A DNA stretch of 64,000 nucleotides from Paramecium tetraurelia (Eukaryota > Ciliophora > Oligohymenophorea > Peniculida > Parameciidae): NCBI RefSeq assembly GCF_000165425.1, contig NW_001799641.1:191027-255026 (forward strand), read 5' to 3'. The notes under the pieces are model-generated. The model was not told the origin of the DNA, made no database searches, and worked only from the letters and a program-made list of their open reading frames with translations. The position numbers were made by a program, and so were the translations under genes. Of the stretch, positions 1-64,000 are shown one piece after another. Within the stretch, counting starts at the first letter, position 1; the number at the start of each line of letters is the position of its first letter.

Positions 1-3000
1 CAATAATTGTTAATCATTCACAATTAATTCGATTACAAACATCTATTGTTTATGATCAGTATCATTTTTCTTATAACGATATTCCTCATAAAAGACTGAA
101 TAAACAACAGGAATAGGATTGAAATCTTGGGGTGTAAATTTCTCAATGTATTTTGAATATCTATCTTAGTATATTTTTTCAGCCCTTGTTTTTAATTACT
201 CACTATCTTCTTCACTGCTAATGGTTTGTTTTTCAGGTATAGATGATTTGGATGAGGGTCTCCCTTAACTCTTCTGCATTTCTGATTGTCTTGTCTATCC
301 AAATAATAATGCTTGATGTCTTTTCAAGTGTTCCTCATAGAAGAATACACATAACTTCTCATCAAAAATAGTGACCACTTAAACCAAACTTTATTGATCA
401 CTCTCTTGATATTCACTTCTTTATCCTCCTCTATATGCACTCCCAGATGAAAAGTTATTTGATTAGACTCTTAGATCATCAACAATCTTTGTAATTACCT
501 TGTCGTACTATTAAACAAATAAATTTAAATCTTCTGGAACAAATAAATAAGTTTCTTTATTTTAAACTACTTAATTTCCATTTTCTAAATCAATTAGATT
601 TGCATATCTATTTTTTGGAGGTGCTTATCCATTCATTAAGAATTCTATTCCAGTTGATTCTATTTCCCTTGAAATGAATGGCAAAATCATCCAAATCAAC
701 ACTTTATTATAAAAGTCATCAATTTACAAAATTGCATTCGACCATTTCTAATCGAACACATCATAACTGATTATATTTAATCTAAATACCTTTCAGATTC
801 GACTGATGAGTTCTCTGATTTTGATTTCTGTCCACTTTATTGTAAAATCTCATCATTTTCATGATACGTTCCTACTTTGTTTTTAGTTACCAATCTCTAC
901 AACCTTTCAATCATTTTATATAACCCTTTAGTTATACCCATGATATTCCCATTCACATCAAATAGAATGTGTTGAGCTCCTTTAAATGCAATATTCTTTA
1001 ATTTCTTGCCCTCATCACCTACAAACTTTGGTTATTCCTCTTCCAATGACTTTAAACATCCAATCATTGTAAAATCATCTTCTAATTCTTAACTAAAATT
1101 ATGTGCCAAATAAACTTAACATCTTATCAATGTTTTATCATACAATTTTGCAAATGTTTAAAAATACTTACCAATTCTTGCCGTAACTCCTCTTCGTATA
1201 TAATTCTACATTATTTCATCATGAATCGGTTCTAGCCATACAGGCATCAAAGTATTGATGTTACCTTTAGTGAAATCTACAAAGGCATTCGTTGGATTAG
1301 GAAATTTTCCAAATCCAAAAAATTTGGGGATCAAAGGAGAAATTACCTTATTTAATACTTTTCCGATATTTGGACCAAATGCTATGCAAACTTTTACTGA
1401 TATTGCTTCTCCCTTAAAAAAGTTAATGTTCGTAATTTCAAACGAATTCATACTCTTCTCAAATGACAGAATTTCTCTCCTTTCTAATGATAGTATTAAT
1501 CTTTACCTTTCTCCATTTCAAAATATTTTCTTACATTATTAAACAATAATAGATCAATTAAAGCGTTTACCTTCAAAAATTGTACATTATAGGTTCTCCC
1601 ATTTTGATAAAATATTTGATAATAAATGTTAAATTGATACATAACATCATCTCTTAATTTCTATAGTTTTTTTATTTGGTCCTCAATTTAAAGATAATCT
1701 GAGAATTTGCCCTCTTTAAATGATTTCCAGAATTAAGATTTAAATTGACTAACCTCTGTTAATAGAGGTATCATATTTTGTTTAACTTGTTCCATTTAAT
1801 AAAGATTTTGAACTATACTTCTTTCACTTTTGCTCACCTATAATTTCACATTCGAAACTCTGGTCTCTTTATTTATATTATAATCCTCATCTTTTTGCAT
1901 TTAAGCTTAGAGTATGAATTGTAATAATAAACACATTTAAATGAAATAAAACGAGTAATCTCGCTTTTTCTAAAAAAAGATTTTAAGTTCTTAATAAGTT
2001 TTTGGGGCATTATGTTTGTATTTATTAATAAATGTTAAGAACTTTAGACTGAATATTTCAAACACTCTTAAATCCTGATAATTTAATTTGTGTTTCTCAA
2101 AGCTTCCCTTGAACAAACAGGAAATCAAAAGCACAGTTTCGTCAAATAATAGAATTTTCTATGATCCTATTTTCCTGCATTAACATTTAGTTGAATTGCA
2201 TCTATTCATGTGAAGACTGAATTTTTATATTAATTCGATTTCCTTAGTTTTATTTTTTTGTGCTAATTAACTCAACTCAAAGAAATCTTCAATGTATAGC
2301 AACTCATAATATTGATTATTTGTCTTGTTTATTGAGAGGTAAGCATTTGCTCTTTTGCTATCAAAAAGAATTTAAAACAAATATTATACAACTGGCTGCA
2401 TAATTAACATGATAGTTGCCAAGCTGTAAGGACTGGCTGTACTCAAAGCCTTGATTGAAGAGAATAGGAATACAACAGAATGAGTCATTAAAGCTCTATT
2501 AAATATATATCCTTATTGAGAAAATCTAAAATATCTATAAATAACTTACCCAAAAGGCAATTAAAAATATGCTTCATAAATTTGCATCGCCAATATTAAT
2601 CCATGCAAGGTCCTACTCACTATCTGTGTGATTTCATCATTCTTCAAATAGAGGATAGCCATGGGTATTACAAATGTCTACGCAATTAGATTATTATAGG
2701 AAAAATGCTTTCTTAGATGTTGCTCGTTGAATTCAAAATTCACAAAATATACATTCGAAATTGTCAGAGTCAATACTGTAAAAAATAGAACAATAGTGGC
2801 TATGATATTAAGAGAGCTATCGGATTGGAGATAATTCCATCCTATGTAGTACAATTAGGGCAAATACAAAAACCATGTGAAATATAGAAAATAAAAGTTA
2901 ATTATCATGGTAGCCATCTGAATATATTATATATATTATTACTTGTAATATGCTTTTAGATATATTACCTACTTTCTTGTTCACATTCTTAATTCTCCTA

Positions 3001-3284
3001 TAGATTACTATAAGGTATGGGATGATATTTAATATGATGATAATCACTCCAATCAGTATGTTGATTTCATATGTCTCTATAAATATTGGGGTTATCAAAC
3101 TAATTCTTGATAAAGCATTAATTAAACGATATATGTATTCGTGATTTTCGCTTATTAAGAAATAAGTTAACTACAAATAGTAAACTGTTATCTAAAATGT
3201 TGTGAAATAAGAATTATTTAAAGATGGTGACAAGTTGGTTTAAATGATTAAACTTATGAATTCCCCTAAAAAATTCCATCTCAT
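1..3284 (-). CDS. TmcB-like multi-pass membrane protein with PAS domain (3' end beyond window)
   Basis: The start is the ATG at 3284-3282 and the frame is still open at base 1, giving about 1,060 residues. Four introns fit: 2918-2942, 2526-2549, 1484-1506 and 767-789. The N-terminal third holds about seven hydrophobic segments, for example around IIIILNIIPYLIVIY. A Cys-containing loop and a helical linker follow. Next comes a PAS-like region whose second half contains FDVNGNIMGITKGLY, which aligns in position with DWEINGM in the gene at 38174-44066. After that lie a further membrane segment (VLIWMILPFI) and a Ser/Glu-rich tail. The order matches the ciliate TmcB-like family of large PAS membrane proteins, whose function is unknown; sensing at the cell surface or cilia is inference. 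The assignment rests on architecture and on resemblance to two other genes in this window. Confidence 0.8.
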
Positions 3285-5071
3285 ATTTAAATCAATTTTA
3301 TTATTGCAGAAATTATCAAAATTATGATAAATATATTTATCCTAATGATCAAAAACATTTAATCAGTTCTCAAAAAAGTGTAAAATCTCTAAACTCTCTT
3401 TACAAATCTCAATTTTTGAATATAAACTCAATTGGATCTTTTTCAAAATAAATATAGCAAATCCAATTTTAAAGTTTCAAAATTAATTTGTTGTAAATGT
3501 AATCTTAATGATTTTATTGGGAGACTAATGTAATTAGATTTCCTTATTTGAAATGGGATCAAAAAAATAATAAATGAATGATATTTAAGAACTAAATTTT
3601 TATGTTAAGAGCTTCTAAGGTAATGAATATCAGAAATAAATAATTTACTTAATGAAATAATATTATATTTAATAATATCCATTTTTCCCTACTAATAAAG
3701 CAATAAATTTAACTATTTAAATAGAGATGAACAAAATTCAACTTTTCTTTTTGTTTTGTAATCATTTTTAATTATTCTATTTAAATATAATCTATATTTA
3801 AAACAAAAGATAGAATTATATTTAAGATATTCTACACATTCCAATATTTATTTTTTCACTTAAAAACAAGTGATTTGTCATAAAGGCAAATTGTGGCGTG
3901 TAGAGATCTCATTTAATATAATGCTTTAATTACCTAAATTGAATTATAACCATAAAAATAATAATGAAGAATTTATATATAATTGAATTTCTATTTTAGT
4001 TCATTAATTACGTTTCAATTGGAATTTAAGTAGGGTCAACCTATGTTTCCTGTTTGATTGGTAGATAGTGAAAGTGCCATTTTTTGTAATAAGGATAAAC
4101 GAGGAAAAATATTTTTGTGGAAGATTGTGTATATTTGAATTGTTATTTGAAATAATCACAGGGACCATTATTAAATTGATAAAAAACTTAAGTTTCTAAA
4201 AAAGAGAAAAGAAGAGGGAAATTAAACACCTTGTTTAAGGAAAAAAGTAATTTATTGATGTTCCAATTCAATAATAATCCACATAAGATATTTAATTTTT
4301 ATATTGATATAAGTGGATTAGATGAGAACTTTTTTGATAAAAGTAATATTGATACATAATAGTAACTGTAGATTCAATAGAAGAGACTGAGGAATCATTA
4401 AAAAAGTATTATCAAAGTTGCATAATATTTTTAGAAATCCAAACTTTCAAATAGTTTGAGAGAATTACCATGAGAAACATAAGTTTTTGAATTCAAGACA
4501 TTGTTAGAGATGGAAAGTATTGAGGATCAAGTAAAATCCTCAGTTCGGTGTAAAGATATAATTTTGATACTCATGTGTTTCGTATGAGTTGACATCATAA
4601 CTAATTTTTAATTTATAATAGTTTTAGGTCCCAGCGTTTGAGTATAATATATAACAAACAAGTTGATGAATGTTAAGTTATATATAAAATTGTTTATATA
4701 TATGCAAAGATATACAAGAAAAGAACCTTAAATAAACAAGGAAGAGAGTAATTGGAACTTCTTTGAACACATAAATTGAGTTAGTTTTAATAACATTAAT
4801 AAATGTTAAATTTATAAATATCTCAAAATATTACTTTAATTTGAGGTAAAGTGGACATCGTTAAATACTTATACGTAATCTTACAAGTATTTAAGAAATA
4901 AGTAAAATGGGGATGATTAATATTTGAAAATAGAGATTTTAGTATTTTTTTTGATAACTTTGATCTTATCTATTATTTATTCTATTTTAAATCATAACAT
5001 GATATGGAAAAGATTTATTTTTCATTTGAAATATTTCAATTATTTTGTGTGATTAAGAAATATTAAAATAA
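3285..5071. other. long intergenic stretch, possible gene remnant inside
   Basis: This is the longest gene-poor stretch of the window, at about 1.8 kb. It lies between two divergently transcribed genes and should contain both promoters. The DNA is extremely A+T rich. Apart from the gene-like fragment listed at 4180-4587, I see no frame with protein-like composition on either strand, and no RNA gene. Confidence 0.6.
4180..4587 (+). pseudogene. gene-like fragment, possibly a relic
   Basis: A TGA-free frame runs from 4180 to 4470. It has mixed composition: a basic stretch (KKEKRRGKLNTLFKEK), then FNFYIDISGLDENFFDK, then a Gln-rich stretch. If a 30-nt GT...AG segment starting at 4454 is removed, the frame extends to a TGA at 4585-4587. 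There is no convincing start: the first in-frame ATG (4258) lies inside the conserved-looking part. I do not recognise it. It may be a decayed gene, the middle of a gene whose first exon I missed, or chance. Confidence 0.25.
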
Positions 5072-8000
5072 ATGATAACTTTTGCATTTTTTTTAGTAGT
5101 GATCTAAGCTGAATATGTGAAACAAATACTTCGTGATCTATCTGACTTGAGCGAATTTACACCGACGCCAAAAACTCAGGTTTGTTCAGTTCAAAATTAC
5201 GACATGGTGATTTTAGATCAACAAAATCCTTCACTATCCCTTAAGACACCAATTGAAAAAGCGCATTATTTTATACGTCTTTATGTTGACTATATGTTTT
5301 TGGAATAATGGTAAGGTGATACAATATAAGTACTACTTAATAACAATAAAATTGATGAATATACATACATATAGACTGATAAATCTGATTAAGGACGTAT
5401 TTGTAGGGAGTATATATATTAGTTATTCATTTTAGTTCCACCAATTCAAAATATATGACCAGGGAAATTGAGTTTTATCATATAGATTAGTATCTGGAAT
5501 TATAATTCTAGGTATTATATAAGGATTCAACTATTTCTTCGCCTGGTGCCGATTATTTACCTAAACTTGGAATCCGAAACATTTAAGTTAATGCATTGGA
5601 ATGTCACCCATAATGCTCAAGTTGCAGTGGCCCAACTGAAAATGATTGTAGAACATGTCCTTAACTTGCTAAAAAAGGCAAAGTATCCAATACATGCAAG
5701 TGTCCTAATTCAACCCCTTACATATATGCTGATAATTGTATTGCATATTGTCCCAAGAATACATTTCTAAATGAATTCAAAGTGTGTTTTGGAAGTTCCT
5801 TGATAAAAAACTTGGAGAGTTCCTTATTAAACTCTTTTGATCATGGACAAAATAATAAATAATCCTTGTGGTCAATTTCCATGACACGCACCACAAAGGA
5901 TCAATTACTATTTAGACATAAGGACAGTTATTTAATTGGTAAATTTGAGGAGAGATAGACCCTCACAGTTAGCTAGTATAGCTTGATTGGACATCATAGG
6001 ATAAGAGTAAGATTTAATTTATATTTATTCTACACATGGGCTGTTAATGAATATATAATAACAATTATTGATGATGTCAGACAAAAACCATTATTATATA
6101 GTAAGGATGGATTCATCAATTATGCAAACAATGATTCATGTACAAATTAGGAGATTAATGAATGCTAAGTTTTCCTTGTAGATTACTATCTGAATCACAC
6201 AAGTGATAATCTAAAAATATAAATATATAGTGATACATACAAATAGAGTACTTCGAGATGGGCAATATCTGATTTTTTTATAGATGCTTTGAAATGCACT
6301 GAAAATTGTGCGAAATGTTTGAATGATTAGGTTTGTGTTAAATGTGAAACTGGGTTTTTATTACTCAAGCAATAATGTGTAGTTACTTGTCCCCTATCTT
6401 ACAGTTTTTAGAAGGATAACAAATGTGTAGAAATGGATGATGAAACAGAATGTATTATAATAATTTAATTTTAGATTCTGAATACTTATTGAAAGAATTA
6501 GTTTCAACTAAACTTCATGGGACCATACCGGGTGTCACTAGTTACTTTAATGGATATCGTCATTTGGGAGGTCTATCAGTTTCAACTACAAGATACAACC
6601 AAAAATTTTAATATTTAAAACCCCATTATTAAATTAGAGCTGCATTCAAAGTGGATTTATTAAATACTAATCAATCTTAAGGATATGTGAGTATAAATCT
6701 AGGAAATTATACACAAATTGTTAATACAGATCCTGCTAGGATGTTTTAAACAACAACTGTTAATTTCACATTTGCTCACTCTTCAAAATATTTGAAATTA
6801 GCAATCATTTCATCTAGTTTCAATAATTATTTTAGATCAGGAATTTCAAATATGAGAATAACCATTGATTATTGTTATCCAACTTGTACAGCATGCACAG
6901 GACCAGGAATCAATGAATGTTTACAATGGTCATATGATCCAAATTATGATAAGTAATCAAATCTTTGTTAATTGTCTACCTACTTCTATAATGATTCATG
7001 CATTTCTTGTGACTCACAATGTTAATCATGCAGTCAGTAAAACTATTGTACCTTATGTTCATCCGCCTATACATAATCTGGATAGTCATGTTATTGTAGC
7101 AAAGGTTATTATTTGGATGAATCGAATACTTGCTAAAAGTGTTTTGAGAAGTGTTCAGGATGTTTAGGACCATTGTAAGAAGATTGCTTTGATTTATAAT
7201 CCAAAGAAATAGCTTGTGATATTTCAAAAGGGTATTAGAATGGATAAGAATGCAATGATGGCAATTATAATATTAGAGATGGTTGCTCTAATTGTATTAT
7301 GGATGAAGGTTGGTCATGTGTAAATCAAATAGGCAAATAATCAATTTGCATTAAATGTCCTCTGAATTGTATGGATTGTAAACAAAATTAAAATAAATTA
7401 TAATGCTTATAATGTTAGCCTGGCTATTTCTTTTATTAGAATGGATGTTTCCAATGTAAATCTGAATGTCTAGAATGCAATTACATAGATTAATGTACTA
7501 AATGTACTGTACCTACTATCATTCCATTAAATGGTAAATGTTCATATTGCGAGACTGAAAGGGGTTACTATGAAGTTAATGGAAAGTGTTAATCCAAATG
7601 TGGAGATTATCGATTGACCGCAGAAGAGCAATGTGATGATGGAAACTTAATTGATGGGGATGGTTGCTCTTCCAAATGTACTATTGAAACTGGATTTTCA
7701 TGTTCAAATGGAATATGCTCAGTTGTTTAATTATAAAACAATTTAGAATTAAAATATTCTAATAAAACTACTACTAATACTCTCAAATTAGATTTTGGTG
7801 AGTATCCAGCTAAATGTGATGAGAAGTATGTCAAAGTCTATCTAGAGAATTTTGATCCAAAAGACTTCAAGGTTTTCTTAAATCTAAAAGAAGAAGGTTC
7901 AATGAAATACTGTTAAATTTCATTTAAATTTTATAGAAATGTCAGAGATTATGATGTAATCCATGTGATATTTTATAAAAATAAATAAAGGCTATTATCA

Positions 8001-9317
8001 GTGGATTTTGAAGAAATGATAATCTAAGCAAGAAGTGAAACATTCTATAGTGACGAGGAAGAGCAATAAGCACAATAAGTTTAACAATTACAAAGTAATT
8101 TTGTTTCAGCACTTTACTTTTTGGGTCCAGGCACTATTCTATTGGGTGGTTTTAACTTTTTCTTTAGTATTTTGGATATCTTGGCTTGGTTAAATAATTT
8201 CTATTATTTCAACGTGATGTATCCAGCTAATGTTAATATCATATTTTTAAATCCTGCATGGGAATTAATGAACCCATTTGATTTTACTCCAATCGTCAGA
8301 GTGGATACTGATAAGGATTATATTGAAAGTCCTTTCAGATTTGAACAAAAGGGAGTTGACCCATATTTCCTTAATAACATGATGATGTGCTTCGTGACTT
8401 GGCTACTATGCGCTGGTCTATTTCCCATCTGCAAATGCACTATTTTCATAATTGAAAGGATTTATCAAAGGAGTCCGAAACAAAAGGTTAGGACTGTTAA
8501 GATTAAATAAATGCCAGTGTTTCATTTAGATTAAAACTTAGAATCCCAATAACCAGAAACTGAAGTAAAATTAGAAGAACCTAAACTGTTTCCATCAATA
8601 GTTCAATATATTTATAATAATGCATATGAGTACTAGATCAGTTTCAGAGCCATCATCATTAAATAATTAAATTTGGTTTACTTGGACATATGTATGGCAA
8701 GTGTTTTGCAATTGCAATTTATGGACAAAAGTGATTAGCCACTAATTTTCTCCTAAATTTTCCTATCATTTATGGGATTGTTTATTTGTATATCTATTTT
8801 TCTCATTGCTATAAAGGTGTCTAAGTAATCCAGTTTGCTTTTGAATACAAAATCATATCAATTTGATTATAGTACTTTGTATGAAGGAATAGATGTCAAA
8901 TCTGATATATCAAAGATGTATTTTAGTATAAGTTTTGCAAGGAAGATGTTGTTTATTGTATTTTTAGTTGGGTTGTACCATTATCCACTCTTTTAAACAT
9001 CATTTTGTTGTGCTGCAAGCTTTTTAAATGTGATGTTGCTTCTTTACAAGAATCCTTTTGAGAGTAAGGTTGACTATATTCAAAATGCAGTTCCAGATGC
9101 TACTATATTTTTTGTATTAGTTCTTTGTGTCGTTTTAGCATTCGACGACAAAGAATAAAAGTATTCTTCGAAAACTAGGACCAATATTGGATGGGCCATG
9201 TTAAGCTTTATTGGTTTGTCAGTTTTAACCCAATTAGGATTGATTTTAAGGCAATTAATCATAGACATCAAAGAAAACTTCCAATGGATCAAAAATAAAT
9301 TGTTCCCCTCTGATTGA
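5072..9317 (+). CDS. Cys-rich DUF4215-type repeat protein with C-terminal multi-pass membrane domain
   Basis: The protein has 1,398 residues and two introns, 5410-5435 and 6452-6474. It begins with a signal peptide ([13 protein letters not shown]). A long extracellular part follows, with furin-like and EGF-like spaced cysteines such as [17 protein letters not shown]. Two copies of the Myxococcus-type DUF4215 repeat are visible: [16 protein letters not shown] near residue 700 and [18 protein letters not shown] near residue 840. From about residue 990 the chain has roughly seven hydrophobic segments and ends in the cytosol with KNKLFPSD. Such proteins form large families in ciliates and are presumed surface proteins; ligand and function are unknown. 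The start is the ATG directly before the signal peptide. Confidence 0.88.
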
Positions 9318-9445
9318 TTCTTATATTATTTTCATTAATATGCAACAACATTTTTAATAATAATAATTATGTATACAACTATTATTTTATATCAATTAAT
9401 ATATATATTATTAGTATATTAATTTAAATTTGAAGTTCAATAAAC

Positions 9446-11027
9446 ATGAGCAGAAGTAAAATTATTATGTAAATAAGAAAAGAGAGTTTCCTGGTTTTTT
9501 GAGAGTCAACCTGAACCCAAAGAAGAATAAAATCCATCTTCCCTACATAACAACACAGTTGAAGAATAAAAATAAGATTAAAAAATCCCTTCAGCATAAA
9601 TCGCTCAACCAATTTAGGCTGTTGCTTAGGCTCCACAAACCATACCAACAACCCAGTTTGATATAGAAAGTAACAGAACTCGAAAAATCTCATTCATCCC
9701 ATTTATAGGCAATAGAGTTGCTGAATCTACTCCGCCAAAATTAAGTACAATTTTTGAAGAATAACCAAGTTCAAAAAAATAGGAACCTCAATAAAACAAG
9801 GTTCCTGTAGTTTAATAAACTTAAATACAAATGTCTGTCTAAAAATAACCAACAATTCAAACCTAAATTATTCAAACACCACAATAACAACCATTTCGAA
9901 CACCTAAGGCAATTCAAATTGAAGAAAATAGTGGAAAGTAATCCTATAGAAAAAATGTGAAACCAATTGAAATAGACATTGTCAAAGAACTCCAACAATT
10001 GAGTTCATTGGCTGAAATGAATGAGGCAACTTTGAAAAGAGTGATCACAAGAGAGGAATAAGAAATTTTAATTATTTAAGATTTATTGACTTAAAAGATA
10101 AGCAAACTTCAATAAAAGTTGATCCAATTAAATGAGATTGAATAAAAACAACTAGATTCAAGGATGAGTAATAATAATAAACTCAATCAACTACAAGAAA
10201 GAGAAAATATTATTGAAAATTAATTGGATGAACCAAAAAAATAGGAGTAAAAAGGATCTTCTTAACAAATAAGAGCTATCTTGATATAATGTCTTGGATA
10301 TAAAGTAAGTCATATCTATTATGATAAAAAATAATATCAAATCACATTTACATATAAATAGGCTAATGTCTAATACACATTTTAGAATCAGAAGCAGATT
10401 GATGCCAATCTAGAAGTTTAGGAGATATTTAATGAATTCTATAGAGAGTTACAAGAGAATAGATTGGTGTTATCTGGTTTGAAGGTTGATTACAAGTAAA
10501 AAACGGAAATAAACAAAGGAGAATTACTATAATTGTCGTTGAAACATTAATTTTAAAATTCCAATAAGATGGCTAATGAGATCATCTTTTCAGCCATCCA
10601 TTAGATGCCAATATTGTTATCTAAGGTGGATGAATTGGAATAGTAATTGCTTTCTAATAACAAAATTTGGGGTACTTTGTGGAAATTGGATTCAGAGAGA
10701 GGATCTATATAGATTTTGTTTAGTCATAGATGCAGAATAGATGACAAAAATTTATAATCTAACTCAAAAAAGAAAATTATAAGATTTGAAATAAATTTAA
10801 GAACTTTCGAAATTCAATACTAATTTTACAAATATTTTGATGAAATCATATCTCCCTTCATTTAAAAGGATTCTAAGAGGAAAAAAAGTGTTTCAGAAAT
10901 CTCTTTTGGTGAAAGAGCTGAAGGTTTAGTGAGTGATGAATTTACAGAGGCGATTCAAGATTATTTATCCAGAAAACCAAATTTATAGGAACTCGTAGAG
11001 TGGTTGAATATTATATAACTCAATTGA
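9446..11027 (+). CDS. coiled-coil protein, candidate KNL1/Spc105-like kinetochore scaffold
   Basis: A 10-nt first exon is joined across the intron 9456-9477 to a long frame, giving 519 residues. Without that intron the frame has no ATG until 9831, yet bases 9478-9830 are clearly coding. The new N-terminus reads MSRKKRVSWF, which carries an RVxF-type PP1-docking motif at residues 6-9 after a basic patch. A second similar site, RKISF, lies at 72-76. A disordered, Gln- and Pro-rich region follows. Then come a coiled coil (about 165-270) and a globular C-terminal half containing IWGTLWKLDSERGSIQILF. KNL1/Spc105 proteins share this plan: PP1 motif, disorder, coiled coil, RWD domains. The identification is inference from layout only; it could be an unrelated PP1-binding coiled-coil protein. 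Confidence 0.8.
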
Positions 11028-11061
11028 AATTGTATATTTTTCATTAAATAAATTTTTATTA

Positions 11062-14000
11062 ATGCTCAACTCTTCAGAATAGGCTGCCACATCAACTTTA
11101 AATGATAAATTGGAGGATCTAAAGAAAATAATGAAGCAATATTAAAAGTATACATCCGATTCATAAAACGAATTTGAGTAACATTTTAAGAAATATGGAC
11201 CATTCAATAAATAATACTCTTAGTAGATTTCATTAACAGTTAATGATCCAATTAGCTTAGGTATTTTACTATATTTAAATCAAGGATAAAATTTGATGGA
11301 ATTCATCTAGCTCTTTGAATTAATATCAAAAACTACTCTTTCATAATGTTCAGAATTTTCGTAATTCTTTTCTCAAAGTATCGAGCAATATAATGAGAAG
11401 ATGAGTATTTTCACCAAAATAATAACAGATGGTAATTTCTAATAGTCTTAATAACTTGCTCAACATAGATAAAATTGGAAAAAAGCCAAAGATAAATATG
11501 ATAAGCTATGTAAGGAGATAGAAGTGACATTGAGTTCAAGTAAAAAGAATTCAGGAGATGCCTTGACTGGATATGATCTCAACATATCCCAAAAAAACGA
11601 TTAGAAATTGAAGGAATTAGTTAAACAAGTAGATCCTGCAGAATAGCAATATAAGGATGCTTTTGAAATTTTGACAATCAAAACGAAGGAATTCAATTAA
11701 GCTATTGATGATTCTAGATAGTAATTAATTCAAGCTCATTAATCGACCTATTAAAGATTTGTAGAAATTGCAATTAAACTTGATCAACATAAGTTATCAG
11801 CCAATTATTAGATTAAAGCTTAGATTCATGAAAAGTAGGAAAAGATCTTAACTATGCCAAAATATGAATACGAAATTGAAGATCGAATAATTACATCTAA
11901 ATATGAATAGGATAACTAATTTAGATACATTAATACCATGAATAAAATAATTGAAAAAAAACCAATAACAGATGCTGAATATACAATGTTTCCAGATATA
12001 CTTCACAAACATATTGATGCTCAATTGAATTTTATCAATGAAAGACTCAAAAATCAAAAGGCTCTACCAAGTTATCTAGTAGAAATATCCAATCAAATGG
12101 ATGCAGTATCAAAAAATTTATAAAAGTCAATCAAATCAGCATTATAATTTATTTAAGTAATTAATTTATTCATTCTTTTAGGATAAATCAGACAAAGATA
12201 AATCAAACTTCATCAAACCAATTCTATAAGTTTAAGAATTATTAGTTAAATAAAATGATTAATATTCTAAAAAGTATTCATCTTAATCATAATTTATTTA
12301 ATTGAAAGCTTAAGGTCTAGATTAGTTGATAAAGGAACAAAAGATTTAAGAAAAAAGCTTTTTAAACATGTACCAAAAGATGCTAAAAGATTTTTAAGCC
12401 TTCAAATAATAAATGTTAGAAAATGAGTCAAAACCATAAGTTAAAGAAAATTACCTTTAATAATTAAAAAAATCTATTTAAGAGAATTGTACTGCTATTA
12501 AATTCTCCATTGATTAGATTAGAGCTAACGAATTCCAAAGATCTAGTCATTTTATATAAACTATAGAGTAAATAATTAGTCACTATTCTACATTTATGGA
12601 AGAAATTATATCATAAATAAAATAATAGGATGAAACTCTATCTTAAATTTAGGAAAAGATTGGATAAACTGATTATGGAACAATTATTAACACTAAGCTT
12701 GAAAAAATAGATTTGAAATTCTAAAAGAACTTCGAAATGACTGATGAAATCAAATCTAAAATAGAAACAGCTAATTTACTATAACAATAGGAAGAAAGTG
12801 AAAGTGATGACATTAACTTAGAGGAAGGTTCTGTCAAAATTTCTTAAAAACTGATTGAAAAGTTTAGAATCTTAGATGGAGACAAATGTATTGCCAGTTA
12901 TGCATGTGCATTCGATAATAAAATTCTATTGTAAGGAAGGATGTATATTTTTTCATCTAAAGTTTGTTTTCACTCATATTTTAATGGAAAAGTATATAAT
13001 TTAATTTAATAAGACTCTATTTGGGACTACTGCTTTAGGCATTCCTTCAATTGATATATAAAGTATTAGAAGAACTAAGGCATATATGGTAGACGCAGCA
13101 CTTGAATTTAAAACATCAAAAGGAACCTTAGTCTTTGCAAGTTTATCGAATAGAGACAGAACATTGGCAAGCTTGAAACAGGTAAAAGGATTAGAACAAG
13201 GAATTATTGAAGAAAAAACAGAAAATGACCCAGAAAGAAATACACAGTCACCTATTTTAGAATCATAACTATTAGCTAAACCTTAAGATAAATAATCAGG
13301 AATGAGAAGTCCTTCACCAAAACCTTAAACCAGTTTCACAGAAGCTATAAATTTAAAGAGTTTAGATTAATCAAATGATAAATTATAATAAATTGATAGG
13401 AGCCCTAAAGGTTAAATTGCCTAATAATAATAATAATAATAATAGTAATAATAATAATAATAATAACCTATAATTTAATTATAGCAAATTCCTTAAATAA
13501 TAATTAATGAACCAACCTAACAAATATAGGAAATGAAGTCTTCTCCTGAATCTTCTTCCTAATAGAAATTAAATTAAACTACAAATTCATAAGTAACAAC
13601 TGAAAAAAAATAACAATAATCTGAAAGTTAAGAATAATCTAATCCTGCTTTACCCAAGGTTTCTCAATTTGAGGTTGATAAGAATAATAGTCTATATAAT
13701 GAAATAATGATTTAAAATAAATAGAATAGATTCATGAATTAAGCTAACATCGTTAAATTCAAAATTCAATTGAAGGTGACAGTTACAGAATTTATTGATT
13801 TCTTTTTATTAGATACTCCTTATGAAAATTGTCTTTCATTTCCTCATTACTATTAACAAGTGTTATGTTAGGATAAGGAGGTTGAATTTAAAAAATATTA
13901 ACCATAACCTTAACTTGGATAGATTTCAAAAAGAACAATTAATTTTATTCATCCAGTTAAAGAAAAACAAATGTTTGCACCAGATGTAGTTCATTGTTTT

Positions 14001-14630
14001 GCAGAAGACATTCTATATTATTTTAATCAAGATGAAATTTTGATAGAAAAGGAAGTCAAATTTGCTAAAATACCTTATGCAGACAGTTTTTGTTGCAGAG
14101 TATTTTGGCATATCCATTAAATAGAGGGTGGTGGATGTCAGGTAAATTATGGATTTTATATTCATTTTATGAAATCAACTGTTTTTAAAAGTAAAATTGA
14201 AAGTGGAAGTAAAAAAGAAAACACTGAAGTTTGGGAGAAATGTTTGAAATAAATATACGAAGAAGGGCAAAATAAGATAATAGCTAAAAGAATATAGAGT
14301 GAGAGATCCCAACCAAAAACTGAAGTTGCAAGTTTGTTTTCAGCAGAACCTCAAGTTGAAAAAGTAATTTAACAAAGGGAAAAATATGAGACATAATAGA
14401 TAAATTTAGAAGAATTGTAGTAAGAATCTTAAATGTTAACAAATAATTAAACTAAGTAATAAAATTAAGAATTATTGATTGATAAAAAAATTAAGGATGA
14501 TGTTATTGATAAATAGCAAATATTATCTGGCTAAATAGAGTTGAATTCAAAATTAGATAAATTGATTCAATTATCCTATGCGCTAATTGGTATTTTAATA
14601 ATTAATGTTTTGCTTACATTAGGAAAATGA
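11062..14630 (+). CDS. BAR-like, GRAM, VASt and transmembrane protein (LAM/GRAMD1 sterol-transfer family)
   Basis: The protein has 1,173 residues and two introns, 12157-12181 and 12992-13013. Residues 1 to about 560 are helical and BAR-like. A GRAM domain covers about 587-690, from KLIEKFRILDGDKCIASYAC to LVFASLSNRDRTLASL. A Gln-rich linker contains a 15-glutamine run. A VASt (StART-like) domain covers about 890-1050, with landmarks PYADSFCCRVFWHI and the sequence VNYGFYIHFMKSTVFKSKIE. The C-terminus is a single hydrophobic anchor (LIGILIINVLLTLG). Yeast Lam1/Sip3 and animal GRAMD1/Aster proteins with this plan sit at ER contact sites and move sterol between membranes. That role is carried over from the family. 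The order of domains is directly visible. Confidence 0.9.
13422..13466 (+). repeat. TAA/TAG microsatellite encoding 15 glutamines
   Basis: Fifteen codons in a row, fourteen TAA and one TAG, lie in frame within the GRAM-VASt gene. They would be a wall of stops in the standard code but read as polyglutamine here. Triplet slippage could change the length of this tract between alleles. Confidence 0.95.
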
Positions 14631-14897
14631 ATTATTGAATAACAAATATATATATAATAAATTAGTATCTTTTTAAAATTGAGGATTTCTTATAAACCTA
14701 GCTTAGAAAATATATCAAATCAATAAATGTTGAAGTCTTAGCATTGATAACCCTTCAGGGTTAATATCTGATCATTTCATTTTATTATAATTTTGATGAA
14801 AAGATTTTAAAATTAATCTATTATTCTTTGTTTACCATCTTTAAGACATAATAATTTCCAATTTAATTAAAAGTAATTTTATTAAATTAGTTTTCTC

Positions 14898-15683
14898 ATG
14901 GAAAATATAAATATTATTATATCGTCTTTATCAGGTGAAAAATTGAAACAACAAGTACCTGTGTAGACAAAAATCATAGATATTAAAGCTATTATTGCTG
15001 AAAGGAAAGGATTGCCAATTTAAGCAATTATATTAAAATTTAATGCAAAAGACTTGGATGATTAAAAAACTATTCAAGAATGTAATATAAGAAATGGAGA
15101 TAGCATAATATTGATGAAAAAGATTGTAACTTAAAAACTTAGCAATACTCAAGATCTTAAGGCAAGTTAAATTTAAAAAAATGAAGAATAGTATAAAGAA
15201 TTATTAGATTTTGGATACACTGAAAAAGATGTCATTGATGCATTGAAAAAAACTAATAATAATTATTAAGAAGCCTTAATTATATTATCAAATAAAAGCA
15301 CCGAAAATATTGAAGAAGAAATTTAATTTAAAATTCCAACCTAAAAAGAACAATACTAGGCTTTGCTTTCAGAATAAATTGTTCATGAATTAAGAGAAAG
15401 AGTGTCTAATGAACATGAGTGGAATAGAACCATAGAGACTATTTAATAATAAAATTTGTAATTATCAGTTCTTATATAACAAAATTAAGATCAATTTAGG
15501 CATTTGTAACAATAGCATGTTATTAAGAATATTATCAACATTGAAGATGAAGATTTAAAAATGTTAATATAATTAAGAGATTTTAAACGAAATCTAGATG
15601 ATAAAACTATACTCAAAATATACTTATAAAATGACAGAGACCTATTTTCAACAATGCAAGAATTAGAAAATTTGTAAGAGTGA
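14898..15683 (+). CDS. ubiquitin-like plus UBA domain protein
   Basis: An intronless frame of 261 residues. Residues 1-75 form a ubiquitin-like fold: IIISSLSGEKLKQQVPVQT, then ILKFNAKDLDDQKTIQECNI, then a GDSIILM strand. Residues about 93-130 form a UBA domain with the typical LLDFGYTEKDVIDALKKTNN and a closing EALIILS helix. The remaining half is helical and Gln-rich. Proteins with this pairing (Rad23, Dsk2/ubiquilin, DDI families) shuttle ubiquitinated clients to the proteasome. The C-terminal part matches none of them clearly, so I leave the subfamily open. The stop is only 12 bp from the stop of the convergent MORN gene. Confidence 0.85.
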
Positions 15684-15695
15684 TAAGCAATAATA

Positions 15696-16670
15696 TCAAT
15701 TATTATTCACTAATCTACCATTCTCAAATATACACTCTCTTTTGACACCATCCTCTACAAGAAAGCCTTTACCATGTTGTTTTCCTTGATTCCATCCTCC
15801 GATATACACTTTTCCATTTTCCCATGTGAATTGTCCTTATCCATGCTTTTTATCATTTTCATATTCTCCTACATAATGCTTGCCATCAGGCCAAAACATT
15901 TCTCCTTTTCCTATAAACTATTTAATGAATAAGATTTACCATTCATTTGATTATCCTTCCATTATCCTTTATAATACTTTCCTTCCTACCAATAAAATTC
16001 TCCATTGCCACAAGCCTAATTATTAATAAACTCTCCATCATATCGACTGCCATCTTCAAAAACAATCTTTCCTCTTCCATGTTTTTTTCCTTTTACATAT
16101 TAACCCTATACATCTAATAATACTTAATTAAAAAACTTCATATTTAATTTATTAAGGCCATTCTTCTATCCCATCACCATGTTGCAGATCATCCTTCCAT
16201 TATCCAGTATAAGTACTTTGATTAGTCTATTTGAAAATTCCAAAACCATTCGCTAAATCATTAGCCCACTCTCCTTCATAAACATCACCATTTGGGTGTA
16301 GAATTTAACCTTTTCCATGCATTTAATCATTTTGGAACTGACCTGTGTAAACTGTATTATCAATCCAAGTCTATAGTTTAAATTTTCTGGTACATAAATT
16401 CCTTATCCATGTCTCATTCCATTCAACCACTCTCCTTCATAATATCCCATATTCTTCATTTACATTTTATGGAACTTTGTTATTACAGATACATTTTTGA
16501 CTAATTCTTCATCATCTGGATTCAAAGGAAGGGAATCTTAAATTAATTCATTAATACTCACCAGTATTTCTAATTACATTTTATTTAGATGGGAGCTTTT
16601 AAGCAGGTTTTAGTTAAATTTCTGATTCGCCTTGAGAATTTTGATGGCAATTTTAACATGCTGATCCCAT
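15696..16670 (-). CDS. MORN-repeat protein, probably N-myristoylated
   Basis: The protein has 288 residues and four introns: 16537-16561, 16371-16393, 16106-16136 and 15911-15939. Splicing restores nine consecutive MORN repeats of about 23 residues from residue 65 to the end, such as DNTVYTGQFQNDQMHGKG and NGKVYIGGWNQGKQHGKG. The N-terminus, MGSACQNCHQ, has Gly2 for myristoylation and Cys5/Cys8 that could be palmitoylated. MORN proteins bind membranes or build cortical and basal-body structures in ciliates and apicomplexans. Membrane attachment is inferred from the N-terminus. Confidence 0.92.
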
Positions 16671-16781
16671 CCTAATCTTATTATTATTATTATTGAATAT
16701 TGATAATAAGTTTTTCAATAATTATTTTCTTCCTCAAAAAGTTAATCATCGTTTAATTTATGAATTATTAATATATATCAA

Positions 16782-18463
16782 TCATTATTCTTTTTCTTAA
16801 CCTTTATACTCCTTCACCTTTTTCGCTAAAGCTTCAGACAATAAAGAAAGCACACTAATTTCATAATCAATTTGAGTGACCTTTTTATTTTAAGTTTACT
16901 TTTTCAACTCTTCATTCTATTTTTTTAATTGTTGGTTATGCTCTTAAAATTACTTAATCTTATCTGTTAACAATGAAATTTATTATGATTATTAAAGTTG
17001 GGATTCAAATAAGCTTTTCTAATTCTTACTTTCATCTTCCATTTCCTTTTCATTGAGTTTAGCTTACAATTCTTTTATTTTTTCTTCCAACTTATGGTTT
17101 TCCTTTATATAATACTCCCTTTCAAAATTTTCGTTTTTCAGATTTGCAGATAGTTTCATTTCTTAAGACAATTGTTAATTGGTGTTACTAGCCACTTTAG
17201 GCATTTCTTCTTCAGCTTAATGCAAGGTCTCAAATAAATCTTAAAGTTCTCGAATTTTTTATCCATATTCAGTTTCCAAATTTTTAATTTATTCTTATGA
17301 TCTTTCGAATCTAGCCTACTTTTATTGTAACTCTAACTCTAAATTTAATTTGGCTTCTTTCAACTCTGATTATTATAATAATAACTCCTTAATATTTTAT
17401 TTCAAAGTAGTTATTTCTTTTTCATATCTTTCTTTTCCTTTTTAATATACATCTTTGTCTAACTCCCTTCTTTCTTGCAGCTAATTAATATTTTCTAATC
17501 GCTTACGCTTTCAATTTTTTATTCTAATTTTTCATTCTCTTACAATTTAAATTTGTATTACTAATATTCTTCCTTAAGCTAAATAAATTAGGTTTCTTTT
17601 CTCTTGAAATCTTCAATTATTAATTCGTATTATGCCAGTTTATGTTCTTGTTCCAAACACTTTTAATGAATTTTCTCACTTTCCTTGTACTCATGTTAAA
17701 AGTCCATCTTCTCCTCCAAACCTTAATATAATTTGAAATGCTTACATTTTTCTAAATGGCATTTAGATTCTGTTAATGCCCTGATTTCCATATCTTTATT
17801 TTCTAATTAAACTAATGCATCATCTAAGGCACTTTTCAATGATTTCTTTTTCTCTTCAGATTCATTTAATTATTTTTTAAGTTCTGTATTGTAAGATTCA
17901 ATTTCATCCATTTTTTAGACTAAATTTTGTATATAGTTTTCCTCTTGCCATTCGTTGGTTAGATTTTCTTCTGACTTAGATTTATATTATGTATAATACT
18001 TCATCTAAGTGATTTTTAAGAAAATGCATTAAGGTTTCTTAATCTTTTTCCTCCAACATTAAAATAGGCTCAATAAATTTTCCTCTCATATTTGAAGACA
18101 GGATGACTTTCATTATCAATTCAAATAATGCTAAAATCTATTGCCTATTCTAATTCACAGTGATTTCGAAAACATCAATTTCTATATAATCAGGTGGCTT
18201 GCATTGAATATTGGTTCGATACTATTAAACTTTTTAAAGCATATCAATCAAATGACCTTGAACCTTCTAAACATCTGTATCAACCTTTAAGTTTTTTGCA
18301 CTCGCCAAGGAAAAGAATGTAGGATCAACTAAATTCAACAACTAACTAAATGCGCATCCTTTGATATAATTGCATACTTACCATCAGCCAAACTTTCAAA
18401 AGACTAAATATTCAACTACTAATATTTGTTAAGCCATTAAACAATGGCATTCTCTAAACTCAT
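16782..18463 (-). CDS. Hook-like dynein adaptor (HOOK domain plus long coiled coil)
   Basis: The protein has 535 residues and three introns: 18359-18381, 17975-17999 and 17481-17506. The N-terminal 150 residues match a HOOK (calponin-homology-like) domain: AIVQWLNKYQQLNIQSFESL, then ADGCAFSQLLNLVDPTFF. From about residue 165 to 515 it is almost continuous coiled coil. Hook proteins link cargo to cytoplasmic dynein. The cargo-binding C-terminus of animal Hook proteins is not recognisable here, and the protein is shorter than animal Hook (about 700 residues). It shares a start region of about 560 bp with the divergent AIP1 gene. Confidence 0.85.
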
Positions 18464-19021
18464 GTTTTAATTAATGACTTAATATTAAATTTTGATAAAG
18501 AAAGGATAACTATAATATTAATGATAATTATGATTATTATGATAAAAAATTCTAAAGAGGGAGAATTCCATTGAATTTTCTTTACCTCCTTAATTTACAT
18601 AAGTAAGTGAATCTTTGGAGAAAATTAATAATCATGACGTTATTAAGAAAATTCATAAAAAAATATTAAATTTCATCATTATTACCTGGCAATTCAGAAT
18701 TGAAATTATACATTTAGATTCTTTGAATATAGCATTTTAAAATCCAAACTGCATCTTTAATGAACCTAAATTATTTGTAATAATGAAATAATTCTATAAA
18801 TTTAATCAATATTATAAATTCTATATAAGAATGCATAAACGAAATTTTGTGTAACATAAATAAATATAATTATATAACAAATACAATTAATAGTTGGAAT
18901 AGAAAAGATAACTTAGATTCATTTAAGGATTTATTTATAATTTTTTATAAGTGAGGAAAAAGATTCTCTGATGATTTTTTTTAATTTCTATAAACAATTA
19001 AGAATTTGATAATTATTTTTA
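18464..19021. other. intergenic region between divergent genes
   Basis: This 558-bp A+T-rich stretch separates the starts of the Hook-like and AIP1 genes. It should carry both promoters. I see no coding frame, RNA gene or clear motif in it. Confidence 0.6.
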
Positions 19022-20875
19022 ATGGAATAAATCGTCTGGCAAGTTAAGTACCCACCTACAGCTAGTACAGAAAGAGCAAGACCTTCAAGAATTGACTCAA
19101 GTTCAAAATACTTGGTTTATTGCATTTCAAATAGTGTTATTGTAAGACATTTAGAGGATCTAAATAAATATTCTGTATTTGATTAACATAAGTTTGACAC
19201 AACAGCAGTCGCTATTTCACCAAATGGAAATTTATGCTGTTCAGGAGATGCAAAGGGATCCATAATGGTTTGGGAATTAAACATTCAGGTAACTTGATGA
19301 AAGTAGTTTAGCCTCATCCAGTATTTAGGTAATATGAAGATGTTTTGGGAGGTGCTATTAAAGATATATGTTGGACAGGAGATGGTGAAAGATTAGGAAT
19401 AGTAGGAGAAGGCAAAACTTATTTTGGCAGAACCATTCTTCTTGACACTGGTAGCAGTGTAGGAGAGATTAGTGGAGTATCTTTGACTCTCAATGCTTGT
19501 GCAATGAGACCCTAAAGACCATTCAGATTGGCTTTAGGAGGGGATGAAGGTTCAGTATGTTGGTTTGAAGGACCTCCATTTAAATTTAAGAAGTCGATGA
19601 AACAACATAATAATAGCATCCTCTAAATTAAATATAATTAGAGTGGTGATCATTTTGTTTCAGTTGGGGCTGATAAAAAGATCTACTTGTATGAAGGAAA
19701 GACAGGAGAAGTTGTGAAAGAGATTACAACAGACAGTCCTCATACTAGAAGTATCACAGGTGTGAGTTGGATCAATGATACAACCTTTGTAACTTCATCA
19801 AATGATACTACATTAAAAGTTTGGAATTTCGATGGACTATTAAAAACACTCAAAATCCCAAATGCTTAAGAAATTGATGATATGCAAGTAGGAGTGACTG
19901 TAAGTGGAAATGTAGCATACTCTCTATCTTTGACTGGCGCTTTGAATGTTTGGTTGGATGTACTAAAAGTAGAAGAAGGACCGACAAAAAGGTTGTTTGG
20001 ACATAATGCTTTAGTTGGTTAGATTGCTGTTTATGGAGATAAGCTTATAACAGGTGACAACAATGGAAGATTATGTATTTTTTTAATTCATATTCTAGTG
20101 ATTTGGGAGAATGGAAATTCAATAAGGCCAGCAGGAGTACATCACACTAAGTAGGTGATCTCACTTTCAGTTTCACAAAATGTATTATACTCATTAGGTG
20201 GAGAATAACTTAAATTGACTAATCTAGAAACCAATACAATTGAGAAAACTACTGATTGCAAAGGATTGACATTAAAACTATAGGCAAACTAATCTAATCC
20301 CAACATTTGCTATTTGCTTATGGAGAATGGACTCATATTAGAATTTACTAATTTAGAATTGACTAGAGAATACCAATTAGGCTATGAAGTGAGCAATTTT
20401 TTGTTGGCTGAATCATTGTTTCTGGTTGGTGATCTTAAGGGAAAGATTCATGCTGTCAGCATTGAAAGTGGGGCTGAAACACAAACTTTCCAATTGCAAT
20501 AAACTAAAATAACAGCAATGGCCTTATAAGGTGATAGATTCTTATGTGGTGATACAACTGGCAAAATGAAACTTATTGATTACAAAGAAAATTAAGTAGT
20601 ACATGGGGATAGATGGACTCATCACACTACTATTATTTCATCTTTAAGTTTTACAAATTCAGGCAAATTTGCAGTATCTACTGGGTATGATAATAAAATA
20701 ATGGTTTGGAATTTGTAGGATGGTTAGAGAGTTCTTGAAAGAATTGGTATATTTACAATTAATTTTAGATGCTCACAAAAGAGGAGTCTTAACAGCTATT
20801 ATCACTTCAGATAATAAAGTTTTAAGTAGTGGAGGGGATAACTCTTTTAAAGAATGGGTGCTAAATTTGGAATGA
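19022..20875 (+). CDS. actin-interacting protein 1 (AIP1/WDR1), WD40 repeats
   Basis: The protein has 594 residues, the usual length for AIP1, and three introns: 19289-19311, 20075-20098 and 20747-20768. WD40 repeats run through the whole chain. Diagnostic AIP1 stretches include [12 protein letters not shown] and [10 protein letters not shown], followed by a run ending in YEGKTGE. AIP1 works with ADF/cofilin to disassemble and cap actin filaments in the cytosol. Landmarks through the family's usual two-propeller length are present, so a full-length functional protein is likely. Confidence 0.93.
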
Positions 20876-21786
20876 GTAATATTATAAAAATAATAAAAGT
20901 TCTGAAGCCTCTAATATTTATATATATGTATGTTAAATATCATTAAATTGATATTCATAAAGAAAATAATGTTAAAGAAAGATAAACTACTTTAATATCA
21001 TTAATTCAAATTTGCAATGATCCTTGAAGATTCTTCTTTTCCCTACTACAATTTCTTCTTTTAATTATTGGATTATTATTGATCATAAATCTCGATTCAT
21101 TACTCAAACAATCTGATTGTATTAATTTTTCTATCTAATCTAAATGATTTCTTTAGTTTTCTTTTGGTTTCTACACAGAACATCCCATCTGAACAATATT
21201 TATCTTGAAAATTATTAAAAAATTACTAAAATAAAACACTTTTGATTAAACTTTAAATCCCCAAGATTTTCTAACTTAAATTAAATAAAAAAACTACATA
21301 GGCAAATGCTACATCTGTTTTATTTAACATTTTTGTTCTTTCTTAGTCTATATATATAAAAAAAACTCCTTTTAACAGTTATTTTCGTTCATTTATTTGT
21401 ATATAGATTAACTTTTACAAAACATATTTGCAATTTACTAAGTTTAACAATGATATAAATAACTAACTTAAATAAAAACTAAAATTAAGATTTATTATCA
21501 AAAAATATTGATTTTAATTATTTATTATAAATATTCTCATTTGATAAGAATACACTTCTGATGTGTACTTATTAAATATATTAAATTCACTAGAATTTTA
21601 ATTTCTAATACAATTCTTAATAATCAAAGACAGCTGAATTGATAGAGAAAATCATAGAAACATAGTCATTTTATCTTAATAAAAATGGATTCTCGGATTA
21701 TTGATATTTGAAGGGTGCTTATTCTATTGAATTAGAAAAATTTATATCTTTCCATTGCATAAAATAGAATTATATAAATTTAATTA
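20876..21786. other. intergenic region holding one small possible gene
   Basis: This stretch of about 0.9 kb lies between AIP1 and the GSK3-like kinase. The only protein-like frame is the 60-codon one at 21006-21188 on the minus strand. The rest, especially 21189-21786, is A+T-rich with no feature I can support. Confidence 0.5.
21006..21188 (-). CDS. small protein with MGC acylation-type N-terminus
   Basis: An uninterrupted frame of 60 residues starts MGCSVQKPKENQRNH and ends KKNLQGSLQI. Gly2 and Cys3 form the usual signal for dual myristoylation and palmitoylation, and the rest is basic and polar. It is downstream of and convergent to AIP1. No family is recognised. The frame is short enough to be chance, and further exons may exist upstream, so this is tentative. 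Confidence 0.42.
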
Positions 21787-22809
21787 ATGAGTATGCCATT
21801 ATCAAAATTTCCATCGATCGAAATCATTAAAGTAGCAGGATCGGGTACTTTTGGTAAACATTTTGGCTATATATAAAGGATACGTCTTTGAAGCATATGA
21901 TCACAATACAAAATAGAAAGTTGCTCTTAAAAGAATTGAGAAGGTTGGAAATCTGTTAAGTAGAGAATATGAGATACTATTTGAAGTTAAAGAATGTGAT
22001 CATATTGTCAAAATACTTGTATTTTATTTTAGTAAGAGTAGGATTTTTTTTATTCCAGAACTGATGCGGGTAAATTAATTCAAAATATTGTGTTTGAATA
22101 TATGGAGGATAATCTTGAAAACAGGATTTAAACATATATAAAATAAGGTAAGGTCTTCTCTGAATTGACTATAAAGTCATACATTTATCAAATTTTAAAA
22201 GGATTATAGTTTATTCATAAAAAGGGAATAGCTCATAGAGATTTAAAACCGTAAAAAATGATTGATAATTTTTATTAGAGAAAACATTCTTATCAATGAC
22301 AAAGAAGTAGTTAAATTGTGCGATTTTGGAAGTTCTAAAATGATAAATACTCACGGTTAAAATACCCCATACATAGTGTCAAGATATTATCGTGCTCCTG
22401 AATTAATTTTATGTGTTACAAAGTATGATGTGTCTATTGACATTTGGGCTTTGGGTTGCATAATGGGGGAATTGGTTGTAAAAGAGGCTCTCTTCAAAGG
22501 AAAAAGTGAAGGGGATTAATTGTTTGCAATTTTCAAGGTGATGGGAAGCTTCAATTAAAGTGAAATGGATTACTTTGCAAACAAAGTGCCTTTCGATCAC
22601 AAAATATTTTTCAAAGAGTTGTAGAAGTATAAAAAATAGAATTTGAAAGAGAAATTCAATTAAATGAAAGACTTGGACAACTTCTTGGATTTGCTTAAGT
22701 AAGATTATTCATAATATTAAGTTAAATGTTGCAGTACAACCCAGAGAAAAGAATCAGTGCAAGTGATGCTTTGAAGCATCCGTTTTTTAAAGATGTAGCG
22801 GATTAATGA
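21787..22809 (+). CDS. GSK3/shaggy-like serine/threonine kinase
   Basis: The protein has 307 residues and four introns of 25, 23, 28 and 23 nt. After splicing the kinase domain is complete: the Gly loop GSGTFG, the lysine in VALKRI, HRDLKPENILI with the catalytic Asp, and DFGSSK. The activation segment SRYYRAPELIL has the GSK3-type tyrosine. IDIWALGCIMGEL and ALFKGKSEGDQLF follow the GSK3 pattern. The second and third introns cut conserved parts of the domain, so unspliced transcript could not make a kinase. It is only the catalytic core, shorter than animal GSK3 (about 420 residues). MAPK or CDK kinship is less likely because of the YYRAPE segment. Confidence 0.88.
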
Positions 22810-22852
22810 TTATATATGAAGAATAAATTATTTACTATATATTTAATGTGAA

Positions 22853-23387
22853 TCATTTATCTTAAGCTTCTCTGCTTCCAACAATTTTTTCCTCTCCCAT
22901 GGCTGAAAGAACGGATATCAACAAATCCCTTTGATATTTATGAATTCATTACTTGCCAGCATCAAATTAGTCTCTGATTTCCTTAACCAAATTGAAGTCA
23001 TCTTCAGTTTCTGGTAATTTGAGATCTTCTTTAGTTGATCCATCCTCATTCATAAGAATAACAAATCCATCTCCTTAGATATCCATCAAAGTATATTCCT
23101 TTTTGGTGACAAATGGAACATCAATATTGTGAGAAGTTGGGGCTGAATCTTCGTAAGTTTTGTTTGTGAAAATATCCTTTCCAACAATAGAAGCCTAAAA
23201 CATTCGACTAAATCATTACTTTAGCATGACCATGCTTTCCAGCTTTGGATGTAGACACATCGGTAATCTTGCATGGATGTCCTTTGAGCATAACGTAGCC
23301 TCCCTTCTTTAATGAGCCAGCACTTTCTGTGTAGGTGTGGGATGATCCAGCGTTTCCTTACTCAAATTGATTCTCGTCGTCAGACAT
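22853..23387 (-). CDS. translation factor eIF5A
   Basis: The protein has 161 residues and two introns, 23195-23219 and 22929-22952. Both junctions restore the conserved sequence. The hypusine loop [11 protein letters not shown] is intact, with the modified lysine at residue 51. The N-terminal SH3-like domain and C-terminal OB domain are both present, ending in [14 protein letters not shown]. eIF5A helps ribosomes through difficult peptide bonds and termination. This is the canonical copy; a divergent one lies at 62768-63235. It is convergent with the kinase gene, with 43 bp between stops. Confidence 0.96.
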
Positions 23388-23516
23388 TTAATTTATATTT
23401 AAATTTTATTTTAAATTTTGGGATTTGTGAAATATAATCACAACTCATCAGAAAATAAATTCTTTAAATTATATTCATAAAAACTTAATTCTCCAAAATT
23501 TTAACTATAAAATTTT

Positions 23517-24195
23517 TCATTATGCTCTACGCACATCTAAGTGAGTCTTCATCTACTCTAACCAACAATTGAATTCCAGATTCTCTATGATTTATTTTTC
23601 ACGATGATTTCTATCTTCCTTATAGCAAGCATATGGATATTTCCAATCACAATTATTCGTCGATTAAATCTCTAATTAGGCACTAAGTTAGTATTATACT
23701 TTACTTGTATTCAGTTAAAGCTATTAGATCTTATTGAATGTAATTAGAATTCTTCTGATTTATTAAATCTATCCACTGATTATGCTTATTGCGTTATAAT
23801 AAAGATCGATATGAAGTTTATTAAGATTATTAATGTAATATAGATTACTATTACTTTATCAACTCAGATTGCTACTCGGTATTTCTAATTGTAAAGTCAG
23901 TTGGAGTATGCAAAGATGTACTAGGAGTCTTTTTGCTATGTTCCTTCATTTATTTTTTAGGAGATTTATGAGTTAGACCTGCTAAGAAATTTTTCAAAGA
24001 CACATTTTATGGAATCACCACTGAGGTACTTGCACAAGATGATTTCAACTTTAGATTGTTTATCAGATTTTTGACATCTTTTCTTTATTGAGGACAATAA
24101 AATTGTTTTTGTTGTGTATCATATCTATCACATATCTAATTAATTGTTTATTTATTGAATGAAGAAGTTCTCTTCTTCTCAGCGCCTTTATTCAT
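23517..24195 (-). CDS. hypothetical basic protein
   Basis: The protein has 218 residues and one intron, 23683-23704. The intron is required: without it the frame stops at 23647, while the downstream exon (CDWKYPYACYKEDRNHREK, ending LDVRRAQ) has clear protein-like composition. The N-terminal two thirds are Ser-, Lys- and Gln-rich and probably disordered; the last 60 residues look helical. No family is recognised. Confidence 0.72.
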
Positions 24196-24307
24196 TAAGT
24201 TAACAATATTATTTTTAATATAATTCTGGGTTTACAATTAATTACCAAATAGATCAAATATAGTGACAATTTATAGATTCAAAATTTATAGTAGATACAT
24301 AAATTTC

Positions 24308-27300
24308 TCATATTACATTCCACGCATTCCTACCCTACTTATTTAAAATGTGAGAAGAGGCTCCGGAAAACATGAGCATGTCAGCTATATCAAAATGAGA
24401 ATATGCTATAGCCAAATGCAAGGGGGTGTTTCCATCATCCTTTTTTAGTAAAAAAATACATTTTATATGTTGATATCCGCTCCTCTCTTTATCAGTTCTT
24501 TGACAATATCCTTATTTCCACTTTGAGTGGCTAAAGTTAAGAAAGTTTCATTATTTTAGAATCTGTAATCAGTATACATTTCTGGCAGCTATTTAAAGTT
24601 TTCCAAAAACTAATAATGTCTTAAGATTTTTATATACTTCTTAATAATTATTATCCTCTATAGCAAACTTTACTTGATACTTTTGATCATATTTCTACCT
24701 TTTCGCTTATTCCTCTGCATGGCTTCTCATTCTCAATGAATGCTATTGCATACTTTGTATCTAAAGAATTGATTTATAAAATATCAAATTTACTTTTTAT
24801 TCAAAGATCTTATTGATTAAATTTTCTGATTTTGTTTTATTATGCTTGATTTTTTTTTCAATTTCTGCTACTTCAAGATGTTGTGGTTGATTTTTAGTTT
24901 ATGGCTTTTGGTTCTCCACTTCTAATATCTTTTATGAGCTGATCTCTAATTTGCTATTTGATGATTTTATGGATGAAGTTTCACTTAAATCTGCATTTGA
25001 TTTACTTTTTTGTATTATTTTTGTTCCTGTAACATTGACTGATTATTAAGATTAGTTGGTTGGTTTTGTTAAAAATTAGGTAGTAGATTGTGTTATAATG
25101 TTATTTTGAGTTTATTAATTAGTATGTTAATTAGTTAATTAATTAGAGTATTGCATTGTTAATCTTGAATTACTTTGATCTGGAGAGTTAGAGGTTTATT
25201 TTGTTCTTAAATTTGGTTGAATATTTATTGTTTGTGTTTGGTTTTTTTTGAGTTATTTTTTATTGAGTATATTTTTTTTAATGCTTACAATTTATCTAAT
25301 CTATTCTCCTTTTGTGCTTTATTAATTGGTTACTTATTATTATTGTTATTAATGCTACTAATTGTTTTGTTGTTATGACTTTTAACTTTTTTATTAATTC
25401 TCTATTTCTGTTAATGTTGGGATTTCAGGTAAATTTTATAAAGTCTCTATTAAATCTTAGTGTTCAATATCGATAACCTTTTCCTTGTCTTGATATCTCC
25501 CAATTAATATTTAGTCGTATCTGATAGCTAATTAATCTATTACTCTCCTTTTTAAAATTAATTTATCATAATATTTTTCCAGTTATTTATAAGCCCAACA
25601 ATCATTATCAGAATTAATAGAGTCTAAGACTTAATCGATAGGTTTAGCTTGCTAAGGAAATGTTAATAATTAGTTTTTGGTGTTTTGATCTAGGGTACTT
25701 AAAATGCAAACAAGATCAAGTGGTTATAAAAAATGATTTTTGGCTTTCTTAATAAGTGTCAACTACCCAGTTGATATTGCTGATATAAACTTAAACATGA
25801 ATGATTACATTTAAAATTCTTTAAATCATCCTCAATAAATATTGTTTCGTCCTTTTCTTCTTCTAAATTGTTAAGTGACTTAATGATATTAAGCTTTTTA
25901 CTTTCGTAGTCTTCTTATTATAATCCTGGCCTAAATTTATTTAAAATTAAACTTTAAATTGGTTCTTCTAAACGTAAATCCAATGACTAACTTAAATCTG
26001 ATTCACTTGAAGAAAATGTTTCCGTTGAATAAAAATTAAAGGTTAAGCTTAATTTTGGTTAGTAAATGATGAATTTAGGTATATCTAAATTTTATTCTAG
26101 TGTAGGACCAATCTATTCTAATCCAGGTACTTCAGTTGCTTAAAAGTTTCTGATTATATAAAGATAAATTACATATATGTTAACTTAATTAATTGTTGTT
26201 AGGAAGTAAAATAATCTTCAATTTCTTGTAGATTCATCCCAACAAAGGTAGTTTTTCTGGGTAATTTATGCAATCTACTTTGATAATAAAGTCTGACGTA
26301 TAAATTAGACTTAAATAAATTAATATATTTTATTTACTTTTGAGAATTCTTAATTAAAATCTAGATTATTGTTTTCTTCTATATTAGGAATACTCTATAC
26401 ACTTGATAATTCTTCTTTAATTATTTATTGAGAGACTGAGTGCCTTAAATTAATGTGTTTTTAAGAATAGTGCACAGATCCAGAATGCTATAGGATTCTT
26501 TTGCCAGGAGAGCTAGCTTATTTAGGAGGAGATTGCGCTTATTGAACTTCTTCTATAATCTAATCTATTTAAATAAATTTTGGCCTATTGAAAATTTGAA
26601 TTTCATTTTCTAATTTATCGTTAGTTATAGTAATTGTAAATTAATCTTTGTTTAAATTGATATCTTAAGCAAGATGTTCATTACTACCTGATTAACCAAA
26701 TTAGCTTTTTTTATATTTTGATAGCAATGAAAATTTTTAGGGTTGCTCAATTTCTTTGCTGTTTTCAGTTGTAGTGAGAATCATTTTAATTTTTCTTTGA
26801 AATGCCTTATTTGTAGTATTTAATTTAGCTATTTATGAACTGACAATATTATTCATCTTATGAGCATGCTTGATATTTAATTAGTTGACAAATAACTTTT
26901 TCCTATATATTACTTATTTCTGTTGAAATTATTTTGCTTTATATAATATAAAGTTGCCAGCCTCAAAAGCGACACTTATTTTTTAGCGTTCTTCTTCATG
27001 TTTGAGTGTGAATTCAGGGGATATTATCACATTAAAGAGTGATTTCGGCTTAAATAGTTATAATAATTTTTACTTGTTTATTGATAAAAAGTGTGGAAAC
27101 TTGAGATTAGACAGCATTTTTGAATTTGAGTCTAACAGAGAGCTTCTTCATCCTTTTTTCCCCCTAAGGAACATCTTCTTCTTCTTGAGAATCATCTTCT
27201 TTATCTGATTCATAGTCTTAACCTTTTGATGAATGCTACTCTAATGGTTCTGTAATTTATATTATTGGGATTTAGAGCAATGGAGGTATCTCTGGCAATC

Positions 27301-27789
27301 TGGCACTATGTTAAGATTCAGTTTAAATTGAAGGCAAAGTACTTTTTCTGGATTCAATTTTTCTTAATTCCCTTGCCTTTTTTTAGATGATCAAAAATGG
27401 ATGTTGTTCTGATTCGGTGTACAATATCATCTTCTCTTATTTGAATCTTTTCTATTGATGTAAATTCTTTAAGTCTGAAGATAAGCTTTTTATATGATGG
27501 ACTTATGGCTGTTATTTAGAAATATGCTGAGTCTATGTTTTTACTCGAACAGAATTCAAATTTATCGGTTTACTCACATTTTAAGGAGTTGTAATTGGTT
27601 TTGCTAAACTGTTTTATTTGTTCAAATTGGATGTCTAAGTCCTTGTTGATGATAAATATTCTGATGCCAAACTTGGTGTCGAAGTATGAGGTCCGAAATA
27701 GTTTCCGAATGCTCTATAGAATTTCTACTCAAATAAATTGAATACTAAACCTTAGTCAAATAGCCTTGGTCAATATAATTTTAATTCAT
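24308..27789 (-). CDS. large protein with C-terminal ankyrin repeats
   Basis: The model has about 1,100 residues and seven to eight short introns. The first, 23 nt, follows codon 13 and joins the start MNQNYIDQGYLTK to the main frame. A further in-frame segment of 33 nt near 24730-24770 may also be an intron (1,092 residues if so). The first 900 residues are low in recognisable domains and contain Ser/Gln-rich and Asn/Gln-rich stretches. The last 80 carry ankyrin repeats: KDIVKELIKRGADIN and DDGNTPLHLAIAYSHFDIAD. The chain ends soon after, at GRNAWNVI. The repeats suggest protein binding. Intron choices in the middle (near 25800 and 26180) are the least certain part. Confidence 0.78.
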
Positions 27790-28307
27790 TTTTTATAATT
27801 AACTAGAAATAGAAATATTCATAGAGAAATTTGCAATTAATTAATATTGTTGAGAACAATTAAGTAGTTATCAAAGTAATCAATAAATTATGACTAACTA
27901 TAAGATTGAATAAGTAAATATTAATGAGAATTTAATTTTCAATTTGACATTTGAGTATCCATTAAAGCTATATCTAATAACAGCTTTTTACTTCAGATAT
28001 TGTTACTGTTTCGTTCGCAATTTAAATAATTATTGTCATATATGCATATCAAAAGATCATTGAATTCATTTATTCCTAAGGGGTTAAGATATTTGATTTT
28101 TAAAATATGATAATAAAGAAAAAAATTAAAAACAGATTTTGCTTATGCTTGAAAATGATTAATAACATATTTCTTAAATCCATTCTACCTTTATTTTAGA
28201 AATATTGCTAAACTAAATTTTTTTGTATGCTTAATATTAATGTCGTAATTTTAAGTTGTTAATTCCATAATCAAATAGGAATCATCACTTAATGCCATTT
28301 AATTCTC
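27790..28307. other. intergenic, nothing recognised
   Basis: This 518-bp A+T-rich gap lies between two minus-strand genes. It should contain the promoter of the ankyrin gene and the 3' end of the small secreted-protein gene. I see no coding frame or RNA. Confidence 0.55.
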
Positions 28308-28633
28308 TCACCAAGCAGGACGGAGAGGTGACTCTTCTAGCACATAATTCATCATTGTTATTCCTGGATTACCCATCATTCTAGCTATTTCCATTTCATG
28401 ATTAAGCATCATAACATCCATAGGTGCGGTTTCAATAAATGGCTTTGTTAATTGTACAAACAATGAGTATTCTTGTAGTTCCGACGTATAATCATTAGAC
28501 AAAAATGATAATTCCTCGTTCTACTCTAGTCTTAATAAAGGCCACTCATACCAATTTTACTCTTGCCTCTTAATGATGTTTATGCTTATGTACTGAGTAT
28601 TGTTAAAATCAGAATCAAGATGACCACCTTCAT
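28308..28633 (-). CDS. small secreted protein
   Basis: The protein has 99 residues. A 26-nt intron joins an N-terminal signal peptide (MKVVILILILTILSTQAQ) to a mature part of about 80 residues. The mature part is acidic and unusually Met-rich: PMDVMMLNHEMEIARMMGN. It ends EESPLRPAW. There are no cysteines after the signal, so it is not a typical disulfide-rich ciliate pheromone or trichocyst-type peptide. The frame 28310-28502 alone would start at an internal Met; the spliced form is preferred because it adds the signal peptide. No homologue is recognised. Confidence 0.72.
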
Positions 28634-29067
28634 GGTAATTTAATTAATAACTAATATAAATCCGTTTTTTTCTAGATAATATTTTTCAAAGCATCAAATT
28701 GGATAACTACTTTTTATAGCAATGTTTACGATGTAGATATGCGTTGGAATTATTTCAAATGAAAAAAAATGTTACAAATTTCATTATAAGATCTAATATT
28801 GGATTATGAAGAACAAGTATTGATTAAAACAAGACAGAATATTTTATTTGTCGTTAAAATGTGTTATCTATAATAAGATTATTTAATTTTAATAAATCTA
28901 TATGTTAAACTAATATTTTTAAGATACTTTCAATTTAGAATATTATATTTGTTAAAAAACCTAGATATATTCTATTTAAGGGTTCGGATCACTAATTTGA
29001 ACTTAATGAATGCCCTTATGTTATTGTAATATTTAGATTATTTATTGTAAATTATAATAAAATTTAG
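28634..29067. other. intergenic between divergent genes
   Basis: A 434-bp stretch that should carry the promoters of the secreted-protein gene (-) and the kinase gene (+). It is very A+T-rich and no element can be named. Confidence 0.55.
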
Positions 29068-30979
29068 ATGAGTAATGGTTAATTTTGTAAAAGTATAGGT
29101 CAGTATCAAATAGATTTGACCTCATCCTTAGGGAAAGGGTCATTTGGAGAAGTGTATATAGGAAAGGATACTAAAACATAAGAGATACTTGCAATAAAAG
29201 TTACTAGTCTAAAAGGGAATGAGAAGTAAATAGATTAAACCATAAAATTGTGTCAGAATGAATGTTAAATTATGTCGCGTTTGAATCATCCAAATTTAGT
29301 CAAATTTTATTCGTTCTAAAGAACTTAAAATAATATTTATTTCATGATGGAATATTGCGAGGGAGGAACCTTGAATTAATACATCGATAGGAAATGTAAT
29401 AAAAGTTAATTGAAATATTTGGCAGAGACAGAGGCCAGAATTATTTTGAGTCAAATTGTTAATGGATATAAAGAAATGTATAATTAAAATATTGTTCATC
29501 GTGATTTAAAGCCAAGCAATATTCTTATTAACAAAGGAGTGGCTAAGATTTCAGATTTTGGATTTAGTAAAATTCTAAATGATTTTGATAACTAGATACT
29601 AATGACATTTGCAGGGACACCTTTATATATGTCTCCTTAAATTCTGACTTAATAGTTGTCGAGACAATATTCTACAAAAACAGATATATGGTCATTAGGA
29701 ATTATATTTTATGAAGTCCTGTATGGATAGATACCTTGGAAGGCGAGTTCAATACACGAGCTTATGATGAAAATACAATCGGTCCCAATAAAATTTCCAG
29801 CGACTCCTCGAGTTTCAGATTAGATGAAATAAATAATATCAAAAATGTTGATAGTGGATGAAAAGGATAGAATGAGTTGGGATGAACTATTTTAATTGTA
29901 AATATAGCAAGATCAAGAATCATTACTGAATATAGGCAAAAGTGTTATTATGATAAATCAAGAAAAAGACATTTTGAAAAAAAAGAATCTAGAAAAAAAT
30001 CTAAACAGAGGTGTGGTTCAGAATATACAACATGGTAGATAGCAATAAGAATAGATAGAGAAGGCTTATCCAAAAATAGATGATTACTCAAACAAATCTG
30101 GAACAACATAATATACATAATCTTAGGATAAGTCTTCGGTAAGTCCGTCAAGAAAGGAGAAGATATTCTCCTAAAAAGAAAGGTCTGTTTCTCCAGTCAA
30201 AACACTTGCAAATTTTAATCAGAACTAACTTGTTTTGGGAAAAGAATAACAATAAGAGATTATAAATAATACTATAATTAAGAAGATCTCAGATTGGATT
30301 ACATACAAAAAGAATAAATCAGAATTTTTGAATAAAGTATCTCAATAGTTGTTTGAGTAATGGTCTGCAGGTATAATGATGATATTTATTTGTAGCTAAA
30401 TTCTAATTGCATCAAAGCATCTATCTAGCCATTTGCTTTTTGTTGACAAAGTACTAAGTTTTAATTTTGTACAAGATATATACCAGATTACAAAAAAAGG
30501 TTCTAAATAAGTATGTGAATTATTGATAATAATTTAGTACAACCAAAAAGTTCACAGAAAAAGAATGGGCAATTTTTTGTTAGAGTAAAGACTACCCTGA
30601 ATCATTAAAAATGATATAGAGAGATTATAGCTTGATAAAGGAATTTCTGATTGAATTGGTGAAAAAGACACAGGCAGCTCTGAGTGATACTTAAATAGAA
30701 GAAATGAAATAAATTAAATCTATTGCAAATATGGAGTAGGTAGAGAAAAAGAAATTTGATTACATTTTCTAAACTGGGTTATAGTATTATCTTAAAATTG
30801 TCTTGGATTAATTGCACCAAGAGTAGAATGATAGAGGCTTTTTGGAATTTGCTGTCCGTTTAAAGGATTGTTGCAGAATACATGACATTATAAATTTCCA
30901 AGAGTTAGATTTCTTCAAGTACGAGGATGATATCACAAATTCTTCTAAATAATAATTATTAGAGTAATTGCTAAAATGA
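29068..30979 (+). CDS. ULK/ATG1-like serine/threonine kinase
   Basis: The protein has 619 residues and two introns near the 3' end (25 and 27 nt, about 30453-30520). The kinase domain covers residues 13-270: Gly loop GKGSFG at 22-27, Lys44 in [27 protein letters not shown] and [12 protein letters not shown]. The usual APE Glu is Gln here, encoded by TAA. DFGF and GTPLYMSP resemble ULK/ATG1 kinases. The middle is polar and Ser-rich (SVSPSRKEK). The C-terminal 200 residues are helical and could be a regulatory domain like the one that binds ATG13, but no motif proves it. Ciliates have many such kinases, so autophagy is only a suggestion. Confidence 0.85.
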
Positions 30980-31029
30980 GAATTTCCCCTATTAAAAGTC
31001 TAAACCTATAAATTATTGTTTATAATAAT

Positions 31030-34000
31030 ATGATTTTATTTTTTTTACTTTCACTAGTTAGAAGTGGAGAAATCTCACCATATCTTAGAAAACCAATAGA
31101 ACCTTCGGTCAATAATGAACTGGAAATATCAGACTACGTCTTCACATATACCACAGCAACCGATATGTTCAAAGGTGATCAATTACTAATAAAATTTCCC
31201 ACTTAATACATAAATTTGCCATTAACAAGAACAGCCTATTAAATTACACTTTAGAAGTGGAACCCAGATCTGCTAATATGGTAAACTATGACAGGAGGCA
31301 GCTGTTTTTATATCCCTACTAACAATAAAACTCCTTCACTTTTTAAAATAACCCTACCTGATGTTAAAGCAGGTAATTACAAACTAACAATACCTTCAAT
31401 ACCCAATCCCTTATATGGAGGGACAGGGAACTTTAAGATGGAAACACGTAGAAATGATGCCTACACAAAAGACGTGAATTTAATTGATTTTAATTATGCA
31501 TTTGGAAAAGTGGGAATAGCCAAGGCAGCAGCAGATTTAAGTGGAGTAAGTACTACATATTCTGCTTCTGGTGTAAACTTGATCAACAAAGTGACATTCA
31601 CATTTTAAACAAATATCTTGATACCAAAAGATGGCAGACTGACTTTAGATTTATCTAAATCAATTTTGTCCATCTCAGATGATCAATATTCCAGTACAAC
31701 GACTTTAAAAGGGAATATCACAAGATAAGGAATGATGTTTTAAATCAATGGGTTTGAAGATAATTAAGCAGCTGCATCTTATGAGATTGCAATTTCAGGA
31801 ATAATAAATCCAAAATACTCAGGTATTCCAGGAGAATATACATTAAGAACATGGACCGACAATACTAATACTATTTTGAATTAAAAGAAGGCAGTCAGTT
31901 TTCCATCAATTACTCCAGGAACATTGACAGATGTGAAAGTATCTGCTCATTGTACATTGACTGGATAAACTGAAATTATTTCAGTAAACGATATCACAAT
32001 ATATTAAATTACATTTTCTTTAATAAATGCTGTAGAATCAACAGGTTAGATAATAATAAATTGGTTAAGTGGAGTCCTATTTGAACCATGTTATGTAACC
32101 AATGGATTGTATGATTAAAGTGAGAGTGTGTAAGTGAAGTGTACTCAAAATTCCAATTAGTTTTTGATCTAGAATTTTAAAAGAGTCTAGCCCAAAACCT
32201 AAATAGTAGTATAATTCAAAGCCACCAATCCAGCCAGTGCTCCTTTGTCCAATTTAGAAATAAAGACCTATTAAGATTTAGCACAATTACAATTAGTAGA
32301 TACATATGCAAGTGTAACTGGATTGACATTGCAATCCTTCCCATAATTCGGTACATTTGATATCACTTTTCCAACACCTGATCATCAAAGAGCAGCATAA
32401 ACAGCTACTTGGGTAGTGAATTGGAAAAATGCAATAGTTCCTGCCACCTCATATTAATTAAAACTAATATTCAGTTCAGGTTTCTCCTTTAGTGGTCTGT
32501 CGTGTACTGCTGTAAATGATGCAGCTGTGACTGACTCTGGAACTTGCACTAGTAGTGGATCCATTCTGACATTCACTTTTGGAAATACCGCATTTTCATC
32601 CACAATTAATAACTAACTTACTATAGTAGGTGTGAAACATCCAACAACTCCAGGAGAATATGTCGTAGCTGTGAACTTAATCTCAAATCTGAATGTTGTT
32701 GTTTCAAGGAGAACAGTTTATTTCTAGGTTAATCCCTACAAATTAACTTCAATTCAATCTTTTCGATTGTCTCAAGATTAATTGATAAAGACCTTGATTT
32801 ATTTCAAGTTCCCTGCTTTAAATGATATCCCCAGTTCAGAATGGTAATAGGATTTTAATATAATGACTTCTGAGATTTGGGTTGAGTTTTAAACTGTGGA
32901 TTCCTTTCATCCAGCCCCTGCCAATTACCAATTTTTAACTGACTTGGGTACAGGTTTGACAGATCAAGCAGACTTTCCTTGTTATGGTTATTCCAAATTA
33001 TAACCTTTAAGTGGGAATTCTGAAATAAAATGTACATTAAATAAGCCAATCGCTACTCCTGATCCTGCAAGAGTTAAGGTTCATCATTTTAGAGCAGTGT
33101 TGAAGAATGAGCAATTTGAGTTGCATCTGCCAAATATTCAGAATCCAGAGTGTGAATCCTATTTGGTAACTGTTGATGATTTATGTCGATCAACTGCCTC
33201 AGTAACAATTAAGATTCTCTTAAAAAAGAACAGAATACAATATATAATGTATCAGAATGATCCAACTGATGTTAATTTGATCTTCCCTGCTGTCCTACCC
33301 AAGATAGTAGTTAAGAACAAATACAACGACAACTTAGTAGGTGGACTGCCATCACAAGCCTCTCCGAAGTTTGTGCCTACAACAATCAACCAATAGTCTA
33401 GCATTTAAATCAGATATGAACCTGGATCTACAAAGCCTTTAAAATCAGCAGTGGATACTTCTTAAGGCATAATATTTATATTCCCGTAATTGCCAACAAC
33501 CAATCCGTAAGCCTACATTGTAAACAAGAATGTTCAATGCAGTTTGGGATTGCTAACACAATTAAATTGTTATGCATATAGAGAAGTTGGGTGGGTGGTT
33601 GTCATTCCAACTACATTGATGGATGTTCCAGGAGCAAGTGCATTAGATGTAACATTTTATTTGAAAAACTTCATAAATCCTTATTATGCAGCTGATCCTA
33701 TTGGGTTCATTCAGATTATAACAATTAAAGACAATCAATAATGGGAACGCATGATCTTCCAAGACTTATCAAATTTTAGTCCTGGATCTGCAAAATCTGT
33801 TTAAGTATCATCCAGAAGATACGAAGCCAATATGATCGATGTAGAATACAATTGGTTGTTTTCATTCAATAATGATATACCTGCAGGTGGCAAAATCTAT
33901 TTGATTTATGCAGTTAACTTTTATGATCATGGTGGTGTTGATAGATTTATAGATTTCGAAGTTAAATAAGGATTAGAACCAGTCACTGATAAATTCTAAA

Positions 34001-37000
34001 GCAGCCAAAATACAAACATATAAATTATTGAGGGATTCAAACCTTACACCAAAGGAACTGTTATCAGTATAAAAATGACAGGAGTGAAAAACCCACCTAA
34101 GGCTGGATTAACAAATCTCTTTGGTATTTCCTCATTGACTTCAGATAATTATTATATTGATTCAACAACAGATGTTACAGCCTTGACAATTATTCAACAA
34201 GTACCCATTGGAGAAATAGTATTCAATCATTTTAGAATGTATCCAGATAATGGATCACCTCCAGATTCCATATTTCCAGCCACTTATGAAATCAGTTTCT
34301 ATCCCACTCGTAATATCCCCAAAAATGGTTACATTACTATCACTTTCCCATAGGATTTTTAAGCCTCTTCCCAATGGGCTACTTTGCCTACCAACCCACT
34401 TGATTCACTCTCCCACTCTTTTCTGGATACTATTACTGTTGACTCAGACATTAGATGTTATGTCAGTGGATCTCTAAAAACAATGAAAGATTGTTCGATT
34501 GAGAATTTGACTGTCAAAATCACCCTTGATACTGAATTGAGAATTGAGGCAGGCATGGAACCAGTAATAGTTACAATATTAAATGTTCGAAACTTCAATG
34601 AAGACAAAAACTCTGGAGTTATAGTTGTCCAAACTATCTATGATGCCGTTGTTTTAGATGATAGTGGTACCACTGAAACAAATAGAAAAGCCACAAGTGG
34701 ATTGAAAGCAACCTTTATGACAAATACTCAGTATTCTCTTCTATACTATCCTCTAACTGAAGGTGTCTAAGCAACCTACGAATTGACTCTCAAACCTACA
34801 TTAGACATTAAAGTCACTGCAACCATCGTAGTGGAATTTCCAGCAATGTTCCCCTATGGTTTAGGTGGAAGTGTAGGATGTGACATTCCGTTGTTAAGCA
34901 AAGCAACTAATGATCCTATTTAATGCAGTGTCTCTGCATGGTAAATTACACTATCTAATTTAAAGGCCTATGCTCCAACTGCAGATGGTTTTGTGGTGAT
35001 AATCACTGGTGTTCGAAACCCTAATTAAATAGTCACCACATCAACTATGCAGCTCAAATAAGGAATCAGAGTGTACATCATGTCTAATGCAACACATGCC
35101 TAAGAATTTGTTTCAAATATGGGGGTTCTCTCATTTACTCCTGCTGCTTCCATTGTACAATTACAACAATTAGTAATCACTTCCTCCAACACAAGAGATT
35201 ATGCTGATTACACTCTTTAATTACAGCCTGAAATCAACGGATCTCCAACCAAATTTAAGTTGGATTTCTAAAAGGGATATTAAATAGCTTCCCTGTGGAG
35301 TGAAAAGAAATTGAGTTTAGATGGAACTCCATTTGACGTTGAACCTTCAGGCAATAGTTTTAGTTTTGATACTACCTTCACAGCTGATATCACCAAAACG
35401 TTCTAAATTGTAGTCCAAAAACTACCAAATCCTTTGGATGAGGGTATTTGTCCAGGCTACCCAGATCTATCCCTTTATGATGGCACTACCAAATAAATCA
35501 TCATGCAGACATATTCAAATTTAATGTAACCCTCGACACCAGACTTTAAACATGCAGGTAAATTGATTATCATCGATGACGATGATCCAAATCATTATAT
35601 CGAAGCTGGTACCTATACCAATAATATTACATTGTCTTTGTATCCAGTAGAGGCTGCATCACAAACGATGGAGATATCCCCATTGTTTGATGAGGCTTTC
35701 AAGGACATTTTGAAAATAACCCCAATGCTAATAGATGGTGGCTAGAAGACTGGATAATTTAGAATTGGTGTAGACACATCAATTGCTGTTTTGAGAGTAG
35801 TCGTAAAGTTCACCCATGACATTAGTGGTTACATCCCAGTTCGACCAATTTATTTATGGATCTAAAGATACAAAAGTATAATTGCATATTAACTTAGATA
35901 TTTCAATAAGTGTGAGTGATGTATTTTAAGTTCCTGCTGGAGGTAGAAGTAGTGTGTAAACTGTGGAAATGTCCTATGGATCATATAAACCTATTACATT
36001 CTCATTCTATCTCTTGAATAACCAACCAAAATACTCAGCAGTCTATCCAAAAACAATCACTCTGAGTGATGGTCAAAGAACTGGCTAGTTCTGGGTTTCA
36101 TGTGGAATGGACACAGAAGGTGCAAATGGATAGTTATTGACAATAATATCTGGAGATGACAAACCAACATTCTAAGTAGCCAACAGAATCAGAAACTTTA
36201 GTGTGATTAATCCTGACTTAAATATTCCCTTCATAGTCATTAAATAGATTATGATTGCTGCAGATTCCTTGGTTTAAGTTCGTATAGTCACAAATGAACC
36301 ATGCACAATCTATTTTGCAGTAGTACCAACTTTTATTAGAGAGATTACATTACAGTAAATTAAAAATAAAATATTGCCCTATGATTACTTTAATTATCCT
36401 TTTATCTTTGGTGAATATGTCTATGATTCACCAACCTATGAATATCAAATACTTGTAGATTCATTGCAAGTCTCAACAGCTTATTAATTCGTTGCCTTTG
36501 TTGAAGACTACTCTGGAAATCTTGCAGATGCTCCTGCCATTCTATAATTCAATACTACCAACTATACGGATCCTCACTCTGATTCACTATCACTGACATC
36601 AACTCCAACAGTCTTTGCAGATACCAACACTTCATTAACATTGTCAGGTCTCTCAGGCAAGATTCATGCAATAGCCCTTAAAAACCCATCCTATATTTAT
36701 AAAAATCATTTTGCAGCAGACTCTTCAGTGTTAAGAAGCAGAAGATTTTTATAAGATACAACTACGACTGATACAACTACAACAGATACAACTGATACAA
36801 CCAATACTACTGATACAACAAATTCCACAAATCCTAATGATACGACAACAGACACTGATAATAATAACAATTCAACTGACATAGGTGTCATAAAATCAGA
36901 TCCTTATGTTCCTGAAGCTAGTGATTACACATGTAAAGTGTTGAGTATCAACTATCTCACCCAAATTTGTGAACCAGTAGCCGATCGTAAAGCAAACTTT

Positions 37001-37341
37001 ACCAGAATCGATTATTATGCTTAATGTTTACTATTTTATTTAATTTTAGAACTTATTATAAATCCAACAGGGAAACAAATTTCAAGAGGAGAGAATCACG
37101 AAGGAATACTAGTAGAACACTATACGACTTCTTCTGTATGCTCTATTTTTAATATACTTAGGATGGCACTATCAAGTTTCCTAATCTCGTCCCAGATAGT
37201 GATTACTTCATCTTCATCATTCAAGAATCAAATTCATAATATTCATCTAAACCACTAATGGTAAAAGGGACGACAAGAACCTTATTTGAACTCTACATCC
37301 TGAAACTGCTAGTACCAGTATTAATATATATTTTAATTTGA
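31030..37341 (+). CDS. giant secreted or surface protein, beta-sandwich repeats
   Basis: The protein has 2,079 residues and three introns close to the 3' end: 35876-35897, 37026-37049 and 37136-37161. It starts with a signal peptide (MILFFLLSLVRSG). The rest is rich in beta-strand patterns and in recurring motifs of the type PGEYTLRTW and PGEYVVAVNL, spaced a few hundred residues apart, which suggests a chain of Ig/FnIII-like domains. Cysteines are few. Near residue 1905 lies a Thr/Asp-rich, mucin-like stretch. The C-terminus, after a last FnIII-like unit with FPNLVPDSDYFIFI, is one hydrophobic segment (LYILKLLVPVLIYILI), either a membrane anchor or a GPI signal. It is not a Cys-rich immobilisation antigen. 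The family is not recognised. Confidence 0.85.
36755..36880 (+). repeat. degenerate ACA/ACT-GAT minisatellite coding a Thr/Asp tract
   Basis: Repeats of GATACAACT-like units encode runs such as DTTTTDTTTTDTTDTT, grading into NTT, NST and NNNN. Such tracts are typical of O-glycosylated stalks of surface proteins. The repeated DNA could vary in length between strains. Confidence 0.85.
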
Positions 37342-38173
37342 TCACATAGCATTATTATTTATATTTTAATCTCTCTTAAAAAGGAGATTATATATTGAAA
37401 TATAGTGATTATATACTTCTTTTAAATTTGTCAATAGATGTATATTTTTTATAGCTTAGTTTAATTAATATGTTAATATCACAAATTAATAATTATTCTA
37501 ACGATTAAGTATATTTACTAAAAGATTAGTTTTATTACTAATTAAATTTATTATATAAAAAATAACAATTAAATTTATTACTTTACAGAAAAAATACAAT
37601 TCATTGATCTCCAACATGAGAACACAAGTAAAAATTAAAGTATATCTCATTTAGATTCATAAATTAAATGAATAGTATGTTATTCCAAATATACAAATTC
37701 TGAAAATAGAAATGAAAATATAATGTACAAAGTTTAATCAATGATTAATATAGGCTTTTTCAATAATTCAACTATTTCTAAAACTGAACTCCATATAAAT
37801 GGATCTTTTTATAATGATATTTTCTTTACTGCAATAGAGAAGATATCATTCTATTGAGGAATCAAGTTATAAAATTAGGCTTAAGTTTCAGGTTAAGATT
37901 TTTGAAATGAGTAATCACGATGAATTATGAAAATACTATGTATATAGCTTATAATTACAAAATTTTTAGATTATAGTTTATAAAAACTTGCAACCAATTA
38001 TTCATTTTTAGATTTCATTCAAGAATTTTGGTGATCACTAAAGTAGGTTATTCTAAGAATAGGTAGTATAAGTTTATTTTTATAACGGGAAGTGAGTAGG
38101 TTTTTGTTATTTAATTAGTTAATCCAATTTGAATATTTAGTTTCTAACATAATTTTTATATTTTATTAATTTG
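37342..38173. other. intergenic, nothing convincing
   Basis: An 832-bp stretch between the giant surface-protein gene and the second TmcB-like gene. One frame of 42 codons starts at 37617, but it has the Lys/Ile/Asn composition expected of non-coding DNA here. No other feature is seen. Confidence 0.5.
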
Positions 38174-41100
38174 ATGGACAAGGAACAAGAGTTGCCAACC
38201 CTGTAATAGTAAGAGAAGGAGCTTGAGAAGAAGCGTACAAAACAAGGCTTGGATTAGCATTTCAAATTATTTAATGATCTCTTAAAATTAAAATATGCCT
38301 CATACACAAAGACAGCATTAATGCTAATTATAGCATTTATCCATCACTTTCTCGCTTAAATTAGATAGTACTTAAATAACTATATTCAGATATAAGAGCT
38401 TAATAAACATTCACTATTAAACTGAATCGACGATCCTTGATTAAATGATTGACTTTTGCACTTATTTCGACATCCAGGGCTTGTTGAGACAGGATATTAC
38501 AATAAACTACATGATGCTGTCAGTTTTTTTATTAGCAACAATAGGAAATACAATTCTCTACTTCATCCTTTATATATTGTAAGGAGATGACTATAGAGTT
38601 CGTAAGAGATTTTTGGGGAAGGTAATTTGATAAGTTGTATGTAGAAATTCGTACAATTGTCAGAATGGTATGTGTGGTTATTACATTATCCAGCAATGGT
38701 TGTATTTTTTGAGAACATTGTTTGTGGACCTACAATAGACTGTACAAAATCGTCAGTAAGAGATATTATGATATCTCTGTCTGTGATAGGGTAATTTGAA
38801 CGAATTAAGTCTTAGGGTGTTTTTTGGGACAATAAACAATTCTTTCTTGAGTGTCTTTTTTCATAACAACATCAATTAGAAGAAGGATTGTTTTAATACT
38901 GAGAACTCACTTTATCTAGTAGCCTTTCAAATATTCCGAATGATTCAGGCATTTCTCTTAACTTTCAAGTTCATATATAAATTATTTTCATAGTTCAAGT
39001 GAATATGCATTTGTTTGGGTGATGCTAATTGTAATATTTTTTGGATATAGTTATTTTTTGATGAATTGTCTATTCTTTAGTGGATACATGGCATTTGCAA
39101 CAACTTCAGTTAGGAACACATTTTAAATCTTATTAATAATTATGGTTTCAACTAGTTTTTCGATGATAGTAGATGAATTGTATAGGTATAACACAGCCAA
39201 ACACTAATTTGAGAATTTCAGTATATTTTTTACAGTTTCTTTTATATTCCTTTGTTGCTGTTTTATCTACAACTTGAAGAATTCTAATTTTAAGGATATC
39301 AACTTTGAGAATGCAGAAGATAATCAGATAAATAAATAAATGTTCATAATGAGTACTCTTATAGAAGTATCGAATTAGGATATCAATGTCGATTTATTTT
39401 TCAAGGGAATTCTCTAAAGACATATGGAAGTTGATTGTAGACACACGGTAATACAAGGAGAAGGGAGATGTTTTTGTAAGAAGAAGAAGGTATTTGATTC
39501 AAAGAAAAAGAAAGAAGTAGCCTTGGATGATTGGTTGATTCATAAGAACATATTTGTTAAATTCTTAATGAAATCGTGGCTTGAAATCAAGTTGAATCAA
39601 AATCCTAATTCGGTTGAATTATTGATACTGTATGCTAGATTTATGTTTTATAAATTTCAAAACCATCAAGTGTCATTGCACATATTATCAGAATTAGAAA
39701 AGCGTTTTCTCTTCATAATTAATAGATATAAAGCATATCAGTTGAAGACTTAGATTATGAAATATGTTAAGCATAGGAATTAATAGAGTTATCGAGAAAA
39801 ATTAGAAACCCAGAATGCACTGTATATTGAAGATATAATAGAAACAATAAAGAAGAACATAAACAATATAATGATTCAAAATTGTGTATTTTGGAAATGC
39901 TTATAGAAAGAAGTAATTGATTTGGAAGAATTGGATGAATTACTAAAGAATCAATTTGATAAAATAGAGTAAACTAATTAGTTGTGGGTCTAAATACAAA
40001 ATTATCTTGACTTTAAAAAGAAGTGGAAATTCTATTATGCTTGGTTTACTCTGTATATTGAGAATAAGAAACTGAAGAATAAAATATTGGATAACTTTTA
40101 GGGACTGTCTGTTAATGAGAATGATATATTCTCTGAGGAACTTCAAGAAAACAATTTGGAAGAAGACATAGCTAGCATTAAATCTGATCAAGAACAAAAA
40201 ATAGATATGGATAAAATTGATATAAAGAGCAAACGCATAGTGTTTGATAAAAAAGCATGTATTATATAAACCAGTGATGATCCAGATGCTATCATCATAA
40301 AAGTGAATAAATAATTCACTAAAATCTTTGGATATACAAGAGAGGAAGTGTCTATGAAATTCCCAATCGCATAATTGATGCCAGATATCTATTCAAAGGT
40401 GCATCCATCTTTATTAAATGATTACAGAATGACCGGAAAAGGACATTCACTCTATTCCTAAAGAAAGGTGTATTGTATTCACAAAACTGGATATATGTTT
40501 ACAGCATAGAAGTTCTTAAAATTGTATGTGGATTTAAATGGATGTTCTTAATTTGTTGTAATGTTGAGACCTACAGATATCAACAATGAAAAAAAACATG
40601 ATGTGATAATCTTGAATTCAGATTGGGAAATCAATGGAATGACTCCAAATGTTATTCAATCATTGTAAATTGATTAGGAATTATTCCAAAAATAAAAAGT
40701 ATAAACACTTGTTAATTTACTTCTATTTGCACCTAAATTGATATAATTTAGTAGAGCCTGTTCATTAATAAATGAACAAACTGATTTAGAATTATTTGGT
40801 ATGTAAAAAACTAAGAAAAGACGAGAGTAGACAGTTAAATCAACTAAATCAAATATGCTTTCGGATAAAATCAAAATTTAAGTAAATATGGCTCATTCAG
40901 GATCAAGTAATTAAGGAATTCATAAAAGTGGCAATGCCATATCTTCAGATGATTAACAATCTAATTATCATTAAATGCAATCATTAGAAGTGCCTGAAGA
41001 TAAATAGTTCTTTTAATATGCTAGTAGTGTTAGTGATAAAAATGAGGCTCAAGATTTCAAGCACCAAATTGATTAGTATTCAGAAATGCAGAACAATATG

Positions 41101-44066
41101 AATGAATAATTGAATAAAAAGGTAGATGAAAAAATCAAATAAATGTAAGAGACCTAATATCAAAACAATTATAAAAGAATTCAAACCAAATTTGATAATA
41201 ATCAAGGAGAAGCTAGTGATGATAATCTTAGTAAAGATGAAATTATCAAAATGAAAGGATAATTTATATTAGAAGGCAAAGTTAATAATGGAGAACCCAT
41301 AACATTTCATATGAAAATATCTGATCAATTTATGACAGCTTGTAAACATTATTCTGATTCCAAATACAAGTTATATTAAATTAAAAAGTAACAAGACGAT
41401 GTAAAATTATATCATTATTTAAGCATGTAAAACAAGAAGAAAAACAAGATTAAGAAAAAGAAAATAAAAAAGCAAAGGTTAACGAATCCAAGTAATTAGT
41501 CAAATAAGGAACCTAACAAAGAGAATTCAAAAAGAAAGCTCGTTTGATGTTTTAAAAAGCAGCAGAAAGGAGAAAGAATGATGAAGACAGAAGTTATTAT
41601 GAATTGATCAAGGAAATATATAGGGATATATTGAAAAACCAAACTAAAGTTAAATCTTATAAAGTCATTTGCACTATATCCTTTTATAAAATTAGAGATG
41701 AGAGAATTGGTATTATGAAAGTTACCAACATTTAAGAAATCTTAAAAAATAAAATCAGACCCACTGCCAGAAAACAATCATAAATGTTACAAAAAGGTTA
41801 TTCAAGAGGTATGTTGAATTATTAAACTGTAGAAATGTCTCATTTGCGTAGTATCTAGAATATCGATGGACCAAAATATATGACAATGACGAGTGATGGA
41901 GAAAGTAAAATAATATCTCCTCCATTACCGTATTCTACATAACCAAATTCTAAGAGTAATATCAAAATTAATAACAATAAATCACATGGACTTGGGTATC
42001 AATTATAAAAAGAGGAGAACTTGGAAGATCCAGATGATAAGGATGCTTTAGTCAATTTCAAGGGTTAACCTAAAATGATAAATTGGGAAACCTTTTAGAA
42101 TTAATTTAAAATGTAATAAGGCACACAAAGTTTTTCTCTTAATGTTCTTGACAATATTTTTAGAAAGGAGGACAATAACAAACCAAGAAAGTTCTTAGTG
42201 AAAATATCATATTTGAGTTGGTTTCTCAGATTCATGTACATCACCATTTTGACCTTTAATCTAATCACATACTTTCTTAAACCTTATACTGTAATTATTC
42301 AATTATTTATATTTTAGGATTTTGGACCAATTAAGAATCAATCTTCAAGAATATTTCAACTTTCTTAAATGCAAACATATTTAATTGAAGCATATGACAC
42401 AGTGATGGACATCTTGTTATATAAAGATGCTAATTTTTCAACCTTATTAGTCAATGGAGTTGCTTTAGGATCATAGAAGGAATTCTTTTCTTATCAAACA
42501 AAATAAATTGATTCTGGTTATGAGTTTATCAAATAGCAAATGAATGATCTAGATTAACAAGACACATTTCTAGATGAATCTACTTTTTTTAGTAGTTCTG
42601 TTGTTGATGAAACTATTTTTGATATTTAAGGTGTTCCTATCACTCTAGATTATAAGGATGCTTTTACTAAGGTTATTTTGGTAGAACATCAGATATCCAT
42701 CATGACAGCAGAATAATTAATTTAATTGACTGACAGCAACTCTCTTGTGAAATACATTAGGAAGGTCACAATACCTACTATATACGAAGAATTAAATACT
42801 GCAATCATAATACTTTCAGAAATGTTGAATGATAAATCTAACTCTATGTCTGATTTTGTAATTACCGTCCTGATTATGGAATCATGTATTTTTATTATTG
42901 GCTTTTTTGGATTGTTGTTGATAATAGTGTGGATATGTCAAACTTTTAAGGCTGTATTGAAAATGTTTATTATGATTAAGAAGAATGATCTTAATAAAAT
43001 TGTCAAATAACAATCATTTGTATAGACTTAATTTCAGTATATTTTGGCAAAGGATGATGAGATATCAGGAGTCAATCCTCAGTATGAGAAAAAATTTATT
43101 AATAACAAAACTAATTACTAATAATAACAGAACTTCTTGTTGATCAATGAAATTGAAGATTAAAATATAATGAAGAGAAAAGAAAAAAAGATTCTAGAAA
43201 AACAGTTACTTAGAAAACTTACAATCAAAATGTCTTTTATTTACATATTATTTGTTGTGGTTTCTTCATCAGCTTCATTATTGTTCTTTTTGACATTAAG
43301 TGATTCATCAAAAAAAATAACATAGATAATTTCTATTGGCTAAAATTCTATATTTGATTTTAGTGATAGTTAGCTATTATTAGTTTCTGTAAAAGAAAGA
43401 TTCTTTAATACTGAAGAGTATGACTCATAATGTTTACCTACTATTAGGGGCATTTTAGAATCATAACTTTCAAATATCAATGTTGCCCCATCAATAGATA
43501 ATCCAAATTATGGTAGCTATTATGATAGTTTCCAATCGATCTACTTCAATAATCTATGTTTATACCTTTATGAGAATTCATTTCTTGATGATGTAGCATA
43601 CAAAGATTGTGAAACAATGTTGAATGGAAAATTAAAGCAAGGAATAGTTGCCTTTAATCAATTATATTCTTCAGTAACTCAAGGTATTTATAATATATGA
43701 AATTTAGATTATGTTTTGAACAAAGAATCAAGATTTGGTTAAATTAATCTAGAATCTATTTGGCAGTATAATGTAGCTATAGATTATATAAAATCGGCAT
43801 TCAAAGTGCTTTTAACTAGTTGGTCTCATGATTTGGGATCTCTGATTGATGAGGACTATACTTTAATATTGGTGTTGTTAATAGTGATGGTAGTGTTTTA
43901 ATTTTTAGTGTTTATAATTGTAGCAGAGATGTACTTAGTTAATTAATTAAATAAAACATTTTAGTTTTACAGAAAGATTTATAAATCCTACATGCCTAAT
44001 GATATCATCCAAAAAGAGAAGATCATAAGGGCTTCACTAATAAGATACAATATAATAAAACGATGA
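38174..44066 (+). CDS. TmcB-like PAS-domain multi-pass membrane protein
   Basis: The protein has 1,907 residues and seven introns of 22-27 nt, the first at 38368-38389. The order of parts is visible. About seven membrane segments fill residues 30-370. A Cys/His loop follows (CRHTVIQGEGRCFCKK), then TPR-like helices (NPNSVELLILYARFMFY). A PAS domain covers about 657-800, with NKQFTKIFGYTREEV and the core VVMLRPTDI. A long charged linker is next. The second membrane half has two segments around an extracellular loop, repeated once (for example LIVMVVFQFLVFIIVAEM). This is the complete reference copy for the two related genes in the window. Members are known from ciliates and other protists as TmcB-like proteins without a proven function. 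Sensing is inferred from the PAS domain. Confidence 0.88.
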
Positions 44067-44090
44067 CTAATATTATTATTATTTTATTTA

Positions 44091-45119
44091 TCACCTAAAA
44101 CCTCCATCCTCAACTTATTAAATTGGTTGCATTCCCTCTTTGATCTTATTCAAAACATTCAATTTCCATTTGTCTAAAGGTATGATCTTATTGAAATCAA
44201 AGCTGTTATTACTATATGATAATTTACCATTCATCTGAAAACATCTACACATTATTATTGTCAACAGCCTTGATTAGATTAACAACAAATTTATATTATC
44301 TTGCCGAGGCAAAACTGGGATCTTTGTCTAAGTATCTCTCAAGGGCAATTCCACATCCAACTGAATCCTATTTAAATTGATTTTTGATATAATTTACATT
44401 GTTGCATAAATAAAGTAAACATGATTTAAAATATAGTTCTTTGGCACTTGGAGCTGTTAATTTATTTTCCATGTACTTGTCACCAATTTCTTCGAAAATC
44501 TAATTAATAAAACCAAGTAAAAACCTTAATGGCAGCGATCAGATCACCAGTGGCATTTAACGTTGACAATTCTGCAACCTTTAATCTCATTTAGTTATAT
44601 TCGGATGTTCGTTTCCCATCTGCCTAAAATAGGTCTGCAGCTTCTTGATAAGCTTTGACTGCTAGATGGAATTCAAACTCGGATTCATAAATTTAAGCAA
44701 TTTCCTTCTTATACCTTGAAGCATTGTCTAACCTATTCTCATTAGCATAATGTTCTATTGCTTTCTCGTACAATTAGATTGATTCTATACTCAAAATTAT
44801 ATTAGTATACCAGCTTTATTTACATTACTTATTGCTTTGGCTGCTTCAATATAAAAATCACCGGTTTCCCCAGATTTCAGAGTTTAATCACAAGTAATAC
44901 AACGCTAATATGCTTCACATGCTTTTTCCCATTTTTTGCCCAATTTATATTGTGTTGCTGCTGACTTATACAACTCAAGAGCCTTTTCTGCTCTTTCTCC
45001 TTTTGATCCAAAAATATTACCAAATGTTGAGCCTTCATTTATATGAAATATCTACCTTTTAGGGCTTTGTCTCCTTTCATCATAAATTCATCACCTTTTA
45101 ATACATAATTAGAATCCAT
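44091..45119 (-). CDS. alpha-SNAP (NSF attachment protein)
   Basis: The protein has 309 residues and four introns of 23, 26, 25 and 25 nt. Typical SNAP helices are present: ALELYKSAATQYKLGKKWEK, ACEAYQRCITCDQ, ETGDFYIEAAKA and the C-terminal IIPLDKWKLNVLNKIKEG, which contacts NSF. SNAP bridges SNARE complexes and the ATPase NSF so that SNAREs can be taken apart after fusion, at the cytosolic face of membranes. For the last intron a 16-nt and a 25-nt version both keep the frame; the 25-nt one gives the better match and a normal intron size. Its stop is 24 bp from the stop of the convergent TmcB-like gene. Confidence 0.94.
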
Positions 45120-45168
45120 ATATTTTTAAATGAAATAATAATGGAATGATATTAACGAAGATGTTAAC

Positions 45169-46170
45169 ATGATTACTATACTAAAATCGAAATTTAAACA
45201 GACCAGTCCTACTCAAATCTGTATTGACATTTAATACTAATGAGATTACTAGTCCTACGATCAGGAAGGATTGTTGCTTAAAGACAAGATAGTCTACAAA
45301 GGAATACTTCGGAATTACACTTTTGTCTTATAACGAAAAGAAAAAAACGAATTCATACTAGACTTTAATCAATACCCTATTTGTATTTCATATAATGAGA
45401 TTTTAGAATTATCCATACTTTCCAATGATGTCTTTTAATTATCGGTTTTAAGTTATTAGTTTTAGTTCCAATCTCTCACCAATAGCAAACAATGGATTCT
45501 CTCACTCAACTACTATATTAACACATCCAAACCTTACTGTTTTCAAACCCCTTTACCTAATTTCTTCCTTTAGCATACAATCCCCTTTGATATTTTTGAA
45601 AAGAGAGCTGAGTCCTTGGATTTACTGCTCTTTAAAAATAAATCTATAGCTTGCTAACTCTAAAGATTGATAACAAATAGTGAATATGGTAACCCCAATA
45701 AAATTATTTAGATCATGTTGCTCTACTTTTAAGAAATAATAAAAATCTTCTTCATGTATTTGAAGCCAATAGCGACGACGGTGTCTGCATATACACTTGG
45801 GATGCCCTGATGTAGAGTAATTTTAAAGATTACGTAACACAAATTAGTTTTAGATAATTATACACTAAGAGGGACATGACATTGCTCTTAAAATTATAGG
45901 ATTTCGTTTATAAGAATCATGGCAAGAAATATTCAGCCAACATAATGAAGCTTTGTAAGAAAAGATCAATCACGGGAGTTGAGAAGGAAAACTATTTTTG
46001 CTCAGAATTGATAGCTGCATGTTATAAACATATAGGAATAATGGAAAACGATATATCATCATGCTAATTTTGGCCCAGTATTTACTGTATTTAATTAATT
46101 AGAGGACTTTGCAGGTAATATAAAATTAACCAACGCTTAATTAAGTCACGAGATTATAATTTTTTAATGA
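45169..46170 (+). CDS. PH-like domain plus YiiX-type permuted papain-fold protein
   Basis: The protein has 309 residues and three introns of 24, 23 and 25 nt. Residues 25-115 look like a PH domain (KIVYKGILRNYTFVLQRKE, with SKQWILSLNYYI as the last helix). The C-terminal domain has the permuted order of the YiiX/LRAT-like group: the catalytic His in EYDHVALLL comes first. The Cys follows about 100 residues later in YFCSELIAACYKHIG, and a closing strand HEIIIF ends the chain. Bacterial YiiX-like and LRAT enzymes act as amidases, acyltransferases or thiol hydrolases; the substrate here is unknown. The PH part suggests membrane recruitment. Divergent from alpha-SNAP, with 49 bp between start codons. 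Confidence 0.85.
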
Positions 46171-46659
46171 TTTTCACACTATTATTTGAATAATAAAATT
46201 AATTTATCAAATATTTCATGTTCTACTTGTTAAATAATACATTTTTATCAGCAAATATGTATTTTATAAACAACATCTCTAATTTATTAATTTTAATTCT
46301 TAAATTATATTTTACAATTTTAAGTATATCACTTAATTAAATCTTCTAATTATTATTGTTAAGCTAAATATAATAGATGTTCTACAATTGTATGAACACT
46401 CAAAATAATTTAAAATTCTGTCATCTAAAATTAGTTACTATATCAATCTGAAAGGAAAATTCTATAAGAGATTAAATTTAACATTAAAATTTCGAAACAT
46501 AAAGTTCTACGATTTAAGAGATCTTTTTTATATTGACTTATATAATTAAATCAGGATCAATAATATAGTAGCTCAGTCGTTTTTATGTTAATTATATAGG
46601 AATTTTTATTGATTAATAATTTTTAATAAGATAGATTATCATTATTTTGCGTTAATAAA
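46171..46659. other. intergenic, nothing recognised
   Basis: A 489-bp A+T-rich stretch between two plus-strand genes. It contains a short TAGCTCAGTCG string at about 46567 but no tRNA around it. No coding frame is seen. Confidence 0.55.
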
Positions 46660-48099
46660 ATGGAGTAAATGAACAAGTACACATTAAAATTTAAAGCCAA
46701 AGAAATCGAGGAAAAATATTAGGCTTAGTCATAGTCAAAAAATCTAAAGCCCTTATTTTATGCTTTGCTTATTATGGCAATGTCTTTGAATATTTTTTAA
46801 CTGGCCATAAATGCATAGAGGGATAATTTAGCGATCCCCTATATAAATATGGGATTTATCATTATATGTCTAGTTGGCTTATACGTAATGTACAAAATAG
46901 AGGGTTTAACAGCAAAGATTATAACTATTACTAATGCTTATTCTTTGTCATTATAATACAATTTTTCTGCTAATACTCAAGCCTAGGAATACTATTTATA
47001 TGGTTGTAACTTCTCGCTAATATAGGCTGTGATATACTTTTCAACTGATTTTCATTTAAGTTGCCCCTCTCTCCTACTGCACATAATTTTCCGATAGACA
47101 TCAACAATTTTATTAACGAATAAAATAGATATTTAGAGTTTGTCATTATCTATGGCTACAGCTATTTTAATTACATGTGTTCTTTATATGTGTAACAAAG
47201 CTTATAGAATACAATTTTTAATGAACTATTAATAAGATACTATTAATAATTAGTTGCATAAATTAATAAATAAACCTTTCTCAAAGATATGGTTCAACGA
47301 GAAGAAACTTCAAATTGATGTTTAAACAACTGCTTTCTATGAATAATTTGAACAATATACAAGTGATTTATGTACTGGATGCAATATCAGAAGTTTTATT
47401 AGAAGTTGTGAAGTTAACAATATGACATTGGAACAAGCGTTAATAAGTGGCTAGGTTAAATTTTACGAGACTTTTGAAGTTAAATTACAAAGAAAGAAAA
47501 TTAAGATACGTTTATGTTAATATAATATAGATAATAGTATAATACTAATTTAAGAAAGTGTTTAAAAAGATCCCATTCAATATAAAAAGGTTTCAAAAAG
47601 TTTCTAGTAATCTCTATTCAAATAATTTAATGCCATCAGAATGACTCCATAAAATTAATAGTTCAAGTTTGGAACTCTATCACTTTTAATGTTAAGATAA
47701 TTTTAAATAAAAACTATTAACATAAGGAAATTGATAAGGCATTTAATGTCTATCTATTTGACATCTAAGAAAGTAAGATTAAATTTTAATGGAGATTATA
47801 CAATAAAGATAAGAACTTATGGACATTTAATTAAAATATTCTTAATATAAGTTTTTTGTATTTTATAAGATTTAGAATATTAACAAAACTATTTAGAAGA
47901 AATAAATATTTTGAATTTGGAAACATACATGCAAATTAAGTTAACAATTATGGACTAGTATCCTTTTTATCCACTTTATTTGAGGAACTATTTTATTGAA
48001 TAGACAGCTCCTTATTTACTTTTAAATCCATTAACCTACAATTTGGAGTTTTAATTTAGCAAAATATTACCATTTAATGATTTCAATGTAGAATGTTGA
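46660..48099 (+). CDS. six-pass membrane protein with PAS-like and degenerate histidine-kinase-like tail
   Basis: An intronless frame of 479 residues. Residues 30-190 hold about six hydrophobic segments (LFYALLIMAMSLNIF, MGFIIICLVGLYVMY, ATAILITCVLYMC). A PAS-like part follows (about 205-305). The last 170 residues have the spacing of a histidine kinase: a helix where the H-box should be (SFQQSLFKQFNAIR), a second helix, then a strand-turn-helix resembling the N-box region (IKIRTYGHLIKIFLI). The phospho-accepting His and the Asn of the N-box are not where expected, and no G-box is visible. I infer a dead kinase used as a sensor or scaffold. It may equally be an unrelated ciliate membrane protein. 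Confidence 0.75.
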
Positions 48100-48754
48100 T
48101 TTATTGGTTAAAAATTAATAAAATATTCACTTATATCTATTTTTTTATAATATAATCTTTCTTTATAAAATTGTAATTATATTACTATTAGCTATCATTT
48201 TAGTGAATGATATAATATCTTATTAGATTTCCGAATACTAGCGGCAAATTACATTAAGTTCACGCGAAGTAATTATAATAACATCTGCAGTGTTTTTAAA
48301 TCATAAATTAATAATAACTTATATTTTAGTATTTAGTAAAATGTATTGTAATCTTAAAGTTATTTATTTAAATTTTTGATCAATTGAAACTATAATAGTC
48401 ATTAAATAATAAAGTGGAATTGTTAGGTACTTATTGATAATATTTTCTTTACATATTGTTGCTTATCAAAAATACTAATGGAACAAAATACAAATATTTT
48501 AATATTGAAAGTTTAGATCAATAATTCAACTATATTTATACAAATTGAATTTTGTTGTTTATTGGGTGTAACAATTCTTAAGAATGGTACTCAACACATT
48601 TAATCAAGGGCTTTTATTATAAAAATATATTTATATATATCAAATATAAATTTTAACGTAATATATATCAAATTGATGTTGTTTTTTAATAGTATGAAAT
48701 ATTTGGTATGAATTTTGATTAGAGTAGTGAATAATTAATATATAATTATAATAT
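48100..48754. other. intergenic, nothing recognised
   Basis: A 655-bp stretch, over 80 percent A+T by eye, between two plus-strand genes. No protein-like frame or RNA gene is seen. Confidence 0.55.
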
Positions 48755-49692
48755 ATGAATAATTAGCCTGTTTATATGTCTGCTGAGCAAATCAACGCTT
48801 TATTCCAAAGGGACTCGACTTTTGAGATGAGAGATGATAGAATTAATTCATTTTAGAACGATTTCAAAAAAAATGAAGTATGGGATTTTAAGTTAGTTAA
48901 GACTTTGAAGTCTGAAAGTGTTGAATGCGAAGAGAACAGACCAACAAATTAGAGCGAGAGCATGATGATGAGTAAGAATTATTTGGCTTAAGGCTTAAAG
49001 TAACTAGGGAAGAGTACCAGGGTTTATAGTAAGAATATGACAGACGCAAAGATATGGAAGAGAAATATAAAGAAGATATCAATAGATTAATGAGGGAACT
49101 TAAACAAAAGTGCAGCGAATTGGATTGTATGAAAAGAGAACATGAGATTTTTTTGGAACAGAATCAAAGACAGCAGAATGTATCCTTTATTAATAAATGA
49201 ACAGCAACACTTTAGAATCTGAGACTGTAGATTCAAGAAGCCAACAACAGAGAGTAGAAGGCTGTTATTGAATTGGGGGAGTTGTATGAATAGAATATGT
49301 AAGTGAAACAACAATTGGAGATTGTCCAATAGAAGTATAACAATTTATAAAAGCAACACAAATTTGAAATTGATAGAAAGGATAAACAAATCGATTAATT
49401 TAAAATTCAAATCATGCAACTCAACGAGGACAATGAAAGACTAAAGGCGGAACACCCTACAGGATTTCTCAATCTCGATTCTCAGAGAGTTTCATAAGAT
49501 AAAACACAAAATCAATGGGCCTAATTTAATTCGAGTGCTTACAAAAGCAGTATATAATTTTAAAAGGAAAAACCAGTTACTCAACTTTAGTTTAAGAGCA
49601 ATTACGACTCCAAAGTTATTTTCGGAAAGAAGTCTCAAAATACATTAAAATACCAATAGTCACAATAAGATTTGTAGCCCAAAGGATTGTGA
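48755..49692 (+). CDS. coiled-coil protein
   Basis: The protein has about 292 residues. A 23-nt intron near 48906 is needed to reach the coiled-coil frame. A 36-nt intron at about 49180-49215 removes an in-frame TGA. A further in-frame 24-nt candidate at about 48879 would give 284 residues. The N-terminus is MNNQPVYMSAEQINALF. Residues 65-225 are a coiled coil rich in Glu, Lys and Gln (EREHDDEQELFGLRLK, EEKYKEDINRLMREL). The tail is polar. No family is recognised; ciliate basal-body and cortical proteins often look like this. The splice sites are the weak point. Confidence 0.7.
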
Positions 49693-49894
49693 GTCAAAAT
49701 ATTATATATAAAATTTATATTTTAATGGCTCCCAACAACAATAATTTATATGTTGCACAATTTATATAATGCTAACCTAATCTCTATAACTCGAAGTGTT
49801 GACATATGATATTAACACTTATTTAAAAAGTCTATAGAAATCCTATTCTAGAATAAATTTAAACTCTATTATAAAGCAAACACTTAGATATTAT

Positions 49895-50789
49895 TCAATT
49901 TGATTTTTCTTATTTTGGCTTTGTTTCAACCGTTGATATTATTCCAAATTCTACTGAAGAAGTGCCTTTTTTGGAATCAAACGACTCGTCAACTTGTTCT
50001 ATGTTAAAAAAATCAAGTCTGCTTGAAACAAATTTAAATGGAAATGAGTTTTCACATTTTTTTTAGAATGCCTTAAATAATCCATCTAATTACGCTTGAT
50101 AATCTAAAAGAGAATCCATCGAAAAATTAATTTTCTACAAACGAAAAAATTGTAGCTCCTACTAAATCCAATCTTGGAAAAACAATAAAATTCATAATCA
50201 AAAAGAAAAGAGCAGGTAGATACTTCTATTGGAAGTTCAAAGAAAAACATAAGAATTTCTATGTTTCATCATCGTCATTTAGTGCTCTAATTTAATTTTA
50301 CTCTATGTTACCTTCTCATCTAATAAATAAATGACAGATTCCAAAAGCCAAATGAATTTGCAATAAGCATCTCCTCATCTAGATAAGAAAATCCAAAGCA
50401 AAATGCTACAAAAATGATCTATAAATCAAATTTCTTAATTACTTGGATGATTAGATTTTTGATAAATATATCTACAAAAAATTAGACTGAGCCAAACTTT
50501 TTTTCTGTTTATATAGCAAAATATAAAAATCCCAATAAGCTGATAGCTAGGTTCTAAATATTGCCTAATTCCATTATATTCATAAATTACCATGAAAAAA
50601 TTAAGGAATGAGAATCCTCCAAAATTAATATTACAAAATAGTTTTCTTTGGTATATTCACAAATAATGTATAATAGTATTCCTCATAGTAGTAGTCTATC
50701 AAGTAGCAAATTATGCTTATAAATAACACAAACTTAGTCCCAAAGGAAATACTATTCCATATAGTTTTTAGATTATCAATTAATGTCAT
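49895..50789 (-). CDS. Derlin-like ER membrane protein
   Basis: The protein has 265 residues, the usual Derlin length. Four introns of 26, 24, 25 and 22 nt fit; the 24-nt one keeps the frame either way. Derlin landmarks appear in order: a first membrane helix, then the WR motif after a loop (QYQFWRILIPQFFHG), a Leu/Phe-rich helix pair, SFGFWNLSFIYQMRR, and QQKYLPALFFLIMNF, which corresponds to the Derlin YLPW region. RLSS and a polar tail follow. Derlins are inactive rhomboid relatives that help pull misfolded proteins out of the ER for degradation with p97. The sequence is divergent, so the subfamily is open. Confidence 0.75.
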
Positions 50790-50829
50790 TTTATTTATTA
50801 TAATAATTAATATATAATTTTATAGCCCA

Positions 50830-52024
50830 TCATGGGGATTTGATGCTGAATGCATTTATGTCAAGAATGTTACATAATTAGTAAACGATACTTGTTACGC
50901 AATGTAAATATGATAATCCTGAGAATACTAATAAGGCAAAGATCAATTTGACCTCATCAATATAGCAAAGACCATCCTGAGTAAAAAATTAGCTTATCAA
51001 ATTCAACATAATTGACCCCAAAGTTATAGCCCAAGATAATGAAAATTAACTGAAAGTCTATATAATTAATATACCATAATTACTTCTTTAGTGATGATTG
51101 CCAATTGCCATAGGTTAATCATTTTTGACCATTACAATCCAATAGTCAAAACATAAATATGGAACCATCTTGATAACACAGCAGTTGGCGATAGATAGAT
51201 TAAACTAATGAATGTTATCATTAAAGTAATAGGTAATGAGAGACTACTTACAATTTTCAAAATATTCCAATTCATCTTCTTGAATACAGGATAACAAAAT
51301 TAAATGATGGTAGCAATACATCCAAAAATTGTAATTGCAAGCAAGAATGTATTATATTGAATTGAAATTGTGCTTGTAAGTTAAATTTCATTTAGCCAAA
51401 ATTATGACGACACGAATGCAGTTAATACAAAAAAGAATTATAATGTTGGCAATCCTTCATCAACTCCATTAATTACGCCTAACTAAAATACTCCTGTGTG
51501 TTATTGACAATAAACCCCAAAGTAAAATCCTAAGAAACTTACTCCAATTGCGGTTAACATATTGAATGGAGTAAATGCAATTTTGAAAGCATTAATATAC
51601 AATAAGCCAGCAATCCAAGTAGCAGTACAATCGCTGCCGTGATCCATTAACATTCCCAATGCAGTAGATTATTTTGTTCTTCTGGCTTGTTTCCCATCAG
51701 CATTGTCTAATGTTTAATATACAAAAATTGTCCAGGCTATATACAAACTTGCCCATTATGGTAAATCTTAATCGAACATGGGATTCAATATGAATATCAA
51801 AGCAAAAGATGTTAATAAATTGCAGAATCCTGTTATTGTGATAAGATTTGGAGCAACTGTTGTTGGTAATTAGTCAACCTGAAATGTATTAATAGTATCA
51901 TTACCACCCATTAAGCCATATCCCCCAAAAACCAATTATATAAAATTGAAAGATTCTGGCCACTGTATTTAAACCTTCTCAAATTTTCATAATACTATGG
52001 ATTCACATAGTTTTTCAATAGCAT
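50830..52024 (-). CDS. choline/ethanolamine phosphotransferase (CDP-alcohol phosphatidyltransferase)
   Basis: The protein has 370 residues and three introns of 26, 25 and 31 nt. The catalytic motif of the family, DG-x2-AR-x8-G-x3-D-x3-D, is complete: it starts DGKQARRTKQSTALG and ends MLMDHGSD. It is preceded by LPTTVAPNLITITGF, also typical. About ten hydrophobic segments follow the CEPT/EPT pattern. The enzyme makes phosphatidylcholine or phosphatidylethanolamine from CDP-alcohols and diacylglycerol in the ER. Which head group it prefers cannot be told. Its 3' end is about 40 bp from the start of the Derlin-like gene. Confidence 0.93.
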
Positions 52025-52179
52025 TTTAATTAATTAATTAATTAATTACTACCATAAAATTAAATTAAAAATCAATAATTAGTCATTGAATTAATCAAAT
52101 CCTACATTAAGAATTATAATGATAAACTAATTTAATAAAGATTTTATTGATTTATAGTACTAGTTTTAAATAATGCAAA

Positions 52180-53571
52180 TCATTTAGTCATTAATTTTTC
52201 AATTTCTTCATAATGATTGTACATTTCCCAATAAGTAATGAATCCTTTTCCAAATAGATCAATTTCATGATAGAGGCTAAATTAAAATGATAATTATTTA
52301 CATTTCTCCCTATATTCTATCATTCATTTCATTGATAAAATTGTCCATATTCACATTTCCATTAAGTTGATTAAACAACTCCTTAATTGGATTAGGGTGT
52401 GGTTCCTTCAATAAACATGTTTCTTTTAAGGTCTCTCCTAAATCCTCTAAACTAATCCACCCATCTTCATCAGAGTCTGCCAATTTAAACAAAGAATCTA
52501 GATCTAGTTGTGCATTTGGAATGGCTATCTTTGCATTTTCCATTAGCTAATATAGATTCAACCTTTTAGTAAATCTGTGATGAACTAAATAGGTGAATAA
52601 TTCTTCAGCAGTCACACCTCTGATTTCTAAACTCTTAACAAGTTGAGAAGGTTCAGTCTTGAGAGTCGTTAAATTTTATTTTGATTACTCTTGCTCAATT
52701 TATAGTTGTGATTCATACACATTATCTTATTTTACATGATAAGTTGGTTATTAAGGAGTGAGTATATTTCTCCAGTCTGTAAATAAATTTTAATATTCTT
52801 CATTTACCATTTATTTATAATTTAGACTAATTAATTAAGGAATTATGTAAGTCTCCTTTGAAACATAATGTTTATCCTATTGAATGTATTGCTATATTTC
52901 TGCTGCATTATATTGTAAGATGCATTCACTTCTCTAATCACTTTAATTTAGAGGGGCTTAAGAAACAATGGTTTAGAATTCCATTTTGACAGGAGTCAAA
53001 TCATCAAAAAATGGATCGACAACTGAATTCGCTGTATTAAATACAATTTGCTATTCTTATGGCTTAACTTCCTATATTTCATCAAGAATCTTAAATTCTT
53101 CATTTTCCTTTTGTTCTATTTGACTATCCAATTTTTCTTGCTTCCTGAAGGATTCCATTTTTTTGTGTGATTAATCTTCCTTTTATTTCTTCCTAAAATC
53201 TAGATTAGATCGACTGGGCGATTTGATTGAAGGGTTTGAACTCATGGATGTATTCCATTCACATCTCTCCTTTGATTTGACTTTCCTCAAAATAAGAGGA
53301 GCACCTTGTACTTTTTCTGGAGATCCTTTTTTATCTTTAAGGAACTTTCTTAATTCTTATTGTAAATCATTGAGATCATTTCTCCTTCTATGTTTAGCTA
53401 CTAGTTCAATGAGTCTCACATTTTCATCCTTTACCATCTACCTTAATTATAAACGATCCTCCTTCATAATTTCTAGACTAATAAGCAATTATTCATACTT
53501 GTACATTTCTCAATCACTTATATCGTTTCCAATTATTCATTTTTCCTTGACTTATTCGAGACTTTGAGCAT
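52180..53571 (-). CDS. EF-hand protein with N-terminal coiled coil
   Basis: The protein has 448 residues and two introns of 20 and 25 nt. The N-terminal 90 residues are helical (SLEIMKEDRLQLRQMVKDE). The middle is charged and poor in recognisable domains. Near residue 360 lies a good EF-hand loop, DSDEDGWISLED, with Asp at positions 1, 3, 5 and 12. A second, poorer loop (DLFGKGFITYWE) near the C-terminus appears only after splicing of the last intron. At least one site should bind calcium. A role at the cortex or cilium is possible but not shown. Confidence 0.8.
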
Positions 53572-53902
53572 GTTTAACGGATAATTAATATATAAAAAAG
53601 CTAAATAAAAAATCAAACTATTCCAAATAATTGTTATCTAATTCATATTATTTATAATTCCCTCTAAAATCTATATATAAAGATTCAAACAATCATTTTG
53701 TTTATTCTTTATTTTAAAAACACTCTATATTTTATAATAGAGTATATCTATCGTTTCTGATGTTTATAAAAGTGTGCTTACTCTATAATAATAGTTTGTG
53801 CAATTATAAATTAGGAAGAGAGAGATTGAACATTTACTAAAACAACTCTTGAATACCATATTAGATAATTCAAATTAATTATTGGATATCTATAGATTAA
53901 AA

Positions 53903-54554
53903 TCATTTTTTTGTTTTCTTTTATGGTTTTGGAGATTCATCCTCACTTTCCTCATCATCATCTTCCTCATTTTCATTAAACTCAGAATCACTTCCTATAC
54001 CATCTTGATCTCCTCCCTCTTCCTACTATTAATAAAGCATTTTACATCAGAGTATTCAATTTCTTCTCCCTCTTGATTTTTATTGTCCAATACTTATAAA
54101 TTAGGTAACATTTAAAAGATTTTTTAATGATATCCTGTTTGCTATTCTACTTTATTGTCAGATAAATCCAATTGTTATAATTAAGGTAGGTTTGAAAGTA
54201 CACGCAATTCCTATATTAAATCTAAATTCATACTTCAAATGATTTGATTTGGTTATCCGCTAAAGATAAGCAGACTAATTTTTTAAAATTCTCACTAATA
54301 TAATTTAATGCTTTGAAGTCTAGACTGTTGCCCTCCAAAATTAATACCTCCAATGAATCCATCTTTGGTAAGCCTTCTAATGTTTTGAGTCCACAACCTG
54401 TAATTGCAAGGCTTTATAATTTTGGATGCTTTTTCAAATTTTCTGTAATCTCTGGCGTAAGTTACTCTATTCTAATTTCAGATATATCTAATTCTTCCAA
54501 TTATCCCTATTCCTCTGCTTGCTTGTTAATTTGATTTATAAAAAGTTCTGCCAT
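53903..54554 (-). CDS. ANP32-like leucine-rich repeat protein with acidic tail
   Basis: The protein has 202 residues and two introns of 23 and 20 nt. Residues 1-145 form leucine-rich repeats in the ANP32 arrangement: LEVLILEGNSLDF, LVCLSLADNQIKSF, LQQLDLSDNKV, and the cap FQMLPNLQVLDN. After splicing, the tail is acidic (NENEEDDDEESEDE) and ends in a basic patch PKPQKKTKK, a possible nuclear signal. ANP32 proteins act as histone chaperones, phosphatase inhibitors and mRNA-export helpers. Length and layout match that family well. Confidence 0.88.
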
Positions 54555-54870
54555 TTTAATTAATAAAATTTGTTAAATCAAAATATCTAAAGTACATATA
54601 TTAGCCAATTAAAATCATTTTTGAATTACTCATTATTCGATTCAGATAATTAATACTATTAGTAAACAATATTAGACCTTTTATGATTGCAATATACATT
54701 AAATATCATTAGTAAACTTCAATCTGTTTATTATAAAAATCAATTAAAATAACACAACCTAAAACTATTTCAAAGTATAATTGACGAGTCACTGATCAAA
54801 TTATATAATAATAATGAAAGAATTAAGTGATTTATATTGTATACATATAATAAATTAATATTGGAAACCA
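54555..54870. other. intergenic, nothing recognised
   Basis: A 316-bp A+T-rich stretch between two minus-strand genes, containing the promoter of the ANP32-like gene. No feature is seen. Confidence 0.55.
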
Positions 54871-57035
54871 TCAAAAATTATTAATTCTCTACTTCTTTTT
54901 AGCTTTGTTAAAACTATTATTCAAACTTGAACTTGCTTGCTGAATTGAAGGAGCTTAAAATAAATCTAAAGTATTAATGTAATTATAACCTCTATCAGTT
55001 TTTTTCGTCTCTTAAAAAAGTGATAAAACATCATTCTTTGAAAACACAGATTTGTTGCTTAAATCATTTTATTACTATTATTAAAAAGGATTAGATTAGA
55101 AAAAATTTAAACTTGAAATTTAATTCTAAGTCTGCTGCTATTAAGTAAAAAGATTTTAAATTTAAAAGCTTTACTATTAAATCAATTATTATGAATAATG
55201 CTATTATTACTATTATTATTACTATTAAAATAGATTATTTTATTAAATCGGCTATTACTAATAACTTAGTTATACAGATTCAAAATCTTTTTACTTATTT
55301 TACATAACCTAATTAATTTAAGGAGAAGCCTATTCGATGATTTCCATCTATTTGTTAGTAGAATATTGAAGTATTTTTGCATTTGCATTTTCGAAATTGT
55401 GAACGCTTTGCATCGAATTTTAAGTGTTCTGATTTTCTTAAGGTTTGTTCGTTATTTATTAAGGTTATTATGATGATATTTTAAATAATTCCATTATAGG
55501 TTAGTTTTAATTTTATGGTTAACATTATTAATTTTGATTGGATTGTGAAAAAGCTTAAAAGTATAGACTTATTNNNNNNNNNNNNNNNNNNNNNNNNNNN
55601 NNNNNNNNNNNNNNNNNNNNNNNNNNNNNNNNNNNNNNNNNNNNNNNNNNNNNNNNNNNNNNNNNNNNNNNNNNNNNNNNNNNNNNNNNNNNNNNNNNNN
55701 NNNNNNNNNNNNNNNNNNNNNNNTTTTTCATTTTGACATATTAAATTTGATTCAAAAATTATTCTTGTTATGGAAGTAAATCTTGGCCTATTTTTACTTG
55801 TTAATTCTCTAGTTCTTATTCTTTCTTTGTGTCTTATTATTATAATTAGTTTAATTTATAAAGCTATTTATCGTTTGGAGTAGAATTTTCTAAAGAAGAA
55901 TTCTATATATTGTTCTATTCTATATTTAATAATTCAGATTTTTTATTCACTTTCATCTAGTTTTAATTTAATTATTTCTAATATTATACTATGAAATTTA
56001 CTTGATTGATATTTTCCAAACACTATTCTTTACATTTTTAATTAGGTTTCGACTCTAACTCTTAATTTTATTATGCATTAGAAGCTTTTTTATTTTTATC
56101 CTAGCATTCTAAGTTCTCTTACACTTCTTATAAAAAATAACCGTTCTTAAAACTTAAGATTGTTTCATTTCCTTCTCCTTTTGAATTTGTTCCAGTTGAA
56201 CTTGAAGATTTATTATTGTTATTTTGATCATCCTTAAGGCGATCATTATTTGATGGGCTCTGGGCAGCAGATGAAGAAGCTTTTAATGCTTTAAGAAATG
56301 AATCACATTTCAAGTTCTTATTCTCATCATTTTGGATTATTGATTAATTCTCAATTATTTTCACTGGAGATAAATAATCACTAGTTTCAGCTTTTTATTA
56401 TTTGAGTGGTATACTACTTTCTGTAAAACTATCAAACTATTTCAATCTCTTATTGGAGTAATTTGAATAATATTCAGATGAATTTTCAAATTTTTGGTGT
56501 TTATTTTACTTTAAATTTTGTTTATTTAGATTAAACTCTAACTATTTTGGATTTTCTATTGTTATTATTAACAAATATTACCTTCCATTTTTCGACTTTT
56601 TTAATTTTTTGAGTATACTTTTTTAAACTTCTTTTGTTTTTTAGCATTTGGTTAGAAATTGCTTGGTTCCCTACCTAGATCAGTTTATGTTTCTTAAGAT
56701 TATTTTTTAGCAGAATCTATCTCTTCTTTTACTTATTATTCAAAGGCAAATATGGACTTGCGTTTTAGTACTGTACCATCTTCCTTATTTGGTATAATTC
56801 GATCTATAAGGACAAGATTATTTTTAAATTAATTAGATAGTTCTTATTCTAATTTTTAATCGTCAAATGATTGTATCCGTTAGATTAAACTTTATGAGTT
56901 GATTGTTGGCTTAAATAAACCTTAAATCTTGTTTTTTAATTTAGTTATGATGCCCGGTTTCATGTTTTTCGAGGAACCAAAAGGGTTATAACTTGAAATG
57001 CTCGTTCTTCTATTTCCAAACAGAAATTTATGCAT
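54871..57035 (-). CDS. Gln/Asn-rich protein, interrupted by an assembly gap
   Basis: The model has about 712 residues, of which 50 fall in the 150-N run. One 26-nt intron lies near 56555. The frame before the gap and the frame after it agree if the gap really is 150 bases. The N-terminus is MHKFLFGNRRTSISSYNPFG, with two FG pairs. The middle is charged and Ser-rich. The C-terminal third is very Gln-rich (a run of nine Gln from TAA/TAG codons) with spaced NLF, NFF and NPF tripeptides, and it ends NNSFNKAKKKQ. The composition recalls nucleoporins or endocytic adaptors with NPF motifs. Neither is proven. Confidence 0.7.
55574..55723. other. assembly gap of 150 Ns
   Basis: A run of exactly 150 N lies inside the Gln-rich gene. 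The neighbouring DNA is rich in TAA/TAG/CAA repeats, a likely cause of the assembly break. The round number may be a placeholder and not a measured length. Confidence 0.98.
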
Positions 57036-58467
57036 AATTAATTAAATAATATATTTAAATTAATAAGATTATCTAGATGACAAAATATTTAAATGTTTTA
57101 ATAATTAACTAATATAATGATTCATATATATTATTACTAATAATACAACTTATCTCCTTGTATTATAATTAAAACTCAGTTATTTTAATTTACTCTTATT
57201 TACATCATTTGCAGAATTTATAAAAACAAATCAAGTATTAGGTTTAATTATTTTAGATCTGAGATCATAATTACCAAAATCATTTTATTTTATTTTATCA
57301 AATTTTAATCAATAAACAATCAATTCTAGTCATTTTCTAAACAGAGAATCATTCTAATTCTTATAATTTATGAGTTTGTTTAAAAAAAGAGCAACACATC
57401 AAATTATGGTTTTCTTTTTTATGTTATAATTTATGGGATGTTAAGAATTTTATTGATAATTAATTATTAAATTGTAATTAAAACTATCATACTTTAGTAG
57501 TACCCATTTTTGCATTCTATTTTTATTTCAATATGCTGCAATAGAAATACTAAGTAATTGTAGTAGTAGGCTATTTTTAAAATAATAAAAGTAGATAATT
57601 TATATGTAATTCAATCAAAAATAAGTGCAAAAATTCGAAAACCATCATAAAGACATTCAATTATATAAGGAAATTGTGAAAATGAGGTATAACGACAAGT
57701 AGATAATTGATAGTGTAATTACCATTAAAAATATGTTAATTATTCTTCTGATAAAATTATGGATATATTTTAATAGTATAAATATATAGATATTTATAAT
57801 AATGATATTTCAATTAAAATTCACTATTCAACAGAATTACGTATAATATTTTTTAAGATATTTCTAATCAGATTAATTTTTGGTTTCCGTAAAATTTATG
57901 AATACCACAGAGTGAATTACAAATTATATAATTCTTAAATTTTAAGATAAAATATCAATATCATTATACTTTAAGTAAACCAAGTGTAAAAATTTAAGAT
58001 ATTTAGACAGCATATTCTTAATTTAAAAATTAAAATCTATGTCCTTTTGTAAATTTATATCATGATATCAACACAATTTTGAATATGCTTTCATAAAAGA
58101 TCAGAACAAATAAATTGTATTTTTTATTAGACTACTTTTCTTAAGGATTCCAACAAAAACATCTTTGACAAAAAATTAAAATTACAATTTAATTACAATT
58201 AAAATTTGAAAAAATTTATCTTCAATGTTTGATTGAAAAAATACATATTTTTCAATAGAGCATAATTATATAATTAATATAAGGAGGGGAAAAAGAAGTT
58301 ATAAATTGGCAATCGTTATTATATTTTCTCTCAACAACTGAAAAGAGTATGCAGTTATTTTATAATAATTAAGTAAATAATGATGAAACCTTGAATTAAA
58401 TGAGATTTATGTACAAAATAATTTTAAAATAATTTCCATAATTTTCTTTTCATTAATTTAGATCTCA
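57036..58467. other. long intergenic stretch between divergent genes
   Basis: About 1.4 kb of very A+T-rich DNA. Several frames lack TGA for 60-100 codons, but this is expected by chance at such base composition, and their Ile/Asn/Lys make-up is not protein-like. It should hold the promoters of the Gln-rich gene and the third TmcB-like gene. No RNA gene is recognised. Confidence 0.5.
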
Positions 58468-61400
58468 ATGCCTAATATAAGTCAATTAATGTCTAAAATA
58501 TTGACAAAATACATGGAGTATGATGATTCTGCCCTTGCATTACCTGAAAGCTTAGTTAACATACTACTTATTCATGCTTCTCTATTGAATATTTCATACA
58601 TATATTATCAGAATTCATCTTCTTGGCTTTATACTTTAGTAATATTAGCGAGGCCATCAGTTACAATATAGATTTCCTATTTTTATATTTTTGGGATTAG
58701 TTATTTGCTGCTACATATTTTATGTATAATAAAAACTAAATTACTGGGTAAGAGTATAGTTAGTCTTATTAATTGTTTAATGAAGGTCGGCCTTCTGAAT
58801 TTCGTAATTGAATAGTTTGAAGGCATATTTGGGTTTGTAATAGCCGGAATTATATTAGTTGTTCAAATGTTTGAGATATTATTTATACAAGGAACATTAG
58901 ATATAAAAACAAAGAATTTCTAGCTTACCTAGATTACATTTTTCAGCGTAATAACTTTGATGATGAATATATTGCTGATGACATTTTATAAATTAAATTT
59001 CCAGCTTAGACACCTATAAATTATAGCTATATTAAATTCAACCACATAAGCTTTGGACCTTTTATTAATAAAAAATTAAAGAAGCCCAATAATAAGATTA
59101 ATGATGATATCAATTTAATTAGTAACCATTTATGTTGGGGTAATGTAATTTATTCATTTTGAAAATTCCTATACCCTCGTTTTAGTACCTTTCTTTTTTA
59201 AAATTATATCACTATTAAGATTATCGGATTTAATCTACACAAATGATCCGATAATCAATGCATCTTTTTTAATGCAAGAAAGGAAACTTTATGAAAGTTT
59301 TATTATTCTAAATAAATTAAAGGATCAAAATTTTATTAGATAAATCAAAAGAAATCAACTATTGAAGAAGTGCATTTATTAAATAAATTAAGAATTATAA
59401 TAAAAAGTTAGAAGTCAAGAACTATTAGGAGTTGCTTCAAAATTAATCTAAAATGATATTAAGAATATAAAAATTTAAAATATGTTATTAAATATAATTT
59501 AATGGAAAATAAAATTATTATAAAATTGGAAGACTAATGAATTTGATGAGATTTATAAATTTGTCAACCGAATGTTAAAGCTAAAGCAAGAATTAGATGA
59601 TTATTATTTAGCAGAACCTAATGGTATGGTATAATCTTTAATTTGTTTTTTTTATGCGGAAATCTTAAATGATTTGTTAGAAGCAAATGAAATGATAATT
59701 CATTCCAAAAAATCAGCAGATTTATTCTTTGTAGATTATACGACTAACAAAAATATGTTTTATCTTACTACTAAATATGAAAATGGATAATTGCAGATGA
59801 ATAAAATATCAAGTAATGCTCCATCTTTTATATGTAATAAGAAATTACAGGATTTAATTCCATTAGGAGTTCGTGAATGGCATAATAAATTAGTAGATGA
59901 ATTTATAATAACTGGGAAATCAAAATTTGTGAGATAATTGAATCATAATTATGTAAACCATGGATCATCAATTGACACTGTAGATTTTGCAATTGATTTA
60001 ACGTACTCAGATTAAGTTAATTTTATTTGTCTAATATCTCCAACTTTAGTAAAGAATGCTACTTTGATTGTTGATGAAAAATATAATATTACCAGTTACA
60101 CCAATCAATTTAAAGAGATTAAACAATACAAAGTTCTATTTTCCAGAGGATCATCCATCATTAATATATTCCCATAAATTCAAGAAATTAAGTAATCCTG
60201 TTTCTTAGAAAATGTTCTTCTTAATACCAAAAAATTATTACATCAGAGTGATGAATAAGAGGATATTCGATACTATTGCAATTTAGAAATAATTCTCAAA
60301 CATTATTAAGATACAATGATTTATATGATTGTAAAATTGGAAAACATTTAAATAATCTATTAGAACACAGGCAACTCTAGTAAAAAAGATACTATATCAA
60401 ATCAATCTTCCTCTGCAAACGAATTAAGTATTGCTGAAGAAAGACATCTGCTACTTAATTAGATTTCTAGATAAGATATTCCCTTACTTGAATAGAATAA
60501 TGAAATTAAAAGCTTCAAATAGGTTAAGAGCCTTATTGAAAAGCAAAGCCTAAATGACGAAGCGATTAAAAAGGTCTTCAATATTGATACAATATAACCA
60601 TAAGTAATTACATCTAGAGGAGAACCAGAATAACATCTATTGGTTGATAAGATTAAAACTGATAGCAAAAAATATTCAGTTAAATCTCTAACATAAGGCG
60701 GAGAAGGTAAGGAATAACAACAGAAATAATAGGAGGCTAAAAAAGAAGAACTTTTTGATAGGGAAGACTAATCTTAAGTTTCATCTATAAGAATGCTAAG
60801 AAATTCAAAATTTTATCGAAAATATGACCTTTATAATAAATTTAATAAGCATATGCCTTTAAAAAGGTAACATTAATTCTTAGTTATGTTATTTGCATTA
60901 TGCATAATTATTTAAGGAGTATTCATCATTATTGTAATAATTTAATACTATTTTAGCAATTAACAAGTTTAAACTTAGTGTCATTTGCTATAGATATCAA
61001 TTTATTAGAAATTAAGAACCTTTTCTTTTAACCATTGGATATGTTTCTTGTTACAAGATGGAATTTGTGGACTTACAATTTTCAAAAATCTAATGGAATT
61101 ATAACACCAGAAGAGTACAATTCAGTTTCATAATTTGCAACCTCCAATTTGGGACTTGGATTCGATTCTCTAAACTCAAACTTAAAATTAGTATTAAATC
61201 GCTAAGAGCTTCAAGGTTTACTACAAACAAAATATATAGATGCTTTTTCTTATCTTGATACCTTTAAATCTGAATAATATAATATGACACTCAGAACAGC
61301 AATATCTGTTTTGTTGAATTTTTAATACATTTTGAAGATGAATTACATTTATGAAAAAACAGTTAAAGCTGACAGTCCTTAAATCTTTTATAGTTTTAAA

Positions 61401-62656
61401 AACTATCCTATAATGCGAGATATTATGACTTAATTGAATTCTGATATTATGGTACAAACAATTGCACGAGGATAGGATTTTTAGGATGAAATGAAAACTC
61501 TATTTTTATTTTAGTAGATATTTTTAATATTAATGGTACTTTCTATTATTTATGCTAAAATCTATATCAATAAAAAACTTATGGTATTTTTACATTTGAG
61601 CTAATATTCAGATAATGATGCAATCTAACAGGAGATTTATAAATTTAAGGAACTACTTGATAAATTGTAATCAGATAATTCTTATAAGTTTAACTATTCC
61701 CTTCAAATAACAGAGAAGGAATTTTAGTTCTTGGGTTAAAAAGTGGAGAAAGTGAGTAAAAATTCCAAAAATTTAAGGAAAAAAAGAATATCTCCTTATA
61801 GATTTATTCTCCTTCTAATTGTGCTTTATTCAATACTTACTCTAAATAGCATAATAAATTTTTATGAGTTTTCAAAATATCTGATAAAATACCCTGAAAC
61901 TGCTTATTATAAAAAATAATTGGCTGATCTAGGAGGAGATATACCATTGATGTTCGCTTAAAGGGAAGTTCTCTATGGTAGAAAAAACTATATGTACTTG
62001 GATGCTGCTTATTTCGACAGGATGTGGTATTACATTATGGAGTCCCTTAATAATACAAAATTATTTACCTCATAAGATCCAGATTTCGAATAGTAATTTA
62101 AAAGAACTATATTTTAGAATGCTTGTGACTAATAGCTTTAATGACTTCTATGCTCAGATTTAACTTAGTGATTTATGTGAATATCTACCAGGAGACATAA
62201 AGATTAGAGCAGCAACGTTATGTCCTACTATAATGAACCAAAATATGAGACATGGCCTCAAAGCGATGTTGATATATATTCAAAACCTAATTGAGACTGA
62301 TGTTGCAATTAATAACTTTACTTACAGAGCAGTGCCTACTTAAAATGAATTAGAAGGAGCATTTATGATATCGGAAGTGATAAATGTCATGAATTCTAAT
62401 TTTTATAATGATTTAATTCAAGTTACAACCGAACTAGTGGATCAATAAGAAGTAATTGATTTTATTAAATTAGGTTTTCAATATCTGCTACTTATTTATA
62501 CTTTTCGTTGTTTTCCTGATAATTATAACTGAAGTCAAGAACAAAATATATGAAAACAGTAGGATCATAATTCATTTTGTTTATGTGATTCCTTCCCAAA
62601 CAATATTCACTGATGATACATTTGAAAGAACTCTTAGAACTTTAATCAATTTCTGA
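58468..62656 (+). CDS. TmcB-like multi-pass membrane protein, divergent copy
   Basis: The protein has 1,372 residues and three introns, at about 60932-60954 (23 nt), 62094-62118 (25 nt) and 62473-62494 (22 nt). The N-terminal part has about seven membrane segments (residues 20-270; for example VNILLIHASLLNISYIYY). A helical linker follows. A PAS-like stretch covers about 483-560: VNFICLISPTLVKNATLIVD, where VDEKYNITSY corresponds to DWEINGM of the copy at 38174. The second half repeats the pattern membrane segment, extracellular loop, membrane segment twice, and it ends with a helix (YLFILFVVFLIIT) and a short cytosolic tail. The layout equals the TmcB-like family, but sequence identity by eye is low, and the TPR-like and Cys/His parts are not visible. 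Confidence 0.8.
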
Positions 62657-62767
62657 TAATATTTCTATAAAATATTTATAGTAACTTTTATTAAATAAGT
62701 AAAGAATTATTTTCTGATACTATAATAATTATAATGTCGGAGATTTAGTTCAAATGAATTTAAACTA

Positions 62768-63235
62768 ATGTTTTATGATTTAATACCAGGTAAATAGGCT
62801 TACTTAGAATCAGTAGAGAATTTGCAACAAGGAACTTATTTATTATTAGATGAATGCCCTTGTAAAATCCTCAGACTTCAACTCTTCTTTAGTCGTCATG
62901 GTCATTGTGCATACATTGAAGTTGAAAATGCATTTTCAAAATAAATTGTTAAAATATAACGTTCGATTCACGGAAAATTGGAAATACCTTTAATTTAATT
63001 TGAGGAATATAGTTTGATTGGAATATAAAATGATGATTTTTTAACATTATTAAATTCCAAGGGTACAATTCGAGAAGATATAAAGATGCCCTAATTTAAG
63101 GAGTTAGCAAACAAATTAAGGATGTGGTTTGAAGAGGGAAAGTAATATATTATTAATATTTTTAGAGATATTATAGTGTAGATTATAAAATATATGGATA
63201 AAGAGGAAGTGTCAGAGGCAAGATGTGAGGAATGA
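62768..63235 (+). CDS. divergent eIF5A-like protein lacking the hypusine lysine
   Basis: The protein has 147 residues and one intron, 63142-63165. It follows eIF5A from end to end: GTYLLLDECPCKI matches [13 protein letters not shown], and SLIGIQNDDFLTLLNSKGTI matches the OB domain. The end, EEGKDIIVQIIKYMDKEE, matches [17 protein letters not shown]. In the hypusine loop the normal AGKHGH reads FSRHGH, so the modified lysine is Arg43 and the loop is one residue shorter. The intron falls at the same codon and phase as the last intron of the canonical eIF5A gene. Without the modification it cannot work as ordinary eIF5A. The start is the first ATG of the frame; a short upstream exon is possible. 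Confidence 0.82.
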
Positions 63236-63303
63236 ATAATATTATATTTTTAATAGAAATTATTTGGTTGAGTTAAATTAAAATACATTTTCTAGAATAT
63301 TAA

Positions 63304-64000
63304 ATGATGTTACTAAAAGCGTGTATGGTGGCAATTACGTTATTCTTGACCTTATGCTAGGATGATTCAGAATATGAAGGGAATAGCAAACCTAAAAGAC
63401 AAACTTATGATGACCCAGTATCTGCAGTTATCTATTGAAAGGATCCATATAAAAATCTTATCGAATGGTTGAAAGATGGGAAAGCTGAGATTTCAAAGGT
63501 GCAAATTGAAGTGTAGAGTGAAGGTCATAGAACGTTAAGAGCAACTCAATTCATCAGATAAGGTGAATGGGTGTTGTTCATTCCACGCACGCAATATTTA
63601 TCATTGGAGGAAGTGAAAAAGAGTTGTTTGATTAATAGAAAGATGATTTAAATCAATTATAAACCAAACAACATTCAAACTTATTTTGTTAATCATTTAT
63701 TACAAGAAAATAGGAGGTTTTTATCATAAAAATATGTATTAGAAAATATTCATTTTGGAAACCATATATTGATGTATTACCAAAAGATGTGAGTGGATTT
63801 CCTACTTATTTTGATGCTGAATAGGATGCATTATTGAAAGGTTCTCCAACTTTGTTTACAGTGATAAATCAAAGGAAAGTATTCAAAGAGGAATACGAGA
63901 ATTTGAAGGAAGCAGTAAAGGAATTCTAGAAATATGGCTATACATATGATGATTTCATAAAATTCAGAATTCTAACAATATCGAGAAGTTTTACAGTACA
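63304..64000 (+). CDS. SET-domain methyltransferase of the LSMT/SETD3 type, with signal peptide (3' end beyond window)
   Basis: The frame is open to the right edge, about 215 residues so far. Two introns, 63418-63441 and 63717-63742. The first 20 residues are hydrophobic (LLKACMVAITLFLTLCQDD), like a signal peptide. From residue 39 the sequence follows the Rubisco-LSMT/SETD3 group: NLIEWLKDGKAEISKVQIE, RATQFIRQGEWVLFIPRTQY, and after splicing FWKPYIDVLPKDV. The SET core with the catalytic Tyr and the substrate-binding domain lie beyond the window. Members methylate lysine or histidine side chains (for example actin His73 by SETD3). A secretory form would be unusual; the start could also be misplaced. 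Confidence 0.82.

Follow-up and report, generated by a model that had tools for sequence, protein, structure and literature searches.

A divergent eIF5A paralogue with arginine at the hypusine position in Paramecium tetraurelia

eIF5A, an essential translation factor, depends on hypusine and is usually defined by the single lysine that carries it. A related fungal protein, HEX1, has no hypusine and a job outside translation, carries an SKL-like peroxisome signal and self-assembles into a crystalline core. On the human ribosome, hypusine is described as buttressing the CCA end of the P-site tRNA, while the N terminus of eIF5A is wedged against the D loop of the tRNA and its C terminus is in contact with uL1 (PMC10156603). 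Replacement of the lysine by arginine (K50R) was reported to block hypusine in mouse eIF5A2 (PMC10084858), and yeast was reported not to be rescued by K50R eIF5A (PMC2848580).

According to PMC11611912, the loop-tip residue of bacterial EF-P is not confined to lysine, unlike in eukaryotes and archaea. The same paper describes EfpL, which has an unmodified and functional arginine (Arg33) at the tip, and its authors suggest that two extra loop residues compensate for the missing modification. An eIF5A copy with arginine is unusual, since eukaryotic members of the family are described as having only lysine there; literature searches, judged by titles and abstract openings, turned up no eukaryotic eIF5A paralogue with an arginine tip.

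The divergent gene and its loop tip

The window, i.e., the whole stretch of 64,000 nucleotides of P. tetraurelia DNA that was analysed, holds one canonical and one divergent eIF5A gene with the following features.

62768..63235, plus strand: gene of the divergent eIF5A paralogue, 147 aa when read in the ciliate code, ending in TGA; PF01287 match at E = 2.7e-22
62768..63141, plus strand: exon 1, with the altered N-terminal domain and the greater part of the OB domain
62894..62896, plus strand: codon CGT, Arg43, at the hypusine position according to alignments (AAG, Lys51 in canonical copies)
63142..63165, plus strand: intron, 24 nt, phase 2, at the site of canonical intron 2
63166..63235, plus strand: exon 2, end of the OB domain and stop codon
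22853..23387, minus strand: canonical eIF5A, 161 aa, Lys51 in AGKHGH
23195..23219, minus strand: canonical intron 1, 25 nt, absent in the divergent gene
22929..22952, minus strand: canonical intron 2, 24 nt, phase 2, positional homologue of 63142-63165

The divergent gene runs from ATG at 62768-62770 to TGA at 63233-63235, contains no N and no frameshift, and has intact splice sites. Its sole intron (GTAATATATTATTAATATTTTTAG) interrupts the codon that canonical intron 2 interrupts, likewise in phase 2, and canonical intron 1 is missing. The canonical gene of the window, on the minus strand, has its ATG at 23385-23387 and its stop codon at 22853-22855. The coordinates, reading frame, lysine-to-arginine change and shared phase-2 intron given in the initial annotation all agreed with the sequence and the alignments, and the intron site and phase common to both genes upheld its proposal of a paralogue produced by gene duplication. 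A retrocopy was ruled out by the intron at a homologous site, and a pseudogene with a broken frame or splice sites by the lack of any break in the gene. A sequencing error at Arg43 was likewise ruled out, since CGT is three base changes away from AAG and differences from the canonical gene extend over the entire gene.

The N-terminus of the divergent gene is ambiguous. The ATG at 62768 is the simplest start; with an alternative ATG at 62754 and a 20-nt GT..AG intron at 62770-62789 the frame is also open (MNLNQCKQAYLES), and the loop is untouched by this choice. A short upstream frame at 62734-62757, MSEIQFK followed by a stop, resembles the canonical N-terminus MSDDENQF and lies in another frame. 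The 24-nt length of intron 63142-63165 is a multiple of three, and the intron contains no in-frame TGA, so an unspliced transcript would still be open, with a read-through product of 155 aa.

The genome search covered 69.07 Mb in 231 contigs. PF01287 matched five eIF5A places, namely four canonical genes and the divergent one. In these genes TAA and TAG encode glutamine, TGA is the only stop, and introns are 23 to 26 nt long. The four canonical proteins of 161 aa differ by at most two residues and share AGKHGH, with Lys51 encoded by AAG in 4/4; each gene has two short introns. No further divergent copy was found in the genome, as the divergent protein used as query returned the same five places (itself and the four canonical genes). 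The PF21485 search at E ≤ 1 gave eight places, all of them exons of the four canonical genes, and did not list the divergent gene. Deoxyhypusine synthase matched at two places, which, together with four canonical eIF5As, means that the normal pathway is covered elsewhere in the genome. DOHH gave no match with a 27-position HEAT_PBS model, a result that is not evidence of its absence.

In the alignment with the canonical protein, the divergent loop reads QLFFS-RHGHC-AY: HGH is kept, and there is one residue fewer both before and after the arginine. Residues 33 to 58 contain no lysine, and the lysines at positions 28, 35, 48 and 56, invariant in five eIF5As, are lost. With no lysine at the tip or anywhere from 33 to 58, hypusine would be expected neither at the normal place nor at a nearby substitute.

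Domain asymmetry and family membership

The OB domain model PF01287 gave 79.1 bits for the divergent protein (E = 2.7e-22) and 96.0 bits for the canonical one, both above the cut-off of 24.2. The N-terminal domain model PF21485 gave 13.0 bits, under its cut-off of 27.1, compared with 112.6 bits for the canonical protein. The statement in the initial annotation that the paralogue keeps both domains is thus strongly borne out for the C-terminal domain alone. The NCBIfam equivalog TIGR00037 scored 46.2, below the cut-off of 75.45 (canonical protein, 128.5), and the lysine at the hypusine position needed for a functional equivalog is replaced by Arg43. Identity to the canonical protein is 29%. The PF01287 match and the best PDB match (eIF5A chain 3hks_A, E = 8.5e-19) mean that the likeness to eIF5A is not due to chance. 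Judged by its sequence, the divergent protein is an eIF5A by descent that falls short of what identifies a functional eIF5A.

Invariant columns, defined from five eIF5As (that of this genome and four PDB chains), were kept unevenly, 10/13 in the C domain and 10/30 in the N domain (Fisher's test, p = 0.018). The acidic N-tail is lost. The net charge of the N-domain core without this tail changes from +3 in the canonical protein to 0 in the divergent one. When the acidic tail is included, the canonical N part has 9 basic and 10 acidic residues and the divergent one 8 and 8, and net charge does not fall; the change therefore concerns which residues are basic rather than their total.

The gene structure, the residue losses, the domain asymmetry and the branch-averaged rejection of neutrality described below are what the sequence analysis shows. 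To account for them, we tentatively prefer, with slightly less than even confidence, a hypusine-free eIF5A paralogue whose OB domain would mediate binding to the ribosome or to some other partner of eIF5A, and which would no longer take part in tRNA positioning and peptidyl transfer. After duplication, the gene would have lost the modifiable lysine, most N-domain invariants including several lysines, and the acidic N-tail, while the C-terminal OB domain would have been kept. The protein would be made and not hypusinated. In canonical eIF5A the OB domain occupies the E site of the ribosome, close to the L1 stalk, and the divergent protein would still use the corresponding surface for contact with the ribosome or with a different partner of eIF5A. 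Such a protein would act as a specialised or regulatory binder and, unlike hypusine, would not buttress the CCA end of the P-site tRNA. The OB domain may also serve a non-ribosomal partner.

Neofunctionalisation away from the ribosome, with the eIF5A fold reused for structural, RNA-binding or protein-binding purposes as in HEX1, is possible but on the unlikely side. It would agree with the loss of 20/30 N-domain invariants, the shortened loop and an N-domain core that is no longer positive. HEX1 demonstrates that such reuse of the fold can occur, and Woronin body proteins were detected as relatives of both the divergent and the canonical protein. However, by sequence it matches eIF5A far more closely (E = 8.5e-19) than it does HEX1 (E = 0.0076), it retains HGH beside the loop tip and 10/13 OB invariants, and its C-terminus, CEE, does not resemble SKL.

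Origin, gene age and selection

In a tree with 16 archaeal rows (the first in id order with 120-170 aa among 80 loci, leaving out locus L040), the divergent protein grouped with both Paramecium rows at 99/100 support. With seven eukaryotic rows only, it did not join the Paramecium rows, and the AU test did not reject a placement outside eukaryotes (p = 0.11 and 0.12). At nine sites with one residue common to four other eIF5As and a different one in Paramecium, the divergent protein shares 0/9 Paramecium states and 1/9 of the others' states. Its placement is unstable across row sets and must be regarded as not settled; the shared intron 2 appears to be better evidence of duplication than the tree.

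The archaeal genome scan gave no lysine-free tip, with lysine in 80/80 kept loci; this sample is biased, because one of the two search patterns demanded the lysine and 80 of 203 relatives were kept. L040 (501-996) is a eukaryote-like eIF5A with 53% identity on JAIYDP010000409.1, binned as a Verrucomicrobiaceae MAG, and is likely eukaryotic contamination of that bin. A viral origin was rejected, as no relative was found in three viral-contig scans; the query was the canonical protein or its alignment in two of them and the divergent protein in the third.

Four blocks, C222 (the window), C143, C195 and C231, each contain one canonical eIF5A with matching flanks. All four also have homologues of the gene that lies upstream of the divergent eIF5A, and this gene matches C165 too. 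The closest pair, corresponding to the latest duplication, is C222 and C143, with flank matches in C143 of 81%, 90% and 80%. C143 is without a 2143-bp stretch comprising the divergent eIF5A and its downstream gene, and has 24 bp between two of the matches (L026 3597-3620 in C143 versus L030 3735-5877). Because relatives of the downstream gene are present at C195 (77%) and C231 (86%), its absence from C143 represents a loss, and the C143 twin of the divergent gene was presumably deleted together with it. In C195 (L027 3614-6398), thioredoxin-domain (PDI-like) and protein-kinase frames lie between the upstream and downstream genes in place of the divergent eIF5A, and positions 4636-7799 match C231 at 86%. 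No relics of the divergent gene were found in five ohnologous stretches of 9.9 kb (best tblastn E = 2.6). A SET-like identity of the downstream gene was dropped, as the one exon scanned had no Pfam match at E ≤ 0.01.

At the neutral rate, the divergent branch amounts to 2.7 changes per codon, part of which may belong to the canonical stem. The upstream gene gives 2.35 between C222 and C143, or about 1.2 per lineage, so, barring strong positive selection, the divergent gene would be older than the latest duplication. An old origin would also fit the report that recent single-gene duplications are very rare in these species (PMC10195154). In the exon comparison of the downstream gene, the C231 rows were left out, as they covered a wrong stretch (39% identity over 49 codons); the comparisons that remained, with C195, gave a very large distance (8.4) or reached the bound (about 20).

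Selection was assessed with a branch codon model on 131 codons, comparing the divergent branch with the canonical copies. Averaged over the whole branch, neutral evolution was rejected with 2ΔlnL of 17.1, 24.9 and 31.2 when branch length was limited to at most 5, 10 or 55 changes per codon, respectively; an average of this kind would not reveal a recent loss of constraint. By domain, at cap 10, the values were 17.1 for the C domain and 7.2 for the N domain. The fitted divergent branch reaches its cap, making the size of omega meaningless. An omega shared with the canonical copies fitted worse (2ΔlnL 7.0), which indicates that the divergent branch is less constrained than they are.

The codon score, referenced to 21 long reading frames of the window, was +0.154 bits per codon in frame and −0.07 and −0.51 in the other forward frames; none of 2000 shuffles, whose mean was −0.24, reached the in-frame value. 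For canonical genes the scores range from 0.346 to 0.377. The missing canonical codon bias suggests lower expression of the divergent gene. The score was 0.059 in its N domain and 0.24 in its C domain.

Relaxed constraint or recent decay, in which the frame would be open by chance and the changed residues meaningless, seems unlikely. Such decay would agree with the eroded N domain and its lower codon score, with constraint weaker than in the canonical copies, and with the gap in sister block C143. At 2.7 changes per codon, TGA was absent from 19% of neutral simulations, so an open frame alone proves little. However, the neutral branch is rejected and coding composition has been kept. In addition, there is no frameshift and the splice sites are intact, although under the neutral fit some 354 changes (2.7 × 131 codons) would be expected; the C222-C143 alignments have 31 gap openings per 969 mismatches. 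Taken together, the open coding frame and the rejected neutral branch favour a retained and changed function without hypusine. The view of the initial annotation that a conserved, intact gene without the lysine suggests a new role is partly supported, namely as regards frame, composition and selection, with the qualification that the canonical copies are under stronger constraint. The word "conserved" gains no support from a gene that is the single divergent copy in its own genome and is missing from the sister block. All evidence for the divergent eIF5A comes from one genome.

Possible roles and comparison with known systems

The roles put forward in the initial annotation, a competitor on the ribosome or a factor for a special stage such as sexual development, are so far conjectural. 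A simple competitor at the peptidyl-transferase end is weakened by the loss of N-domain lysines and invariants, and an OB-domain-anchored role would be compatible with these losses and is left open by them. If an intact natural Arg-tip eIF5A is confirmed, it would constitute an evolved experiment separating OB-domain roles from hypusine roles. Gene silencing by feeding is routine in Paramecium.

An active elongation factor resembling EfpL, with its unmodified arginine reaching the P-site tRNA and helping at particular stalling motifs, is very unlikely. EfpL provides the precedent of a functional unmodified arginine, and in both proteins the OB domain is kept better than the N-terminal domain, KOW in EfpL (PMC11611912). 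However, the EfpL loop is two residues longer, whereas the divergent loop, compared with the canonical one, has lost a residue both before and after the tip, and flanking lysines 48 and 56 are lost. A broader proposal, that the divergent protein is the eukaryotic counterpart of EfpL, a natural hypusine-free eIF5A binding the ribosome through an Arg-tipped, remodelled N domain and forming a second class of ciliate E-site factor outside polyamine control, is quite unlikely. A decoy or regulator that binds deoxyhypusine synthase and stays unmodified is hardly credible, since the N domain has lost the majority of its invariant residues, including some in the loop, even though HGH is retained beside the tip and a catalytically dead deoxyhypusine synthase paralogue is reported to activate that enzyme in trypanosomatids (PMC3663545).

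Compared with canonical eukaryotic eIF5A, the divergent protein has the same order of two domains, the OB domain and HGH after the tip, and its gene has the intron 2 site of the canonical genes of this genome; it differs in having arginine for lysine, a shorter loop, an N domain under the Pfam cut-off and an equivalog score under its cut-off. Its closest parallels are EfpL and HEX1. With bacterial EfpL (YeiP, an EF-P paralogue) it shares, as far as PMC11611912 describes that protein, arginine at the loop tip (here Arg43) and the better-kept OB domain. EfpL differs in its three domains and its lengthened loop, and the NCBIfam EfpL models were not among the three families matching the divergent protein at E ≤ 1. 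Fungal HEX1, the major Woronin body protein, is likewise a sequence relative of eIF5A (also PMC5656841); the divergent protein is distinguished from it by its much closer match to eIF5A and by the lack of an SKL-like peroxisomal tail. Arginine-type EF-P also has arginine at the tip (PMC11611912); in contrast to the divergent protein it is bacterial and rhamnosylated by EarP.
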